A stretch of DNA of 64,000 nucleotides from Haloferula rosea (GTDB lineage: Bacteria; Verrucomicrobiota; Verrucomicrobiia; Verrucomicrobiales; Akkermansiaceae). The stretch lies in contig NZ_JAENII010000009.1 of the NCBI RefSeq assembly GCF_016595525.1, positions 1 to 64,000 of the forward strand, in the 5' to 3' direction. Every line of letters starts with the position of its first letter. Within the stretch, counting starts at the first letter, position 1. The notes below the pieces were generated by a model that did no database searches, was not told the DNA's origin, and worked only from the letters and a program-made list of their open reading frames with translations. Below, one piece after another: positions 1 to 64,000 of this stretch. Position numbers and translations under genes: made by a program.

Positions 1-242
1 TGATGACCGGTTAGGTAGGAGATCCAGGCATTTTCAGCGACGGCGGGTTGGCCGTCGGGTCCGCGCATCATCTTGAGCAAGGGCGCGGTGGCGGGGTCGT
101 CGCCGATGTAATCGAAAGTCTCGATGCGGGCGTGGCCCTCCATGTTCGACTGGCCGGCGAGGATGAAGACCTTGAGCGGCTTGGCTTCGGCGCAGACGGT
201 GGCGAGGAGGAGGGAGGTGAGGAGGGAGGCGGTGGGTTTCAT
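1..242 (-). CDS. Sialate O-acetylesterase-like protein (SASA/DUF303), N-terminal part only
   Basis: The minus-strand frame opens at 242 and runs off the left edge, leaving about 80 residues. A hydrophobic export signal covers residues 1-20. The block GQSNMEGH follows at residues 30-37; this is the nucleophile block of SGNH-type acetylesterases of the SASA family, with Ser32 as the presumed nucleophile. The family removes acetyl groups from sialic acids or plant and algal polysaccharides, so a periplasmic or secreted carbohydrate esterase is likely. The Asp/His catalytic block lies outside the window, so activity cannot be judged. Confidence 0.8.
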   Translation of the reverse strand, partial: MKPTASLLTSLLLATVCAEAKPLKVFILAGQSNMEGHARIETFDYIGDDPATAPLLKMMRGPDGQPAVAENAWISYLTGH

Positions 243-252
243 GGGTAGTGCC

Positions 253-281
253 GAGTGAGAAGTAAAAAGTGGAAAGTGGGG
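253..281 (+). repeat. GTGAGAAGTG-type repeat tract
   Basis: The spacer upstream of the esterase holds a short run of GTGAGAAGT / AAAAAGTGGAAAGTG units. Similar tracts occur at 3301-3336, 4674-4800, 11485-11515 and, inverted, 63568-63600. Confidence 0.6.
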
Positions 282-310
282 AGATTGAAGAGTGGGGTGC
301 TTGCGAATTC

Positions 311-1027
311 TTAAGTGAGGGATTTTTTCATTTCTACGGTGAGATCTGCAAGGATGAGGTCGATTGGCAGGACTCCGAATTCGGTCTTCTTGAAGTTGGG
401 CTTTCGGGCGTCGAGCATCACAAGGTCTTCTTCGTCGTGCCACCACGCGGAACCCATGAGTTGAATGGGCAGGTTCTGCATCGAAGGCGAGATGCGTTTC
501 CAACCCGCATCTTCCAGAACGTCACGGATCTCGTTCTCGGTCGGCTCGCCACCCCGCAGTGTGGGCTGGGTGATGACAAATCGATCGCCCCGGGTGAGTG
601 CGACAATCCGGATGTCATCGCCGAACATCTGGTTCTGCAGTTCGAGCCTCCGTAAGTATTCGGTGGGCAGGGCCCGCTCGATCCCGAACCTGCCTTCTCG
701 GGTCACGATCGGCACCCAGGCCTCGTTCTTCTGATGTTTCTCGACCCGCTGTCCGCGGAATCGGACGACATGCTCGGTGCCACGGGCATCGATATTCGTC
801 GTCTTCGGAAACTCGACGGAGCGGAGAAGTCCGGATTCGGCTACCGCTTTTTGCTGGGCTTTGAGGACTTCGAGACGTCCTTTGCCTTGGAAGAAACCCG
901 TAGTTCCACCGGAGTCTGCGCCACAAATTGCGCGCGCGACATCACCCGGGAGGAGGAAAGAGCCCTCGCCTCGCTCATCTGCTGGGCAAGTTTCCTGTGG
1001 ATCTCGGTTTTCGGCATCGCCAGTCAA
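311..1027 (-). CDS. Putative polyvalent-protein-type kinase domain protein (Kinase-PolyVal-like)
   Basis: 238 residues with no signal peptide. From about residue 55 the chain resembles the small kinase-like domain found in polyvalent proteins of phages and mobile elements: YLRRL at 123-127, FGDDIR at 135-140, an alpha/beta segment ending around 178, DARKPN at 206-211 (a plausible catalytic-loop equivalent) and LPID at 220-223. The first 50 residues look poorly conserved, so a later start is possible. The gene lies downstream of the higBA remnant on the same strand, separated by about 180 bp with no clear promoter. The family assignment comes from remembered motif layout and is tentative; kinase activity is unproven. 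Confidence 0.6.
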   Translation of the reverse strand: MTGDAENRDPQETCPADERGEGSFLLPGDVARAICGADSGGTTGFFQGKGRLEVLKAQQKAVAESGLLRSVEFPKTTNIDARGTEHVVRFRGQRVEKHQKNEAWVPIVTREGRFGIERALPTEYLRRLELQNQMFGDDIRIVALTRGDRFVITQPTLRGGEPTENEIRDVLEDAGWKRISPSMQNLPIQLMGSAWWHDEEDLVMLDARKPNFKKTEFGVLPIDLILADLTVEMKKSLT

Positions 1028-1204
1028 GGTAGGTTGAAGCTGGCGGATTTACGAGCAGATTTCCATTCCTAAGGCAGAGTAGGTGGGCTGCAAACGTCTC
1101 AGGTCGCTGCCCTTGCACGAATGGAGCGGAGCGGTTTTGGGCAGATGAGGGATGCGATCCCGGGCTCGTTATTGTCGAAGGGGCCGGTCCTCGAAAACAA
1201 ACAT

Positions 1205-1504
1205 TCATCTAGCGGTCGACAGCTTCTCGGCGGGTTGGATCCCGGATGTGAGTTTCTTGCGGTCCTTGGCGAGCGCGCGGAAATCGCATTCCACCTGGAG
1301 ACCGTGCCAGAAGGTGTCGGTTTGGCCAAAGAAGGCGCCGAAGCGCAGCGACATGGCAGGCGTAATGGAGCGCTTGCCGTGGACAATCTCATTGATGGCG
1401 CGTGGTGCGACACCGATGGCTCGAGCCATGGCATTCTGGGAGATGCCCATGGGTTTGAGATATTCCTCAAGAAGGATCTCGCCGGGTGTGATCGGTGACT
1501 TCAT
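1205..1504 (-). CDS. higA: HigA-type antitoxin (XRE helix-turn-helix)
   Basis: 99 residues beginning [16 protein letters not shown], the typical HigA/VapI N-terminus. The helix-turn-helix spans about residues 20-45 ([12 protein letters not shown] ... [12 protein letters not shown]), followed by the usual TDTFWHGLQ segment. HigA proteins neutralise the ribosome-dependent RNase HigB and repress their own operon by binding an inverted repeat. Here the inverted repeat at 1508-1526 lies immediately before the start codon. Because the upstream toxin frame lacks its stop, the same reading frame continues from the toxin into this gene. The ATG at 1504 is still the canonical start. No Shine-Dalgarno sequence is visible. 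Confidence 0.9.
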
Positions 1505-1507
1505 GAG

Positions 1508-1526
1508 TATAACGTATGACGTTATA
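1508..1526 (-). promoter_or_regulatory. Inverted repeat before higA, candidate HigA operator
   Basis: Perfect 7-bp arms, TATAACG and CGTTATA, are separated by 5 nt. HigA/GraA-type antitoxins bind TAACG...CGTTA palindromes, so this is a plausible autoregulatory operator. Its place between toxin and antitoxin, instead of before the toxin, is unusual. Confidence 0.6.
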
Positions 1527-1535
1527 GGGGTGTCG

Positions 1536-1810
1536 TCAATGGTAGTCGCAAATGGCCACATCGGCACGTCATCGGTCCAGCGGAAGACGACGCGCCACTG
1601 GGAATTGATTCGGATGGAGTGGAAGCCGGCAAGGTCGCCCTTGAGGGCTTCGAGGCGATTGCCGGGTGGGACCTTGAGGTCGGAAAGTTTGCCCGCCTGA
1701 TTCATCTGAATCAGCTTCCGCAGGGCGACACGAGCGATGGCGTTGTAGCGGCGGTTCCGTTCATTGCGGAAAAGCAGCTCGGTGTCGCGGTCGGTAAAGT
1801 TGCGGATCAT
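1536..1810 (-). pseudogene. higB: HigB-type toxin with apparent -1 frameshift near its C-terminus
   Basis: The frame opens [14 protein letters not shown] and carries the HigB core [13 protein letters not shown] and [14 protein letters not shown] (residues 65-78). RelE/HigB toxins are mRNA interferases about 92 residues long. After residue 81 (WTDD) the frame departs from the family. Adding one base near 1575 restores the usual ending ADVAICDYH followed by TGA at 1538-1536, which gives 91 residues. As written, the frame reads through the missing stop and fuses in frame to HigA. This could be a real inactivating mutation, programmed frameshifting or a sequencing error; the sequence alone cannot say. 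Confidence 0.8.
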
Positions 1811-1858
1811 GGGGTTGGGGGAGCGAGAAGACCGGGCCGTTTCGCCGAGGTTGAGGCA

Positions 1859-1880
1859 GCGCGATGCAATCCCGCGCTCC
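1859..1880 (+). repeat. Palindromic repeat with GCTCC tail, between higB and mutS
   Basis: Arms GCGCGAT and ATCCCGC (one mismatch) surround a GCA loop, followed by GCTCC. It abuts the mutS stop codon. It belongs to the set of palindromes with variable arms and a constant GCTCC/GGTCC end found across the window. Confidence 0.55.
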
Positions 1881-4598
1881 TCAATCGAAGAGATCCAGCT
1901 GCGGTGGATTCGGTTCCGGCGCGTTCTTGGGGCGGGTGTTCTTTGCCTTGGGGCCACGCTTCTTCGCATCAGGCTTGGCGCTGTGCATCTCGAGGTGGGA
2001 GAGGATGTCCTTGGCGCGTTCGATGATGGGCTTTGGCAGGCCCGCGAGGCGGGCGACTTGGATGCCGTAGGATTTGTCGGCGGCGCCGGGGAGAATTTTG
2101 CGTAGGAAGATGATCTCGTCGTTCCACTCGCGCACGGCGACGTTGTAGTTCTCGACGGCGGCCTTGGCGTTGGAGAGGTCGGTGAGCTCGTGGTAGTGCG
2201 TGGCAAACAGGGTGCGGCACTGGATTTCATCGTGCAGGTGCTCGGCGACGGACCAGGCGATGGAAAGGCCGTCGAAGGTGGCGGTGCCGCGGCCGATCTC
2301 GTCGAGGATGACGAGCGATTGGTCGGTGGCGTGGTTGAGGATGAGGGCGGTCTCATTCATCTCGACCATGAAGGTGGACTGGCCGCGTGAGAGGTCGTCG
2401 CTGGCGCCGACGCGGCAGAAGATGCGGTCGACGAGGCCGATGGTGGCGGACTCGGCGGGGACATACGCGCCGATCTGGGCCATGAGGGTGATGAGCGCGA
2501 CCTGGCGGATGTAGGTGGATTTGCCGGCCATGTTGGGGCCGGTGAGGATTTGGATGAGGGAGGGGTCTCCGGTTGCCTGTTGCTCGGGGGGGTGGGGTGA
2601 CGTTTGTGGTTCGGCGGGGGGGGAGGGGCGAGCTGAAGCTCGCGGTCCGTCTGGGGGTGGGATGAAGAGGGTGTCGTTGGGGACGAATTTTTCGTCGACG
2701 AGGGTTTGTTCGAGGACGGGGTGGCGGCCGTTGTTGATTTCGAGGTGGCGGCTTTCTTCGAGAACGGGGCGGCAGTGGCGGTGGGTCTGGGCGGTCTCGG
2801 CAAGGCCGGCGAGGACGTCGAGCTCGGCGACGGCGGCGGCGGTCTGTTGGAGGGCGTCGAGGTGTTCGCAGACCTGCTTGCGAAGTTCGAGGAAGAGCTC
2901 GTATTCGAGTTTTTTGGAGCGTTCTTCGGCACCGAGCACCTTGTTCTCCATCTCCTTGAGCTTGGGGGTGATGAAGCGCTCGGCGTTGGCCATGGTCTGC
3001 TTGCGCGTGTAGTCGTCGGGGACGGTCGCGGTGGCGAGCTTGGCGGCGGAGATTTCGATGAAGTAGCCGAAGACGTTGTTGAATTTGACTTTGAGGGTGT
3101 CGATGCCGGTGCGCTTGCGCTCGTCTTCCTGAAGCTGGGCGATCCACTGTTTGCCATCGGAGGAGGCGGAGCGGAGTTCGTCGAGCTCGGCGCTGTGGCC
3201 TTCTTTGATGAGGCCGCCGTCTTTGAGGGTGGCAGGTGGTTCGTCGGAGAGGGAGGACTCGAGAAGGGTGGTGAGTTCGGTGAAGTCGTGGAGACGATCG
3301 GAGTGGGAAGTGACGAGTGACGAGTGAGAAGTGGAGGAGGTGCCGCCTTCGGCGGATTCGGTGGGGGGCTCCGCGGGTTGGGGGGCGCGACTGGAGTCGC
3401 GCGCTCCGTCTTGAGAGTGACTGTCTCCTAGGGCCACAGGCGGGACGCCTGTGCTCCTTGAGTTGGGGGACAGGCTGGCGAGGTCGTCCTTGAGCTGGGG
3501 GATGTGGCTGAGGGAGATGGCGAGGGCTTGGAGGTCGCGGGCGTTGCCGGCGCCCTGGCTCAGGCGGGAGGTGGTGCGTTCGACGTCGCGGATGCCTTGC
3601 AGGGACTCGCGGACTTTGGCGAGGATGAAGGGCTCGGCGAGGAAGGCGGCGATCATTTCCTGGCGGGCGAGCAGGGGTTGGAGGTCGCGTAGGGGGTGAA
3701 GGATCCAGTCGCGCAGGAGGCGCGCGCCCATGGGGGTCTTGGTGCGGTCGAGCACACCGAGCAGGGTGTGCTTGCGGCCGGAGCGGGACTCGACGAGGTC
3801 GAGGTTGTTCTGCGAGGCGGCGTCGATGAGGACGAGGCGGTCGTTCTCGCGGACTTTCAGCGCGCGCAGGTGCTCACAGGGACGGCGAAGCTGGTGGATG
3901 AGGTAGTGGAGGATGGCGCCGGCGGCGCCGGTGGCGGCGTGCATGTCGTCGCAGCCGAAGCCGGCGAGCGAGTGGACGCCGAAGTGGTCGCAGAGGAGCT
4001 GGCCGGCGGGCTCGGGGAGGAAGGCGAAGGCGTCGTAGTCCTGCGCGGCGGGGATGGCGGCGAAGTGCTCGATCTGGTCGTCGGCGTAGAGGAGCTCGGA
4101 GGGGGTGAGGCGGGCGAGCTCGTCGTCGAGCGATCCGCGCGTGGTGAACTCGGCGACGCTGAATTCGCCGGTGGTGTGGTCGACGCAGGCGAGGCCCCAT
4201 TTTTTTCCCATCTGATAGACGGCGGCGAGGTAGTTGGGGCGGTTGTCCTCGAGGAGGTTGTGCTCGATGATGGAGCCGGCGGAAATGATGCGGGCGATCT
4301 CGCGCTCGACGAGTTTCCCGGGGATGGGCTCGGAGGTTTGCTCGGCGATGGCAACGCGCTTGTTCGCTTTGACGAGCTTGGCGATGTAGGCATCGGCGGC
4401 GTGGTAGGGCACGCCGCACATGGGGATGGAGTTGCGCCGGGTGAGGGCGACATTGAGGATGGGCGCGGCGGTCTGCGCGTCCTCGAAGAACATCTCGTAG
4501 AAGTCGCCGAGGCGGTAGAGGAGCAGGACGTCGTCGGGCAAGGAGCGGCGCATCGTTTGATACTGCGCCATCATGGGGGTGAGCTTCTTGCCTGCCAT
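1881..4598 (-). CDS. mutS: DNA mismatch repair protein MutS with two repeat-derived inserts
   Basis: 905 residues from the ATG at 4598; a TTG 36 bp upstream is possible. MutS recognises mismatches as a dimer and signals repair through its ATPase. The N-terminal mismatch-binding domain is intact: LTPMMAQYQ and then [11 protein letters not shown], which contains the Phe-x-Glu wedge. The ATPase is also intact: Walker [10 protein letters not shown] near residue 685, then [30 protein letters not shown] and FATHYHEL. Two low-complexity inserts interrupt the chain. One, at about 377-432, lies in the core/lever region; the other, at about 645-678, lies just before Walker A. The DNA of both is made of the palindromic and GTGAGAAGTG repeats seen in nearby spacers. 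Without them the length is about 820, near the family norm, so the enzyme is probably functional. Confidence 0.95.
2628..2648 (+). repeat. Palindromic repeat with GGTCC tail inside mutS
   Basis: Arms GCGAGCT and AGCTCGC flank a GA loop, followed by GGTCC. Read on the minus strand it encodes part of the second MutS insert (residues about 645-655). Confidence 0.6.
3301..3457 (+). repeat. Composite mosaic repeat inserted in frame in mutS
   Basis: In order on the plus strand: GTG-GGAAGTG/GAGAAGTG units (3301-3336); GTGCCGCCTTCGGCGG; a GGTGGGGGGCTCCGCGGG stretch; a palindrome with arms GCGCGACT/AGTCGCGC plus GCTCC (3385-3407); and a palindrome with arms CACAGGCG/CGCCTGTG plus CTCC (3435-3457). 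The same modules occur in the same order in the spacers at 4674-4926 and 11466-11645. Here they are translated on the minus strand as a Ser/Thr/Pro-rich linker in MutS. Confidence 0.7.
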
Positions 4599-4981
4599 TG
4601 GTGGGAGGATGAACGCCGGATCTGGCTGGGCCAATGTTGAAGTGGGGGGAAGTTTGTGGAGGCCCGCTGCGCGGGAGTGAAAAGTGCCCCGCCGTCGCTC
4701 TCCGAGCTATGGCGGGCAGGCGAGTGAGAAGTGGAAAGTGCCGGGATGGGGGAGCCCGCTGCGCGGGAGTGGAAAGTGCCAAGTGAGAAGTGGAAAGTGC
4801 CGGGGTTGGGGGGCTCCGCGGGATGGGGGCTTGGGTTGTGGGCTTGGGTTGTGGGCTTGGGTTGTGGGGCGGGTTGTGGGGCGGGTTGTGGGACGGGTTG
4901 TGGGACGGGTTGGAAACCCGCGCTCCTGATGGGGGGTGGGTGCGGGTGGGGGGAATTGGCTTGTCAGGGGGTGGGGGGGTG
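4599..4981. repeat. Gene-free spacer filled with mosaic repeats
   Basis: The 383 bp between mutS and the metalloprotease contain several repeats. There are two CCCGC-TGC-GCGGG palindromes followed by AGTG (4663-4679 and 4755-4771), a larger palindrome at 4686-4717 (outer GCCC..GCC/GGCGGGC, inner GCTC/GAGC), and several GTGAGAAGTGGAAAGTG tracts (4723-4800). A GGGGGGCTCCGCGGG block follows. Next come tandem 13-bp units GGGCTTGGGTTGT, which change into 12-bp GGGGCGGGTTGT / GGGACGGGTTGT units (about 4826-4911). The run ends in a palindrome CGGGTT/AACCCG with GCTCC (4906-4926). I see no credible gene. Confidence 0.75.
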
Positions 4982-6154
4982 ATGTGTTTCTCGGGGATGC
5001 GAAAGGCACTCTCTGGCTTGGCTGTGGTGGTCTCGGGCTCTCTGGCCATGGCGGATGTGACGTTTGTCTTCGATTATTCGGGGAGTGTGGAATTCAACGA
5101 TCCGACACTGGGGGCGGCCCGCAGGGCGGCGCTGGAAGATGCGGCGGGGAAGCTGGGCCGGGTGTTCGACCACACGCAGACGGTGAATATCGAGGTGACG
5201 AGTGTGAATGACGTCAACCAGGGGTTCCTGGCTTCTGCCTACACCGAGTATGCTTCTCCGGCCCTGACCTTCTTCGGCTACTGGGAAGGGGTGGTGATGG
5301 ACCGGATCCTGACGGGGGTGGATGCCAATGGGGGCCTGGCGGATGGTGGGGTGGAGGTGAATTTTGGCTACACGTGGGACCTCGATGATGATGTGTCGCC
5401 CGGGGCGTATGATTTCAAATCGACGATCATCCATGAGCTGCTGCACGCGGTGGGGTTCCTGAGTGGGGTGATGTTTTCGGGGGAGGATTACTGGGGTGAT
5501 GCGCTGGGTGACCCGAGTGTGTGGGATGTGTTCGATGACTATTTGTGCAACAGCGCGGGGACGCCGTTGATCGATGATGTGACGTTCGAGCTGGATGTGC
5601 CTTTGTGGAATTCCGTGCGGACGGGTGGGGCATCGCCGGGGAGTGGGTTGTTTTTCAACGGGCCGATGGCCATGGCGGCGAATGGTGGCCAGCCGGTGGG
5701 GTTGTATTCTCCGGGAAGTTGGGAAGAGGGGAGCAGCGGGAGCCATCTGGATGATGACAACCCGTCCTTGGAGGGCTCGCTGATGCTTTCGGGGCTGGCC
5801 CCGGGCAAATACCGGCGGAGTCTAACGGACATCGAGCGCGGGATCCTGATGGACATCGGCTATTCGCTCAATCCGCTTCTGGACCCGGCGATCGAGGTGA
5901 CGGCGGTGAATCCGGGGACGTCGGTCACGCTGCAACTTTCGGGCCCGGAGGACCGCTGGTATGTGATCGAGGTCTCCGAGGATCTGGACGATTGGGATGA
6001 CCTTGATACGGTCGAGTTGCTCGGTGGATCGGTCTCGGTGCCGGTGCCGATCACGGTGTCGGACACGAAGCTGTTCTTCCGCATGCGCGAGACGAGCGGG
6101 CCACCTGCTCCGGCCTTCCTGCGGATGGGGCCGGTGCAGCGGGTGAAGCGTTAG
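4982..6154 (+). CDS. Secreted zinc metalloprotease-like protein with HEXXHxxGF motif
   Basis: 390 residues; the start at 4982 or the ATG at 4997 both give a signal peptide ending near SLAMA. HELLH at 151-155 is a zinc-protease motif and continues AVGF. The third metzincin histidine is absent at its usual place, where Ser161 stands. A leishmanolysin-like layout is possible, with a distant ligand at His255 (GSHLDDD) and a Met-turn near Met268. The tail, from about residue 305, looks like a beta-sandwich with strands such as RWYVIEVSEDLDDW, resembling domains that follow secreted Verrucomicrobia hydrolases. The role is probably extracellular proteolysis; the substrate is unknown. It stands alone after a repeat-rich spacer. 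Confidence 0.7.
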   Translation: MCFSGMRKALSGLAVVVSGSLAMADVTFVFDYSGSVEFNDPTLGAARRAALEDAAGKLGRVFDHTQTVNIEVTSVNDVNQGFLASAYTEYASPALTFFGYWEGVVMDRILTGVDANGGLADGGVEVNFGYTWDLDDDVSPGAYDFKSTIIHELLHAVGFLSGVMFSGEDYWGDALGDPSVWDVFDDYLCNSAGTPLIDDVTFELDVPLWNSVRTGGASPGSGLFFNGPMAMAANGGQPVGLYSPGSWEEGSSGSHLDDDNPSLEGSLMLSGLAPGKYRRSLTDIERGILMDIGYSLNPLLDPAIEVTAVNPGTSVTLQLSGPEDRWYVIEVSEDLDDWDDLDTVELLGGSVSVPVPITVSDTKLFFRMRETSGPPAPAFLRMGPVQRVKR

Positions 6155-6166
6155 TCGTTCTGCGCC

Positions 6167-6880
6167 TCAGTGCCGGAATTCGCCGGCGACCTGGGTGTCC
6201 ATGATGCCGAGGTGTTTCTCGATCTGCTGCTCGAGAAAGATGGCCTGATCGGGATCGGTGATGTTCTTGATCAGGGTCTGACGCTGGTTGCCGGGGGTGA
6301 CGGCGGTGAGGTGGTAGCGGACGCTGGTGCCGTTCTTGCCGCGGCTGACCTTTTCCTGGCAGTAGAGCTGCTGGAGCTGGTCGCGGGAGAGTGTCTGGTT
6401 TCCCCGCCATGGGAGGGGGCCGTGGCGGATGCCGATGCCGCTGGGGCCGGCCTGGACGACGGTGGAGTTCAGGAAGGTGGCGAGGACGCTGTAGGCGACT
6501 GCGATGCCGACAGCGGTGTGGATGAGGCCGAAGGCGGACATGATCCACATGCCCTGAGTGATGGCGATGCCATGCCACACGATCATGAATCCGTTCCAGA
6601 AGATGCAGAAGAAGAGGAGGAAGAAGACGGCGGGGGTGAACCAGCGCCGGGTGATGACGAGGTCGGCACCTTCATGGCGGGTGGTGAAGCCCTTGGGGAG
6701 TCCGACTTCGGGGCGGGGGATGGCTTCCGCCGGAGCTACGGGAGCTGCCGTAGGTATGGCGAAGAGGGCGTTGCAGTGGCGGCAGCGGGCGGCGGCGAGC
6801 TGTGGTGAGATGTCGGCGGGGTCGAGCTGGGACCCGCAGTTCCTGCACTTGAGCTCGATGAGCTGGGGAGCGTTGCTCAT
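6167..6880 (-). CDS. Zinc-ribbon membrane protein of unknown function
   Basis: 237 residues, starting at the ATG at 6880, 4 bp after the stop of the upstream pseudokinase-FGE gene, so the two are probably co-translated. The N-terminus has a zinc ribbon made of CRNCG and CRHCN, about 20 residues apart. A linker follows (TAAPVAPAEA), part of it encoded by a small palindrome at 6736-6753. Two transmembrane segments lie around residues 100-155, and a soluble C-terminal domain follows. I do not recognise a named family. The operon context suggests a membrane-associated partner of the FGE-domain protein. Confidence 0.75.
   Translation of the reverse strand: MSNAPQLIELKCRNCGSQLDPADISPQLAAARCRHCNALFAIPTAAPVAPAEAIPRPEVGLPKGFTTRHEGADLVITRRWFTPAVFFLLFFCIFWNGFMIVWHGIAITQGMWIMSAFGLIHTAVGIAVAYSVLATFLNSTVVQAGPSGIGIRHGPLPWRGNQTLSRDQLQQLYCQEKVSRGKNGTSVRYHLTAVTPGNQRQTLIKNITDPDQAIFLEQQIEKHLGIMDTQVAGEFRH
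6736..6753 (-). repeat. Small palindromic repeat in the zinc-ribbon gene linker
   Basis: On the minus strand the arms CTACGG and CCGTAG flank CAGCTC, and CTCC follows. This matches the variable-arm, constant-tail palindromes seen elsewhere and lies in frame in an Ala/Pro linker. Confidence 0.4.
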
Positions 6881-6884
6881 GCGT

Positions 6885-8366
6885 TCAGGGCGCGGAGAAG
6901 ACGACGCGGAAACCAAGATCGGGCCGGCGCTGGAGTCGATCATTCGTCCACTGTCGCTCGAGGGCACCGGCTCCGGGCTGGAGGTAGGAACCGCCGATGA
7001 TGACGAAGCGTCGGGCGCCGAGCGGGTTGGCGGGATTGAGGGTCGGGCGGCGGATCCACTCGGACACGGAGCCGGCCATGCCGCGGAGTCCGATGGGGGT
7101 GCGGTCGTCGGTGCCGATGTCGATGACGGAGCTCCAGGGTGCGGGCTGGAGGACTTCGGGCTTCTGGTTCTGGGTGCGCAGGGCGGCGAACCATTCCTCC
7201 TGGGTGGGGAGTCGGCAGCCTTTCCAGTTGCAGTAGGCGGCGGCGTCCCACCAGTCGATGTTGACGATGGGATGGAAGGTGCTGATAGGCTTGTCCTGCC
7301 AGGTGCCTTCCGCCTTGGCGGCGGCGAGCATGGCCTCCCAGTCGTCGGGCAGGTGGTCGGCCTTCTCGGCGGGCTGGCCTTCGAGGTCGAAGACGGTGCG
7401 CTCTTCGGGGTCGAGCTGTTCGAGGACTTCGAGGAAGTTGTGGTATTCGCCGATGGTCACTTCACAGGCGGCGATGCGGAAGGCGGGAAGCTTCTCGGTG
7501 CCGCCATCGTGGGTGGGGTGGGATCCGCCGGCGATGCTGACGGGTTCCGGGATGACGGGCAGGCTGGGAGGGGGGCCGGCGGGGCTCTTCGGCCGCATCA
7601 CGAGGAAGAGGATACCGAGAATGATGACGGCTCCCACGGAGCCGAGGATGGCCGGCATGGGGGACTTCTTCGTGGGGATGCTCTGCTGGGTCTGCGGGGT
7701 GTTGGCGGGTGCGCTGGCTTCGAGCAGCTGGCCTTCGATCTGTTCTCCGTAGGCGCGGACCTGATCCCAGGTGAGGGGCTGGTCGATGCCTTCGCCGCGC
7801 ATCCAGGCGAGCACGGTGAGGACGCGGCTGGCGCCGGGGTGGCCATCGGCGACGAGGGCGGGCAGGCTCTGGCCGAGGCGGGCGATGTCGGCCTGCTCGG
7901 CTTCGGGGTCCGGGGTGCCGTGGCGGGCGATATTGTCGATCCGCACGACGCCGTGCTGGTCGAGGTGAATGGCCGACGGGGTGAGGGGCTCGGTGGCGAC
8001 GGCGGAGGTCGACAGCTGCATCATGGCCTCGGCGGTGCGCCGCAGCATGTGGGCGAGGTCGCCGGGCTTCAGCGGTTCATTGACGGCCAGTCGGTCGGCG
8101 AGGCTCTGGCTGCTGATGTGCTCGAGTGCGACGAAGCACTGGGTCTCGTCGGAGACGGCTTCGAAGACCGAGCCGATGAGCGGGTGGTCGACGCCGGCCT
8201 TGGCGCGGACGTCGGCGAGGAATGCGTCGCGATGGGTGAGGTCGGTGAGTTCAATGAGAATCACCGGCCGTTGGACGGACGATTGTTCGGCGAGCCAGTG
8301 AGCCTGGCCGCCATGCTCCGAAATGATTTCCTTGAGGAGGTAGTCTCCTAGCTGGCGGGCTTCCAT
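6885..8366 (-). CDS. Pseudokinase - transmembrane - formylglycine-generating-enzyme-like fusion
   Basis: 493 residues. Residues 1-150 follow the Ser/Thr kinase fold outline (GDYLLKEII, ALEHISSQSLADRL) but lack the catalytic signatures. The VAIK lysine position reads ILIEL, the HRD loop is replaced by LTPSAIHLD, and DFG by IDNIA. One transmembrane helix lies at 236-257. Residues 270-493 form an FGE/SUMF1-type domain: IDWWDAAAYCNW, CRLPTQEEW (384-392), GMAGSVSEW (429-437), GFRVV near the end. The paired catalytic cysteines of true FGE after GGSY are not present, so this domain may bind instead of catalyse. It is the middle gene of a three-gene minus-strand operon: 12 bp after the TPR gene and 4 bp before the zinc-ribbon gene. 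Confidence 0.85.
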   Translation of the reverse strand: MEARQLGDYLLKEIISEHGGQAHWLAEQSSVQRPVILIELTDLTHRDAFLADVRAKAGVDHPLIGSVFEAVSDETQCFVALEHISSQSLADRLAVNEPLKPGDLAHMLRRTAEAMMQLSTSAVATEPLTPSAIHLDQHGVVRIDNIARHGTPDPEAEQADIARLGQSLPALVADGHPGASRVLTVLAWMRGEGIDQPLTWDQVRAYGEQIEGQLLEASAPANTPQTQQSIPTKKSPMPAILGSVGAVIILGILFLVMRPKSPAGPPPSLPVIPEPVSIAGGSHPTHDGGTEKLPAFRIAACEVTIGEYHNFLEVLEQLDPEERTVFDLEGQPAEKADHLPDDWEAMLAAAKAEGTWQDKPISTFHPIVNIDWWDAAAYCNWKGCRLPTQEEWFAALRTQNQKPEVLQPAPWSSVIDIGTDDRTPIGLRGMAGSVSEWIRRPTLNPANPLGARRFVIIGGSYLQPGAGALERQWTNDRLQRRPDLGFRVVFSAP

Positions 8367-8378
8367 GGGTGGTGTGAA

Positions 8379-9509
8379 TCAGCGTTCTGGTAGAGGGGGC
8401 AGGCCGGGCAGCGGGATCTCGTCCACGAGGGGAGGGAGAAGGGGCATGTTCGGATCAAAGTCGGGTGGAAGCAGTTCGCGGTCCAAGAAGAGTGGGTCGA
8501 GGCCGGCGGGCTCGGGGCCGATGGTCTGGGTGGCAAGGTGGCGTGGCCATGCCTGGCTGTCGATGAGTTCGTTCTTGAACATCAGCTTGACGACCTGACC
8601 GTAGTATTTCCGCCGTCCGAAGAGGTGGGAGCGCGAGGGGTCGGGCTCGGGAAGGATGTAGGTGACACGTAGTAGTTCCTCGCCGCCGAGCCAGTCGATG
8701 CCGCCGCTGATCCACTCGACGGTGGTGCTGGAGTCGGGGCTGGCGGGGATGGGGTCGCCGGTGTTCGGCTTGTCGAAGAAGTCGACCTGGACGAAGAAGT
8801 CGTCGGCCTCGGGCTCGGAGCCGGGTGCGGCGCTGACGGGAATGGTGAGGACGACGCGTTCGCCGTTCTGGAAGGTCTCGTCCTTGAAGATGCGGGTGCG
8901 GCCGAGGGCGAGCTTGCCGCGGAAGTCGGCGGGGCGGGCGATGCCATCGCGCAGCTTGCGTGCGGCGAGTGGGTAGAGGGCGCCGGCGCCGGTGGTTCCG
9001 AGTTCGAAGACCTTCTGGTAGGATTCTCCGGCCTTCTCGGCGAGGGTGGGATCGAAGGCGGCCATGGTTTCGTAGACGAGGCCGAGCTCGTAGTGGACGT
9101 TCGGTTCGTCGGGGGCCTTGGCGCGTGCTTCTTCGAGCTTCACGATGGCGCTGCCCATGTCCTCGGCGACGCGTGCTTCACGGGCTTCCATGACGAGGCG
9201 CTCGACGACGGGGTCGGCGATCGGCGGGGCATCGAGTGGGCGGGCCGGTGGGAGGGTCGGGATGGGCGGGAGCTCGGGTGGTGGCGGCAGAGCGACGACG
9301 GGTGGAGCGGGCTCGTCGGGGGCGACGGTGGGCTCGGGGGCGACATTGATCAGGCGGGTGACGACCCTTTCCTCGACGCGCACTTCGCGGGCGGCCTCGA
9401 CGCGCACGGAGACGGCGAGCCCGGCGATGAGGATCTGGACGAAGGCCACCATGCCGAGTGTCCAGCAGGACAGGTGGAAGCAGACGTGGCTGGGTTTAGT
9501 CTTCGACAT
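8379..9509 (-). CDS. Membrane-anchored TPR protein of unknown function
   Basis: 376 residues from the ATG at 9509 (MSKTKPSHV); the frame is open further upstream but the extension looks random. A transmembrane helix lies at about 18-40, followed by a Pro-rich spacer (about 60-95), which is typical of a chain crossing the periplasm. TPR-like helices cover about 105-185 (AIVKLEEARAKAPDEPNVHYELGLVYE). A beta-rich domain follows, and the tail is Pro/Leu-rich. It is the first gene of the operon with the pseudokinase-FGE and zinc-ribbon genes, which suggests a membrane complex. No named family recognised. Confidence 0.75.
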   Translation of the reverse strand: MSKTKPSHVCFHLSCWTLGMVAFVQILIAGLAVSVRVEAAREVRVEERVVTRLINVAPEPTVAPDEPAPPVVALPPPPELPPIPTLPPARPLDAPPIADPVVERLVMEAREARVAEDMGSAIVKLEEARAKAPDEPNVHYELGLVYETMAAFDPTLAEKAGESYQKVFELGTTGAGALYPLAARKLRDGIARPADFRGKLALGRTRIFKDETFQNGERVVLTIPVSAAPGSEPEADDFFVQVDFFDKPNTGDPIPASPDSSTTVEWISGGIDWLGGEELLRVTYILPEPDPSRSHLFGRRKYYGQVVKLMFKNELIDSQAWPRHLATQTIGPEPAGLDPLFLDRELLPPDFDPNMPLLPPLVDEIPLPGLPPLPER

Positions 9510-9619
9510 GGGGGGCACGCTAGAGGACCGGGGGCGGCGGGGCAAGTGACTAGGATGTCGGTGCGATGGTCTGAAACTTGGCGCTTGGCAGGCGGGTCGT
9601 TGGGGTTTCTGGTGCGGGC

Positions 9620-10873
9620 GTGAAGTCGCCGGTCACCCGGAGTTCCCGTGAGTTGCAGTCGCTGACACCGATCGAGGTGGCGGCGGGCCTGCAGCATCGG
9701 CCGGGGATGGTGTTTTTCGACACGGCGGGTCACGTGCCTTCGAGCTACGGCAATCCGGTCTCGATCGTGGCGGCGGATCCGTGCGAGGTGATCCGGGGGT
9801 CGATCGCCTGTGCGGCGGACCGGGATGCTCTGCGGCGGATTCTGCTGGAACGTTCGTCGGGGCCGTCGGCGGACCGGGGTTTCCCGCTGGGTGGGCTGTG
9901 TGGATGGGTGGACTATGAGGGGGACTTCGTCTTCGGGGACTATCCGGAAATGCTGGTCCACACTCATGATGGTGGCTGGCACGAGCGCGGCGGGCTTTCT
10001 GCGAAGCTGAGGCTGGCGGAGGCCGAGGCGGTGCGGCTGGGCCCGATCGAGGCGGGCTGGACGAAGGCGCGGTTCGAGGCGGCGGTGGGGCGGATCCGTG
10101 AGTGGATCGCGGCGGGTGACATCTATCAGGTGAACCTGGCGCAGGGTTTCGAGCTGAGCGTGGAGGGCGGGTCGTTGTTTCCGCTGTATGAGAGGCTGAG
10201 GGCGGCATCGCCGGCGCCGATGGCGGCGTGGATGTCGCTGGCGGGGCGCGAGGTGCTGTCGTCATCGCCCGAGACCTTCCTGCGGATGTCGGGGGGCGGG
10301 ATCGAGGCGCGCCCGATCAAGGGGACGCGGCCGCGGTTTCATGATGCGGCGGCGGATCGTCAGTCGGCCTATGAGCTGCAGACCTCGCCGAAGGAGATTT
10401 CCGAGTTGGTGATGATCACCGATCTGCTGCGCAACGATCTGGGGAAGGTGTCGGAATTCGGCAGTGTGGCGGTGGAGGAGATGCTGCAGCTCGAGACGCT
10501 GGAGCAGGTGCATCATCTGGTATCGACGGTGCGTGGGACGATGCGGCCGGACGTGGATGCGATCGACGCGCTGGCGTCATGTTTCCCGGGAGGGAGCATC
10601 ACGGGGGCGCCGAAGAAGCGGGCGATGGAGATCATCTCGGAGTTGGAAGGCGAGGCGCGCGGGTTGTACTGCGGGGCGATCGGATACTTCGGCTATCATG
10701 GGGAGAGCCAGTTCAACATCGCGATCCGGACGATGGTGCGGGAGGGTGGACGGCTGAAATTTCACGCCGGTGCCGGGATCGTGGCGGATTCGGACCCTGA
10801 GAAGGAATATGAGGAAACGCTGCACAAGGCGGAGGGGATCCGGCTGGCTTTGGAAGGATTCAACTGCGGATAG
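9620..10873 (+). CDS. pabB: Aminodeoxychorismate synthase component I
   Basis: 417 residues from a GTG at 9620; a TTG at 9578 is also in frame and no clear ribosome site decides. The enzyme aminates chorismate to 4-amino-4-deoxychorismate for folate, using ammonia from the PabA subunit. The chorismate-binding domain is clear: AAGDIYQVNLAQ, SSSPETFL, PIKGTRPR near residue 232 (the PIKGT lysine separates PabB from anthranilate synthase) and GGSITGAPKKRAMEI near 325. The end FHAGAGIVADSDPEKEYEE is typical. No pabA or pabC lies nearby. It is convergent with the GspG-domain gene, 14 bp apart. Confidence 0.93.
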   Translation: MKSPVTRSSRELQSLTPIEVAAGLQHRPGMVFFDTAGHVPSSYGNPVSIVAADPCEVIRGSIACAADRDALRRILLERSSGPSADRGFPLGGLCGWVDYEGDFVFGDYPEMLVHTHDGGWHERGGLSAKLRLAEAEAVRLGPIEAGWTKARFEAAVGRIREWIAAGDIYQVNLAQGFELSVEGGSLFPLYERLRAASPAPMAAWMSLAGREVLSSSPETFLRMSGGGIEARPIKGTRPRFHDAAADRQSAYELQTSPKEISELVMITDLLRNDLGKVSEFGSVAVEEMLQLETLEQVHHLVSTVRGTMRPDVDAIDALASCFPGGSITGAPKKRAMEIISELEGEARGLYCGAIGYFGYHGESQFNIAIRTMVREGGRLKFHAGAGIVADSDPEKEYEETLHKAEGIRLALEGFNCG

Positions 10874-10887
10874 GGCGGGAGGGGCGG

Positions 10888-11424
10888 TCAGCGGAAGAGA
10901 TTGCGCACCCGGGTGAAGATCGGGGGTATGGCGCATCCTAACAGCAAGCCGCACGCGAGGTGGAAGGTCCATGGCCGGCGGCGATGGATTTCAAGGAGCG
11001 GGGGGTCTTCTTCCCAGGAATAGATGTCATCGGAAGGCCCGTCCCCGAGGTCGAGCAGGCCGTTGGGGCCGAGACTGTAGAGGCCGAACTCATCGGGGCA
11101 TGCCGGACCACGGATGTATTGGTAGGGGTTCTGCCAGGGGTCCGTGGGGATCTCATCGAGTATCCTTTTCCAGCGCGTTGATGACTTGAGAGTGGCGGGC
11201 GGATGGACGAGTGCTCGTAGTCCTTCCTCTGTCGTCGGGTAGCGGCCGGCATGGGTGTGGAATATTCGCAAGGCGGCACCGACGGAGTTGAAGTCGCTGT
11301 GGGTTCGGGAGCTGCGCGTGCCGTCTCCGGTGCAGCGGATGAAGGAAGTTAGTGTTAGATAAGCCAGGAGGCATGCGCCCATGATGATGAGCCAGCGTTT
11401 GATTCGGCTTCGGGTGTGGGCCAT
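10888..11424 (-). CDS. GspG C-terminal-domain protein with N-terminal membrane anchor
   Basis: 178 residues. A helix at about 10-28 is followed by a type II secretion pseudopilin G core domain: RYPTTEEGLRAL, DPWQNPYQY, FGLYSLGPNGL and the acidic calcium-type loop GPSDDI. True GspG major pseudopilins start with a cleavable GFTLIE leader; here the N-terminus MAHTRSRIKRWLI has none. A second hydrophobic stretch follows near the C-terminus (about 150-168). It therefore resembles a free-standing membrane protein using the T2SG fold and not a pilus subunit. No other secretion genes are adjacent. Confidence 0.75.
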   Translation of the reverse strand: MAHTRSRIKRWLIIMGACLLAYLTLTSFIRCTGDGTRSSRTHSDFNSVGAALRIFHTHAGRYPTTEEGLRALVHPPATLKSSTRWKRILDEIPTDPWQNPYQYIRGPACPDEFGLYSLGPNGLLDLGDGPSDDIYSWEEDPPLLEIHRRRPWTFHLACGLLLGCAIPPIFTRVRNLFR

Positions 11425-11465
11425 CAGGTGGGTAACGCCGTGGAGGGTGGTAATTGTCGGTGGGA

Positions 11466-11645
11466 GTGAAGCCCGCGGTGCGGGAGTGACGGGTGAAAAG
11501 TGAGAAGTGAAAAGTGGGGGGTGCCACCTTCGGTGGGGGAGGTGGGGGCTCCGCTTGCTCGTTGCTCCGCTTGCTGTGAAGCGGGTTGGAAACCCGCGCT
11601 CCTGAGGGGGGTGGCTCCTGAGGTGGTGGCTCCTGAGGGGGGTGG
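11466..11645 (+). repeat. Mosaic intergenic repeat between the GspG-domain and parvulin genes
   Basis: The order matches the element inside mutS: a CCCGC/GCGGG palindrome with AGTGA (11472-11488), GTGAAAAGTGAGAAGTG units, GTGCCACCTTCGGTGG, a GGTGGGGGCTCCGC block, and a palindrome GCGGGTT/AACCCGC with loop GGA and tail GCTCC (11581-11602). Three tandem 15-16 bp GCTCCTGAGG units (11598-11644) end exactly at the parvulin stop codon. Confidence 0.7.
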
Positions 11646-12503
11646 TCAGGCGTTGGGTTCGTCGTTGCGGACGATGGTGGCGGTCTTGCGCAGTTCGCGG
11701 GCGATGTCGGCGAGGGCCTGGCGTCGCTGGGCCTTGAGGGCGAGGGGGGCGACTTCTTCGGCGAGTTCTTCGAAGGGGGGGATGCGCTCGGGTTCCAATT
11801 GCTGGATCCAGACGAGGTGCAGTGCCTGCTCGTAGAAGAAGACGGGGCTGACTTCCTTTTCGCGGAGCGAGAAGAGCATGGCCTCGAAGGGGTTCAGCGG
11901 GCGTTCGTAGTCGATCCAGCCGAGGTCGATCTGGCCATCCTCCTTGGCGGTGTGCTCGCGGGCGATGTCGGTGAAGCTGGCACCATCGAGGACGGCTTCG
12001 CGAAGTTGTCGGAGTTGCCGGTGGTCTTCATCGGGCCGTGGGCCGGGGAAGCGGACGAGGTGGAGGACGTGGGCGCGTGCGGTGGTGCGGAAGTCCTCGG
12101 CGTGGGCTTCGAACCAGGCGCGGTGGTCGGCCTCGGTGAGTTCGGGAAGGTTGTCCCACACGGACTCGGTGAAGCGGTCCATGCGGAGGCGTGCGGTGAG
12201 GTCGCTGCGGATTTCGTTGCGTCGCTGTTCGAGGAGGTCCCAGGAGGCGCCGTGTTCGCGCCATTCGCGCAGGGTGGCCTCCATGGCGGTGCGGACGTCG
12301 TCCTTGCTGGGCTCGGGGATGCGGCGTTCGGCTTCCTGGGAAAGGAGGACGCCTTCGATGAGTTCTTCTTCCGCCTGGCGGTAGAACTCGGGGTCACGCT
12401 CGCAGCAGGAGGCCTCGGTGCGGGCTTCTTCCGCTGACTTGATCCGCTGGAATGCTTCCCGGAGCAGTTCGGGATCGAGTGCTTCGCCGTTGACGGTGGT
12501 CAC
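11646..12503 (-). CDS. Parvulin-type peptidyl-prolyl isomerase (SurA/PpiC-like)
   Basis: 285 residues from a GTG at 12503 that overlaps the upstream stop (GTGA), so translation is coupled. The N-terminal part is helical and SurA_N-like (VNGEALDPELLREAF). The rotamase domain at about 140-245 has ARAHVLHLVRF, the LREAVLDGASFTDIAREH helix, GQIDLGWIDYERPLNPFE and SPVFFYEQALHLVWI. Parvulins catalyse proline isomerisation and assist outer-membrane protein folding. Unlike SurA or PrsA, no signal peptide is visible, so export is uncertain. Its upstream partner is exported or membrane-anchored. Confidence 0.82.
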   Translation of the reverse strand: MTTVNGEALDPELLREAFQRIKSAEEARTEASCCERDPEFYRQAEEELIEGVLLSQEAERRIPEPSKDDVRTAMEATLREWREHGASWDLLEQRRNEIRSDLTARLRMDRFTESVWDNLPELTEADHRAWFEAHAEDFRTTARAHVLHLVRFPGPRPDEDHRQLRQLREAVLDGASFTDIAREHTAKEDGQIDLGWIDYERPLNPFEAMLFSLREKEVSPVFFYEQALHLVWIQQLEPERIPPFEELAEEVAPLALKAQRRQALADIARELRKTATIVRNDEPNA

Positions 12504-13240
12504 TGCTGGGTGTCTTGAAAGCGGCCGTCGCGATCGGTGGGGCCTTCGAGATACTTGCCCTGCTCGTTGCGGTACTTTTCGGCGAGGCGGCGGGCTTCAT
12601 CGAGCGGCAGGGGCAGCTCGGGAGCTTCTTCGACGGGTTCGGTCGGCTCGACCGGGGTCGGCTCGGTCGGCTCGGTCGGTTCCGGTGTGGAGGGCTCGAC
12701 GGGGTCGGGCGAGGTGCTTGGGAGGCCGCCGCCTCCGTAGTATCCGCCGTTGCCGTTGCTACGGGTGAATTCGCGGTTGAGGGAGTCGTAGGTTTCGATC
12801 CAGCCGCTTGGGTTGGTTTTCACCGCGGTGCGCAGGTCTTCCTGCATCTTGGTGATGGCCTTTTGCCGGGATGAGGTGACTCGTGGCTGCTTGGCGACGA
12901 GGCCTGGTGGCAGGCTGGCGGCGCGCTGACGGGCGGCGGCGAGGCTGGCCTGCTGGGCGGGGGTGAGGAGCCGGTTGAGGTCTTCGCGGGTTTTCGCGAG
13001 CTCGGTGGGCTTGGTCGGGGTGCGGTCGGTCAGTTTGACGGGACCGGTCGGACGCGGAGAGGGGCTGGTGGAGCGTCGGGCGCCCACTTTGCTGGCCGGG
13101 CGATTTGAGAAGCGGGCGGCATCGTCGTCGCTGCCGGGGGTGCCGGGCGCATCGACGGAATCCGGACCCAGCATGGCCCAGGCGCTGAGCCCGAGAGCGA
13201 GCACGGCGGCACTGGAGATGAGAATCTTGGTGGGTTTCAT
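12500..13240 (-). CDS. Exported low-complexity protein coupled to the parvulin
   Basis: 246 residues. A signal or anchor segment covers residues 5-24 (ILISSAAVLALGLSAWAML). A disordered Ser/Pro/Thr-rich stretch follows, then a helical segment at about 80-145 (LNRLLTPAQQASLAAARQRAA ...). After that come GNGGYYGGGG and an acidic Pro-Glu-Thr repeat region (EPTEPTEPTPVEPTEP). The C-terminus DEARRLAEKYRNEQGKYLEG is helical. The stop overlaps the start of the parvulin gene by 4 bp. I do not recognise a family; the composition suits a periplasmic or cell-wall-spanning protein that may be a client or adaptor of the isomerase. Confidence 0.75.
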   Translation of the reverse strand: MKPTKILISSAAVLALGLSAWAMLGPDSVDAPGTPGSDDDAARFSNRPASKVGARRSTSPSPRPTGPVKLTDRTPTKPTELAKTREDLNRLLTPAQQASLAAARQRAASLPPGLVAKQPRVTSSRQKAITKMQEDLRTAVKTNPSGWIETYDSLNREFTRSNGNGGYYGGGGLPSTSPDPVEPSTPEPTEPTEPTPVEPTEPVEEAPELPLPLDEARRLAEKYRNEQGKYLEGPTDRDGRFQDTQQ

Positions 13241-13282
13241 CGGTCGGTCAGCAGGGGAACGTCGCCGCGGGGGCGGATTTGT

Positions 13283-13996
13283 CTATGCTTGGCGGATCGC
13301 GGTGACGGCGGCGGCCATGTCGGGCGCGCCGAAGGTGGAAGAGCCTGCAACGAGGACATTGGCACCGGATTGGACGCACTGCGAGGCGGTTTTTTCGCCG
13401 ATGCCGCCGTCGACCTCGATATGGAAGCTCAATCCGCGCTCTTTCCGCAGGGCGGCGGCGGCTTCGATCTTGGGCAGGACTTCGGGCATGAATGACTGTC
13501 CGCCGAAGCCGGGGACGACGGTCATGCAGAGGAGCAGGTCGATTTGGTCGAGGTAGGGTTCGGCGGCCTCGATGGGGGTGGCGGGGTTGATGGCGAGCCC
13601 GGCGAGGCAGTTGGCGGCGCGGATGCGCTTGAGGGTCTCGGCGACGTCGTGGTCGGCCTCGACATGGACGGTGATGAGGTCCGATCCGGCGGCGACGAAG
13701 CGGTCGAGGTAGTGGTCGGGCCGGGAGATCATGAGGTGGACATCGAGGTAGATGTCGTTGTGTTCGTGGACGGCCTGGATGATGGCGGGGCCGAAGGAGA
13801 TGTTGTCGACGAAGTTTCCGTCCATGACGTCGAGGTGGAGCCAATCGGCGCCGGCATTGATGGCGCGGGTGACTTCTCCGCCAATGTTTGAGAAATCGGC
13901 AGCGAGGAGGGATGGGGCGATGACTCGGTCGTTGAAGGTCGGCTGGATCACGGCGGGACTCTGAACGGGGATCGCGGAACTTCCAACATTGAACAT
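13283..13996 (-). CDS. rpe: Ribulose-phosphate 3-epimerase
   Basis: 237 residues from the ATG at 13996; a GTG about 40 bp downstream would trim an unconserved extension. The enzyme interconverts ribulose 5-phosphate and xylulose 5-phosphate in the pentose phosphate pathway. The TIM-barrel signatures are all present: IAPSLLAADFSNIG, WLHLDVMDGNFVDNISFGP, VHLMISRPDHYLD, VHVEADHD, GLAINPATPIE, MTVVPGFGGQSFMP, VDGGIGEKTA and NVLVAGSSTFGA. The metal-binding His and Asp residues are conserved. It is divergent from tadA with very little space between the starts, so the promoters must overlap the coding ends. Confidence 0.95.
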   Translation of the reverse strand: MFNVGSSAIPVQSPAVIQPTFNDRVIAPSLLAADFSNIGGEVTRAINAGADWLHLDVMDGNFVDNISFGPAIIQAVHEHNDIYLDVHLMISRPDHYLDRFVAAGSDLITVHVEADHDVAETLKRIRAANCLAGLAINPATPIEAAEPYLDQIDLLLCMTVVPGFGGQSFMPEVLPKIEAAAALRKERGLSFHIEVDGGIGEKTASQCVQSGANVLVAGSSTFGAPDMAAAVTAIRQA

Positions 13997-14024
13997 CGTG
14001 GAGCGCGCTTTCAAGGTCGGGCCC

Positions 14025-14555
14025 GTGGAAGAGGGCATCGATCTGCTGAGTGACGATTATTTCATGGGTCAGGCGCTGCGTGAGGCGCGGCGGGCCTATG
14101 CGGCGACGGAGGTGCCGGTGGGCTGCGTGATCGTGCGTGAGCAGCAGGTGATCGGGCGGGCGTGGAATCAGGTGGAAACCCTGAAGGATGCGACGGCGCA
14201 TGCGGAGATGCTGGCGCTGACTTCGGCGCAATCGGCGCTGGGGGATTGGCGTCTGGAGGGCTGCACGCTGTATGTGACGAAGGAGCCGTGTCCGATGTGT
14301 GCGGGGGCGATCGTGCACTGTCGGCCAGACCGGGTGGTCTTCGGCTGTCCGGATGACAAGGCGGGGGCGGCCGGGGGCTGGATCAACCTGCTGCAGTCGA
14401 ATCCACCGCTGAACCACCAGTGCGATGTCTCGAGCGGGGTGCTTGGCGAGGAGTGTCTGGCGCTGTTGCAGGGGTTTTTCCGCGAAGCGCGGGAGCGCAA
14501 CAAGGCGGCGAAGAAGGAGAGGCAGGCCCGCGAACTCGGTGAGGGTGATGCGTAG
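14025..14555 (+). CDS. tadA: tRNA adenosine(34) deaminase
   Basis: About 176 residues. In-frame starts exist at 13989 (TTG), 13998 (GTG), 14025 (GTG) and 14064 (ATG); 14025 keeps the conserved DDYFMGQALREARRA helix and avoids overlap with rpe. TadA makes inosine at the wobble base of tRNA-Arg(ACG). The zinc and catalytic motifs are present: TAHAEMLAL (HAE), and CPMCAGAIVHCRPDRVVFG (PCxxC). The C-terminal helix is rich in Lys and Arg. Its last codons overlap the start of the following lipoprotein gene by 8 bp. Confidence 0.92.
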   Translation: MEEGIDLLSDDYFMGQALREARRAYAATEVPVGCVIVREQQVIGRAWNQVETLKDATAHAEMLALTSAQSALGDWRLEGCTLYVTKEPCPMCAGAIVHCRPDRVVFGCPDDKAGAAGGWINLLQSNPPLNHQCDVSSGVLGEECLALLQGFFREARERNKAAKKERQARELGEGDA

Positions 14556-15540
14556 GCTGACGGCTGGGCTGCTGGGGGTGGGGCTGGGTGTGCTGACGGG
14601 CTGCAGCACGGTGGGATTCTATTCGCAGGCGGCGATCGGGCAACTGGAGGTGCTGGCGAAGCGGGAGCCGATCGAGCGGGTGATCGCGGACACGGAGGAT
14701 GAGGATTTGCGCGAGCGGCTGGAGCTGACGAAGCGCTTGCTGGCCTTTGCTGAGGCGGAGCTGAAGATGCCTTCCGGCGGCAGCTACGAGCTGTACACGG
14801 CGATCGGGCGCGAGCATCTGGTGTGGGTCGTGCATGCGGCGCCGGAGCTATCGATGGAGCCGAAGCGCTGGTGGTATCCGGTGGTGGGCAAGCAGGCTTA
14901 CCGTGGTTTTTTCCGCAAGGAGATGGCGGAGGCCGAGGTCGCGCGGCTCGAGGCGGACGGGCTGGAGACCTGGGTCGGTGGGGTGGATGCGTTCTCGACG
15001 CTCGGGTGGTTCCGGGACCCGGTGATGGACACCTTCGTGCGGCGTGACGAGGTGGACTACGCCGAGTTGATTTTCCACGAGCTGGTGCACCGGAAGTATT
15101 ACGTGGCGGGCAAGACGGAATTCAACGAGGCGATGGCCGAGGCGGTGGCGAGGGAAGGGGTGCGGCGGTGGTTCCGGGCGACCGGGCGGCCGCGGTTGGC
15201 GGCGCGCTATGACTTGCGGCTGAGCAGGATCCACCAGGCGCGGGAAGCGATCGGTGGGGCGGCGGAGAGGCTGGAGGCGGTCTATGCGCGCGATCTGAGT
15301 GATGCAGAGAAGTGTCGGCTCAAGGAACGGGAGATCGAGCGCCTGAAGGTGCGTCTGAGGGAGCTGCGGACCGAGTGGGGCCGGGGGCTGACGTCGTGGA
15401 TCGAGGAGCCGATCAACAATGCGCGGCTGAACTCCTTCACGACCTATGAGGCGGGTGTGCCGCGCTTCGTGGCGCTGATCGAGGAGTGCGATGGCGACTT
15501 CGAGCGCTTCTGGGTGCGGGTGAAGGAGTTGGATGACTGA
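14548..15540 (+). CDS. Lipoprotein peptidase of the putative aminopeptidase family (PF10023-like)
   Basis: 330 residues. The signal sequence ends in the lipobox LTGC, so Cys19 is probably lipidated. The family outline is clear: YSQAAIGQLEVL, PSGGSYELYTAIGREHLVWVVHAAPELSMEPK, PVVGKQAYRGFF, GVDAFSTLGWFRDP, then the zinc motif IFHELVHRKYYV (HExxH), and FNEAMAEAVAREGV supplying a further glutamate. The C-terminal third is a long charged helix. These proteins are annotated as aminopeptidases, but I know of little direct biochemistry. It probably sits on the periplasmic face of a membrane. Confidence 0.85.
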   Translation: MRRLTAGLLGVGLGVLTGCSTVGFYSQAAIGQLEVLAKREPIERVIADTEDEDLRERLELTKRLLAFAEAELKMPSGGSYELYTAIGREHLVWVVHAAPELSMEPKRWWYPVVGKQAYRGFFRKEMAEAEVARLEADGLETWVGGVDAFSTLGWFRDPVMDTFVRRDEVDYAELIFHELVHRKYYVAGKTEFNEAMAEAVAREGVRRWFRATGRPRLAARYDLRLSRIHQAREAIGGAAERLEAVYARDLSDAEKCRLKEREIERLKVRLRELRTEWGRGLTSWIEEPINNARLNSFTTYEAGVPRFVALIEECDGDFERFWVRVKELDD

Positions 15541-15638
15541 ACCGGCGGCGGGGGTGGGGGTTCCAAAGTTCGTGCCAAATTGATCGACATATTCTTCGGT
15601 CGGTGACGCGTATCTTTAGGTCCTTTCCTTTTTTCGCC

Positions 15639-18600
15639 ATGAAACTCCTCAGCCTCCTCTCTCTCGCCCTTGTTGGAAATCTAGCGGCTGCGCCGCGCCT
15701 CTTCGTGGATGGTGGAACGATCGAGCCGGGGATGCCGATCGAGGTGATCCTCGACAAGGAGGCCTGCCCGGCGGACCGGATTGGCAAGGTGGCGGCGACG
15801 AAGTGGCTGTCGATCGAGCCGGCGTGGAAGGGGAAAACGGTGTGGAAGGAGGCGAATGTGCTGAGCTTCGAGCCGTCGGAGGCCCCTGCGCTGGGGACGC
15901 GATATACCTTTACCCTGACGGGGAAGCACATCCATCTGGATGGATCGGCGGTGCCGGCGGGTGAGCTCGGTCAGGCGGCGACGCCGAGGTTCCGGGTGGA
16001 CTACGCGACCTGGCTTCATCGCTATGAGAAGGACTGGTCGCCGCGGACGGGGGCGTGGTTCCTGCGCTTCAACGATGCGGTGAATGCGGATCAGGCTGCC
16101 GGGTTCTTTTCGTACAAGGACAAGAGCGGGCGAACGGTGGCGGCGAAGGTGAAGCCGGCGACCTTTGGCGAGCTCAAGCATCCGGGCTACGTGGTGGCGA
16201 CCTATCTGAAGCGCTGGGAAGCGGCGATCGCGGGTGAGTCGCTGGAGCCGGACCTTTCGCCGGAGGCGGTGGTGCCGACGGGGCTGATCATTTCGCCTGC
16301 GGAACCGCTGCCGGTCGGGGGGGACTGGCGACTGGTGATGAAGGAGGGCTTCAAGGGGGCCGCGGGGAAACCGGCGGGTGAGAGCATCCGGCATGTCGGT
16401 GACATCAAGGCGCTGAAGGTGCAGGACGTGATGGCACGCACCGTGGCGGACGAGCCGCGCCGGGTGGTGGTGGATTTCAATCAGAAGCTCCCCAGCGAGA
16501 TCGCTCCCGAGATGATCACGCTGGTGCCCGAGGTGCCGGAGCGGAAGCTCGAGGTGCACGACGATGAGCTGCATGTCCTTGGGGATTTCTCCGAGTATGC
16601 GCAGTGGACGGTCAAGGTGGCGCCGGAGGTGGTGTCGTGGGACGGGCGCCAACTGGGGCAGCCACACGAAAGGAAGATCGAGTTCAAGCGACTGGCTCCC
16701 GAGGTCGGCCTGCCGAGTGAGGACGAGACGCAGTTGGCGAGTGGCTCGAGGATCTACCGGGTATCAACGGTGAATGTGGAGTCGCTGAAGTTGAGGATCA
16801 AGCAGCTGGACGGTGAGCAGTTGATCCGTGCCCAGCAGGGGTATCGCTACTACACGGGAGATGGTCCGGACGGTGAGCAGATCCGGCCGACCCGAATGAT
16901 TCCCTACGAGATGATGGTCGGCAAGACGGTGGTGGATCTCGACATCCCGCTGGAAGGTGGCCTGGACACATCGAAGCAGTTGGTGATCGATTGGGACGCG
17001 GTGATCGCGGGCGATCCGAAGCCCTATCAGATCGGCAAGGCGGGTGAGCCTGCGGCGAAGCCGGGTCCGCCTGCGGCATTCTTCGTCGAGATCGTGGGAG
17101 TTCCGCGGGACGGATGTGGGGCGAAGAAGAAGCCCGCGGTGCAGTCGCTGGTGCAACTCACCGACATCGGGATGGCCTGGAAGATCACGGGCAACGAGGC
17201 ACGGGTTCTTGCGTTTTCGTGCAAGACCGGGCAGCCGGTCGAGGGGGTGGCGATCGAGGTCTTCGGTGAGGATGCGGTGAAGCTGGGTGCGGTGGAAACC
17301 GACGCCTCGGGGATGGCGGTGCTCGCCAGGGATGAAGCAGCCCGCCACTTGCGTGCGGTTCGTGGCGCGGATCAGTTCAGTGCTCCTTTTGATGCCTCCT
17401 TGCCGACCGTCGGCCTCTGGCGATTCCCCGTGCGGTATGCCTGGAACGAGCCGCCGATGGAGAAGCGGCGGGTGTTTCTCTTCACCGACCGCTCGCTCTA
17501 CCGGCCGGGTGAAACCGTTCATCTGAAGGGGCTGGTGCGCCAGCAGGATGGAAACGAGATCAGGATGTCGGAAGGTGATGGCGTGAAGCTCCGCGTCAGC
17601 AATCCCACGGGCCGCGACATCATCGAGCGCGACATCACGGTCTCGGAGAAGGGTTCATTCGACGAGACCTTCACCCTGCCATCGGAGACCACCGGGTATC
17701 ATCAGATCTGGGTCGAATGGACGGCGGAGGCCGAGGCGGCTGCGAAGTTGACCAATTGGGTCGACCGCAGTCATGCGCTCGAGAGTTCCCGGTTCGCGCT
17801 TCCGCTCCGGGTCGAGGAGTTTCGACGGAATGCCTTCGAGATCACGCATGAGACCACGGCCCCGAAGCCGGGGGACGACGAGGTCATCCTCGACCTGGAA
17901 GCGGCCTATTTCCACGGTCAGCCGGTGGCGAATGGCGAGACCGACGTGTGGACCCGCGTGCAGGACGAGAATTTCTACCCCGAGCGGTTCCGTGATTATC
18001 TCTTCGGAGATCACCGGCAGCCGGATTTCGGATACTGGTTCCACTATTTCGGATACCGTTGGCAGGACGACTATGGGTCCCGTAATTCGACCAGTGAATC
18101 GGAGGAGATGCAGCTCGATGGGGATGGCCGGGTCCAGGTGAAGGCGGTTGTTCCCGAGAGCGAGTTTCCGATGCTGCGCCGGGTGACGATTGAAACCACG
18201 GTCACCGATGCCAACCGTCAGACCCTGAGCAAGAGCACGGGCGTGATCGTGCATCCGTCCGCCGTCCACGCCGGTATCGCGCGGTTGGACCGCCTGGTGC
18301 GGGTGGGTGACGAGGTGCCGCTGAAGGTGCTGGCCGTGACCCCTGAGGGTGAACGGGTGACGGAAGCCGTGACGATGTCAGCCACCCTGACCCGTGAGGT
18401 GAACGAGCAGGTGAGGATGCAGCACGCGAATGGCCGGGGTGCGGTGCGCAATGAGTCCCGTGCAGAGGAATTGAAGAAGGAGACCCTCGAGCTTGCGGCC
18501 GGCGGTTCGACGGAGTTGATGTTCGCGCCCACGAAACCGGGGCTGCACACGATTGAGCTTCGCGGGGCCGATGCGGAAGGGCGGCCGTTTGCCACCGCCA

Positions 18601-21413
18601 CGACGATCCATGTGTATGGGGCCGATGAGTATCCATGGGCCTACGAGGATCACATGCGGATCAAGTTGGTGGCGGAGAAGAAGCGCTATCAGCCGGGCGA
18701 TACGGCCCGCGTGCTGGTGCTTTCGCCGATCGAGGGCAAGGCGCTGGTCACGGTCGAGCGAGAGGATGTGTCGCGCTCCTTCCTGACTGATCTGAAGGCG
18801 ACGGAGCCAGTCATCGAGATCCCGATCGGGGACGAGGATGCGCCGAACTGCTACGTGTCGGTGCTGGTGATCAAGGGAGCGGAGGAGAGCCTGCGCAAGC
18901 ACAAGGAACCGCAGCTCCGTCTGGGCTACTGCGAGCTGATGGTTGAGAATGTCCGCGACCGTCTGGCCGTCACGCTCGATCCGCCGACAGGAGCGGAGAA
19001 GGACGGATTCCTGCCGGGTTCGGAGATCGGCCTGACCGGCCGGGTGACGCTGGCGGATGGACGCCCGGCTGCGGGTGCCGAGCTGACGATCTATGCGGAG
19101 GATGAAGGTACGCTGTCTGTCGTAGGTTACGACACTCCCGAGCCGATGAATTTCTTCTATGACCCGCGCCTGCTGCGGGTCGAGTGCGGGACTTCGCTGG
19201 GGAACTTCATCCCCGAGGCACCGGATGAGCAGACCTTCTTCAACAAGGGGTTCTTCATCGGTGGTGGTGATGGTGGCGCGGCGAATGCGCTGGAAATTCC
19301 GCGGCGTGATTTCGATCCGTGCGCGTTCTGGATGCCATCCGTGGTGGCCGGGGCGGATGGTCGTTTCGAGCTGAAATCGAAGCTGCCGGATACCTTGACG
19401 CGCTACCGTCTGATGGTGGTCGTGCACCATGATGCGACGCGTTTCGGCCACGCCGAGGATGAGTTCTTGGTGAACAAGCCGGTAATGCTCGAGCCACAGG
19501 TTCCGCGCTTCGCCCATGAAGGGGATACCCAGCAGATGAAGGCGCTGCTGCAGAATGCGTCCGATCAGTCAGGCACGTGGGAGGTGACGATTCTCCCGGA
19601 TGCCTCGTCGAGCGAACCGGTGGCGGTGCTGTCGGATGGAGTGAAGCCGGCGGTGACCGTCGAGCTCGAAGCGGGCAAGTCGGCTTCGGTGATGTTCCCG
19701 GTGGAGTACCGGACGACGGGGCGTGCCCTGATTCGCTGGAAGGCGGAGCCGGTGCATCTGGCGGGCCGCGATCAGCATCCGGATTTCCGCAGGCTTTCGG
19801 ATTCGGTGGAGTCGAGTTTCGACGTCGAGTATCCGGTGCCGCTTCTCCGGCAGAACCGGATGGTGCGTTTTGAGGGTGCGGATGGAATGCGCGACCTTTT
19901 GGATGATCTCGATCCGCGCTTGCTCGGTGGTCGAGGTGAGATCGAACTGGAAGCCAGCCGTTCACTGCTGCTGGAAGCGGGTGGCGCGGTGGATTACCTC
20001 ATGCAGTATCCCTACGGTTGTCTCGAGCAGACGACTTCGTCGCTGATGCCGTGGCTGGCGGTGGAACAACTCCGGGAGGTGTCCCCGGCTTTGGCACGGT
20101 ATTCGTCCGAGGAGGTTGAGAAGGTGGTCCAGCAGGGTGTGGACCGACTGATCGCGATGCAGAGGCAGGATGGTGGATTCGGTTACTGGCATGGGGCGAC
20201 CAAGTCCAACCGGTGGGCGAGCAGTTATGCGGGTCTCGGTCTGATTCTGGCTTCCGAGTCTGCGACGGTGTCGCCGTCGGTGATCGATGCGGTGGCGACG
20301 TATCTGCAGAAGCAGCTGCGCGAGTTGCCGAAGGAACCGACTTCGGCGGATCTCGAGATCACGGCCCGGGACCTGTGGGTGCTGGCGCTTGCCGGAGAAC
20401 CCCAGCAAGCCTACGTCAACAAGCTGTGGCAGGATCCGGCGCGTCTGAGTTCGCGTGCGCGGTGTTTCCTGGCGCTCGCGGAGATTGCGGGTGGTCGGGT
20501 GGATGTGGCGGAGGCGATCATGCGCGATCCTACGCCGTGCACGGTGGCGGACAATTCGTGGATGCGTTGGCGTCCGGATGAAGGGTTGCAGCTTCTGGTG
20601 TGGACGGCGATCGATGCCGAAGGCAAGGAAGCTGCGGATGCGATCGTGGATCTGCTGCAAAGCCGCAACCCGTATGGGCACTGGCGGACGACCTGGGTGA
20701 ATGCCTGGTCGCTCATGGCGCTGGGTGCGTATGCCGAAGCTCGCGGTGAGATCACCCCGACGACGATGGCGTGGAGCGAGATCGAGCCTGGCGGCGTGGA
20801 GGACAAGGGAGAGGTGATCCTCGACCAGGAAAATCCACTGCATTCCCAGTATGTGCCGCTTCATGATGAGCTGAAGTTGAGTGCCGGGGCGGATGGTGAG
20901 GCCTACCTGCGGGTGCGCCTGTCGGCGAAACCGGAGTTGGCCCCGGTCCAACCGGTGGCCACGAACGGACTCGAGATCACGCGGTTCTATCAGCGGGTTT
21001 TGCCGGACGGTTCGACCGAACCCCTGGGCATTCCCCGGGTGGGGGATCTGATCCGGGTGGATCTGCGGGTGAACCTGCCGAAAGACGACGAGCGCTATCT
21101 GGTCGTCGAGGACCGGTTGCCATCGGTATTCGAGGCGATCAACAATTCCTTCGAATCACAGGCTGCTCCGAAGGCTGCGGGGAGGACGAGTGAATCGGCG
21201 TGGTCGATCTCGCACAGTGAGGTGCGTGACGATCGGGTGATGTTCTTCTTCGACCGCATCTACAGCCGTGGCACGCGCACCCTGACCTATCTCGCCAGGT
21301 GCACGATGGCGGGGAAGGCATATGCGCCGTCGGCCAAGGTCGAGGCGATGTATGATCCGGACCACACCGCGCTGTCGGCGAGCCGTCAGTTTGAGGTGCC
21401 AGTGACTCCGTAA
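15639..21413 (+). CDS. Bacterial alpha-2-macroglobulin (thioester protease inhibitor)
   Basis: 1,924 residues from the ATG at 15639, with a signal peptide at 1-19 (no lipobox, unlike E. coli YfhM). It is built from macroglobulin domains. The MG2-type segment RRVFLFTDRSLYRPGETVHLKGLVR is clear, followed by a bait-region stretch and the ANG2 segment with FWMPSVVAGADGRFELKSKLPDTLTRYRL. The thioester motif GCLEQ lies near residue 1460 in PYGCLEQTTSSLMPW, inside an alpha/alpha-toroid domain. A C-terminal receptor-like domain completes it. Such proteins trap attacking proteases in the periplasm. The stop overlaps pbpC (TAATG), the classic defence-and-repair pairing with PBP1C. Confidence 0.95.
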   Translation: MKLLSLLSLALVGNLAAAPRLFVDGGTIEPGMPIEVILDKEACPADRIGKVAATKWLSIEPAWKGKTVWKEANVLSFEPSEAPALGTRYTFTLTGKHIHLDGSAVPAGELGQAATPRFRVDYATWLHRYEKDWSPRTGAWFLRFNDAVNADQAAGFFSYKDKSGRTVAAKVKPATFGELKHPGYVVATYLKRWEAAIAGESLEPDLSPEAVVPTGLIISPAEPLPVGGDWRLVMKEGFKGAAGKPAGESIRHVGDIKALKVQDVMARTVADEPRRVVVDFNQKLPSEIAPEMITLVPEVPERKLEVHDDELHVLGDFSEYAQWTVKVAPEVVSWDGRQLGQPHERKIEFKRLAPEVGLPSEDETQLASGSRIYRVSTVNVESLKLRIKQLDGEQLIRAQQGYRYYTGDGPDGEQIRPTRMIPYEMMVGKTVVDLDIPLEGGLDTSKQLVIDWDAVIAGDPKPYQIGKAGEPAAKPGPPAAFFVEIVGVPRDGCGAKKKPAVQSLVQLTDIGMAWKITGNEARVLAFSCKTGQPVEGVAIEVFGEDAVKLGAVETDASGMAVLARDEAARHLRAVRGADQFSAPFDASLPTVGLWRFPVRYAWNEPPMEKRRVFLFTDRSLYRPGETVHLKGLVRQQDGNEIRMSEGDGVKLRVSNPTGRDIIERDITVSEKGSFDETFTLPSETTGYHQIWVEWTAEAEAAAKLTNWVDRSHALESSRFALPLRVEEFRRNAFEITHETTAPKPGDDEVILDLEAAYFHGQPVANGETDVWTRVQDENFYPERFRDYLFGDHRQPDFGYWFHYFGYRWQDDYGSRNSTSESEEMQLDGDGRVQVKAVVPESEFPMLRRVTIETTVTDANRQTLSKSTGVIVHPSAVHAGIARLDRLVRVGDEVPLKVLAVTPEGERVTEAVTMSATLTREVNEQVRMQHANGRGAVRNESRAEELKKETLELAAGGSTELMFAPTKPGLHTIELRGADAEGRPFATATTIHVYGADEYPWAYEDHMRIKLVAEKKRYQPGDTARVLVLSPIEGKALVTVEREDVSRSFLTDLKATEPVIEIPIGDEDAPNCYVSVLVIKGAEESLRKHKEPQLRLGYCELMVENVRDRLAVTLDPPTGAEKDGFLPGSEIGLTGRVTLADGRPAAGAELTIYAEDEGTLSVVGYDTPEPMNFFYDPRLLRVECGTSLGNFIPEAPDEQTFFNKGFFIGGGDGGAANALEIPRRDFDPCAFWMPSVVAGADGRFELKSKLPDTLTRYRLMVVVHHDATRFGHAEDEFLVNKPVMLEPQVPRFAHEGDTQQMKALLQNASDQSGTWEVTILPDASSSEPVAVLSDGVKPAVTVELEAGKSASVMFPVEYRTTGRALIRWKAEPVHLAGRDQHPDFRRLSDSVESSFDVEYPVPLLRQNRMVRFEGADGMRDLLDDLDPRLLGGRGEIELEASRSLLLEAGGAVDYLMQYPYGCLEQTTSSLMPWLAVEQLREVSPALARYSSEEVEKVVQQGVDRLIAMQRQDGGFGYWHGATKSNRWASSYAGLGLILASESATVSPSVIDAVATYLQKQLRELPKEPTSADLEITARDLWVLALAGEPQQAYVNKLWQDPARLSSRARCFLALAEIAGGRVDVAEAIMRDPTPCTVADNSWMRWRPDEGLQLLVWTAIDAEGKEAADAIVDLLQSRNPYGHWRTTWVNAWSLMALGAYAEARGEITPTTMAWSEIEPGGVEDKGEVILDQENPLHSQYVPLHDELKLSAGADGEAYLRVRLSAKPELAPVQPVATNGLEITRFYQRVLPDGSTEPLGIPRVGDLIRVDLRVNLPKDDERYLVVEDRLPSVFEAINNSFESQAAPKAAGRTSESAWSISHSEVRDDRVMFFFDRIYSRGTRTLTYLARCTMAGKAYAPSAKVEAMYDPDHTALSASRQFEVPVTP

Positions 21414-23647
21414 TGGGAAGGAAGCGTCAGCGGCGGCGATGGCTGTGGATCGGTCTGGCCGGCATGGTGTCGGTCTGGCTGCTGGGCTGGTATGTCGTGC
21501 CGTGGTGCGTGGCCCTGCCGGAGGGGCTGGACGAGGTGAATGCCTCCCCGCGCCTGCTGGATCGGGACGGGCACGAGCTTCATCACCTGACCTTGCCGGA
21601 TTTCACCCGCCGCACACCGGTTTCCCGGGACGACCTGCCGGAGGATCTGGTGGCCTGCACGCTGGCGGCCGAGGACAAGCGCTTCCGGAAGCACGGGGGC
21701 ATCGATGTACTGGCGACGGCGCGGGCGGCGCGCGACTGGTTGTTGGAGGGGCGGCAGGTGTCCGGGGCATCGACCGTGACGCAGCAGCTCGTGAAGCTGG
21801 GCCAAGAGCCACAGTCGAGAACGCTCAAGGTGAAGCTGATGGAGGCGCTGCAGGCACGCCAGTTGGAGATGAGGTGGGGCAAGGATGAGATTCTCACGGC
21901 CTACTTCAATCGTCTGGACTACGGCAATCGCCGTATTGGTCCGGTGGAGGCGGCGAGGTTCTATTTCCAGAAGCCGCTCAATCAGTTGTCGCTGGCCGAG
22001 TGCGCGTTGCTCGCCGGCTTGCCCCAAGCGCCGTCGAGGCTGGATCCGGTTGATCATCCGGAGCGGGCGCTGGCAAGGCGGGCGGTGGTGCTGGATCGGC
22101 TGTCCCGGCTGTCGGATGACGCCCGCATCGCCAAGGCGAGGGATGAGGAACTGCTTCTGCGGCCGCTGATGGATGAGCCGATGGCTCCATGGTTGCCGAC
22201 CATGGCGGTGGGGGCGGGGGTCGAGGTGCGGACGACGCTGGATCGCGATCTCCAGCAGACGTTGGAGGGCATCGTAGCCGATGAACTCGAGCGATTGAAG
22301 GGCTCCAATCTCCAGCACGTGGCGATCGTGGTGCTCGACAACGAGCGGAGTGAGATTCGTGGGCTGGTTTCGTCCGGCAACTGGGATGATCCGAGGGGAG
22401 GTCAGATCAATGGAGCGCTGACGCCACGCTCACCGGGTTCCGCGCTGAAGCCATTCACGTATCTGCTGTCGTTCGAACGGGGCGGGCGTCATCCGGGGTC
22501 GATCATTGCGGACATCCCGACCCGGATCCGGACGGTGGAAGGGCTCGATGCCCCGGAGAATTTTGACCGGGCATTCCGTGGCCCGGTGACGGTCCGCCGC
22601 GCTCTGGCGTGTTCCCTGAATGTGCCGGCGATGCGGGAGCTGAACCGGCTCGGCGGGCCCGAGCCATTGCACGGGTTGTTGGTCGAGCTGGGATTCGAGT
22701 CGCTGGGAGACGACCCGGTCGAGCATGGCTTGGGGCTGACGCTCGGGAATGCTCCGGTGACCTTGCTGGAACTGGCGGAAGGATACGCGACGCTGGCTCG
22801 CGGTGGTCGGCATCGGTCGGCGACCCTGGTGGCCAAGGACGGCGTAGATCGGCGCGTCTTCTCCGAGCGTTCGGCCTGGTTGATCACGGACATCCTGGCG
22901 GACCCGGTGGCGCGCACGCCGTCGTTTGGTCGGCGTGGTCCTCTGGAACTGCCGTTTCCCTGTGGGGTCAAAACCGGGACGTCCTCGGACTTTCGCGACA
23001 ACTGGTGTGTCGGCTACACGACGGACTACACGGTGGCGGTGTGGGCGGGAAATTTCGACCACTCACCGATGAAGGGGGTTTCCGGAGTGGATGGTGCGGG
23101 GCCGATTTTCCAGCGTGCGATGCGGTGGCTTCATCGTGAGGAGAAGCCATCTGCGCGTGAGCGGCCGGCGGGTCTGGTCCGGCTGCGGATGGATCCGCGC
23201 AGTGGTCGCCTTGCCGGTGGGTCGCATACGGTCGACGAGTGGGTTCCCGATGGGCTGGACCTCCTGCCGGCGCGCCCGGAGGACTACGATGAGGCGGGTC
23301 GGCTGTTTCTGGATGAAACGTATGCCGAGTGGTTGGCCTCCGAACACAACCAGCGGAGGTCCGAGTTTGCCGAGAAGCCGGCACGCCCGGCGGACACTCC
23401 GCTGCGCGTTCTGGCGCCGCGCGCTGGGACGGTCTACCTGCTGGATCCCGAACTGCCGAATGGCGGGAAACTGCGGCTTTCCACCAATTTGCCCGGTGTG
23501 GCCGAGTGGCAGTGCTCGACGCTGCAACTGGACTGCAGTGGCAGCGAGCCTGTGGCACAACTCGAGCCGGGCAGCCACCGACTTGCTCTAACAGACCGAC
23601 GTAGTGGTGAGACGCGCGTGATCCGGATCGAGGTTGAGGAGCGGTAG
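21413..23647 (+). CDS. pbpC: Penicillin-binding protein 1C
   Basis: 744 residues with an N-terminal anchor at about 10-30. The GT51 transglycosylase carries AAEDKRFRKHGGID (catalytic Glu87) and GASTVTQQLVK. The transpeptidase has the S-x-x-K motif SALK (Ser343-Lys346) and KTGTS near 520. A C-terminal BiPBP_C beta domain follows from about 650. PBP1C polymerises peptidoglycan and is thought to patch the wall at damage sites. It is translationally coupled to the alpha-2-macroglobulin gene, whose product would guard the same damaged envelope. Confidence 0.95.
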   Translation: MGRKRQRRRWLWIGLAGMVSVWLLGWYVVPWCVALPEGLDEVNASPRLLDRDGHELHHLTLPDFTRRTPVSRDDLPEDLVACTLAAEDKRFRKHGGIDVLATARAARDWLLEGRQVSGASTVTQQLVKLGQEPQSRTLKVKLMEALQARQLEMRWGKDEILTAYFNRLDYGNRRIGPVEAARFYFQKPLNQLSLAECALLAGLPQAPSRLDPVDHPERALARRAVVLDRLSRLSDDARIAKARDEELLLRPLMDEPMAPWLPTMAVGAGVEVRTTLDRDLQQTLEGIVADELERLKGSNLQHVAIVVLDNERSEIRGLVSSGNWDDPRGGQINGALTPRSPGSALKPFTYLLSFERGGRHPGSIIADIPTRIRTVEGLDAPENFDRAFRGPVTVRRALACSLNVPAMRELNRLGGPEPLHGLLVELGFESLGDDPVEHGLGLTLGNAPVTLLELAEGYATLARGGRHRSATLVAKDGVDRRVFSERSAWLITDILADPVARTPSFGRRGPLELPFPCGVKTGTSSDFRDNWCVGYTTDYTVAVWAGNFDHSPMKGVSGVDGAGPIFQRAMRWLHREEKPSARERPAGLVRLRMDPRSGRLAGGSHTVDEWVPDGLDLLPARPEDYDEAGRLFLDETYAEWLASEHNQRRSEFAEKPARPADTPLRVLAPRAGTVYLLDPELPNGGKLRLSTNLPGVAEWQCSTLQLDCSGSEPVAQLEPGSHRLALTDRRSGETRVIRIEVEER

Positions 23648-23659
23648 TGGTGGCGTGAC

Positions 23660-24313
23660 TCAGGCGCCGGGTTTTTCCGGTGCCACGAATTCATCGACGG
23701 CGCGGAAGTCAACGCGCTGGGTCTCCGGGTTCATGAAGAAGAACACGTAGGAGCGGATCTGCTCTTCGACGGGCCAGCGGGTTTTGCTCAATGCCCGGTC
23801 GCCTGCCTTTTCACGGACGCCGAATCCGACATCGTAGAAGCCCTCGTCGCGGGCCCCTTCCGGCCGGATGGACTTCCCTTGAGCCGGTGCGATGGTGAAT
23901 TTGGTCGAGCCGACGTAGCCGAGCACGGTCTTGCTGGCGTTGTTGTGCACATAGACATCGCCGGGTCTGAAATTCGGGGCGTCGTCGCGGATCACCACCG
24001 TTTCGTAGCCGGCCTTCCGCGAGGGCAGGAGCAGTACGATGAAGGACTTCCCGTCTTCTGGAAGTGCCACCTTGGCAACGGTCATCTCCTTGCCCTCGGG
24101 GCGCAGCACGAAGCGGCGTCCCGGTGCGGGTTGGGCCTGCGACAGGTGGTTGGTGGGAAGACTGAAGGGTTCGCTTCTCGCTTCCTCGGCGAACATGCTT
24201 ACTGAACCAAGCTCCTTGGGAACGCGCTCAGCGAGGAATCGGACGTTGGGTTCGGCGGCGTGGAGGAGACTGCCGACGAGGAGGACGGCAAGTAGAATCA
24301 GGGGTTGGATCAT
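23660..24313 (-). CDS. Small secreted protein of unknown function
   Basis: 217 residues with a signal peptide at 1-19 (LILLAVLLVGSLLHAA). The mature part contains PGRRFVLRPEGKEMTVAKVALPEDGKSFIVLLLP and a second beta-rich half. I recognise no family. It follows the Verru_Chthon A gene by 2 bp on the same strand and is surely co-transcribed, so a shared role in an exported pilin-like apparatus is likely. Convergent with pbpC. Confidence 0.75.
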   Translation of the reverse strand: MIQPLILLAVLLVGSLLHAAEPNVRFLAERVPKELGSVSMFAEEARSEPFSLPTNHLSQAQPAPGRRFVLRPEGKEMTVAKVALPEDGKSFIVLLLPSRKAGYETVVIRDDAPNFRPGDVYVHNNASKTVLGYVGSTKFTIAPAQGKSIRPEGARDEGFYDVGFGVREKAGDRALSKTRWPVEEQIRSYVFFFMNPETQRVDFRAVDEFVAPEKPGA

Positions 24314-24315
24314 GT

Positions 24316-27300
24316 TCAGACTTCTTCGGGTTTGAGCCAGCGGAAGGAGGCCACCTGATAGCGCCGACCCAGCTTCTCGTTCACCTTGTTCTTGAGGTTG
24401 ACGGGGAGGGTGTCGGGCTCATCCCTGGAGTCGATGTATTCCGGCGTCCGTTCCACCAGGGCCTCGCACCATGCGCGGGCGAGCACCCGGCCGCTCTTGT
24501 CGACCGACTCGCCGTAGGCTCGGACAATGAAGCTATCCGAACGGACCGTGAGCACGGGAGCGATCGGAGTGAGGATATCGGCCTGCTTGATGATCCCTGG
24601 AGCACCGAAGGAAATTGGTCCTTCCTCGGCTTCGGGGAATGGGAAGCGGGCAGCGACAGCTTGGGAAACGGCCCGCGAACCGGACTGGTAAGCGGCATTC
24701 AACCCGGCATCCTCGGAATCCAGCGCACTCTGAATGGCGCCGGCCTGAGCCAGTCCGCTGCTGGGTGCACCGACCCGACGGTTGACGAAGTCGGCGAGGT
24801 TGAGGAAGGGGCCGCGCTTGCGGACTTCGCGAACGATGGCTTCCGCGAGTTTTTCGATCTCGTCGTCGCTGAGTGTCCGGCGACCGATCCATTGTTCCTG
24901 CTCCGAGACGTCGACGCGACCTTCGCCGGTGGCCTCGACATCAGCGGGTCCATGAAGGTTGACGACTGGTGTTTCCTGCTCCGGCTCGACGACGGACATG
25001 GCGCCGGTTGTGTCGCGAACGGCGATCGGGCGGTCCTTGAGGGCTCCCAGCACGGTTTTCCATGCTTCGACCGAGGTGGAGTTCACGTTGAAGGGCGAGT
25101 CGATGCGGAGAAGCATGCCGACCAGCTCGGTGGCTTCGTCGGACGGGCGTGAGCCGTTGAAGATCCGGGAAAGGACATCGTCGATGTCATCCTCGTCGAC
25201 GTTCGGGCGGAAGCGGGCGACCGGAAGGGATCCCTCTCCATTGAGGAAATCCTCGGCGACGGTCTTCTGGTCACGGCGTTCGGAAAATGCCGAGGTCGTC
25301 TGTGGTGCGATGCCGGAGAAGAACCAATCATCCCAAAGTGCCTGGTTGGCGAGGTAGGAATGGTCGGCGAGGATGCGTGAGCCTGAGGTGATGGATTCGG
25401 TTTTGGACGAGTCGATGACCGATGGGGCGACCGAGTTGCCGATCGCGTGGCTGACTTGTGGGAGGAGTGGCTCGCGTCCATTCAGGGTGGCGTATCCATA
25501 CACCGGCTTTTGGAATTCGAAGCCGTTCGCAAACGAGTGCTGGAGGGCGGCAAGCGAAACGAGGGGCTCACGGGGAATCGAGTGGGTGGTGACGAAGCTT
25601 TGACCAAACTCAGCATTCATCGCCCCGCCGAAGAAGGCACTGCCGTCCGGACTGACTTCGAGACTGCGGTTTTTCCAGCTCACCAGAGGTTCGACGGAGT
25701 ATTCATACGGGAGCATGTCGCGCTCTTCCTGAGACATGCTGTAGAAATCGACGTGGAAGGCCTTCGGGTTGAAGCGTGAGAGCGATTTCGTGCCGAGGTC
25801 CGAGCCGTTTTCCGTCTTCGCGTTGTAGGAGATGAGCATGAAGGGTGCCTTGCGCGAACTCAGTTCGGAGACCGAGAGGGGTCGGGCATCCGAGGATTCG
25901 ATCGAGGTGAAGACCGAAGGGAGGTTGTTGGCATAGAGGCGCTGGCTTGACTGCTTGGAGCCTGACTGGGTCCGTGAGCGGATCGCGTTGGGTTTGACCC
26001 GTTCGTTGCCGAAGTCCCAGTCGATGTACATGCCGCCGTATCCCAGACTGTCGCTGCCGCGGTCGTTGCCGACGTAAAGCTCGTGGTGAGTGAGGGAGAA
26101 GTGACGCGTGTGGCGGGCATAGCCGGGGAGGACCTGACCTGAATTCGAGGTCTGTCCGGCGGTCAGGTTGTTGGGCCGTGCTTCGTAAGTGATGGTATCG
26201 GTGTCCCTGAGGTTGATGTAGTTCAGGTTGATGTCGCGCACCGGCAGCGACACGCCGCCGCCATAGTTGAATCCCGAACGCCCGGCGAGCTTGTGATCGG
26301 TCTCGGTGGTGCCACGGACGATGGTGTTGCCGCTTTGGGAGACCTTGATGACCTCACCGGGTTTGAACACGAGCTGCTCAAGGGCCCCGGCCTGAAGCGA
26401 GAGGTAGTTGCCGTCGCCTGGGGAGAGGCTGGCGACGGTTGGGCATTGCAATGGCTGGCGACCATTCACACTGATGAACAGGTCATAGGGGAACTGCCAG
26501 TATTTGATGGAGAAGAAGGCGCTGCGGGGGACGGAGACAGGGACATCCAGAGGGTTCCAGAAGGTGATGATGGGATCGGCGACGAGCTGCAGACGGTTGA
26601 GTGTCCGGCGGCCGACCTGGACCTCGCGGGTCTCGAATGAGAGCGCGAGCTGGTAGCTGATGATGACCGGTTGCTTGAGGTGGAAATAGTCATCGTTCTG
26701 ACAAGCCGCGGCGTTGTTCTCGACCTGGAAGTATTCGGCGGTCCGGTCAAGCCGGCCTCCAGTGGTGAATGATGCCCGGCCGCGGGTTCGGAGTTCCTTG
26801 TAGGAATTGTAGTAGGCCCATAGCTCATGGAGGTTGATGCCGGTCTCGCCGCCGACCTCATAGAGCGGGTCTTTTGGAGCCTGTGAGGAAGGGCGTTCGA
26901 GGGCCATTGAGAGGTCCTTGCGGAATCCGCCGCGGCGGACGTTTGTGACAAGGCCGCTGGAGTGGGCACAGAGGTCGTGGAAGAGTGAACGGGGGCCTTC
27001 GATCGAGTTTGCGAGCAGGGCTGCCTGCTGCCAATCGGTGGTGAAGGCCAGGCGCTGGTCGGCACTGCTGAGGCTTGCGAATGGCTTGGCGTCCGTCAGG
27101 TTCTCAGCAAGAGAGATGGCGTTTTTCGGAGCCGACTGGAGTCCCGTCCGGACGTCCGCCAGGGAGCGATCCTCGTTGGGTGCTGGAGTGGAGAGGGCGG
27201 CTTTGGTGCTTTGATCACCGCTCCACCATGCAATCCGAGCTTCCGACCCGGTCGGGTGTTCGACCCGAACGATGGGTGCCTGGACAAACTCGTCCGGGTG

Positions 27301-27798
27301 ATCACCGAGGGTTCCCGCGCCAACCAGTTCGATCGAGTCTCCCGCGGAGGATGCCTTGTCGGCCATGGATGGCTGATCGAGGTCTGCGGGTTGGCCGGAG
27401 ACCAACCATGAGAGGAACTCGGGCGTAGGGCGGGACTCGGACTGGTCGGTCCATGCGCGGTAGACGCCGGTCCAGTGGCGCCGACCTGTTCCGGCCGAGG
27501 TCTCGGCTCCGTTCTGATCGTCGCTCTGTTGGTCGGCGACCATGGTGATGCGTTGATCGGGTCCGGTCTGCTTCTGGATCTGTGCGATGGCAAGATCCAG
27601 TGCCAGCCGGGCATTGGCGCGAGCCTCCGCGGCGGCGATGCCACGGGATGAGCCCGAGATGCTGAGCGTGGAGAGGCTGAGGAGGCCAACGGCGAGCAGG
27701 GTCAGCAGGACCATCAGCGAAATGGTGATGATCAGCGCGAAGCCTTGTTCTCCGCGACTTCTGAGTGTCGAGATCTTGCGCAATTTGGATGATTGCAT
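24316..27798 (-). CDS. Verru_Chthon cassette protein A-like pilin-related protein
   Basis: 1,160 residues from the ATG at 27798 (MQSSKLRKI). Near residue 17 GEQGFALIITISLMVLLTLLAVGLLSL forms a prepilin/PilX-like hydrophobic N-terminus, followed by a helix (ANARLALDLAIAQIQKQTG) as in pilus minor subunits. A very large exported body follows. This length and layout match the Verru_Chthon cassette A family, which in Verrucomicrobiota usually heads a set of pilin-like genes B, C and D. Those are not next to it here; only the 217-residue secreted protein follows. The function is unknown; a role in a type IV-like pseudopilus is inferred. Confidence 0.8.
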   Translation of the reverse strand: MQSSKLRKISTLRSRGEQGFALIITISLMVLLTLLAVGLLSLSTLSISGSSRGIAAAEARANARLALDLAIAQIQKQTGPDQRITMVADQQSDDQNGAETSAGTGRRHWTGVYRAWTDQSESRPTPEFLSWLVSGQPADLDQPSMADKASSAGDSIELVGAGTLGDHPDEFVQAPIVRVEHPTGSEARIAWWSGDQSTKAALSTPAPNEDRSLADVRTGLQSAPKNAISLAENLTDAKPFASLSSADQRLAFTTDWQQAALLANSIEGPRSLFHDLCAHSSGLVTNVRRGGFRKDLSMALERPSSQAPKDPLYEVGGETGINLHELWAYYNSYKELRTRGRASFTTGGRLDRTAEYFQVENNAAACQNDDYFHLKQPVIISYQLALSFETREVQVGRRTLNRLQLVADPIITFWNPLDVPVSVPRSAFFSIKYWQFPYDLFISVNGRQPLQCPTVASLSPGDGNYLSLQAGALEQLVFKPGEVIKVSQSGNTIVRGTTETDHKLAGRSGFNYGGGVSLPVRDINLNYINLRDTDTITYEARPNNLTAGQTSNSGQVLPGYARHTRHFSLTHHELYVGNDRGSDSLGYGGMYIDWDFGNERVKPNAIRSRTQSGSKQSSQRLYANNLPSVFTSIESSDARPLSVSELSSRKAPFMLISYNAKTENGSDLGTKSLSRFNPKAFHVDFYSMSQEERDMLPYEYSVEPLVSWKNRSLEVSPDGSAFFGGAMNAEFGQSFVTTHSIPREPLVSLAALQHSFANGFEFQKPVYGYATLNGREPLLPQVSHAIGNSVAPSVIDSSKTESITSGSRILADHSYLANQALWDDWFFSGIAPQTTSAFSERRDQKTVAEDFLNGEGSLPVARFRPNVDEDDIDDVLSRIFNGSRPSDEATELVGMLLRIDSPFNVNSTSVEAWKTVLGALKDRPIAVRDTTGAMSVVEPEQETPVVNLHGPADVEATGEGRVDVSEQEQWIGRRTLSDDEIEKLAEAIVREVRKRGPFLNLADFVNRRVGAPSSGLAQAGAIQSALDSEDAGLNAAYQSGSRAVSQAVAARFPFPEAEEGPISFGAPGIIKQADILTPIAPVLTVRSDSFIVRAYGESVDKSGRVLARAWCEALVERTPEYIDSRDEPDTLPVNLKNKVNEKLGRRYQVASFRWLKPEEV

Positions 27799-28098
27799 GG
27801 GTTTTTCGGGTCTTGGGTTTAGGAATCGGTTCCTTGAAAACAACGAATCGGTTCTTAGTAATCTAATGTATATACATCAGATGTAAAGCTGTCCTACAGC
27901 TTGGGTCTTGGGGTCGTCAAGGTGCGAATGTGTTCATTCGATAGTCTATGAACGTGCACGAACTCACGACATTCCCCACCATCCCGCTTTTTCGAGGATG
28001 GATGCAAGTCCCCTAAATGTGGGATATGCGGACCATTTCAAGGGTGAACGCCCCTCGTGCCGGAGGGGCGTGCCTTGATCGGTCGGCAATGGAGACCC
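27799..28098. promoter_or_regulatory. 300-bp spacer with palindromes upstream of Verru_Chthon A
   Basis: No gene. It holds a direct repeat GAATCGGTTC at 27823 and 27845 (22 bp apart), a perfect 12-bp palindrome ATGTATATACAT (27866-27877), a hairpin AAGCTGT/ACAGCTT (27886-27902) and a hairpin CCATCC/GGATGG near 27980-28005. The AT-rich palindrome is the best candidate for the promoter/operator of the minus-strand gene. Confidence 0.4.
28048..28071 (-). terminator. Hairpin after the beta-helix/LamG gene
   Basis: Nine-bp arms ACGCCCCTC and GAGGGGCGT with a 6-nt loop lie 27 bp after the minus-strand stop. The trailing T run is weak (TCACCCTT), so termination strength is uncertain. Confidence 0.5.
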
Positions 28099-31000
28099 TC
28101 AGGGCTCGGAAACGACCAGGCGCCCAAAGAGTCGGCCTTCGGTGGCCAGTGCGCGTGGCACGCTGACGGTGACGGTCTGGAGGCCATCGACGACCGGGCC
28201 GAGCGACACTTCGGCCGCACTGGGAGCACTGATGGCCAGGTCCGCCCAGTCTCCGGTCAGGGTTTCCGAGTATTGGAAGGTCTGAATGGTATCATCTGCG
28301 GACTCCGCCCGCCGGGTGAAGGAGAAGACGAAATGAGTTTCGGAGAGGGTTGCCACGGGGAGAATCCCAGGATCCGAAACGCCGGGGTTGCCGTTGAGCA
28401 CGTATTCCATGCCGGTTTCGATGCCGTCCTTGTCGGGATCCCCTGTCCATGAGGTGTCGGTGAGTCCAGGGAAGGAATCGACCCAGGCGAGGAATGGAGG
28501 CAGCACGGTGTAGGATTCGTGGAGCTCGGTGACCTCGCTGTCGGTCATGGCGTAGTCGAAGAGCATCACATCGTCGATCATGCCGGCGTAGCCACTGGGG
28601 AAACCGCCGGTCGAGACCTGGCTACCCAGCGAGGCCGCGACGATCCCTGCGAGCGATCTGGTCTTGCCGCTACCGGTGAGGAAGTGGGCTCCGTTGACGC
28701 GGATGGTCATGGTGCCCGTCGATGCATCTTTGCTGAAGACCCAGTGGTTCCACTGGCCCATGAAGTCGGAGGTTTGTGCTTCCTTCGAGATGCGGTCGTA
28801 TCCGGATGAGAATCCGGCATCCCAATAGACCTTCGAGCCGGTCCATGGGAGGTGGATGTTGAGCATGCGGTCGTTTCCATCATCGATCGCGTAGAAGAGG
28901 GAATCCTCACGAGGCTGGGAGTCGGCGCCATAGACCCACATGGAGATGGTGATCTGATCCGTTAGTCCGGCGAAGGCGGAGACAGGCAGGCTCACGGCGT
29001 CATCCACGCCGTCGAAGTCGAGCGCACCGCCGAGTTTGCCGCCGACCGGAGTGCCTCCGATGAGGGTGGCGTCGTGGCCGTTTCCACTGGAGTCGACGAG
29101 TTGGGTGCCGCTGGTCTCGTCGAGGGCCCAGTGGGCGATCAGCGAGCCTTCCCAGACGTCGATGTCGATGGTCGCCGAAGCGCTCTCGAGTTCGCCATCG
29201 TCGACACGGAAGCTGAAGCTGTCGCTGCCGAGGAAACCGGGAGTGGGGATGTAGGTCAGGTCCGGGGCGGTTCCCTGCAGGGTGCCGTGTGATGGTCCGC
29301 TGATCAGGGTGAAGTTGAGCGAGTCGTCATCGTCATCGGAACCTTCGAGGGTGATGTCGATGGACTGGCCTCCGCGGACCCGGACGGTGGCCGGGGTGGC
29401 GACGGGTGAGGTATTGGAAATGGAGCTGAGATAGAGCCGCTCGACGTCCATCTCGGTGAAGGCGACGTTGTAGAGTTTCACGTCGTCGATGAGTCCGTCG
29501 TAGCTGTCATTGCCGGGGCGTGTGCCGAGCACGGCGGAGGTGACGCCTGACATGGTGTTGCTTTTGCTGAGTCCGGCCATGAAAAGCACGCCGTTATGGT
29601 AGACCTTCATGGTGCCGTCAGTGGTGTTCTTGACGAAGGCCCAGTGGCTCCATGAGTCCTTGAACTGGTCGCTGGTGGCGGTGCGGTTGATCCGTTGGTA
29701 GCCCCCGGAGTTGCCCGCATCCCAGTAGATCTGTTCGTCGCTGTAGGGGAGGTGGATGTTGAAGACCCGGTCGCCGGATCCATTGACCGCATAGAAGACG
29801 GAATCGGCGAGGGGTTGGTCGGCGGATCCGTGGACGAACATCGAGAGGGTGATTTCATTTTCGATGCTGTCGAAGGCGGCGGCGGGGATTTCGACGTCCT
29901 GATCGATTCCGGTGAACTCGAGCGCGCCGTTCTTCAGGCCGGTGGCCCAGTCGACGCCATTGACGGTGGCATCGTGTCCGCGGCCGGATGAATCGGCCGC
30001 GGTGGTGCCCGTGGCATCGTCGAGCTTCCAGTAACCCACGAGGTGTTCGTCGTCGCGGTCGTCGAGGTCTTCAAGCCAATGGGTGAGCTGGAACGAATCG
30101 AGGGCCATCATGGCTCCCGAGCTGCCGGTGAAGACGAGGAAAAGGTCATGCTTGCCGGTGGTCCTGATCAGGTCGGCGGTTTCGGTGACCCATGGGTTTC
30201 CGGACGCACCCGGCCCGACCGCGCAGGTGCCGATCAGTGGTCCGTCGACCGCGTTGAGGCGGATTTCGATGGTGCCGCCATTCGTGCCTCCGGTGACCCG
30301 GGCCTCGAAGCGGCTCGGTCCGGAGCCGAAGAAGAAGTCGTCGAAGCGGACCCAGTCGCCGGCGTCGATCGAGCCGACGGCCTGTCCGCCGCCTGTGGTC
30401 GGCTGGACACTTACGCCGCTCTGCCCGCAGTGATCCTCCGACTCGATGGTCTGGAGGGTGGCAAAGCCACCACAGCTGCTCACGGTGGTCGACCCCAGGT
30501 TGTTGTTCGTGCCACTGTCCGTGACGGGACCGGCGGATTGCCCGGTGGTGTTCGAGCTCTTGGTGTCCATGACGACCTTGTAGTTCGTCCGGTTGTCCAG
30601 CGAGATGTTGTTGGAAGTGAAGTCGTTGTAGGTCGGATTCACCGCGAGCCAGCGGTGTCCTTCCTTGAGGCCGGTGACCATGATTTTCTGGTCCGGGTCG
30701 ACGCTTGCTGCCGAGCTGCGGAAGGTGATGTCGTGACCACTCCCACCGAGGTAGGCGAGCATGTTGTTGGTGGACGCATCCTCGCTTGTTAGAATCGTCA
30801 GGTCCACCTCACTGTCGCGGTCGTTCTGGTAGGCGGTGGTCAGGAGTGGTCCGAACTCGGCGGTTCCGGCCGAGTTGACGATTTCGCCTCCGGTGCCGAC
30901 CCAGTAGCCGTTCTCGCAGCCGAGGGAGACGCAGTTCTCGACGTATTTGGTGTTGTCACAGAAGCCGATGGTCACGCCGGAGCGCATGTATTTGATGGTG

Positions 31001-31893
31001 CAGTCGATCACCTCCATGTTGCGGGTGTTGCGGGTGACTCCGTCGGGTCCGGGTCCGGTGTTGTAGGCGCGGATGCCGTCTTCTTGCAGGCTGAAGGTGC
31101 TTCCGGGCGGCAGGATGAAGCCGGGGCCGTCGGGGTCGTTCACCGGGTCGAGGGCCCAGTTGGTTTCGAAGTTCACACCATCGGCACCTGATCCGGTTCC
31201 CAGTTCGGCGAGGACTTCGTCGGTGGTGCGTACTTCACCTTCGAGGTAGCAACCTTCGATGCGGGCATTCAACGATCCCTGGCAAAAGATTCCGTGTCCG
31301 TAGGCGCGGTGGAAGATGTTGCAGTTCAGCACATGGTTATCGGTGCCGCGAACGAGGATGGCGGAGTGTTTGAAGTGTTTGATGACGTAGCCGGCTCCCT
31401 TGCCGAAGATATCACCGTAGCCGTAAGGGTAGGACCCGCGGACGGTCATGTTGAAGCCTTCGATGCGGTTGCGGTTGCCGTCGAGCAGGACGCCCAGCGC
31501 GGTGCGGCGCGGGCGGGTGTTGCCGATGTCGGTGAGGGTCAGGTTCTTGAGCACGAGGTCGTCGCCCCAGACGGCGACCTCCTTGACGTCGATGTTTCCG
31601 AAGGACTGGAACACCCGGGTGTCGACCTCGATGGTCACGCCGGTGAAATCGAAGGTGCTGTTCGACCCGGTGAAAGCCAGCAGGGTCGCCTGATGGGGGT
31701 CAGAGGGATTCGAGGGAAACAGGCCGGAGTCCACGTCGTCCGGGGTGATGCGGTAGGTTCCCGGAGTCATGACCACGTCGACGTTGGCGTCGTCGAGGTA
31801 AGGGATGAGTTCGGTGAACGAATTGACCACGGTCTGGCTCCACGCGGTGGCGCCGAGAAGGGTCAGAACGAGGGTGATGAGCCGGGTGCGCAT
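28099..31893 (-). CDS. Large secreted beta-helix / CBM6-like / LamG / Ig-like protein
   Basis: 1,264 residues from the ATG at 31893 (MRTRLITLV), with a signal peptide. Residues about 20-420 form a right-handed parallel beta-helix (repeated N-x-x-I/V turns such as DNHVLNCNIFHRAYGHGIF and NARIEGCYLEG), the fold of many polysaccharide lyases. A CBM6-like segment follows (IESEDHCGQSGV ... DAGDWVRFDDF). Then come two LamG/concanavalin domains (VGYWKLDDATGT and IAHWALDETSGT) flanking a cadherin/Ig-like module (SLNFTLISGPSHGTLQG, FLGSDSFSFRVDDG). The C-terminus has a calcium-type DPDKDGIETGMEYVLNG motif. It probably binds or cleaves an extracellular polysaccharide; catalytic residues cannot be assigned. 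Confidence 0.82.
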   Translation of the reverse strand: MRTRLITLVLTLLGATAWSQTVVNSFTELIPYLDDANVDVVMTPGTYRITPDDVDSGLFPSNPSDPHQATLLAFTGSNSTFDFTGVTIEVDTRVFQSFGNIDVKEVAVWGDDLVLKNLTLTDIGNTRPRRTALGVLLDGNRNRIEGFNMTVRGSYPYGYGDIFGKGAGYVIKHFKHSAILVRGTDNHVLNCNIFHRAYGHGIFCQGSLNARIEGCYLEGEVRTTDEVLAELGTGSGADGVNFETNWALDPVNDPDGPGFILPPGSTFSLQEDGIRAYNTGPGPDGVTRNTRNMEVIDCTIKYMRSGVTIGFCDNTKYVENCVSLGCENGYWVGTGGEIVNSAGTAEFGPLLTTAYQNDRDSEVDLTILTSEDASTNNMLAYLGGSGHDITFRSSAASVDPDQKIMVTGLKEGHRWLAVNPTYNDFTSNNISLDNRTNYKVVMDTKSSNTTGQSAGPVTDSGTNNNLGSTTVSSCGGFATLQTIESEDHCGQSGVSVQPTTGGGQAVGSIDAGDWVRFDDFFFGSGPSRFEARVTGGTNGGTIEIRLNAVDGPLIGTCAVGPGASGNPWVTETADLIRTTGKHDLFLVFTGSSGAMMALDSFQLTHWLEDLDDRDDEHLVGYWKLDDATGTTAADSSGRGHDATVNGVDWATGLKNGALEFTGIDQDVEIPAAAFDSIENEITLSMFVHGSADQPLADSVFYAVNGSGDRVFNIHLPYSDEQIYWDAGNSGGYQRINRTATSDQFKDSWSHWAFVKNTTDGTMKVYHNGVLFMAGLSKSNTMSGVTSAVLGTRPGNDSYDGLIDDVKLYNVAFTEMDVERLYLSSISNTSPVATPATVRVRGGQSIDITLEGSDDDDDSLNFTLISGPSHGTLQGTAPDLTYIPTPGFLGSDSFSFRVDDGELESASATIDIDVWEGSLIAHWALDETSGTQLVDSSGNGHDATLIGGTPVGGKLGGALDFDGVDDAVSLPVSAFAGLTDQITISMWVYGADSQPREDSLFYAIDDGNDRMLNIHLPWTGSKVYWDAGFSSGYDRISKEAQTSDFMGQWNHWVFSKDASTGTMTIRVNGAHFLTGSGKTRSLAGIVAASLGSQVSTGGFPSGYAGMIDDVMLFDYAMTDSEVTELHESYTVLPPFLAWVDSFPGLTDTSWTGDPDKDGIETGMEYVLNGNPGVSDPGILPVATLSETHFVFSFTRRAESADDTIQTFQYSETLTGDWADLAISAPSAAEVSLGPVVDGLQTVTVSVPRALATEGRLFGRLVVSEP

Positions 31894-32044
31894 GATGGGG
31901 ACGAGGTGATTGGCGGAAGGAAGCAGGACAAAAATCGTCGTTCTCTTATTCCAGCTTTCCATTTCCGGGAATCAGGGCAATCCGGCGCGTCGGTTTCCCA
32001 GTTGATCGATCCCGCCGGGCATGGTGGGGGAGAGGCATATCGAC

Positions 32045-32095
32045 AAGAAAACGGCCCGGCTCCGCATCGATGTGGATCGATGTGGCGCCGGGCCG
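32045..32095 (-). terminator. Intrinsic terminator of the Gfo/Idh gene
   Basis: On the minus strand a 9-bp GC stem (CGGCCCGGC / GCCGGGCCG) is followed by TTTTCTTGT, about 22 bp after the stop codon. The loop is long and carries ATCGATGTGG twice in tandem (plus-strand reading). Confidence 0.8.
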
Positions 32096-32116
32096 GGTGT
32101 CTGGGGGAGACGTGGG

Positions 32117-33382
32117 TCAGGCCTTCCCGGGAATGGGAGGCACTTCTTCGGGAAGCGTGATCGGACCCTTTTCGAAATCGAGTGGACCCACTGCGCACTG
32201 GTAGTCGTAGAATGGGGACTTCTTGTTCTCCATGACATCGACCCAGCGGACCATCTGGCCGGTGTAGGCCGACATGCGGCCCATGATGGCCACCAAGGTG
32301 GACTCGGCGATTTGCTTGGCCTCGTTGCGCGGCTTGCCGTCGCGGACCGAGGTGATGAGGTCGATATGCTCCTGGACCATGGCATTGTCCGACTGGAGTT
32401 TGATCTCAGCGATGCTGACGTCCTTGCCCTTGAGCTTGCCGCCGCCGAGGCAGATGCCGTCGGTGCCGGTGAACATCTCGCCGACGCGGGAGTAGGCACC
32501 GGCAAGTTGACGGCACTGGCTGTGGATGTGCACGTCTTCGCCGAAATCGAGGTCCACGCTGAAGAAGTCGAACTGGTTGCCGGTCACGCGGCGTGCGCGT
32601 CCGCCGAATCCGAGGGCGGAGACCGGGAGCCGGCCGAGGAACCAGATGGCGACGTCGATGTTATGGACGTGCTGTTCGACGAGGTGGTCACCGGAAAGCT
32701 CGGTGAAGTTGAGCCAATTGCGGTTCATGTAGTCGGTGTCCGACCAGCCGTCCTGGCGCTGTTTGATCCATGGGATGCGGCCATTCCACTGGACCACGCC
32801 GCCCTTGATCGAGCCGATCGCACCGGCATCGATCTTGGCCTTGTTCTCGAGGTAACCCTTCTGGTGGCGGCGCTGGGTGCCGGCGACGACGCCGAGGCCC
32901 TTCTTCTTCGCCACTTCACCGGCGGCGATGACGGCGCGGGAGCCGACCGGGTCGACGGCGACGGGTTTCTCGATGAAGCAGTGCTTGCCGGCCTCGACGG
33001 CGGCGGCGAAGTGCACCGGACGGAAACCCGGAGGGGTGGCCATGATCACGTATTCGCAGTCGGTAGCGAGGGCCTTCTTGTAGGCATCGTAGCCGACGAA
33101 CTGGCGTTCGGCGGGGACGCCATGCTTCTTGCCCAGGCCGGAGACCCGGTCCTGGAAGGCGTCCGCGAGAGCCACAATCTCCGGCTTGATGTTGAGGGTC
33201 TTGCAGGCCTGGATGAAATTCCCGAGGGCACCGGATCCGCGACCTCCGCAGCCGATCACCGCGACCTTGATGCTGTCACCGCTGAGATTGGATTGGGCGC
33301 GGAGAAGTGGGGCACCCGCGATGGCTGCGCCTGCAAGAGCGGTATTCGAAATGAAATGACGTCGATTCAGAGGGTCGTTCAT
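32117..33382 (-). CDS. Gfo/Idh/MocA family oxidoreductase, Tat-exported
   Basis: 421 residues from the ATG at 33382. The N-terminus LNRRHFISNTALAGAAIAGA is a Tat signal with twin arginine. The Rossmann domain begins KVAVIGCGGRGSGALG, with ATPPGFRPVHFAAAVEAGKHCFIEKP giving the EKP motif typical of this NAD(P)-dependent sugar dehydrogenase family. The C-terminal domain has HLVEQHVHNIDVAIWFLG. Many paralogues occur in Planctomycetes and Verrucomicrobia and act on sugars or inositols in the periplasm; the substrate here is unknown. It is a single-gene unit with its own terminator. Confidence 0.92.
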   Translation of the reverse strand: MNDPLNRRHFISNTALAGAAIAGAPLLRAQSNLSGDSIKVAVIGCGGRGSGALGNFIQACKTLNIKPEIVALADAFQDRVSGLGKKHGVPAERQFVGYDAYKKALATDCEYVIMATPPGFRPVHFAAAVEAGKHCFIEKPVAVDPVGSRAVIAAGEVAKKKGLGVVAGTQRRHQKGYLENKAKIDAGAIGSIKGGVVQWNGRIPWIKQRQDGWSDTDYMNRNWLNFTELSGDHLVEQHVHNIDVAIWFLGRLPVSALGFGGRARRVTGNQFDFFSVDLDFGEDVHIHSQCRQLAGAYSRVGEMFTGTDGICLGGGKLKGKDVSIAEIKLQSDNAMVQEHIDLITSVRDGKPRNEAKQIAESTLVAIMGRMSAYTGQMVRWVDVMENKKSPFYDYQCAVGPLDFEKGPITLPEEVPPIPGKA

Positions 33383-33524
33383 GGGTCGTCGGAATGATTT
33401 GGTTGGGTGAGTCCGCATGCTTCAGAGCGGTGCACCGTGGAGGGAAACGTCGGTCGTGCGGTGAATGTTTCAGCAGCATGGTGCGGTTTTCCCAAGCGGG
33501 TGACGACTGGGGCGGACCGCTTTC

Positions 33525-33552
33525 TTGACGCTTCCGGGCCTCGATCCATACT
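33525..33552 (+). promoter_or_regulatory. Candidate sigma70-type promoter
   Basis: TTGACG and CATACT are separated by 16 bp. The ATG at 33562 lies only 10 bp after the -10 element, so the transcript would be nearly leaderless. This is a pattern match only. Confidence 0.35.
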
Positions 33553-33561
33553 TGCCCGGTC

Positions 33562-33954
33562 ATGCCTGTCATTTCCCATGCTGTCGATCGGTTCAAATTG
33601 CTCAATCTCGGTTACTTGCGCGGAGGGAAGGGCCCCTACGTCATTCGTCAGGATGGGTATGCGCCTGGCAGCAGGACGATGGAGGAACACCGTTTCTACC
33701 TCCTCGAAGATGGGAGCTGGATGTTGAACTACGCATTTTTCCTCCTGCCTGCGGAGGAGCAGGAAAGGCATCTGTTCGGCAGCCTCAGTGAGGTGTTCAA
33801 GGCCATTGATGATCTGGCGGGTCAGAAGGTGGTGGTGCATGGTGAACTCCCTGAAGGAGCGACCAAGGAGAAGATCCTGGCGGGGATGCGCGAGACCGGG
33901 AACCGCCTGAACAAGCGGATCTACGATGCCAAGGCCGGCAACTTGAGTCGCTGA
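33562..33954 (+). CDS. Small conserved-looking protein of unknown function
   Basis: 130 residues, soluble, no signal peptide. Visible segments are FKLLNLGYLRGGKGPYVIRQ, EHRFYLLEDGSWMLNYAFFLLPAEEQERHLF and a C-terminal helix (KEKILAGMRETGNRLNKRIY). It precedes the HerA-like ATPase by 21 bp on the same strand and is probably in its operon. No family recognised; an accessory of the ATPase is possible. Confidence 0.7.
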   Translation: MPVISHAVDRFKLLNLGYLRGGKGPYVIRQDGYAPGSRTMEEHRFYLLEDGSWMLNYAFFLLPAEEQERHLFGSLSEVFKAIDDLAGQKVVVHGELPEGATKEKILAGMRETGNRLNKRIYDAKAGNLSR

Positions 33955-33975
33955 GCCCATCACCCGGTCCACTGC

Positions 33976-36378
33976 ATGAATGCCATCGAACAACTCGGCT
34001 CGTTCTATTTGGGAAAAGAGTTCGATCTGGAGGCCTCGCGCCCGACGGATGACCTACTGCTCTACGATTCCAAGGACCTGGTGACCCACGGTGTGGTGCT
34101 GGGGATGACCGGATCCGGTAAAACGGGTCTGTGCATGGCCTTGCTGGAGGAGGCGGCGATGGATCACGTGCCGGCGATCGTCATCGACCCGAAGGGAGAC
34201 ATCGCCAACCTCATGCTGATGTTTCCTGATCTGGCGGCGGAGGATTTCCGCCCGTGGATCAACGAGGATGATGCGGCACGGAAGGGGAAGACCCCGGATG
34301 AATTTGCCGCGAGCACGGCGGACATGTGGAAGAAGGGGCTCGCCGACTGGGGTCAATCACCGGAGACAATCTCGACCTTGCGTGAGCGGGTCGATGTGAA
34401 TGTCTTCACGCCCGGATCGAAGGCCGGCATCCCGGTCTCCATCCTTTCCTCGCTGGAGGCGCCGCCCTTTGAGGTGATCGATGACGGTGAGATGCTCGGT
34501 GAGCGCATCGAGTCCACGGTGTCGTCCTTGCTGTCGCTGGTGGGGGTGGATGCGGATCCCATCCAGTCCCCGGAAGCGGTGCTGCTGTCCTCGATCTTCG
34601 CCCACGAATGGCGTGCGGAGAAGGGGTTGACCCTGGAATCGCTCATCCGTCACATCCAGCAGCCGGCCTTCGACAAGGTCGGGGTGATCGATGTGGAGTC
34701 CTTCCTGCCGTCGAAGAAACGTCAGGATCTGGCGCTGAAGTTCAACAACCTGCTGGCGTCTCCGTCCTTTTCGACCTGGTTGGAAGGTCCACCGCTGGAC
34801 ATTTCCAAGATGCTCCACACCCCGGACGGGAAACCCCGGGTGTCGATCTTCTCGATCGCCCACCTGTCCGACAGCGAGCGGATGTTTTTCGTTAGCCTGC
34901 TGCTCAACCAGATGCTCGGCTGGATGCGTGCGCAGGGGGGGACCACCTCGCTGCGGGCCCTGCTCTACATGGATGAGATCTATGGCTATCTGCCGCCGAC
35001 GGCGAACCCGCCGAGCAAGAAGCCGATGATGACGATGCTCAAGCAAGCCCGGGCCTTCGGTCTCGGCTGCTTGCTGGCGACGCAGAACCCGGTCGATCTC
35101 GACTACAAGGCGCTGTCGAACATCGGCAGCTGGTTCCTCGGTCGCCTGCAGACCGAACGCGACAAGCTGCGCGTGCTGGACGGACTGGAGGGCGCTGCTG
35201 CCTCGCAGGATTCCAAGTTCGATCGAGCGGCCATGGAGACCCTGCTATCGGGTCTCGGAAGCCGGGTATTCCTGCTGAACAATGTTCACGATGAGGCGCC
35301 GGTGCTGTTCCATGTGCGCTGGGTGATGAGCTATCTCGCCGGTCCGCTGACGCGGTCGAGCATCAAGCGATTGATGGATCCGAAGCGGGGCGTCTTCGAA
35401 AGTACGATACCTACCCGAGTTTCCAAGGCGGACCACCCGATGGGCATGCCGGGCATGTCCGGTCCGCCGAAGCAGACTGCTGCCCGCCCATCCGTCGGGC
35501 CGGGGGTGGTCGAGCACTTCGTTCCGGTCGCGGGGCCGACCGAGGATGCGACCTATCGACCCCACCTGCTGCGTCGAGGGGAGGTCCATTTCGCCCTGAA
35601 GAAGGCGGGCGTTGAGGGATCCCGCAAGATCGGCAAGGTCAACCCGATGCAGGACGAGGGAGTCGATTGGGAGGATGAGGTCGAGGTGCCGTTGAATGGC
35701 CTCGTGTCTGATCCGTCCTCCGGCGCCGGTTTCGATTCGCTGCCGGGCTTCGCGATGAATGCCGCCAACTACAAGACGGTCGGCAAGGAGTTTTCCGAGT
35801 GGATGTATCGCAACGAGAGGGCCGAGATTTTCCACTGCCCGGCGCTGAAGGCCTACGCAAACCTGGGTGAAAGTGAATCGGATTTCAGAACCCGGCTGGC
35901 ACAGACGGCGCGCGAAGCCCGCGATGCCGCGGTGGAAAAGCTGCGCGACAAGGTGGAGTCGAAGTTGAAGACCATGGAGAACCGACTGCGTTCTGCCGAG
36001 GGCACGCTGGCTCGGGAGAAAGCCCAAGCGGATGCGGCGAAGGTCGATGCCGGCATGAGCGTTCTGGGCAGCCTGTTGGGTGGGCTTTTCGGCGGGCGTC
36101 GGCGCAGCGCCACTACGGCGGTGAAACGGTCGTCGCGAGCCTATCAGCAGCACCGCGACGTGGCGGCTGCCGAGGACAAGGTGGAGGCGATCGAGGAGGA
36201 CATGCAGGAGCTTCAGGATGAGCTGCAGGCGGACATCGCGGAGCTGAGCGAGAGCTTCGATCCCGCGGCACTCGAGCTGGAAACCGAGACGCTCAAGCCG
36301 ACGCGGACCAATGTGAAGGTGGATGAAATCGCTCTCCTGTGGCTTCCCTACGACGCGGACGATCGTCCGGCGTGGTGA
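33976..36378 (+). CDS. HerA/DUF853-like ATP-binding protein
   Basis: 800 residues. The FtsK/HerA-type ATPase core has Walker A GMTGSGKT (about residue 43-50), VIDPKGDI, Walker B LLYMDEIYGY near 333 and the sensor segment LLATQNPVDLDYKAL. The middle and C-terminal parts are specific to the subgroup. About 635-710 is a coiled coil (AREARDAAVEKLRDKVESKLKTMENRLRSAEGTL) with a Gly-rich hydrophobic hairpin (MSVLGSLLGGLFGG), and a second coiled coil and the end DEIALLWLPYDADDRPAW follow. Such proteins are predicted DNA translocases or membrane-associated ATPases. The usual NurA nuclease partner is absent here, so the role is open. Confidence 0.85.
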   Translation: MNAIEQLGSFYLGKEFDLEASRPTDDLLLYDSKDLVTHGVVLGMTGSGKTGLCMALLEEAAMDHVPAIVIDPKGDIANLMLMFPDLAAEDFRPWINEDDAARKGKTPDEFAASTADMWKKGLADWGQSPETISTLRERVDVNVFTPGSKAGIPVSILSSLEAPPFEVIDDGEMLGERIESTVSSLLSLVGVDADPIQSPEAVLLSSIFAHEWRAEKGLTLESLIRHIQQPAFDKVGVIDVESFLPSKKRQDLALKFNNLLASPSFSTWLEGPPLDISKMLHTPDGKPRVSIFSIAHLSDSERMFFVSLLLNQMLGWMRAQGGTTSLRALLYMDEIYGYLPPTANPPSKKPMMTMLKQARAFGLGCLLATQNPVDLDYKALSNIGSWFLGRLQTERDKLRVLDGLEGAAASQDSKFDRAAMETLLSGLGSRVFLLNNVHDEAPVLFHVRWVMSYLAGPLTRSSIKRLMDPKRGVFESTIPTRVSKADHPMGMPGMSGPPKQTAARPSVGPGVVEHFVPVAGPTEDATYRPHLLRRGEVHFALKKAGVEGSRKIGKVNPMQDEGVDWEDEVEVPLNGLVSDPSSGAGFDSLPGFAMNAANYKTVGKEFSEWMYRNERAEIFHCPALKAYANLGESESDFRTRLAQTAREARDAAVEKLRDKVESKLKTMENRLRSAEGTLAREKAQADAAKVDAGMSVLGSLLGGLFGGRRRSATTAVKRSSRAYQQHRDVAAAEDKVEAIEEDMQELQDELQADIAELSESFDPAALELETETLKPTRTNVKVDEIALLWLPYDADDRPAW

Positions 36379-36398
36379 GCTAGGGGAAGGGTGACTCC

Positions 36399-36445
36399 TT
36401 AAGTTTTAAAAACTTTTTGTAAAACTTAACAACTTTTGCTAGAAG
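36399..36445 (+). promoter_or_regulatory. AT-rich inverted repeat overlapping a candidate promoter of the NlpC/P60 gene
   Basis: Nine-bp perfect arms TTAAGTTTT (36399-36407) and AAAACTTAA (36421-36429) lie in an AT-rich island in otherwise GC-rich DNA. TTGTAA (36417) and TAGAAG (36440), 17 bp apart, could be a promoter whose start would sit next to the ATG at 36454. It may also act as a weak terminator of the ATPase gene. Confidence 0.4.
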
Positions 36446-36453
36446 GCCCACCG

Positions 36454-36969
36454 ATGAAGGCTCTGACGCTCCTCTTGCTGCTCGCGACCGTGTTGGGTTT
36501 GACGTCCTGCGGTCGGCAGGTCAAAGCGCGGCAACCGGTTTCCTACCATTTCGAACCCGGTGAAACGGCGCTGCTTCAGGATGGACTGGCATATGCGCCG
36601 AAGAATGCGCCGGAGGCCGTGAAAAGGGCGATCCAAGCGGGCAATCGGCTGCAGGATAAACCCTACAAGTGGGGTGGTGGTCACGCGGTGCTGGATGATA
36701 CCGGCTACGATTGCTCCGGAGCGGTGTCCTACGTCCTGCGTGAAGCGGGACTGATGAATGGGCAGATGCCTTCGAGCGGCTTCATGAAGTTCGGCGACCG
36801 TGGTGCGGGTGACTGGATCACGGTCTATGTGCGTCCGGGCCATGTCTTCATGACGGTGGCGGGTCTTCGTCTCGATACCGGCTGGGGTGGAGGCCGGACC
36901 GGGCCACGCTGGAAGCCGATGTCGCGCCCCGGCAAGGGTCATGTGATGCGCCATCCGGCGGGTTATTGA
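36454..36969 (+). CDS. NlpC/P60-type lipoprotein peptidase
   Basis: 171 residues with a lipoprotein signal ending LTSC, so lipidation at Cys18 is likely. The papain-like C40 core has YKWGGGH, the nucleophile in GYDCSGAVSYVL and the histidine in PGHVFMTVAG. The family cleaves peptidoglycan stem peptides, usually D-Glu-to-diamino-acid bonds. The mature domain is short and has no separate wall-binding module. It is transcribed alone behind an AT-rich regulatory region. Confidence 0.85.
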   Translation: MKALTLLLLLATVLGLTSCGRQVKARQPVSYHFEPGETALLQDGLAYAPKNAPEAVKRAIQAGNRLQDKPYKWGGGHAVLDDTGYDCSGAVSYVLREAGLMNGQMPSSGFMKFGDRGAGDWITVYVRPGHVFMTVAGLRLDTGWGGGRTGPRWKPMSRPGKGHVMRHPAGY

Positions 36970-37073
36970 TTTCCGGCCAGCGGCAGCCGGGATTGCGGGT
37001 GGTGGGATCGTGAGGTTGGTCGTCCCGACCATTCTCCTTGTCTGTCTTTCAGCGGCTGGTAGTCAGAGGGGTG

Positions 37074-38423
37074 ATGCTGGGAAAAGTTGCTGCACTTTGG
37101 TGTGCGTGTGTCGTCTCGCTGTGCGCCGAGGCGGAATCGCTGCCGCCTTCCTATGTCGTCGAGTGGAAAGGCTCGGCTTTCGAGGATGGCGACGCCTTTT
37201 TGGTGACTGCGGAGATCGGGGAGAAAGCCGTTGAGGTGAAGTGGGATGGCTTTGCGGGGCCAAGGTTTGACTTCATGGACGAGGGGAAGAAGGAGAGGAC
37301 TCGAAAGACCCTTCGGTTCAACGATCCCGGGACGGTGGGTGCGTTTCACGCCATCGCGCGAAACTCGGAGTGGGCGGACGTGGGTGGTCCCTCGGCCCTA
37401 GGCCAGGGAGTGTGCGTGGAGGCCGAGGTCCGGGGTGCTGGCGGCAAGCAACTGAGGAGCATGTATTATTTCGCCACCCGTCCCGAGTTCGTCATCGCCA
37501 ATCGTTTCGAACAGATCCCGTGGGATGTGAAGCGGATGGTCGGCGCGGAGGAGGAATCGGTGGCGAGAACCCGCTTCACGACCTCACTGGAGTCCTTCGC
37601 TGATGACCTGAGGCAGTGTGGGGACAGCCTGAGGGCCATCGAGGAAGCGTACAAGATGAAGGAGGTTTTTCCCCATGAGGTGCTTTCCCGGGTGGCGGTC
37701 CTGCCGACCTATCAGGAGTTCAGGGAGAGCTATGGAAGCGATTATTCGCCCGCCGTCGAGAAGGTTGATGAGTTGTTGAAGATCGTCAGCGCTGCGCTTG
37801 GGGACTGTCTCGATCCAGCCCGCCGGATGGCACTTTTTGGAAAGGATTCGGCAGGTGGAGGATGTCTGGTCCGGGTGGATGTGGTGTCGATGGGATATGG
37901 AGACGAGGTGGCCATGGCACGGCTACCCAAGGATGGTGGATCCCTGCACTACCGCGTCATCTCGGGCCGGGTGGAAGAGCTTCTCCTCCGCTTCATTTCC
38001 GGGGGCAGGACACTCGGTCGGTTCCCGATGCCGATGAGCTGCAAGCTGCGGATGAAGAATGGTGTCATCGTCGTGGAGGAGGGGGCGCTGTGGTTTCGTG
38101 ACGATGGTGTGTTGCTTGATCAGGAGATGAAGCTGCGGCTCAAATGGCTGAACGAGCAGAAGGTCTTCCAGCGGATGGCATCGGAATTGAAAGGGGGAGC
38201 TGAAGGCATGCTGGGACTCATCCCCTTCGCCGCGATCCGAGTGCACCCCGAGGATCCCAAACGGATCAAGTTCGATTTCACCTTCCGGGGCGAGGACTAC
38301 GTGGTAGAGGCGAGAAATGAAGACGGTGAATGGACGCCTGGGAAGCGCTGGGCCAAGCGGGAGTACTACCTGCACAACGGGGTGTTCCATAACGGCACTC
38401 ACTTTCGCGCCGACGAGCCGTAG
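37074..38423 (+). CDS. Secreted protein of unknown function
   Basis: 449 residues from the ATG at 37074, which follows a good ribosome site (AGAGGGG). A longer TTG-started frame at 37038 is less likely. A signal peptide covers residues 1-20 (KVAALWCACVVSLCAEA). The remainder has alternating beta strands and helices (FADDLRQCGDSLRAIEEAYKM), no transmembrane segment and no motif I recognise. Four or more cysteines could form disulfides. It stands alone between the lipoprotein and a repeat-rich spacer. Confidence 0.7.
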   Translation: MLGKVAALWCACVVSLCAEAESLPPSYVVEWKGSAFEDGDAFLVTAEIGEKAVEVKWDGFAGPRFDFMDEGKKERTRKTLRFNDPGTVGAFHAIARNSEWADVGGPSALGQGVCVEAEVRGAGGKQLRSMYYFATRPEFVIANRFEQIPWDVKRMVGAEEESVARTRFTTSLESFADDLRQCGDSLRAIEEAYKMKEVFPHEVLSRVAVLPTYQEFRESYGSDYSPAVEKVDELLKIVSAALGDCLDPARRMALFGKDSAGGGCLVRVDVVSMGYGDEVAMARLPKDGGSLHYRVISGRVEELLLRFISGGRTLGRFPMPMSCKLRMKNGVIVVEEGALWFRDDGVLLDQEMKLRLKWLNEQKVFQRMASELKGGAEGMLGLIPFAAIRVHPEDPKRIKFDFTFRGEDYVVEARNEDGEWTPGKRWAKREYYLHNGVFHNGTHFRADEP

Positions 38424-38858
38424 GGGTGGGGAAACCACCGAATGGCCTAAATGGTCATGCCACATCACGTTCTCGAGTCCCTTCTTGTAGCAGCGCCGGT
38501 TGAGATCCCTCTGATTGGGGTTGGAGGAGCTGGAGAACCGCGAAAGGGGTGCGAAATGAGAGCTGCGCATGCTCTGCTGTTTGTGTGTGGAAAGGAGAGA
38601 ATAGAGAGTGGAGTCGTGTGGCCGAAGGTGAGGGCGGTGCGAGGGCGTGTGAGTTGCGGCGGCTTGGAAAGCCGCGGTCCCTATTCGCTGGCATCGCTTG
38701 GCCCCTGACCCCTCAACCCCTGACCCCTTGGGCGGCATGGGTCGATGGGTTCGTCGAATGAATGGGGTCGTGTAGTCTTACACGCATGCTCTGCGGGGCC
38801 GGTGAATGGTTTGGGCTGGTCGCTGGGCGGGTGGGTTCCCAAAGTCACGCCGCGTTCG
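38424..38858. repeat. 435-bp gene-free spacer with palindromic repeat
   Basis: No credible gene. It contains a palindrome GCGGCTT/AAGCCGC with loop GGA and tail GGTCC (38659-38680), a duplicated CCCCTGACCCCT stretch near 38701-38730, and purine-rich sequence reminiscent of other repeat spacers. The promoter of the CPBP-thiL-trmL operon should lie near its right end. Confidence 0.6.
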
Positions 38859-39830
38859 ATGGATTTTGAGTTCTACATGGTGGCTACGGCGTTTGTGGTG
38901 GCGTTCCTCGTCTTTGGTGTTGGCTTCCTGGTCAGGTGGCGGACGGGTGGAGGTGCTGTTTCGACTCCGCCGCCGCTGCCCGCTGGTGTGGAACCGGTGA
39001 CGTGGCAGTGTCCTACTGAGGTGACGACTCCGTATGCTCCCCCGCAGTCGGAAGGCAGCCAGCCGTTGGCCCGGCGTTTGGGGCTGAGCCTGAACCGGGT
39101 TTCCTGCAGGATCTACCGGCCGATGGATCTGGTGCTCATGGCCTTTTTGGTCGGGATTTACATGGTTCCGCTGCTGCTCGATTTGGTCGGGACGACGGGG
39201 AATGCGCCGGTTGAGATCGGCATGGAAGCGGTGATCGGGACGATCGTGACGCAGACGTTCATGGTGGCTCTGGTGCTGGGCATGGTGGTTTGGCGACTCA
39301 GTCCGGCTACCTGGCTCGGGCTTGGCTGGCCCCAATGGCGCTGGGTGTTCCTGCTTGCTCCGGTCGGGGTGCTGTCGACTTGGGCATTCATGGCCGGGCT
39401 GGAAGCATGGGGCTACAATCTGTGGCTTCAGGAGGCGATGGGGCTCGGTGAAGGAGAAGGACAGCAGGAGGTGGTGTCTGCGTTTTCGTCGGTCAAGGAT
39501 CCGATCCTGCTGGGGTTGCTGTCATTTACGGCAGTCATCGTGGCTCCGGTGAGCGAGGAGGTCCTTTTCCGTGGCTACCTCTACCCGGTCAGCAAGCGAT
39601 TCATCGGACGCGCTCCGGCGGTCTTGTTCAGTGCGTTGGTTTTCGCGGCGATTCACCACAATGCGCTGGCTCTGGTTCCGCTGTGCTTTCTCGCGCTGTT
39701 GCTGGCGCTGTCTTATGAGCTGACGGGATCGATCTGGGCTCCGATCGGGATTCACATGCTGTTCAATGGGGCGACGGTCGGGTTTCAACTGGCATCCAAC
39801 TGGGGCTGGATCGCTCTGCCTGAGTCATGA
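38859..39830 (+). CDS. CPBP (CAAX/Abi) family intramembrane glutamic protease
   Basis: 323 residues from the ATG at 38859. There are about seven transmembrane segments, with a Pro-rich loop (TPPPLPAG) after the first. Family motifs are present: EEVLFRGYLYP (motif 1, with the catalytic Glu pair and Arg), FAAIHHN (motif 2) and IGIHMLFNG (motif 4). Bacterial members process or protect membrane proteins and peptides; the substrate here is unknown. The stop overlaps the thiL start (ATGA), placing it at the head of a three-gene operon with thiL and trmL. Confidence 0.9.
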   Translation: MDFEFYMVATAFVVAFLVFGVGFLVRWRTGGGAVSTPPPLPAGVEPVTWQCPTEVTTPYAPPQSEGSQPLARRLGLSLNRVSCRIYRPMDLVLMAFLVGIYMVPLLLDLVGTTGNAPVEIGMEAVIGTIVTQTFMVALVLGMVVWRLSPATWLGLGWPQWRWVFLLAPVGVLSTWAFMAGLEAWGYNLWLQEAMGLGEGEGQQEVVSAFSSVKDPILLGLLSFTAVIVAPVSEEVLFRGYLYPVSKRFIGRAPAVLFSALVFAAIHHNALALVPLCFLALLLALSYELTGSIWAPIGIHMLFNGATVGFQLASNWGWIALPES

Positions 39831-40711
39831 AACGCCTGAAGGACATCGGTGAGGACGCCTTGATCGAGCGCTTGGTGAAAGGGTTCTCCCGCGAGGGTCT
39901 GGTGGCGGGTCCGGGCGATGATTGTGCGGTGGTGGATCCGGGTCGGGGGGCGCTGCGCTTGCTGAAGACGGATGCGATCGTGGAGAAGGTACATTTTCTC
40001 TCGGACGCGGTGCCGACGCAGGTCGGCTGGAAGGCAGCGGCGCGTGTGTTGAGCGATTTCGCGGCGATGGGGGGGAGGCCGGAGTATCTGATGGTCACGG
40101 TGGCGCTTCCCAGCACGACGACGGTGGTGTGGGCGGAAGGGCTCTATCGCGGGATCCGCCGGTGCCTGGAGGCTCATGGTGGCATCCTCGCCGGTGGGGA
40201 AACGACGAGCGTGCCGGAGGGGTCGCCGGCGGTGATCTCGGTGTCGGGCGAGGGGAGTGTGGCGCGCGGCAAGTGGGTCAGTCGCTCGGGTGGGAAACCG
40301 GGTGATGTCATTGCGGTGACTGGGCGGCTGGGCGGATCGATCCGCGGCAAGCATCTGCGGTTCACGCCGCGGCTCGAGGAGGGGCGGCAGTTGGCGGAGC
40401 AGGGTGCCTCGGCGATGATGGATCTTTCCGATGGGCTGGCGAAAGACCTGCCGCGCTTGGCAAAAGCGAGCGGCTGTGGGTTTGCGCTCGATGAAGCGGC
40501 GGTGCCACGGAATCGCGGATGCGGAATCGAGGATGCGATCGGCGATGGTGAGGATTACGAGCTGCTGGTGACAGTACCGGCGCGCAGGTGGAGGAAACTG
40601 GTGGCGGCCTGGCCGACGGCGTTTGCGCCCCTCACGGCGATCGGGGAGCTGACCGAAGGGGGGGGGGAACTGGTGGGAGGCTGGGAGCACTTTCGAGGAG
40701 GGGCGAGATGA
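39827..40711 (+). CDS. thiL: Thiamine-monophosphate kinase
   Basis: 294 residues. ThiL phosphorylates thiamine monophosphate to the active diphosphate cofactor. The AIRS-like N-terminal domain has GPGDDCAVVD, KTDAIVEKVHF, GWKAAARVLSDFAAMGGRP and GGETTSVPEG; the second domain has VTGRLGGS, MDLSDGLAKDLPRL and GDGEDYELLVTVP. These cover the magnesium and nucleotide sites. The gene overlaps its neighbours by 4 bp on both sides, so all three genes of the operon are coupled. Confidence 0.95.
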   Translation: MKRLKDIGEDALIERLVKGFSREGLVAGPGDDCAVVDPGRGALRLLKTDAIVEKVHFLSDAVPTQVGWKAAARVLSDFAAMGGRPEYLMVTVALPSTTTVVWAEGLYRGIRRCLEAHGGILAGGETTSVPEGSPAVISVSGEGSVARGKWVSRSGGKPGDVIAVTGRLGGSIRGKHLRFTPRLEEGRQLAEQGASAMMDLSDGLAKDLPRLAKASGCGFALDEAAVPRNRGCGIEDAIGDGEDYELLVTVPARRWRKLVAAWPTAFAPLTAIGELTEGGGELVGGWEHFRGGAR

Positions 40712-41172
40712 CACCGGATCATCACATCGTCTTGGTGGCGCCCGAGATCCCGCACAATGCCGGGGCGGCGGGACGGCTGGCGCTTGCCACGGGAGCACGG
40801 CTGCATCTGGTCAAGCCACTTGGGTTTTCCCTCGAGGACAAGCATGTCCGGCGGACGGGGCTGGACTACTGGCACAAGGTGGACCTGTGCGTGTGGGACA
40901 GCTTCGAGGAACTCCAAGCGGCCGCCGATGACGGTGCGAATTTCTGGTATCTGAGCACGAAGACGACGCGGGCCCACTGGGACGCGGATTTCCGAAAAGG
41001 AGACTATCTGGTTTTCGGCTGCGAGTCGCGCGGCCTGCCTGAGTCGATGGTCAAGGCGGCGGGCGATCAGGGGATCCGGATTCCCATGGTCGAGGAAGGC
41101 ACGCGCAGCCTGAACCTGTCGACCGCGGTCGCGATCACGCTCTACGAGGCGGTCCGGCAGGTGCGTGGGTAG
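40708..41172 (+). CDS. trmL: tRNA (cytidine(34)-2'-O)-methyltransferase
   Basis: 154 residues, the usual TrmL length. It is a SPOUT methyltransferase that 2'-O-methylates the wobble base of leucine tRNAs. The motifs are typical: LVAPEIPHNAGAAGRLA at the N-terminus, HLVKPLGFSLEDKHVRRTGLDYW, LVFGCESRGLPE and the knotted C-terminus IPMVEEGTRSLNLSTAVAI. The start overlaps the thiL stop (ATGA). It converges on rseP. Confidence 0.95.
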   Translation: MTPDHHIVLVAPEIPHNAGAAGRLALATGARLHLVKPLGFSLEDKHVRRTGLDYWHKVDLCVWDSFEELQAAADDGANFWYLSTKTTRAHWDADFRKGDYLVFGCESRGLPESMVKAAGDQGIRIPMVEEGTRSLNLSTAVAITLYEAVRQVRG

Positions 41173-41190
41173 CCCTCCGTTGGTTGCGGG

Positions 41191-42636
41191 CTACTCCTGG
41201 GCCGGGAATACGATCTTACCTCCCTGCGGAGAGCCCATGCCGAAGTCGTCGACGACGTCCTTCGAGGTGACGTAGAGCATGATGCCGAAGAGAAGGAAGA
41301 CGAAGCCGAGTTGGAGGACTTCGAGGAACTTCACATTCACGGGGCGGCGGGCGATGGCCTCCATGGTGGCGATGGTGATGTGACCACCATCGAGCACGGG
41401 GAAGGGAAGCAGGTTGAGCAGCGCGAGGTTGACGTTGATCAGCACCATGAAGCCGAGGATGCGGTGGAGCGGGTTGTCCATCAGCAGCGAGTAGTACTGG
41501 ATTTTGCCGATGCCGACGGGGCCGCTGAGGTGCTGGATGCCGATGCTCGAGTTTGGTGAGGCGACGCTGGAAACGGTGATCCACATGGTGCGGAGGGTCT
41601 CGCTGACCTGCTGGAATGGACCGGGCTTCCGCCACTCGCGCACGTAGGGGTCGGGAGCATCGAAGGTGGCACCCACCATGTAGGGGAGTGGCGGTGCGTC
41701 GGCCGGCGCACCTTCCTGGCGCGGACGGACCGGGGTGAAGGTGAGGTCCTTTTGTTCGCCTTTGCGTTCGACGGTGAGGGTCATCGGTTTGCCTTCGCTG
41801 AGTTGGATAGCTTCGATGAACTGGTCATATTGCACGATCTTCTGGTCATCGAGTTCGAGGATGACGTCGCCTTTCTGGAGGCCGGCGAGTACTGCCGGGG
41901 CGTTCTCGTCTTCGACGAGGCCGGTGACGCTGATGGGTTGATCCGGGCTGATCGGCGCGATGCCGACTTCGCGCGTCTTCTTCCGCTGCCACCACTTGGT
42001 GGGTGCGATCTTGAACTCGGAAACGATTTCCATTTTCCCGACTTCGGGGCGGTCGATGGTGAAGTGGATCTTGTCGCGGCGGCTGACGGCGATCTGCATG
42101 AAGACGCTGTCGAGGGGGAGGTTCCAGCTGGTGACCGGTTGGTCATCGATGGCGAGGATCTCGTCGCCGCGTTGGAGGCCGGCTTCGTCGGCCGGGCTGC
42201 CATTCTGCACCCAGCCGATGGTGGTGGTGTGGATGACATCGACGGGCTTGCCGATCACGGTGAGGATGACGGCGGCGCCGAGGGCGAGGAGGAAGGAGAA
42301 GAGCGGGCCGGCGAAAGCGACGATGATCTTGTCCAGCGGGGAGATGGGAGGAAGCGGCTCGCTTTCGCGGTTGTCACCTTCGATGGCTTCCATGGGGGCC
42401 ATCTGAGGCAGGGCCACGAATCCGCCGGCGGGGATCCAGCCGAGGCCGTATTGCACGCCGTTGATGGTCTTCGACCAGATCGGCTTGCCGAACCAGATTT
42501 GGAAGCGGTCGATCTTCAGGCCCCGCCATTTGGCAGCCCAAAAGTGGCCAAGCTCGTGGACGAAGATGATCAGATTGAAAATCATGATCACCAGGAAGAT
42601 GAGCAGAGCGGTTGCGAAGGGTCCGGGGTCAGTCAC
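41191..42636 (-). CDS. rseP: Site-2 protease RseP family (M50 zinc metalloprotease)
   Basis: 481 residues from a GTG at 42636. The intramembrane zinc motif HELGH is near residue 27 in the first membrane helix, and NLLPFPVLDGGH supplies the third ligand near the C-terminus. Two PDZ domains lie between, each with a carboxylate-binding segment (ADEAGLQRGDEILAIDDQP and APAVLAGLQKGDVILELDDQ). RseP cleaves anti-sigma factors and cleared signal peptides in the membrane. Neither dxr nor bamA, frequent neighbours elsewhere, is present here. Confidence 0.93.
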   Translation of the reverse strand: MTDPGPFATALLIFLVIMIFNLIIFVHELGHFWAAKWRGLKIDRFQIWFGKPIWSKTINGVQYGLGWIPAGGFVALPQMAPMEAIEGDNRESEPLPPISPLDKIIVAFAGPLFSFLLALGAAVILTVIGKPVDVIHTTTIGWVQNGSPADEAGLQRGDEILAIDDQPVTSWNLPLDSVFMQIAVSRRDKIHFTIDRPEVGKMEIVSEFKIAPTKWWQRKKTREVGIAPISPDQPISVTGLVEDENAPAVLAGLQKGDVILELDDQKIVQYDQFIEAIQLSEGKPMTLTVERKGEQKDLTFTPVRPRQEGAPADAPPLPYMVGATFDAPDPYVREWRKPGPFQQVSETLRTMWITVSSVASPNSSIGIQHLSGPVGIGKIQYYSLLMDNPLHRILGFMVLINVNLALLNLLPFPVLDGGHITIATMEAIARRPVNVKFLEVLQLGFVFLLFGIMLYVTSKDVVDDFGMGSPQGGKIVFPAQE

Positions 42637-42769
42637 GTCGGGCGGAGCGTAAGGCGGGTGTTTCAGGCATCAAGAAGTTAAAGCCTGCGAGATCACGTGG
42701 GTGGGAGTCCCTGAATGCGGGTCCTTGTCACATGATCGGGAAGGCGGCAGGGTAGCGATCACACGAGGA

Positions 42770-44416
42770 ATGCAGCTACACGAACTGGAGGTGGAGAATT
42801 ATCGGGCGGTGCGCCGTGCCCGGCTGAGCTTTGGTCACACGACGGTGCTCATCGGCGAGAATGACAGCGGGAAGTCCAGCCTGCTGGAGGCCTTGGTGCG
42901 CGTGCTCGATGGTGGGGCGGCGGAGGAACCTCCGAATTTTGAGTCTTTCCAGTTCCACCGGGATCCGGTGAAGCACGAGATCGTCGGCCCGATTCGGATT
43001 CGCATTGTGTTCCGCGAGCGGGAAGCGGGCGAGTGGGCCGGAGAGGTCTATGCGCCGATTCACGACTTGCTGCTCCGCGCCGGAGAGGATTGCCGGGAGG
43101 TGGCCTTTGAGCTCCGGGCGCAGCCGGAAGGGGAAGTAGTCTGGCGCTTGAAGTCGGGCAAACGGAAGACCTCGGATCCGGAAGTGCTGCGCTGGCTCCG
43201 CGAATTCACTCCGGCCATCCACCTGAGAGCGGGCATGCTGACCGGCTACGGCACGGAGACCCTGCCGTGTGCTCCAGGGCTGTGCCGGACGGGGGAAACG
43301 GAGCTGGACGAGAAGATCGCGGCGATCGAGGTGGCGGCCGAGCGATTGATTTCCAAGACGAGCCCGAATCAGGAGAGTGATCTTGAGGCTGGTTTCAAGG
43401 CGACCCGGGAATTGCTCCAGTTGGTCACCCTTCCTCGCGACCGGAAGGCTCCGAACCTGGCTCGCCGAGTGCGGGAGATCCTCGGGAAGGGGATCGATCT
43501 CAACAGTAGCCAGCCGACCCTGCCAGGGTCGAATACGAGTTCCGAAAAGTTGGGGATTCTGCTGCTGATTGCCGCCTTGCTGCGGGTGGCCCGTGGGGCC
43601 ATGGCCAAGGAGATGGAGCCGATCTGGATCATCGAGGACCCCGAGGCGCACCTGCATCCCAAGTCACTGGCATCCATCAGTTATTTCCTCAGTGACATCC
43701 GCTGGCAGAAGATCATCACCACCTACTCGGGTGCGATGGTGGGTAGCATGCCGCTGAGCAATGTGCGGCGGCTGACGCGACGCCGGGGTGTGGTGACGGA
43801 GCACCGGGTCGACGTCACGCAGTTGTCCGGGGTCGAACTGCGTCGGATCGGCTATCACCTCGGAGCTCACCGGGGGGCGGCCTGTTTTGCCCGCATGTGG
43901 CTGCTGGTCGAGGGGGAGTCCGAAATGTGGATGCTGCCTCAGCTCGCGCGACTGTGCGGCTATGAGTTCGGGGTCGAGGGGATCGAATGTGTGGAGTTCG
44001 CCCAGTCGGGGCTGGCCCCCATGATCCGGGTGGCCGAGCAGTTGGGGATCGGCTGGCATGTGCTCGCGGACGGAGACAAGGCGGGTCAAACCTACATCGA
44101 TACGATCCGGCGCACGGTCGCGACGAAGGATCGCCAGGGGAGATTCACACTGCTCAATGAGCCCGACATTGAGCACTGCTTTTACAAGCACGGCTATGCC
44201 AAGGTGTATCAGGAGCACGCGCGACTGGGCGGCAAGTCGACGCGGGACATGGATCCACGTCGGGTGATCCAGCGGGCGGTGCAGACGCTGTCGAAGCCGG
44301 ACCTGGCGCTGAGGGTGATCGAGGCCGTGGCTGCGGATGGCTCACCGGGGGTGCCGGACGTCCTTCAGAAGATGATCCGGACCTGTGTGAAAGTGGCCCG
44401 CTCGCAATCGAAGTAG
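42770..44416 (+). CDS. OLD-family ATPase-TOPRIM nuclease (YbjD-like)
   Basis: 548 residues from the ATG at 42770. The ABC/SMC-like ATPase has Walker A GENDSGKSS at 29-37, Walker B WIIEDPEAHLHP near 285 and an H-loop-like ITTYSG. The C-terminal TOPRIM domain has LLVEGESE near 380 and ADGDKAG near 433, the acidic residues expected to bind metal. OLD nucleases cut or nick DNA; several act in phage defence, either alone or with UvrD-like helicases (Gabija). No helicase partner is adjacent, so this resembles class 1 or YbjD-type solitary forms. It is divergent from rseP. Confidence 0.85.
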   Translation: MQLHELEVENYRAVRRARLSFGHTTVLIGENDSGKSSLLEALVRVLDGGAAEEPPNFESFQFHRDPVKHEIVGPIRIRIVFREREAGEWAGEVYAPIHDLLLRAGEDCREVAFELRAQPEGEVVWRLKSGKRKTSDPEVLRWLREFTPAIHLRAGMLTGYGTETLPCAPGLCRTGETELDEKIAAIEVAAERLISKTSPNQESDLEAGFKATRELLQLVTLPRDRKAPNLARRVREILGKGIDLNSSQPTLPGSNTSSEKLGILLLIAALLRVARGAMAKEMEPIWIIEDPEAHLHPKSLASISYFLSDIRWQKIITTYSGAMVGSMPLSNVRRLTRRRGVVTEHRVDVTQLSGVELRRIGYHLGAHRGAACFARMWLLVEGESEMWMLPQLARLCGYEFGVEGIECVEFAQSGLAPMIRVAEQLGIGWHVLADGDKAGQTYIDTIRRTVATKDRQGRFTLLNEPDIEHCFYKHGYAKVYQEHARLGGKSTRDMDPRRVIQRAVQTLSKPDLALRVIEAVAADGSPGVPDVLQKMIRTCVKVARSQSK

Positions 44417-44420
44417 GCTT

Positions 44421-44768
44421 TCAGCCCCAGAAGCAGCCAGCGGGGTCGTCGGTCACGGCGTCGAGAAAGCCGTCGAGGTGCTTGGCTTCCGGCAGGAGAT
44501 CGTAGCGCTGCCAGGCCAGGTCGACGCCCTGCCAGTAGATTTTCCATCGTTCATCGGACTTCACCCAGGTGGCCTTGGCGATGGAGTGTTCCATGGACTG
44601 GCTGGGGTCATCGAACTGCGGACGGATCTCGAAAATCTCCACGGACTGCCCGCTGATGCGATAAGCCAGATCGATCTGGGCGCGCAGTTCCACGGGAGGT
44701 CGACGGGCCTCGATGAATGCGGACGCCTTGGTCTCGACCAGTGCCTGTTCGAACTCGGTGAATGCCAT
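44421..44768 (-). CDS. DUF3024 family protein
   Basis: 115 residues from the ATG at 44768 (MAFTEFEQAL). The conserved outline of this family is visible: FIEARRPPVELRAQIDLAYRI, SVEIFEIRPQFDDP, IAKATWVKSDERWKIYWQGVDLAWQRY and the terminal FWG. Its function is unknown. It is convergent with the OLD nuclease gene, 4 bp apart, and followed upstream by a 238-bp spacer. Confidence 0.85.
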   Translation of the reverse strand: MAFTEFEQALVETKASAFIEARRPPVELRAQIDLAYRISGQSVEIFEIRPQFDDPSQSMEHSIAKATWVKSDERWKIYWQGVDLAWQRYDLLPEAKHLDGFLDAVTDDPAGCFWG

Positions 44769-44905
44769 GGAGAGGGAGGAAAATCGGGGGTGACGCGGGG
44801 CTGCCGTGTGGCAGGCAAATCCTCGGGCAATAACCGCCGGTCCGGCTGCATTCGCAAGGGCAGTGAATGCCATCCTTTGTCAGCATCATGTCATCCATGT
44901 GCATG

Positions 44906-44937
44906 AATGCCGACGACTCGTGAGAGCCGCCGGCATT
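44906..44937 (-). terminator. Long GC-rich hairpin downstream of the vWA-autotransporter gene
   Basis: Fourteen-bp arms lie around a 4-nt loop. In minus-strand RNA all pairs form, two of them as G-U; in plus-strand RNA the same two positions would be A-C mismatches. This favours function in the minus-strand transcript that ends at 45007. The hairpin has an A run before it and only ATTCATG after it, while a T run (44936-44941) follows it in the plus direction. Confidence 0.5.
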
Positions 44938-45006
44938 TTTTCGCTTCGCAGCGGATGCGCCTGGCAAAGGGGGGGAGATGGGTTTGGTGGGGGGAGAGGG
45001 TATCGC

Positions 45007-46725
45007 TCAGAACTCCACGCCGCCTTTCAGGCCGACGTAGTGGGACTGGCTTTCGCTGCCCAGTCGGGCTTCGTAGTCGAGGATGACATTCCATCCACAG
45101 TTCATGAAATAGCCGAACCCGAGGCCGAGCACGGCCACGTCTTCGTCGATGGTTCCCTGAGGAAGGCCGGCGATGGTGCCGAGGTCGTCCTTGAACTCAT
45201 GCTCCCAGGCAGCGCGTGCTTGGGGGACGAAGGTGCCGCTGCCCATGGGTACTGGATACGAGACTTGGTAGCCAAGCTGGGTGGCCAACGACTCGTAGTC
45301 GGTTCCGGGAATGGCGAGAGCACCGGGGCCGATTTCGGTGTAGGCGTCGATCTCACCGTCGAGCCAGCGGACCTGTCCGAATGGACCATGCACGAGGCCG
45401 GCATTGCGGAAATTCAGGCCGGTATTGAACTCGAGGGTGTGGAAATCTCCTTCCGGGCTGCCGGTAGCGGGGCCGGGCAGGCGGAAGGTGTCATAGTCGG
45501 TCATCCCGTAGCCGTAGAGCAGGTCGGCATAGAATCCCATGCCACCGAAATCCTGATAGTAGGAGACGTAGGGCATCAGGGCGAGGGTGTCGATGTCGGC
45601 ACTCCCCACGAGGCTCATGTCAGCTTCGGCCCGGGTGCCACTGATGGCGAATCCGACGGCCCAGTTGCTGTTGAAGTCGTATTCGACTCCGACAGCGCCC
45701 CCATAGATGTCGATCGATGTGTCGGCCTGGATCAGTCTGCGGAAATTCGCGCCCGGTACGGCGAGTGTGGCATACTGGGCATCATAATCCTGCGTGGCCC
45801 AGTAGACCTTGCCCCAGACTTCCCATGGGCAGTGGGTGGTCATGACGATGGGGTTCTTTGGCATCCCGCCCTTGGCGCTCGTGGGCGCGGGAGTCTCGGT
45901 GACGATGGGTTCCGAGCGCACACCGGAGCGCATGCGGAACATCCGGTCGCCGACACCACGAACCGCGGTGCGTGCGGACATGATGGACGTCAGGCGCAGG
46001 GTCGAGGTGAGGATCCTGGCGGTTTCAATGATGTCTCCGTCGAATTCGCGGCCCCGGACTTCGCGCTCGATCTTACGTTGAATTTCCGGCTCGAAGTCCT
46101 CGAAAGTTGGAGCGACGGCGACGAAGGCTCCGTTACCGGCAATCACTTCGTCTTCATAGAATTGGGCAAGCGCTCCGCTCGGATCGCTTCCGATCACGAT
46201 TCCATTGATGGTGTCCACGCCGTTGTTGATTGCGGCGTCGCGGGCTGCTCCGGGGCTGCTACCCGTGCCATCGCCGGCCACGTCGATGACGACGCGTGTG
46301 CCGTCATACATGTTCTGCCCGAACAGCGAGGCCGCGAGATTGATGCCGCTGCTGATGGACGTGCCTCCGCTGGAAGGTTTCGCTCCACGAAGAGCAAAGA
46401 TGCTGTCGGCAAAGGCATCGGCCTCGGAAGCATTCGAGATCAGGGTGAAGGGAATACCTTCAGAGGCCGAGGAGTCGAAGAACACCAGGTTCACCGCGAT
46501 GCTGCCGAGCGGTCCGCTCTCGATGGCGTTGATGAGGGATGAATTCCGGAAGGCGCTTTCGTAGCCGTCCATCATCAACTGGTATTCGCTGAGATCGACG
46601 CTACCGGACACGTCGGTAACGAGCGAGAGCTCGAGGTCGACGAGGATGTTCTGGGCCTCCATGGGCCCGAGTGGCAACCCGAACGCCGCTGCGACGGCGC
46701 AGGCATTCAATGTCTTGCTTTTCAT
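45007..46725 (-). CDS. vWA (DUF1194-like) - outer-membrane beta-barrel fusion protein
   Basis: 572 residues from the ATG at 46725, with a signal peptide. Residues about 28-235 are a von Willebrand A domain of the DUF1194 type: VTDVSGSVDLSEYQLMMDGYESAF with the MIDAS D38-x-S40-x-S42, SSGGTSISSGI and VVIDVAGDGTGSS. A linker follows. From about 310 to the end there are amphipathic strands of an autotransporter-type barrel (VYWATQDYDAQYATLAV, WAVGFAISGTRAEADMSL, GFYADLLYGYGMTDYDTF), closing with GLKGGVEF, whose final Phe is typical for outer-membrane insertion. The vWA domain is probably displayed at the outer membrane as a metal-dependent adhesin. Confidence 0.82.
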   Translation of the reverse strand: MKSKTLNACAVAAAFGLPLGPMEAQNILVDLELSLVTDVSGSVDLSEYQLMMDGYESAFRNSSLINAIESGPLGSIAVNLVFFDSSASEGIPFTLISNASEADAFADSIFALRGAKPSSGGTSISSGINLAASLFGQNMYDGTRVVIDVAGDGTGSSPGAARDAAINNGVDTINGIVIGSDPSGALAQFYEDEVIAGNGAFVAVAPTFEDFEPEIQRKIEREVRGREFDGDIIETARILTSTLRLTSIMSARTAVRGVGDRMFRMRSGVRSEPIVTETPAPTSAKGGMPKNPIVMTTHCPWEVWGKVYWATQDYDAQYATLAVPGANFRRLIQADTSIDIYGGAVGVEYDFNSNWAVGFAISGTRAEADMSLVGSADIDTLALMPYVSYYQDFGGMGFYADLLYGYGMTDYDTFRLPGPATGSPEGDFHTLEFNTGLNFRNAGLVHGPFGQVRWLDGEIDAYTEIGPGALAIPGTDYESLATQLGYQVSYPVPMGSGTFVPQARAAWEHEFKDDLGTIAGLPQGTIDEDVAVLGLGFGYFMNCGWNVILDYEARLGSESQSHYVGLKGGVEF

Positions 46726-46944
46726 CGTTCTGGGGGTTGTAGGCAACTCCCCGCCGAAGCATCTGAATCTGGCAGAAAAACTCCTTAGGGAGCGTCCTGT
46801 GTTTAGGGCCCTTGATAGAAGAAATCAACCCCATTCTTCAAATATATCTTTTGATTCAAGGTGTGATAACTCCAATTACAATTAACCTAACAGAAATAGG
46901 AATTCGGAGGCATGGTGTTCTTGGGTGATTTCGGTTTCCGGCGG

Positions 46945-49416
46945 TTACGCCAGAGTGCCTTCAGTGACGCCGAGTTTTTCCAGTGCGGCGACCTCATCGA
47001 GGAGTTCGTTGGCGCTGGCGGTGCCGTCGAGCAGTGCCTGGTAGCTCGAAAGGGTGAGTCGGGTGGTGGCGGCATCTTCGTCGAGCAGTTCGACCCGGAA
47101 CTTCTTCAGGCCGGTCTTGCGGAGGGCGTCGTGGAAGCGGGCTCCGGTTTGTGCCTTGCCGTTGAAGAGGGTGTTGCGGCAGCCGACGTCGGCGTGGAGC
47201 CGGTGGAGTTGGCCGACCCGGTCGCGGAGATGGACCACGTGTTCCTCGCAGGGGCGCCCGCAGTCCTTGTAGCTGGTGCCTTCGCTCATGAAGGTGCAGA
47301 AGACGCAGTGCTCCATGTGGAAGAGGGGCATGTGCTGGTGCAGGGTGAGTTCGAACCAGTCGGTGGGCGCTTGGGAAAGGAGGTCGAGGACCTGGGAGAT
47401 GTTCAGGTCGTAGGAGACGGTGAGGGTGTCCAGTGTGGCGGCTTCCTTGAGCAGCGATGCGGTGATCGGGTTCGCGATATTGAGCGAGAAGTCCGCGGTT
47501 TTGACGAGGTCGCTGCGGTCCTTGTAATACTGGAGCGAGGCGAGGTTGCGGAGGAGGAGCCCGTCGGGTTCCGCGCGTTCGATGAGTTTCAGGTAGCCGG
47601 TTTCTCCGGGCTTCAGAATGCGCGGGGTGGCGAGGTGAACCGTGGAGCTGGGCGCGGCACTGCTGCGGACGGCGGCCACGGCTTCCTTGTAGCGGCGCGG
47701 ATCCTCGAAGTCGCAGTAGATCACGTGGATCTGCTCGGCCAATGCGGCGTCGACCTGCTCGAGGGTGCGGCACAGCACGGAGAGTCGGGGGCTGCTGGAC
47801 GCTGAGTCGGCGATGGTGGATGGCTGGGGAAGGAGGTCGTCGAGGCGGACCTCGGTGGTGGTGATGGGCCTTTCCTGCGGGGCAAGGTCCGAGTCCAACT
47901 GGGCGATCAGCTCGCGGCGCAGTCGGTTGAGCGCGGAGATCGCGATGTGGCAGTCGCCTTCCAGTTGGTTGTCGAGGGACGCGAGTTCGTAGCGGGTATC
48001 GCCGAGGCGGGAGAGTTGTTTGGTGAGGGTCTCGGTCCCGAGGGGATGTTTGCTGGCGGGCTGAAGCGGGCTTTCGCTCGAGCAACTGGCATGTCCTGAT
48101 GAGATTACCAGCGGGGCGCCGGGTTGGCCGGTGACCTTGACATGGAGGGGGGTCTTCTTCGGTGTGAGTTTGGCGTTTTGCCAGAACTTGCGGATCTCGG
48201 ACTCCAGGGAGGGGTCGGAGGTTTTGTAGAGGGTGTTGCCGGGGCGGATGCGCTCGAAGTTGATGCCGCTGTAGGTGCGGTGGAAGACGATGCGCTTGCC
48301 CTCGATCTTCCAGATGCGCGCCCCTTGTTCGAGGTCGCGGTTTTCTCCGGCATCGAAGACGACGCCATCGCCTGCCTTCAACGGGGGATCGAGTTCGGCA
48401 AGGGGGGCGTCGAGCTCGATCCAGGTGCCGCCGCAATGGGTGATGGTGCCGAGAAGCGGTCCACGCTTTTTTCCAAAGCGACCGTGCGTGAGATAGGGGT
48501 GATCGGTCCCGGCGAGCCAGCCGCTGGTGAGCCCGCGGGAGAAGGTCATCTCGAGGCTGTAGCGATCGGCGGCGGTGACGGTTGAGTCACGCTGGGCCAT
48601 GGCGTCGTCGAGTGCCTTACGGTAAACGCGGGTGACGGCGGCGACGTATTCGGGAGACTTCAGGCGGCCTTCGATCTTGAACGACTTGACGCCGGCGCGG
48701 ACGAGGTCGGGAATGATATCGACGGCAGCGAGGTCCTGCGGGCTGAGCAGGTAGCGGACTTCCTCCATGTCCTGCGTTTTGCCATCGACGACGAGTTCGT
48801 AGGGCATGCGGCAGGCTTGGGCGCACTCACCGCGGTTGGCGGACCGTTGGCCGAGGCTTTCGCTGGTGAGGCACTGGCCGGAGTAGGCGACGCAGAGGGC
48901 ACCGTGGACGAAGACTTCGAGGGGGGTGATCGTCTGGGATCGTGCGTCTTCGAAGCGACTGATTTCCTTCACCGAAAGCTCACGGGCAAGCACGGCTCGC
49001 TCGAGAGGGAATAAGGATTCGACGAATTGCAGTCCTTCGGGCGAGGTGATGGTCATCTGGGTCGAGGCATGAAGCTCGACGTCTGGGGCGATCTCACGGG
49101 CCATCTTTGCAAGACCGAGGTCCTGGATGATGAGGGCGTCGACGCCGGCTTCGGCCACCCGGTGAAGCTGGGCTTCAGCGGCCTTGAGTTCACTGGTGAA
49201 GATGAGGGTGTTCATCGTCACGAAGCCTTTGACGCCGTGCTTGTGGAGGAACTCCATGAGCTCCGGCAGGTCGTCGTTGGAAAAGTTGTCGGCCCGCAGG
49301 CGGGCATTGAAGGCGGGAAGGCCGAAGAAGATGGCATCCGCTCCGGCTGCGACCGCGGCACGGGCGCAGTCCCAGTTCCCGGCGGGGCTGAGGAGTTCAG
49401 GAGTGGAGTCGGTCAT
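46945..49416 (-). CDS. U32 family peptidase with DUF3656-type C-terminus
   Basis: 823 residues from the ATG at 49416 (MTDSTPELLSPAGNWDCARAAV). The TIM-barrel N-terminal domain has GADAIFFGLPAFNARL, FVTMNTLIF and ELHASTQMTITSP. The conserved cysteines (HGALCVAYSGQC ... RGECAQACR) probably ligate an iron-sulfur cluster, and FKIEGRLKSPEYVAAVTRVYRKALD follows. The long C-terminal half ends with a further Cys-containing segment (MEHCVFCTFMSEG). The layout is that of the RlhA-like branch, which hydroxylates 23S rRNA, and not of a collagenase. Function in this organism is inferred. Confidence 0.85.
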   Translation of the reverse strand: MTDSTPELLSPAGNWDCARAAVAAGADAIFFGLPAFNARLRADNFSNDDLPELMEFLHKHGVKGFVTMNTLIFTSELKAAEAQLHRVAEAGVDALIIQDLGLAKMAREIAPDVELHASTQMTITSPEGLQFVESLFPLERAVLARELSVKEISRFEDARSQTITPLEVFVHGALCVAYSGQCLTSESLGQRSANRGECAQACRMPYELVVDGKTQDMEEVRYLLSPQDLAAVDIIPDLVRAGVKSFKIEGRLKSPEYVAAVTRVYRKALDDAMAQRDSTVTAADRYSLEMTFSRGLTSGWLAGTDHPYLTHGRFGKKRGPLLGTITHCGGTWIELDAPLAELDPPLKAGDGVVFDAGENRDLEQGARIWKIEGKRIVFHRTYSGINFERIRPGNTLYKTSDPSLESEIRKFWQNAKLTPKKTPLHVKVTGQPGAPLVISSGHASCSSESPLQPASKHPLGTETLTKQLSRLGDTRYELASLDNQLEGDCHIAISALNRLRRELIAQLDSDLAPQERPITTTEVRLDDLLPQPSTIADSASSSPRLSVLCRTLEQVDAALAEQIHVIYCDFEDPRRYKEAVAAVRSSAAPSSTVHLATPRILKPGETGYLKLIERAEPDGLLLRNLASLQYYKDRSDLVKTADFSLNIANPITASLLKEAATLDTLTVSYDLNISQVLDLLSQAPTDWFELTLHQHMPLFHMEHCVFCTFMSEGTSYKDCGRPCEEHVVHLRDRVGQLHRLHADVGCRNTLFNGKAQTGARFHDALRKTGLKKFRVELLDEDAATTRLTLSSYQALLDGTASANELLDEVAALEKLGVTEGTLA

Positions 49417-49507
49417 GGCGGTGCTGGGGGAGGAAACCATGGACTGGTGGGAAAGCACGGACGAAATGCGCTGACGACCGTCCGGCGACTTCCGGATTGA
49501 TGAGCGA

Positions 49508-49987
49508 ATGGGAGTGGCAGAGGGTGGGTGGATGAGCCCGAGGGGTGACCGAAGCCGAGCAGTGGTGCTGGTGTTGTTTCTCGGATTGCCGGGCTGGTTT
49601 TTCTGGGCCGGAGGAAGTGTTTGGGGGCTGCTCTTGGCATTCATTTGGCTGAGCGATGGGTCGGCGGGGTTGTGGCTGGGAGCTCATGATGAACCGGCAT
49701 TTGTGTGGGTTCTCGGCGCTGGGCTGATGGCTCTGCTTGGACAGGGCATGTTGACATTCGAACGAATTCTTTCGGGCTGCCAGGGCGTCGGTGATGTCTC
49801 GATTCGGGGTAGGCGTTTCTTGATGCTGAAGCTGGCACGCGACCTGTGCGTGTCCTTTGGCATCGCGACCCTGGCGCTATTGATGATGAATACTCAGCCT
49901 GTGTTGCCGATATGGATCATCCTCGCGGCGGTGTGCGTGCTGGGTATCGCGCTGCATGGCATCGGTGAGCGGGCGGAGCAGCGGTGA
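49508..49987 (+). CDS. Small integral membrane protein of unknown function
   Basis: 159 residues (or 151 from the ATG at 49532). There are four hydrophobic segments: VVLVLFLGLPGWFFWAGG, LLLAFIWLSDG, VWVLGAGLMALLGQGML and IWIILAAVCVLGIAL. Between the third and fourth lies a basic loop (GRRFLMLKLARD). No family recognised. Divergent from the U32 gene and 93 bp before DUF1800. Confidence 0.6.
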   Translation: MGVAEGGWMSPRGDRSRAVVLVLFLGLPGWFFWAGGSVWGLLLAFIWLSDGSAGLWLGAHDEPAFVWVLGAGLMALLGQGMLTFERILSGCQGVGDVSIRGRRFLMLKLARDLCVSFGIATLALLMMNTQPVLPIWIILAAVCVLGIALHGIGERAEQR

Positions 49988-50080
49988 GACGGCAGGGCTA
50001 CGGCAGAAACGTGTGGGGGGATCGCAACTTTATCGGTGCGGGGAGGTTACCCACCTTGCAACCCAAGCGTACGACTCATC

Positions 50081-51631
50081 ATGCTCCCCAAAGCGAAAGA
50101 CGAATGGACGGTGGAAGAAGCGGCACATCTGGTGCGCCGGGCGGGATTCGGTGCGTCACCGCAAGATATCCGTGAGATTCATGAGCTGGGAAGGGAGAAG
50201 GCGGTGGAGAGCCTGCTGTTTCCAGATGAGCCGCTCGATGCCTTTGAGCTGCCGAGCTGGATGGATCCAGGGCGGCTCGCTGAACAGATGCGCGAGCAGA
50301 TGGCGGCGAATCGCTCGATGCGGGACTCGGAGCGGTCGATGAGTCGGGAGGATGCCGCGGAGGCCCGGCAGAAGAAGCTGCGTGAACGTCAACGCGAGTC
50401 ACGGCAGCGGATCGTCGAGGGATCCCAGTGGTGGTTTGACCGAATGATGACCACGCGTGCGCCCTTGCGGGAGAAGATGGTGCTGTTCTGGCACGATCAT
50501 TTCGCCACCTCGGCGCAGAAGGTGAAGAATCCCGCGCTGATGCTGAAACAGAATGACCTGTTCCGTGCGCATGCGTTCGGGAACTTCAAGCACCTGACTC
50601 AGCAGGTCCTCAAGGACCCGGCGATGATGCTTTATCTGGACGTGCAGACCTCGAAGAAGGGCAAGCCGAACGAGAACTTCGCGCGTGAGGTGATGGAGTT
50701 GTTCACCCTGGGCGAGGGAAACTACACGGAGCAGGACGTCAAGGAAGCGGCACGGGCATTCACCGGCTACACGGTCAATCGGCTGAATGGGAATGTCGGT
50801 CACGCAGGTTTCCAATGGGACGGCGGCCGGAAGACGGTGCTGGGGCAGACGGGGCGCTTTGATGGCGAGGATGTGATCGATGTTCTGTTCGAGCAGTCGG
50901 CGGCTGCGGAATACCTGCCGTCGAAGCTGTGGGCGTTTTTCGTCGAGGATGAGCCTCCAGCGGTGATCGTGAAGGACCTGGCCCGGACGTTCCGGGAGGG
51001 CGGCTTCGAGATCGAGCCGGTGCTCCGTGAGATCTTTCTTTCCCGTGCCTTCTACGACAGCACGGTGATCCGGAATCAGATCAAAAGCCCGGTCCAGTTC
51101 CTGATCCAAATGTGCAAGGAGCTTGAAGTGGACGGCTTGCCGCGCGGATATGCGCTGACCTCGCAGGAGCAACTTGGACAAACCCTGTTCCGTCCACCCA
51201 ATGTCGCCGGCTGGGACTGGGGGCGGGCCTGGATCAGCACGAACACACTGCTGACGCGCTACAACATCGCGGGAGCGGTGACCAAGGGGGCGCAGCCAGC
51301 GCAGGGGACCGAGGAGGACGGCGGAAGCATGATGATGGGCATGGCGAATGCTGGCGGCCGGGGAGCGATGTTGGAGCGGATGGTGCAGCGCTCGATGTCC
51401 CAGTGGGAAGGCCCGGACTACGAGAAGTTGGTGCCGCGATCCTTGCGGGAGGACCCCGAGGCCGTGGTGGATTCCCTGATCGAGCGACTTTTCCAAGCGG
51501 ACCCGGGTCCCAAGCAACGCGCGGCATTCGTGGACTACGCGAAGGCCAAGAAGGGCGTGGTGTTCACCAATCATGAAGTCGCCGAGTTGTGCCACCTGAT
51601 GATGAGCACGCCGCACTATCAACTCACCTGA
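50081..51631 (+). CDS. DUF1800 family protein
   Basis: 516 residues from the ATG at 50081. The family signatures are EAAHLVRRAGFGASP at the N-terminus, REKMVLFWHDHFATS, NENFAREVMELFTLGEGNYTEQDVKEAARAFTGY and GQTLFRPPNVAGWDWGRAWI. No signal peptide is evident at this start. DUF1800 proteins almost always sit beside DUF1501 in Planctomycetes and Verrucomicrobia; the pair is exported or surface-associated but has no established reaction. A DUF1501 gene follows 46 bp later. Confidence 0.92.
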   Translation: MLPKAKDEWTVEEAAHLVRRAGFGASPQDIREIHELGREKAVESLLFPDEPLDAFELPSWMDPGRLAEQMREQMAANRSMRDSERSMSREDAAEARQKKLRERQRESRQRIVEGSQWWFDRMMTTRAPLREKMVLFWHDHFATSAQKVKNPALMLKQNDLFRAHAFGNFKHLTQQVLKDPAMMLYLDVQTSKKGKPNENFAREVMELFTLGEGNYTEQDVKEAARAFTGYTVNRLNGNVGHAGFQWDGGRKTVLGQTGRFDGEDVIDVLFEQSAAAEYLPSKLWAFFVEDEPPAVIVKDLARTFREGGFEIEPVLREIFLSRAFYDSTVIRNQIKSPVQFLIQMCKELEVDGLPRGYALTSQEQLGQTLFRPPNVAGWDWGRAWISTNTLLTRYNIAGAVTKGAQPAQGTEEDGGSMMMGMANAGGRGAMLERMVQRSMSQWEGPDYEKLVPRSLREDPEAVVDSLIERLFQADPGPKQRAAFVDYAKAKKGVVFTNHEVAELCHLMMSTPHYQLT

Positions 51632-51677
51632 GGCTCGCTGGAGTTTCCATCTACTAATCCTGATTTCCAAACATGCG

Positions 51678-52973
51678 ATGAAAACGAGACGTGAATTTTT
51701 GAGGTCCACGATGCTGGGCGCTTCCTCGGCCTGGACGGTGCCGATGTTCGTCGAGCGGACGTTTGCCGACCTGCATGCCGGCGCGAAGGATCTCGCGACG
51801 CAGGCGGTCACCGGCAAGGATGATACGATCCTGGTGGTGCTGCAACTTGCGGGCGGCAATGACGGGCTAAACACGCTGGTGCCCTATGAGGACGATGCCT
51901 ATTACAACGCCCGGCCGCGATTGGCGAAGCAACGGAAGGATCTGATCCAGCTTGGCGATGGCATGGGGCTCAACCGTTCGATGCCTTTCCTCGGAGAGCT
52001 CTACAACGAAGGGGAGCTGGCGGTGGTGCAAGGAGTCGGCTACCCGAATCCGAACCGCTCCCACTTCGTATCGACCTCCATTTGGGAAACCGGCGACACG
52101 GCGAATCGATCCAATACTGGCTGGCTTGGCCGCTATTTTGACAACGCCTGTGCGGGTTCCGATCCGACGGTGGGGATCTCGCTCAACAAGACGCAGCCGG
52201 AGAGTTTCGGTGCCATGCGGAACCCGGGTGTTTGCCTGAGTTCGCCGGAGCTTTACCGCTGGATCCACAGTGGGGGTGACAAGGATGGAGCGGAGCAGTT
52301 CTTCGAATCCCTGAATTCGCCTCAGGCGCCGGTCGACGGGGCGTCGATCGCGGAGCCCTCGGTGGGCAAGGTGGGAGGGATCGTGGGCGAGAGCAATCTG
52401 GCCTTCCTCGAGCGGGTCGCGATGGATGCTCGGGTGTCGTCGAAGAAGATCCTCGAGGTTGCTTCGAAGCACCGGAGCCGTGTCCAGTATGGTGGCACGC
52501 CGATCTCAAGGAGTCTCAACATGGTGGCCAGGATGATCGCCGGGAAGATGCCGACGCGGGTCTATTACGTCAGTCATGGCGGCTTTGATACCCACAACGG
52601 CCAAGCCAACTCGCATGACCGCCTGCTCGGCCAGCTGGACGAGGCGCTGAAGTCGTTCTTCGCCGACCTGAAGCAGCAGGGGAATGCGGACCGGGTGACC
52701 CTGATGACCTTTTCCGAGTTCGGCCGGCGGGTTTCGGAGAATGCCAGCGGGGGTACGGACCACGGCAAGGCCTCCTGTCTCTTTGTCGCCGGATCTCCGG
52801 TGAAGGGCGGATTCTACGGCAAACAACCGAGCCTGACCAAACTGGACCAGGGGGATCTCAAGCACGGGATCGATTTCAGGAGTGTCTACGCCACGGTGCT
52901 CGGAGATTGGCTGAAGACCCATCCGGGGCCGGTGCTGAAGGGGGATTACCCTTCCTTGGGTTTCATGGGCTAA
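51678..52973 (+). CDS. DUF1501 family protein, Tat-exported
   Basis: 431 residues. The N-terminus KTRREFLRSTMLGASSAWTV is a twin-arginine signal. The alkaline-phosphatase-like fold motifs are ILVVLQLAGGNDGLNTLVPYEDDAYY, VVQGVGYPNPNRSHFVSTSIWETG, VYYVSHGGFDTHNGQ, LMTFSEFGRRVSENASGGTDHGKA and GDYPSLGFMG. The Asp and His residues suggest metal binding. The family resembles sulfatases and phosphatases but its reaction is unproven. It is paired with the upstream DUF1800 gene. Confidence 0.93.
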   Translation: MKTRREFLRSTMLGASSAWTVPMFVERTFADLHAGAKDLATQAVTGKDDTILVVLQLAGGNDGLNTLVPYEDDAYYNARPRLAKQRKDLIQLGDGMGLNRSMPFLGELYNEGELAVVQGVGYPNPNRSHFVSTSIWETGDTANRSNTGWLGRYFDNACAGSDPTVGISLNKTQPESFGAMRNPGVCLSSPELYRWIHSGGDKDGAEQFFESLNSPQAPVDGASIAEPSVGKVGGIVGESNLAFLERVAMDARVSSKKILEVASKHRSRVQYGGTPISRSLNMVARMIAGKMPTRVYYVSHGGFDTHNGQANSHDRLLGQLDEALKSFFADLKQQGNADRVTLMTFSEFGRRVSENASGGTDHGKASCLFVAGSPVKGGFYGKQPSLTKLDQGDLKHGIDFRSVYATVLGDWLKTHPGPVLKGDYPSLGFMG

Positions 52974-52986
52974 CAAAGGGATGGTC

Positions 52987-53006
52987 TGTTCATTTTGGAT
53001 TGAACA
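52987..53006 (+). promoter_or_regulatory. Operator-like inverted repeat upstream of the GbsR-like gene
   Basis: TGTTCA, 8 nt (TTTTGGAT), TGAACA. The sequence, including the spacer and the following CGAA, is nearly the same as the element at 54108-54129. This suggests autoregulation by the adjacent MarR/GbsR-type regulator. Confidence 0.65.
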
Positions 53007-53034
53007 ATTGTCGAATCCCGTTTAGGGACGCCTC

Positions 53035-53547
53035 GTGCCTGAGATCCAGCAGGATGGAAATGCGCCGTCTCAGGTGCTCAGTTCCTTGGAGCGCCAAGTC
53101 GTCGATGTCTTCGTCGATGGGGTGCGTGTCCTCGGGCTACCGCGCTCGGTTGGAGAGATCTACGGCCTGCTTTTCATCAGCCGGGAACCACTCGCGCTCG
53201 ATGACCTGGTGCAGCGCTTGGGGATCAGCAAAGGTTCTGCCAGTCAGGGACTTAGGACTTTGAAGGGGCTCGGGGCCGTGCGGGATTGTGAGGTGCCGGG
53301 AGCACGCCGGACGCACTACAAGGCCGCGGCTGATTTGAAAAGGCTCGTCGGAGGGTTCATCCGCGAACAAGTGCGGCCACACCTGGAAAGCGGTCAGCTG
53401 AAAGTGGGCCGGCTTCAAGAGGCGGTCGCGGCGGAGGATGACTCGCAGGCGAGGGAGTTTTACGACGAGAGAGTGGATAAGCTGGAGGGCTGGATGAAGA
53501 AGGGGCGGAAAGTGCTCCCCATTCTCCAGAAGATACTGGGCGAATGA
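53035..53547 (+). CDS. GbsR/MarR-type transcriptional regulator
   Basis: 170 residues from a GTG at 53035 with AGGGA a few bases before it. A winged-helix domain lies at about 35-90: LPRSVGEIYGLLFISREPLALDDLVQRLGISKGSASQGLRTLKGLGAV, the pattern of the GbsR branch. A basic wing (VPGARRTHYKA) and a helical C-terminal half for dimerisation follow. Such proteins bind inverted repeats; matching TGTTCA/TGAACA repeats lie before this gene and before the polysaccharide operon. Its stop overlaps the NusG-like gene (ATGA). It probably controls the whole locus. Confidence 0.85.
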   Translation: MPEIQQDGNAPSQVLSSLERQVVDVFVDGVRVLGLPRSVGEIYGLLFISREPLALDDLVQRLGISKGSASQGLRTLKGLGAVRDCEVPGARRTHYKAAADLKRLVGGFIREQVRPHLESGQLKVGRLQEAVAAEDDSQAREFYDERVDKLEGWMKKGRKVLPILQKILGE

Positions 53548-54092
53548 GTTCGGATCCGGACGAAGCGAGGTGGTACTGCATCAAGACGCAGCCGAAGCGT
53601 GAACACATCGCGGCCGGGCACCTGCGGGAGCAGGAGGGGGTTGAGGTCTTTTGTCCCCGGTTGCGCTACAAAAAGGCCACGCGGAGGGGGAAGGTCTGGT
53701 GGGTTGAAGCCCTGTTTCCCGGCTACATCCTCGGGCGCTTTGTGCTCAAGGATTGTGAGCGATTGGTGACTTATTCTCAGGGGGTTAGGGGGCTGGTTCG
53801 CTTTGGAAACGTGATTCCGCCAGTGGCGGATGAATTCGTCGACGTGCTGCGGTCCGAAATGCATGCGCGCGACGAGGAGATCGACGAGGAAACCCTGACC
53901 GTCGCACCTCAGATTGACGTGGGGGAAGAGGTCGAGGTGGCAAGTGGACCCTTGGGTGGATTTCAGGGGAAAGTGGTGTCGGTTCTGCCCGCCAAGGACC
54001 GGGTCAAAGTGCTCCTTGATTTCCTCGGTCAACCGCAGGTCGTCGAGGTCGACTTGTTCTCGCTCTTGCTTCCGCGGAGACCGCTCCCGTGA
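53544..54092 (+). CDS. NusG/RfaH-family transcription antitermination factor
   Basis: 182 residues. The NGN domain opens WYCIKTQPKREHIAAGHLREQEGVEVFCPRL and has ALFPGYILGRF, with RGLVRFGNVIPPVADEF at its end. The KOW domain is at about 128-160 (DVGEEVEVASGPLGGFQGKVVSVL). The specialised relatives RfaH, LoaP and UpxY prevent early termination in long polysaccharide operons. The position, overlapping the regulator and just before such an operon, fits this role. An ops-like 12-mer at 54242-54253 is a possible recruitment site. Confidence 0.92.
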   Translation: MSSDPDEARWYCIKTQPKREHIAAGHLREQEGVEVFCPRLRYKKATRRGKVWWVEALFPGYILGRFVLKDCERLVTYSQGVRGLVRFGNVIPPVADEFVDVLRSEMHARDEEIDEETLTVAPQIDVGEEVEVASGPLGGFQGKVVSVLPAKDRVKVLLDFLGQPQVVEVDLFSLLLPRRPLP

Positions 54093-54107
54093 GGGGAGGA
54101 CCGAGAT

Positions 54108-54129
54108 TTGTTCATTTTAGATTGAACAA
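54108..54129 (+). promoter_or_regulatory. Operator-like inverted repeat upstream of the polysaccharide operon
   Basis: Seven-bp arms TTGTTCA and TGAACAA with an 8-nt spacer TTTTAGAT. It matches the element at 52987-53006 and is followed by a similar AT-rich, CGAA-containing stretch that may be the promoter. Confidence 0.65.
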
Positions 54130-54170
54130 TATACGAAATCGCCCATGAACAGGGCGCTGCAGGACTTCTC

Positions 54171-54269
54171 ATGAAGCTTACTGCCTCTCAGATCCCGACA
54201 TGCTCCTGTGGTTTTGTTCGTGCATTGGACATCCGACCACGGGCGGCAGCGTGTCCAGCTTTGATGTGA
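54171..54269 (+). other. Possible leader ORFs in the polysaccharide operon 5' region
   Basis: A 9-codon ORF (54145-54174) overlaps by ATGA a 32-codon ORF (54171-54269) that ends 4 bp before the next start. The longer peptide has three cysteines and no recognisable motif. No ribosome site is clear. These may be chance ORFs in a roughly 140-nt untranslated leader. Confidence 0.25.
54242..54253 (+). promoter_or_regulatory. ops-like element in the polysaccharide operon leader
   Basis: GGCGGCAGCGTG differs from the E. coli ops element GGCGGTAGCGTG by one base (T6 to C). ops pauses RNA polymerase and recruits RfaH. Here it lies 20 bp before the first biosynthetic gene and right after a gene for an RfaH/NusG paralogue. 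Whether this phylum uses the same recognition is unknown. Confidence 0.45.
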
Positions 54270-54273
54270 TCCC

Positions 54274-55242
54274 ATGATTCAGGATACCTCCAACTACCAA
54301 GGAAGGATTGCGGTCGTGACCGGTGGCGCCGGCTTCGTGGCGTCTCATTTGATCGATCGCCTCCTCGCCGACGGCCTGAAGGTGGTGGCTCTGGATAATC
54401 TGGTGACCGGGGCGATGAGCAATCTGGCGCACTTGGAAAACGATCCGAACTTCTCCTTCATCGAACACGACGTGTCCGAGCCCTATGAGGTCGATGGGGA
54501 CGTCGCCTTTGTGTTTCACATGGCCTCGCCGGCAAGTCCGATCGACTATGTCGAGATCCCGGTGGAGACGCTCAAGGCCGGCTCCTATGCCACCCACCAC
54601 GCTCTGGATTTGGCGAAACGGAAGCGGGCCACCTTCCTCGTGGCATCGACTTCCGAAATTTACGGCGACCCCGAAATCCATCCGCAGCCCGAGAGTTATT
54701 GGGGCAATGTGAACTCGATTGGGGTTCGCTCATGCTACGATGAGGCAAAGCGCTACGCGGAGGCGGTGACGATGGCGTATCATCGCGCGCACGGCGTCGA
54801 CACGAAGATCGTACGGATCTTCAATACCTATGGCCCGCGCATGCGTCTCGACGACGGGCGGGTGGTTCCCGCCTTCATCGGGCAGGCTCTGCGCGGCGAA
54901 CCGATGACGATTTTCGGTGATGGTAGCCAGACGCGGTCGTTCTGTTACGTCAGCGATCTGGTCGAAGGCATTTGGCGACTCGCCCGCTCGGAGTTCCACG
55001 AGCCGGTGAATTGCGGCAACCCTCACGAGATGACCATCCGTGAATTCGCCGAAGCCATCGCCGGGATCTTTCAGGTGGAACTGAAGGTCGACGACCGTCC
55101 CCTTCCGCCGGATGACCCCAAGGTCCGCAAGCCGGACATCCGTCGGGCAAAGGAGCAGTTGGGCTGGGAACCTCAGGTTTCTTTTGCCGAGGGCATCGGC
55201 GAAACGATTGATTACTTCCGGGAAGTGGTGAACCCCGCCTGA
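54274..55242 (+). CDS. uxs: UDP-glucuronate decarboxylase (UDP-xylose synthase)
   Basis: 322 residues. This extended short-chain dehydrogenase uses NAD to convert UDP-glucuronate into UDP-xylose. The Rossmann motif [10 protein letters not shown] is near residue 17; the catalytic segments are STSEIYGDP and YDEAKRYAE (YxxxK). Family-specific sequence includes [40 protein letters not shown] and [12 protein letters not shown]. First biosynthetic gene of the polysaccharide operon, behind an operator and an ops-like element. Confidence 0.93.
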
Positions 55243-55246
55243 TCCT

Positions 55247-56431
55247 GTGGCGACTGAAGTCGATTTCCTGATTGTGGGTGCCGGGTTCTCCGGTCTTGTG
55301 ATCGGGCAACGGCTCGCGTCTGCCGGCTGGAAATGCGTGGTGGTCGATCGCCGCGATCACCTCGGTGGAAATGCCTACGATGCGCCGGACAAGGCGGGTG
55401 TCCTGACCCACCAATACGGGCCCCACTACTTCCGTAGTAATTCTCAACGGATCGTCGACCATCTCTCGCAGTTCACCGGTTGGCATCCCGTCGACTACAA
55501 GATCAAGAGCTTCACGGACGGCCGCTACTGGAGCTTCCCGATCAATCTCAACACCTTTGAGGAACTCATCGGCAGGCCTTCAACGGCGGAGAAGTTCGAA
55601 GCGTGGCTGGGATCCAACAGGATTGCCATCGACAAGCCCGCCAACTCGGAGGAGATCATCCTCGCCCAGGTCGGGCGCGAACTCTACGAGAAGTTTTTCA
55701 AGGGATACACGATCAAGCAGTGGAAGAGGCACCCGCGCGAGCTTGATGCCAGTGTGTGTGGCAGGATTCCCATCCGCACCAACCGGGATGACCGCTATCT
55801 TCGCGAATCATTCCAAGCACTTCCGGAGAATGGTTACACGGCGATGTTCGAGCGGATGCTTGATGCCTCCCCGGGCCTCGAACTTCATCTGGGCGTCGAT
55901 TTCTCCGAAGCACGGAAGCGTTGGACCTGCCGGCATCTGGTCTATAGCGGGCCCATCGATGAATACTTCGGCCGTCGATTCGGCGCACTGCCCTACCGGT
56001 CCCTTCGCTTTGAATCGGAGAGCTTCGACGGCGATTCACTCAGGGCGCGCAAGGAGATTTCCGGAAAGAAGGGGTTCTGGCAGCCAGCGATGCAGGTCAA
56101 CTATCCGGACGAAAACGTTCCATTCACCCGAATCGTCGAGATCAAGCACGCGACAGGGCAGCGGATCGACGCGACCTCCATCGTGCGCGAGTTTCCGAAG
56201 GATTGGAGTGAAGGGGATGAACCCTATTATCCCGTCCCTGCGGATGACTCCGCCGCCATCTACCGGCAGTATGCTGAACTCGCTGCCCGGGAGTCCAAGG
56301 TGAGCTTCATTGGCCGCCTGGCGACCTACCGATACTACAACATGGATCAGGTGACCGGGATGGCGCTGGCAGAAGCTGAACGCCTCCTCAAGCGATACGG
56401 AACACCGATTCCACTCGACCAATCAGAATGA
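55247..56431 (+). CDS. glf: UDP-galactopyranose mutase
   Basis: 394 residues from a GTG at 55247. This flavoenzyme converts UDP-galactopyranose into UDP-galactofuranose. The FAD-binding motif VGAGFSGLVIGQRLA is near residue 10, followed by VDRRDHLGGNAYD. The substrate half has QYGPHYFRSNS, WSFPIN, FKGYTIKQWKRHPRELD and, at the end, FIGRLATYRYYNMDQVTGMALAEAE. The start lies 4 bp after uxs; the stop overlaps the next gene by ATGA. It implies galactofuranose in the surface polymer. Confidence 0.92.
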   Translation: MATEVDFLIVGAGFSGLVIGQRLASAGWKCVVVDRRDHLGGNAYDAPDKAGVLTHQYGPHYFRSNSQRIVDHLSQFTGWHPVDYKIKSFTDGRYWSFPINLNTFEELIGRPSTAEKFEAWLGSNRIAIDKPANSEEIILAQVGRELYEKFFKGYTIKQWKRHPRELDASVCGRIPIRTNRDDRYLRESFQALPENGYTAMFERMLDASPGLELHLGVDFSEARKRWTCRHLVYSGPIDEYFGRRFGALPYRSLRFESESFDGDSLRARKEISGKKGFWQPAMQVNYPDENVPFTRIVEIKHATGQRIDATSIVREFPKDWSEGDEPYYPVPADDSAAIYRQYAELAARESKVSFIGRLATYRYYNMDQVTGMALAEAERLLKRYGTPIPLDQSE

Positions 56432-57732
56432 AGAAGCTCCCTCAAGATGCAACCGTTGGAGTCGTAGGTCTCGGCTACGTCGGCCTGCCTCTGTTGCTCG
56501 CCTACGCCAAGGCTGGGTACGCCGCTTTGGGCTTCGATGTGGATCCCACCAAGGAAACCGCGATCAAGGCGCGGAAGACCTACATCAAGCACATCCCGGA
56601 CTCCGAACTTCAGGCGGCCTCCGAGGATGGGAAGTTGGATGCAACAACCGATTTTTCACGCGTCTCCGAATGCGATGCCCTGATTCTCTGTGTCCCCACT
56701 CCGCTGGACGAACACTTCGAGCCGGATCTGAGCTATGTCGTCGCGACGATCGAGTCGATCCTACCGGGCCTCAGGGCCGGGCAGGTGGTTAGTTTGGAAA
56801 GTACGACTTATCCGGGAACAACGGATGAGGAACTGGTCACGAGGATCGAGGATGCAGGCTTCAAGGTTGGCGAATCGATCCATGTGGTCTACTCGCCCGA
56901 GCGTGAGGATCCGGGCAATCCTGAGTTTACGGCCACCAACATCCCGAAGGTTGTGGGGGGAGTGACTCCGGCCTGTCTTGAGGCGGGCGTCGCCTTGTAC
57001 GACGCCGTGTTCGATGAAGTCGTGCCCGTGAGTTCCTGCAAGGTGGCCGAATTGACCAAGCTGCTTGAGAACATCTATCGTTCGGTGAACATCGGTTTGG
57101 TCAATGAGTTGAAGATCGCTGCGGATCGCATGGATATCGACATATGGGAGGTGATTCGAGCGGCGTCGACCAAACCCTTCGGCTTCAAGGCATTCTACCC
57201 CGGACCCGGATTGGGTGGCCACTGCATTCCCATTGACCCCTTCTATCTCACCTGGAAGGCACGCGAGTACGGGGTCCATACCCGGTTCATCGAGTTGGCC
57301 GGGGAGGTGAACCGGAGCATGCCGAATTACGTGATCCATCGTACAATGGAGGCCCTCAACTCGAGGTGCAAGGCGGTGAAGGGGAGCCGGATCCTTCTTC
57401 TTGGCTTGGCCTACAAATCGGATGTCGATGACATGCGGGAGTCCCCGACCTTCGAGTTGCTCGACGGCTTCAAGCGGCTCGGCGCGGATGTTTCCTACTA
57501 CGACCCTCATGTTCCAGTGGTTGGTCCGACCCGCGAGCACATGGAATGGGCGGGGCATGAATCGGTGGAATGGTCGGAAGAGGTGATCCGCGCCCAGGAT
57601 TGCGTGGTCATTTCCACCCATCACCAAGTGGTGAACCTCGATGAACTTGCGAAATGGTCTGATCTCATCGTCGACACGCGGAATGCCATGGCTTCGGTCG
57701 TGACCCCGGAAGGTCTGGTGGTGAAATCCTGA
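56428..57732 (+). CDS. UDP-HexNAc 6-dehydrogenase (WbpA/WecC-like nucleotide-sugar dehydrogenase)
   Basis: 434 residues. An NAD Rossmann domain starts GVVGLGYVGLPLLLAYAKAGY; LCVPTPLDEHFEPDLSYV and ESTTYPGTTDEEL follow. The middle domain has KLLENIYRSVNIGLVNELK, and the loop GLGGHCIPIDPFYL holds the catalytic cysteine. The C-terminal UDP-binding domain has LLLGLAYKSDVDDMRESP. The GGHCIPIDP loop and RSVNIGLVNE resemble dehydrogenases for UDP-GlcNAc/ManNAc more than UDP-glucose, but the exact sugar is uncertain. UDP-glucuronate for Uxs could come from this enzyme or from one encoded elsewhere. Confidence 0.88.
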   Translation: MKKLPQDATVGVVGLGYVGLPLLLAYAKAGYAALGFDVDPTKETAIKARKTYIKHIPDSELQAASEDGKLDATTDFSRVSECDALILCVPTPLDEHFEPDLSYVVATIESILPGLRAGQVVSLESTTYPGTTDEELVTRIEDAGFKVGESIHVVYSPEREDPGNPEFTATNIPKVVGGVTPACLEAGVALYDAVFDEVVPVSSCKVAELTKLLENIYRSVNIGLVNELKIAADRMDIDIWEVIRAASTKPFGFKAFYPGPGLGGHCIPIDPFYLTWKAREYGVHTRFIELAGEVNRSMPNYVIHRTMEALNSRCKAVKGSRILLLGLAYKSDVDDMRESPTFELLDGFKRLGADVSYYDPHVPVVGPTREHMEWAGHESVEWSEEVIRAQDCVVISTHHQVVNLDELAKWSDLIVDTRNAMASVVTPEGLVVKS

Positions 57733-57808
57733 TCCGGGCGAGTCCACGTGGTCGTTGAAACCATCTAGTCGCGCAGGCAAGACAACAATCCTCCGAGAGT
57801 AAGGTCCG

Positions 57809-58747
57809 ATGAAAAAAATCTATATCTCAGGTCACCGCGGCATGGTGGGTTCCGCTTTGGTGCGGGAAGCCGGGCTTCGCGGAGGATTTGATATTCTGAC
57901 GGCGGGCCGCGATCGAGTTGATCTCTGCGACCAGACAGCGACCTTTTCGTTTCTGGAGGAAGAGCAGCCTGAGATCGTGGTGATTGCCGCCGCCAAGGTT
58001 GGCGGGATTCATGCGAATTCAACCTATCCCGCCGATTTCATTTACGAGAATCTCGCCATCGCTTCTAATCTGGTGGAAGGAAGCCGCCGGGCTGGTGTCG
58101 AGCGGGTGCTCTTCCTCGGGTCGTCTTGCATCTATCCCAAGCTGGCACCTCAGCCAATGCCTGAAGATTGCCTCCTGACGAGTCCACTCGAGGTCACGAA
58201 CGAAGCCTACGCGATTGCCAAAATTGCAGGCCTCAAATTGTGCCAGCACTATCGTGCCCAGCACGGGTTGCTCTACCATTCGGCGATGCCCACCAATCTC
58301 TACGGGCCCGGGGACAACTACCATCCGGAAAACTCGCATGTGATCCCGGCGCTGATCCGCCGCTTTCACGAAGCCAAGGAGTCAGGAGCCGAAAGCGTGA
58401 CGATCTGGGGAACGGGCACTCCCCGCCGCGAATTCCTGCACACCAAGGATCTCGCGGAAGCGTGCTTTCATCTGCTCGAACTCGATAACCCACCGGACTG
58501 GGTGAATGTGGGAGTGGGTGAGGATGTTACAATCCTCGAACTTGCCCAATGGGTCGCTCGGACAGTCGGGTATCAGGGCGAAATCCTGACGGACCCAAGC
58601 AAGCCGGATGGCACGCCCCGGAAGCTCATGGATGTTTCCCGCCTCAAGGGCACCGGTTGGGAGCCGAAGATCGGATTCGAAGAGGGTCTGGCTGAGGCTT
58701 ACCGGGATTTTCAGGCCTCTTTGGCCGGAGGGAACGCACGCCTCTGA
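57809..58747 (+). CDS. fcl: GDP-L-fucose synthase
   Basis: 312 residues, preceded by a good ribosome site (TAAGG). The enzyme epimerises and reduces GDP-4-keto-6-deoxymannose to GDP-L-fucose with NADPH. Motifs: [13 protein letters not shown] at the N-terminus, [56 protein letters not shown] (YxxxK) and [24 protein letters not shown]. It precedes the gene for the enzyme that makes its substrate, separated by 70 bp containing a small hairpin. Confidence 0.95.
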
Positions 58748-58783
58748 CCGATTTTCGGTTTCGGCCGTTTACACTCATACCAA

Positions 58784-58801
58784 TGCCGGTCGTGTCCGGC
58801 A
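58784..58801 (+). other. Small hairpin between fcl and gmd
   Basis: TGCCGG and CCGGCA arms with a 6-nt loop, followed by C7 and A8 homopolymers just before the gmd ATG at 58818. It could be a processing or attenuation site. Weak evidence. Confidence 0.3.
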
Positions 58802-58817
58802 CCCCCCCAAAAAAAAC

Positions 58818-59933
58818 ATGAAGAAAGCACTCATTACGGGAATCACCGGTCAGGATGGTTCCTATCTGGCGGAGTTCCTCCTTGAGAAGGGCTACGAGGT
58901 TCACGGTATCAAGCGGAGAGCCTCGCTGTTCAATACGCAGCGTGTGGATCACATCTACGAGGATCCCCACGTCGAGAATGCCCGGTTCAAGCTCCACTAC
59001 GGCGACCTGACGGATACATCGAATCTGACGCGGATTCTGCGCGAGGTCGAACCGGATGAGGTTTACAACCTGGGTGCTCAGTCCCACGTCGCGGTTTCAT
59101 TCGAGGCCCCGGAATATACGGCGGATGTGGATGCGATCGGTACCCTTCGCCTGTTGGAGGCAATTCGCTTCCTTGGGCTGGAAAAGAAGACCCGATTCTA
59201 TCAGGCGTCGACCTCCGAGTTGTATGGCTTGGTCCAGGAGATCCCCCAGAAGGAAACCACTCCCTTCTATCCCCGGTCGCCTTATGCGGTGGCGAAGATG
59301 TATGCATACTGGATCACCGTGAATTACCGGGAATCCTACGGCATGTATGCCTGCAATGGCATCCTGTTCAATCACGAGTCCCCGCGCCGTGGAGAGACAT
59401 TCGTGACCCGCAAGATCACCCGAGGTGTGGCCAATATCGCCCAAGGTTTGGAGGATTGCCTCTACCTGGGCAACATGGATGCCCTTCGCGACTGGGGCCA
59501 TGCGAAAGACTACGTCCGGATGCAGTGGATGATGCTGCAGCAGGAGAAACCCGATGATTTCGTGATCGCTACCGGCACTCAGATTTCGGTGCGTGAGTTC
59601 GTGAAGCTTTCCGCCACTGAAGCGGGAATCTCCCTTGAGTTCAGTGGATCCGGTGTGGATGAGATTGCTACGGTAACTGCCGTAAATGCGGATCTCGCTC
59701 CCGAGGTTTCAGTGGGTGATGTGATCGTGCGTGTGGATCCGCGGTATTTCCGCCCTGCGGAAGTTGAAACACTTCTGGGTGATCCCACCAAGGCCAAGGA
59801 GAAGCTGGGTTGGGTGCCTGAGATCACCGTCGAGGAAATGTGTTCCGAGATGGTTGCGTCCGATCTGGAGGTCGCGCGTCGCCATGCGTTGCTCAAAGCA
59901 CACGGTCATCACGTGGCGGTCTCAAAGGAGTGA
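58818..59933 (+). CDS. gmd: GDP-mannose 4,6-dehydratase
   Basis: 371 residues. It converts GDP-D-mannose to GDP-4-keto-6-deoxy-D-mannose, the first step to GDP-L-fucose. Motifs are typical: [91 protein letters not shown] (YxxxK), [21 protein letters not shown] and [13 protein letters not shown]. Together with the preceding synthase it gives a complete GDP-fucose pathway from GDP-mannose. Confidence 0.96.
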
Positions 59934-59997
59934 TCATCATTCCGTTCTCATTTCAGGTGAATCCGGACGCTTCGAGCGACCAACTCCCCATCATTCA

Positions 59998-61077
59998 ATG
60001 ACCAAGGTTTTCGTCAGTGGCTGCTATGACATCGTGCATGGAGGCCATCTCCAGTTTTTCGAGGAGGCGAGAGCCTTGGGTGATCATCTGACGGTGTCGT
60101 TCGCCTCGGAAGAGGTCTTGTGGATCCACAAACGCCGCAAACCGTCGATTCCCGACGAGCACAAGAAGGCGCTGCTTGATGGCATGCGGGTCGTGGATGC
60201 CGTGGTGATCGGAGACAGCCACGAGGAAGGCCTGGACTTCAAGGAGCATTTCCTTGCGATTCGTCCGGACATCCTCGCCGTCACGGAAGATGATCAGTAT
60301 GCCGATCTGAAGCGTGCTCTCTGCGCGGAGGTCGGTGCCCGCTATGTGCGTCTTCCAAAAACGCCTCCGCGTTTCCAGCCGGTGTCCACGTCGTCCATCG
60401 TGCGCTGGGTGCAGGCTCCTACCGAGGCGCCACTCCGTGTCGACTTCGCTGGCGGTTGGCTGGATGTGCCGAGGTTTTCGCGCCCGGGGGAGTTCGTGGT
60501 GAATTGCGCGATCTCGCCCATGGTTTCGCTTCGGGATTGGAGCTACGAAAAGCAGTCCGGTCTCGGGGGGAGCGGTGCCTGGGCATTGCTGAACGGTCGC
60601 TGTGGTATCGAATCCGAGATTGATCTCGGTGTGGGTTGGCAGGATCCGGCGGTGATCCGGGAAACCGGACTTTGCGTGTGGCGATCGGGCGAAAAACCGT
60701 CCCTTGATTTCAAACAAAGTGGGGACTTCCTGCGAGGAAAGATGGCGATCCTCTGGACGGGCAAGCAGCATGACACTCCCGGCGTGGTGGGTGTTCCACG
60801 GGATTACGACCGCATCGCGGAATCCGGCCGCTTGGCTCGGACCGCGGTGATGGAATCCGATCTGGATAAGCTTGGTCAGGCCGTGGCCTTGTACCACCAA
60901 ACCCAGTTGGACGAAGGGATGGATCGTCTGGAACCTGTCGCAAACTCGATCAGTCACAAGTACTGTGGCGGCGGCTATGGAGGTTATGCCTTGTATCTTT
61001 TCGCATCGGCGACCGATCGGGATCGTGCGGTCGGCGAGAATGAGAACGTTCAGGCCATCGAGCCCTTCATCCGCTGA
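59998..61077 (+). CDS. Cytidylyltransferase - GHMP sugar kinase fusion
   Basis: 359 residues with two domains. Residues 1-135 are a TagD/RfaE-type nucleotidyltransferase: FVSGCYDIVHGGHLQFF with the HxGH motif at 14-17, RPDILAVTEDDQY and VSTSSIV near 130. Residues about 142-359 resemble GHMP kinases: APLRVDFAGGWLDVPRFS, SGLGGSGAWALL (glycine-rich phosphate loop) and the C-terminal YCGGGYGGYALYL. The pairing suggests one protein that phosphorylates a sugar and activates it as an NDP-sugar, as HldE or Fkp do with other domains. The sugar is unknown; fucose or heptose are candidates. Confidence 0.85.
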   Translation: MTKVFVSGCYDIVHGGHLQFFEEARALGDHLTVSFASEEVLWIHKRRKPSIPDEHKKALLDGMRVVDAVVIGDSHEEGLDFKEHFLAIRPDILAVTEDDQYADLKRALCAEVGARYVRLPKTPPRFQPVSTSSIVRWVQAPTEAPLRVDFAGGWLDVPRFSRPGEFVVNCAISPMVSLRDWSYEKQSGLGGSGAWALLNGRCGIESEIDLGVGWQDPAVIRETGLCVWRSGEKPSLDFKQSGDFLRGKMAILWTGKQHDTPGVVGVPRDYDRIAESGRLARTAVMESDLDKLGQAVALYHQTQLDEGMDRLEPVANSISHKYCGGGYGGYALYLFASATDRDRAVGENENVQAIEPFIR

Positions 61078-61088
61078 CTTCTGTTGGA

Positions 61089-61850
61089 ATGAAGACCGTT
61101 CGTGTCATCGGGCTGCCACTGGCCTGCACCGACTACCAAGGGGCGGTGACCTGGATTTTCGAGAAGGCACGATGCGGTTCTCAGGCCTACGCGGTCGAAG
61201 CCGCCAATACGCACGTCGCGGCCATGAGCCGACACGAGCGCAGCTTCAGGGCGACGATGGAGCGTTTCGACCTGATCGTGCCCGACGGCATGCCCCTCGT
61301 CTGGTCGCTGAATCTCCAACTTCCTGAATCCGATCAACTCGAAGACCGTGTTTACGGGCCGACGTTGATGCTGGAAACGATCAAGGCGTCTGAGCGTCAC
61401 GATGACTTGAAGCATTTTCTCCTCGGCGGCAAGGAGTCGACTCTCGAGAGCCTCCAAACCAACCTCGACGAACAGTTTCCCGAAGCGACGATCGCCGGCA
61501 GCTACTCACCGCCATTCGGTGAGTGGCCGGAAGATGAGTTCGAGCGGATTTGTGCGAAAATCGTCGAGTCCGGAGCCAACCTGATCTGGGTCGGTTTGGG
61601 GTGCCCCAAGCAGGAGGACTGGATCGCCCGTCACAAGGATCGGCTGCCGGCGGGGGTCTATTTCGGGATCGGTGCGGCATTTGCGTTTCACGCAGGTGAG
61701 GTGTCCCAAGCTCCGGCAGTCATTCAGAAGGCCGGGCTGGAATGGGCGTACCGCCTCGCAGCGGAACCCCGCCGCCTCTTCAAGCGCTATCTCGTCCACA
61801 ACAGCCTGTTCGTGTGGTATTCTCTATGGGACCACGCACGGGCTCGGTGA
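61089..61850 (+). CDS. WecG/TagA/CpsF family glycosyltransferase
   Basis: 253 residues (GT26 family). Visible motifs: VEAANTHVAAMSRHERSFRATMERFDLIVPDGMPLVW, VYGPTLMLETI, HFLLGGKESTLESL, NLIWVGLGCPKQEDWIARHKDRLPAGVYFGIGAAFAFHAGEV and GLEWAYRLAAEPRRLFKRYLVHN. The family transfers ManNAc, ManNAcA or related sugars onto an undecaprenyl-linked sugar. An acceptor-building partner and a polymerase/flippase are not in the window, so the locus here is only partial or genes lie elsewhere. Confidence 0.93.
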   Translation: MKTVRVIGLPLACTDYQGAVTWIFEKARCGSQAYAVEAANTHVAAMSRHERSFRATMERFDLIVPDGMPLVWSLNLQLPESDQLEDRVYGPTLMLETIKASERHDDLKHFLLGGKESTLESLQTNLDEQFPEATIAGSYSPPFGEWPEDEFERICAKIVESGANLIWVGLGCPKQEDWIARHKDRLPAGVYFGIGAAFAFHAGEVSQAPAVIQKAGLEWAYRLAAEPRRLFKRYLVHNSLFVWYSLWDHARAR

Positions 61851-61914
61851 TCCGTCCGTCGGTCTGCGACGTCGACCTGCCACCGAGCCAGATTTCCTAC
61901 CCCCATTTCCGACC

Positions 61915-62508
61915 ATGTCAGCGACACACATTCATCCCAGCACGACGCTTCCACGGCACTCGAAAGAAGTCCTTCTGAAGCAAAAAGGCTGCGTACTCTG
62001 GCTCTGCGGCCTCTCGGGCTCAGGCAAGTCCACCATCGCCAACGCCCTTGAGCACGTCCTTCATGACAAAGGGCGATTTGTCGTCCGCTTGGATGGCGAC
62101 AACCTGAGGACCGGTCTCAACAACAATCTCGGCTTCAGCGACGAAGACCGGCTTGAGAACATCCGGCGCACCGCCGAACTTGCCAAAGTGCTGGCTGACA
62201 ACGGGGTGATCGTGCTCTGCTCCTTGATCACGCCCCGCGGTCACCTCCGCGACCTCGCTCGCGGTATTCTCGAGGACGATTTCGCCGAGATCTACGTGAA
62301 GGCCGACTACGCCACCTGCGAAGCGCGGGATCCGAAGGGGCTCTACGCCAAGGCCGCGGCCGGCGAGGTAAAGCAGTTTACCGGCAAGGACAGCAGCTTC
62401 GAGGAACCCCAGGAACCCGACCTGATCCTCGATACCGAGAATCTAAGCGTCCAAGACTCGACCTTTGAAGTGCTGGAGTTCCTTCGGAACAAAGGGATTG
62501 CGTCTTAA
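61915..62508 (+). CDS. cysC: Adenylyl-sulfate kinase
   Basis: 197 residues from the ATG at 61915. It phosphorylates APS to PAPS, the sulfate donor. The Walker A is GLSGSGKST; RLDGDNLRTGLNNNLGFSDEDRLENIRRTAEL, SLITPRGHLRDLAR, YVKADYATCEARDPKGLYAKAAAGEVKQFTG and the terminal region are canonical. It lies 64 bp after the glycosyltransferase and 120 bp before cysD. Placement next to the polysaccharide genes suggests PAPS for sulfation, though no sulfotransferase is seen. Confidence 0.95.
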   Translation: MSATHIHPSTTLPRHSKEVLLKQKGCVLWLCGLSGSGKSTIANALEHVLHDKGRFVVRLDGDNLRTGLNNNLGFSDEDRLENIRRTAELAKVLADNGVIVLCSLITPRGHLRDLARGILEDDFAEIYVKADYATCEARDPKGLYAKAAAGEVKQFTGKDSSFEEPQEPDLILDTENLSVQDSTFEVLEFLRNKGIAS

Positions 62509-62582
62509 CATTACCAAGTCACCCAATTAAGTAATTAATTCTTGCCAAAGTCGCGAGCAAGAGTGTTTCCTCCGCGCCGTCC

Positions 62583-62604
62583 GGCTTTCTGACAAGGGAA
62601 AGCC
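62583..62604 (+). promoter_or_regulatory. Inverted repeat upstream of cysD
   Basis: GGCTTTC and GAAAGCC arms, 8-nt spacer, 24 bp before the cysD start in a 120-bp spacer. It could be an operator or a leader hairpin. The AT-rich segment at 62515-62540 may hold the promoter. No known riboswitch recognised. Confidence 0.4.
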
Positions 62605-62628
62605 AAAGTTCTGCAACCACGGTTTCCC

Positions 62629-63534
62629 ATGCCCAACTACCAACTTTCCCACCTCGACCAGCTTGAAGCTGAGGCGATCTTCATCCTGCGTGAAACGGCC
62701 GCCCAGTTCCAGAATCCAGGACTTCTCTTCTCCGCGGGTAAGGACTCCATCGTGATGGCGTGGCTCGCAAGGAAGGCGTTCCATCCTTCCAAGCTTCCTT
62801 TCCCGTTGGTCCACGTCGATACCGGGCACAACTTCCCGGAGACCATCGAGTATCGCGACGAGTTTGCCGAAAAGATGGGTGCCCGGCTCGTGATCGGATC
62901 GGTCCAGAAGTCCATCGATGACGGCAGGGTTGTAGAAGAAACCGGAGCCGATGCCTCACGCAACCGCCTCCAGACGACGACACTCCTCGACACCATCGAG
63001 GAACACAAGTTCGACGCCGTGCTCGGCGGAGGCCGGCGCGATGAAGAAAAGGCCCGGGCCAAAGAGCGCTTCTTCTCCCATCGCGACGACTTCGGTCAGT
63101 GGGATCCGAAGAACCAACGCCCCGAACTTTGGAACCTCTTCAACGGCCGCATGCAACCCGGCGAAAATTTCCGCGTCTTCCCACTGTCCAACTTCACTGA
63201 GATGGACATCTGGATGTACATGAAGCGTGAGGGCATCGTTCTTCCCAGTCTCTACTACGCCCACGAGCGCGACACCATCGTTCGGAACAACACCATCCTG
63301 GCGGTCAGTGAGTTCGTCCAACCCCGCGAAGGCGAAGAAGTGGTGAACCGGAGGATCCGCTTCCGTACCATGGGCGATGCCACCATCACCGGCGCCGTCG
63401 AATCCGACGCCGATACCATGGACAAGATCATCGAGGAAGTCGCCGCCGCCCGCCAGACCGAACGTGGCAATCGTGCCGATGACAAACGTTCGGAAACCTC
63501 CATGGAGGACCGTAAGAAAGAAGGTTATTTCTGA
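62629..63534 (+). CDS. cysD: Sulfate adenylyltransferase subunit 2
   Basis: 301 residues. The ATP-pyrophosphatase-type subunit that with CysN makes APS from sulfate and ATP. Motifs: [20 protein letters not shown] (PP-loop), [60 protein letters not shown] and the C-terminal [18 protein letters not shown]. Full length. cysN follows 86 bp later, with a repeat tract in between. Confidence 0.96.
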
Positions 63535-63567
63535 AGCCAGCCTCCGCCCTTCATCCACCAACTCAGG

Positions 63568-63612
63568 CACTTTCCACTTTTCACTTCACACTTGGCACTC
63601 CCGCTCAGCGGG
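63568..63612 (-). repeat. Repeat tract between cysD and cysN
   Basis: On the minus strand: CCCGC-TGA-GCGGG palindrome (63600-63612), then AGTG followed by GTG-AAGTG-AAAAGTG-GAAAGTG units (63568-63599). This is the inverted form of the modules in the 4.7-kb and 11.5-kb spacers, placed inside an otherwise compact operon, 8 bp before the cysN start. Confidence 0.65.
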
Positions 63613-63620
63613 CAATCACC

Positions 63621-64000
63621 ATGGACCTTCTTCGTTTCACAACCGCCGGTTCCGTCGACGACGGCAAATCCACCCTCATTGGCCGCCTTCTCTATGATTC
63701 CAAATCGATCTTCGAGGATCAGATGGAAGCCGTGGAAGAGAGCTCACGCCGTCGCGGTGACGAGAACGTCAACCTTGCCCTTCTGACCGACGGTCTCAAG
63801 GCTGAGCGCGAGCAGGGCATCACCATCGATGTCGCCTACCGCTACTTCGCGACACCCAAGCGCAAGTTCATCATCGCCGATACACCGGGGCACATCCAGT
63901 ACACCCGCAACATGGTGACCGGCGCCTCCACCGCCAACCTCGCCATTATCCTCGTCGATGCGCGCAAGGGCGTGATCGAGCAGACCAAGCGACACAGCTT
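63621..64000 (+). CDS. cysN: Sulfate adenylyltransferase subunit 1, N-terminal part only
   Basis: The frame opens at 63621 and runs off the right edge (about 126 residues seen). It is the GTPase subunit of ATP sulfurylase. The P-loop reads [21 protein letters not shown]; the switch region [15 protein letters not shown] and the G3 motif [17 protein letters not shown] are intact. Whether a CysC domain is fused at the C-terminus cannot be seen; a separate cysC exists upstream. Confidence 0.95.

Follow-up and report, generated by a model that had tools for sequence, protein, structure and literature searches.

Dispersed REP and heptameric repeats as in-frame inserts in two loops of mutS in Haloferula rosea and its relatives

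Known intragenic repeats and the mutS locus

The presence of REPs in coding genes, DNA-repair genes and genes of Verrucomicrobia included, is already known. In 2013, GTAG/CGTC REPs linked to RAYTs were described inside open reading frames, many of which belong to DNA synthesis and repair genes (main text of PMC3733652). According to the same text, intragenic REPs are found in the uvrA and DNA ligase genes of Opitutus terrae (Verrucomicrobium), with recB and dnaE2 as further cases, and in two Xanthomonas species roughly the same position in recB is occupied by REPs that differ. Neither mutS nor priA nor Haloferula is named in that main text, the target ORFs being listed in its Additional file 3. 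The REP-RAYT system, described in 2010, consists of REPs flanking a PF01797 gene with HUH and NP(L/V)(R/K)xG motifs, with dispersed copies of the same family (cited sections of PMC2817692). In Rickettsia, RPEs are palindromic elements of 105-146 bp with terminal inverted repeats that lie in frame in conserved genes, and an RPE-bearing guanylate kinase was translated and active, with a changed substrate affinity (cited sections of PMC2229807). The heptameric repeats of cyanobacteria, Xanthomonas and Beggiatoaceae form dispersed 7-nt arrays, which are mostly intergenic with a minority in ORFs (cited sections of PMC4692102 and PMC4679880).

The locus analyzed here is part of the draft genome of Haloferula rosea (G000; 4.68 Mb, 69 contigs). 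The window, i.e., the whole stretch of 64,000 nt under analysis (G000:C69:1-64000), contains a mutS gene whose product has domains I to V and Walker A and is thus a MutS mismatch repair protein. The gene holds two derived in-frame inserts built from kinds of repeats that are dispersed between genes. Like the GTAG/CGTC REPs, the palindromes involved are short and dispersed, share a conserved head, are linked to RAYTs (types A and B) and lie inside ORFs; unlike those in the main text of PMC3733652, their head is GGASC (GGAGC or GGACC), which places them outside the GTAG or CGTC superfamily, and the inserts are composites with heptamers. As with the RPEs of PMC2229807, palindromic DNA is found in frame within conserved protein genes, but the units are hairpins of 21-23 nt plus 7-nt tandem units in a genome with RAYT-like genes, and they are not RPEs as characterized in the cited sections. 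The resemblance to the REP-RAYT system of PMC2817692 extends to same-family REPs flanking a PF01797 gene, here with HVH and NPV[KR]AG motifs, and to dispersed copies; in contrast to the cited description, matches in H. rosea are few (10 of type A, 30 of type B) and several REP families coexist. The heptamers share with those of PMC4692102 and PMC4679880 the dispersed 7-nt arrays, mostly intergenic and some genic, and differ from the cited accounts in their units (AGTGNNN, AATCNNC, GGGGTCA, GATCACT) and in their location beside REPs in loops of conserved genes. A literature search on MutS with palindromic repeats and on Haloferula with repeats, which covered titles and abstract openings and few subscription journals, found no description. 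New here are the heptamer-REP composites and the recurrent replacement at the same sites.

Composition of the inserts and origin of their modules

The coordinates of all features are summarized in Table 1. Site 1 comprises two REP-type hairpins and a heptamer array. In local alignments, positions 3301-3457 reached a score of 42 with the spacer 11466-11645 (300 dinucleotide shuffles: mean 13.7, sd 2.4, maximum 23) and of 34 with the spacer 4674-4926 (shuffles: mean 14.6, sd 2.3, maximum 24.5), and the background maximum was 19.5 among 500 random segments of window positions 13000-63000. The module order common to site 1 and 11466-11645 is heptamers, GGTGCCRCCTTCGGYGG, GGGGGCTCCGC, a REP and GCTCC, with the REP being of type A in mutS and of type C in the spacer. 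The sequence-only reading, whose residue numbers for this insert (about 377-432) correspond to the 905-aa start, had assigned the same modules in the same order to both spacers. This is accurate throughout for 11466-11645, apart from the REP type, while the alignment with 4674-4926 spans the heptamers to GGCTCCGCGGG only, the REP of that spacer lying further on. Likewise, the palindrome it had recognized in the insert before Walker A is present as an exact type B REP, but site 2 as a whole gave no alignment with the two spacers above shuffles (z of -0.7 and 1.0).

Table 1. Repeat features in and around mutS, given as positions in the window
Feature	Position	Strand	Description	Basis
mutS	1881..4634	-	917 aa; 905 aa from start at 4598	five Pfam MutS domains
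Insert site 2	2547..2669	-	123 nt, 41 codons, between VPNDT and LTGPNMAG	alignment and window sequence
REP type B, site 2	2628..2648	-	exact copy of REPs clustered round RAYT-like gene C5:129085-129895	
Insert site 1	3294..3470	-	177 nt, 59 codons, between QLKDDLASL and LHDFTEL	alignment and window sequence
AGTGNNN heptamer array, site 1	3302..3333	+	reads CACT... in mutS sense	motif scan
Small hairpin, site 1	3343..3355	.	CCGCC-TTC-GGCGG; near copy in spacer 11466-11645	
REP type A, site 1	3385..3407	-	exact copy of REPs beside RAYT-like gene C66:5006-5600	
REP-like hairpin type D, site 1	3435..3457	-	GGAGCACAGGCG-TCC-CGCCTGTG; encodes RSTGVPPVA	
Spacer 5' of mutS	4674..4926	+	heptamers 4723-4740 and 4768-4799; REP type C 4905-4926, minus strand	
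Spacer	11466..11645	+	heptamers 11485-11523; REP type C 11581-11602, minus strand; module order as site 1	
Further heptamer array	247..278	+	in spacer	motif scan
Further REP type C outside mutS	38659..38680	-		pattern match
Further heptamer array	63568..63599	-	just before open frame starting near 63622	motif scan

As a separate observation close to mutS, positions 1208-1810 (minus strand) hold a 201-aa ORF with a HigB-like toxin domain (PF05015) and HTH_3 in a single frame, a layout resembling a toxin-antitoxin fusion.

The palindromes show the architecture of REPs, with imperfect pairing, a short unpaired middle and the conserved GGASC head. REPs were matched by sequence patterns; a MAFFT alignment placed gaps in the stem and was unsuitable for a covariance model. 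Whole-genome counts in H. rosea cover three types. Type A gave 10 matches (up to three mismatches; reversed control 0), five of them beside C66:5006-5600, type B gave 30 (up to two mismatches; reversed control 3), of which eight lie within C5:129069-130084, and type C gave 24 (reversed control 0). Of the three mutS hairpins of H. rosea, two (types A and B) exactly match REP families clustered at two RAYT-like genes, out of seven PF01797 matches in this genome. The flanks of these genes were compared for types A and B. Type A REPs stand on both sides of C66:5006-5600 in REP/inverted-REP pairs, and the nearest flanks are inverted. The open frame C5:129085-129895 (likely start near 129286) likewise has type B REPs on both sides of its coding part, with the nearest flanks direct and an inverted copy further out. 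Both proteins have HVH and NPVKAG/NPVRAG motifs, two of the RAYT signatures, which also comprise a catalytic tyrosine and a threonine conserved close to the N-terminus. We infer that a RAYT mobilized the REP copies now in mutS. Within the examined stretches of G000 and its relatives G002, G014 and G017, type B stems were also seen to diversify by paired changes: among 49 matches with two mismatches, 39 have all six pairs preserved, and these represent seven distinct sequences.

The second repeat kind consists of dispersed arrays with three or more 7-nt units in tandem (reversed controls 0). AGTG arrays occurred nine times in 464 kb of real sequence, six of them in the 64-kb window, and not at all in one second-order Markov shuffle of the 464 kb. 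A strict period-7 scan missed degenerate arrays and was replaced by motif scans. The AATC pattern (up to one mismatch, overlaps counted apart) matched 290 times in G006, 55 times in G008 and 119 times in G011, with reversed controls of 0.

With regards to these heptamers, it has to be considered whether the inserts are low-complexity loops grown by replication slippage without any mobile element. The arrays consist of tandem units in varying numbers, and at site 1 three relatives (G011, G029 and G008) have heptamer-like sequence only, all of which would suit slippage; without a known mover, heptamers could arise in this way. Exact hairpins of 21-23 nt in common with distant RAYT loci, however, cannot arise locally, and neither can a module order in common with spacers. 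Slippage alone is thus an unlikely origin of the inserts and, given the exact REP copies, is refuted as a complete explanation, although the heptamer part may have grown by it.

We consider it probable that REP and heptameric repeats colonized two mutS loops, then turned over, and are read through in a MutS that is functional. Two small repeat kinds, RAYT-tied REP hairpins and heptameric tandem repeats, would have spread in genomes of the Haloferula group, and most of the copies found are between genes. Sense frames are free of stop codons in all seven REP types and in six of the seven heptamers tested, so that a copy in sense orientation that keeps the frame can persist when it lands in an exposed loop. 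H. rosea and three relatives would descend from an ancestor in which repeats entered the two loops; these loops would then have kept swapping and gaining modules, and the inserts would be translated as disordered peptide with MutS remaining functional. Their translation, their neutrality and this order of events are presumed.

Derived inserts and continued selection on MutS

The search for mutS covered 57 genomes, 54 of which had a match, and 30 MutS loci were aligned. Large inserts at both sites were present in four of the 30 (G000, G014, G002 and G017). A member of another genus of the family, G023, has a 135-nt insert at site 1 that looks different by eye, and no large insert was seen in the remaining proteins of the 30-protein alignment. 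At the DNA level, site 1 measured 21-45 nt in the six insert-free genomes inspected and site 2 measured 33 nt in the eight inspected genomes that have no insert there. A tree built from 826 core columns placed the four insert-bearing MutS in one clade (support 84/60), whose sister, G016 of the same genus, has neither insert. Since most relatives are without inserts and the four bearers are one clade with an insert-free sister, the inserts are derived and not ancestral, with their single gain resting on the branch of 84/60 support. This presence/absence comparison, proposed with the sequence-only reading, therefore agrees with its view that repeats can enter genes in frame: the inserts are neither ancestral nor unrelated to the dispersed copies, and the same kinds of elements recur in other genes.

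The module content of the two sites, read by eye from the DNA, differs between the four species. At site 1, GGGGTCA heptamers accompany a type B REP in both G014 and G017, together with AATCCGC heptamers in the former and CACT heptamers in the latter. G000 combines a type A REP with the type D hairpin and CACT heptamers, and G002 an A-like REP (two mismatches) with GGTCA-type and CACT repeats. Site 2 contains type B in G000 and G017 and a CCGGCTTCAGCCGG variant in G014 and G002. The heptamers at site 1 of G011 and G029 (DNA) and G008 (protein) are of the AATC type. Different repeats at the same two mutS sites in relatives point to a repeated colonization of tolerant protein loops; orthologous positions would hold different hairpins and heptamers because the loops exchanged and gained modules.

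Two congeners, G001 and G006 (about 90% and 92% complete), and G034 (88%) gave no mutS match, which may reflect gaps in the assemblies or a genuine loss. Of the three genomes searched for AATC heptamers, G006 has the most matches.

Repeats break assemblies, and the genome of the window is a draft in 69 contigs, so that an assembly error or a decaying pseudogene has to be weighed as well. This is hardly credible, since in-frame inserts occur at the same sites in four separately assembled species, including one represented by a single contig of 5.7 Mb, and a pseudogene would conflict with a dN/dS well below 1 and an intact predicted fold.

All catalytic MutS motifs of H. rosea are intact despite the two inserts and all five Pfam domains were detected, as the sequence-only reading had anticipated for the motifs. 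An AlphaFold model (50-row alignment) had a mean pLDDT of 83.6 overall, with values of 31-40 in blocks of residues 381-420 and below 50 at residues 652-662 and 666-675. The model predicts both inserts to be disordered loops on an intact MutS fold, in line with the earlier proposal that they are tolerated in linkers. Its best Foldseek match was E. coli MutS 1ng9_A (TM 0.88 by target, 0.78 by query), in which the equivalents by sequence are about residues 384-387 for site 1 and about 601-610 for site 2.

Core mutS dN/dS was 0.16-0.29 for five insert-clade pairs, 0.21 with G016 and 0.04-0.12 for five insert-free pairs. The values are well below 1, and purifying selection on mutS continues. In comparison with orthologue controls, mutS dN was low, as between 3/17 and 5/13 controls were lower or equal across six genome pairs, and its dS was the lowest of the compared orthologues in five of the six insert-clade pairs, with 1/18 controls lower or equal in the sixth. 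The mutS dN/dS ranked high accordingly (controls lower or equal: 24/26, 20/23, 13/13, 16/18, 15/17 and 21/28). The higher dN/dS of the insert clade is thus due to an unusually low dS, although it could also reflect relaxed constraint on mutS. Codon bias accounts for the low dS only partly, because mutS has an unusually high GC3 in G000, where 10 of 460 genes, mutS among them, reach its value, and in G002 (15 of 192), whereas its GC3 in G014 (109 of 231) and G017 (73 of 185) is ordinary.

These data also bear on the idea that the inserts modulate MutS activity and are kept for a useful change in mutation rate. Several points are compatible with it: the inserts lie within the core domain and adjacent to Walker A, dN/dS is higher in the insert clade, other genome-maintenance genes are struck (priA, a DnaE-type polymerase gene, dprA and uvrA), and the palindrome-bearing Rickettsia enzyme showed a changed substrate affinity (cited sections of PMC2229807). 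Nevertheless, we consider such a role very unlikely, as insert content is not conserved between species, mutS dN is low versus controls, and metabolic genes are struck too. The change in repair activity and mutation rate that had been suggested from the letters of the window found no support in these data, with mutS dN in the lower part of the controls and the catalytic motifs intact.

Repeats in other genes and their significance

The colonization of loops, as favored here, would extend beyond mutS. The loop of priA just before HGVTGSGKTE (pre-Walker A) carries different repeats in several relatives, with 22 of 30 loci readable. Heptamers and hairpins were found in G014, G017 and G013, repeat-like sequence in G002, and AATC-type heptamers, judged by peptides, in G008, G006 and G011, whereas G016 and several others have short linkers. 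The priA gene of H. rosea itself is without a large insert, because the match pieces leave only 9 nt between query residues 239 and 270. After the VTRVYRKAL motif of a U32 peptidase, G014 has a type C REP and G006 has AATC heptamers, and in an aldehyde-dehydrogenase-like gene G000 and G014 differ in the REP at the same site. A DnaE-type polymerase, dprA, uvrA, leuS, the U32 peptidase and others are carriers in at least one of five genomes. The polymerase inserts are known from H. rosea alone, where Pfam identifies a DnaE-type polymerase, which we take to be dnaE2. In total, about 17 gene families carry elements in G000, G002, G014, G017 and G006, metabolic genes included.

A survey of stretches of G000, G002, G017 and G014 yielded 297 elements, with overlapping heptamer matches counted apart and genes taken from our own hexamer-based caller. 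Most of these (242) were intergenic, a further 18 fell on gene edges or within short calls, and the other 37 were interior, in 25 called genes with mutS counted in all four genomes. The survey covered all type A, B and C matches of G000 and all B and C matches of G017. In G002, it took in the B matches up to about 4.41 Mb, apart from one near 1.63 Mb, and all but several of the type C matches, and in G014 all but eight loci. For AGTG heptamers, 24 of 29 distinct loci were examined (the five left out are from G005), and their genic status was judged by eye, for L160 also by Pfam.

Among the interior REPs, 29 of 33 were in sense orientation. The remaining four, all antisense, are doubtful: L254 and L268 have just five of six stem pairs intact, and the ORFs that contain L246 and L303 gave no NCBIfam match. 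Consequently, HsdR (L268) and DUF6288 (L254) were placed outside the 17 families, while a weak AbiEii-like ORF (L184) and an OlsE-like ORF (L267, REP near the 3' end) were retained. The stem test was unevenly applied, since a sense A-like match in the DnaE-type gene (three mismatches) also has an imperfect stem. Antisense frames contain a stop codon in only three of the seven REP types, so that the sense bias goes beyond stop avoidance alone. In the best 20 stretches of G006, 8 of 32 AATC arrays were genic, all of them sense, with one in leuS, two in a biotin-carboxylase/carboxyltransferase gene, two in uvrA and three in the U32 peptidase (the known priA array left out).

Two observations concern repeats outside genes. 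Intergenic REPs between co-directional genes and without an inverted partner within 150 nt were sense in 57 cases and antisense in 19, with direct clusters counted repeatedly. AGTG heptamers are located directly 5' of the same gene in G000 and G013 (L152 and L148, near 4030-4090), and this gene is presumably pyrE.

The carriers mutS, DnaE-type polymerase, priA, dprA and uvrA suggest a bias toward DNA-repair genes, which stays a suggestion because mutS was the seed of the survey, the genes are long and multi-domain, and the counts are raw. It is an improbable but conceivable extension that loops of genome-maintenance proteins are recurrent landing pads, entered by unrelated repeat families of different lineages far more often than loop tolerance provides for, with a load that affects genome stability. 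Insertion would then be tied to the place or time at which these genes or their products are active, and the loops in question would be the core loop of MutS, the pre-Walker-A loops of MutS and PriA, and loops of UvrA and the DnaE-type polymerase.

The mutS locus represents a natural experiment, with four related species, two shared sites in one well-understood enzyme, different repeats and insert-free relatives. It allows tests of how mobile repeats enter conserved genes, of loop tolerance and of the cost to a mismatch-repair protein. Furthermore, it adds a second group of Verrucomicrobia to the puzzle of why reports of intragenic REPs so often concern DNA-repair genes.
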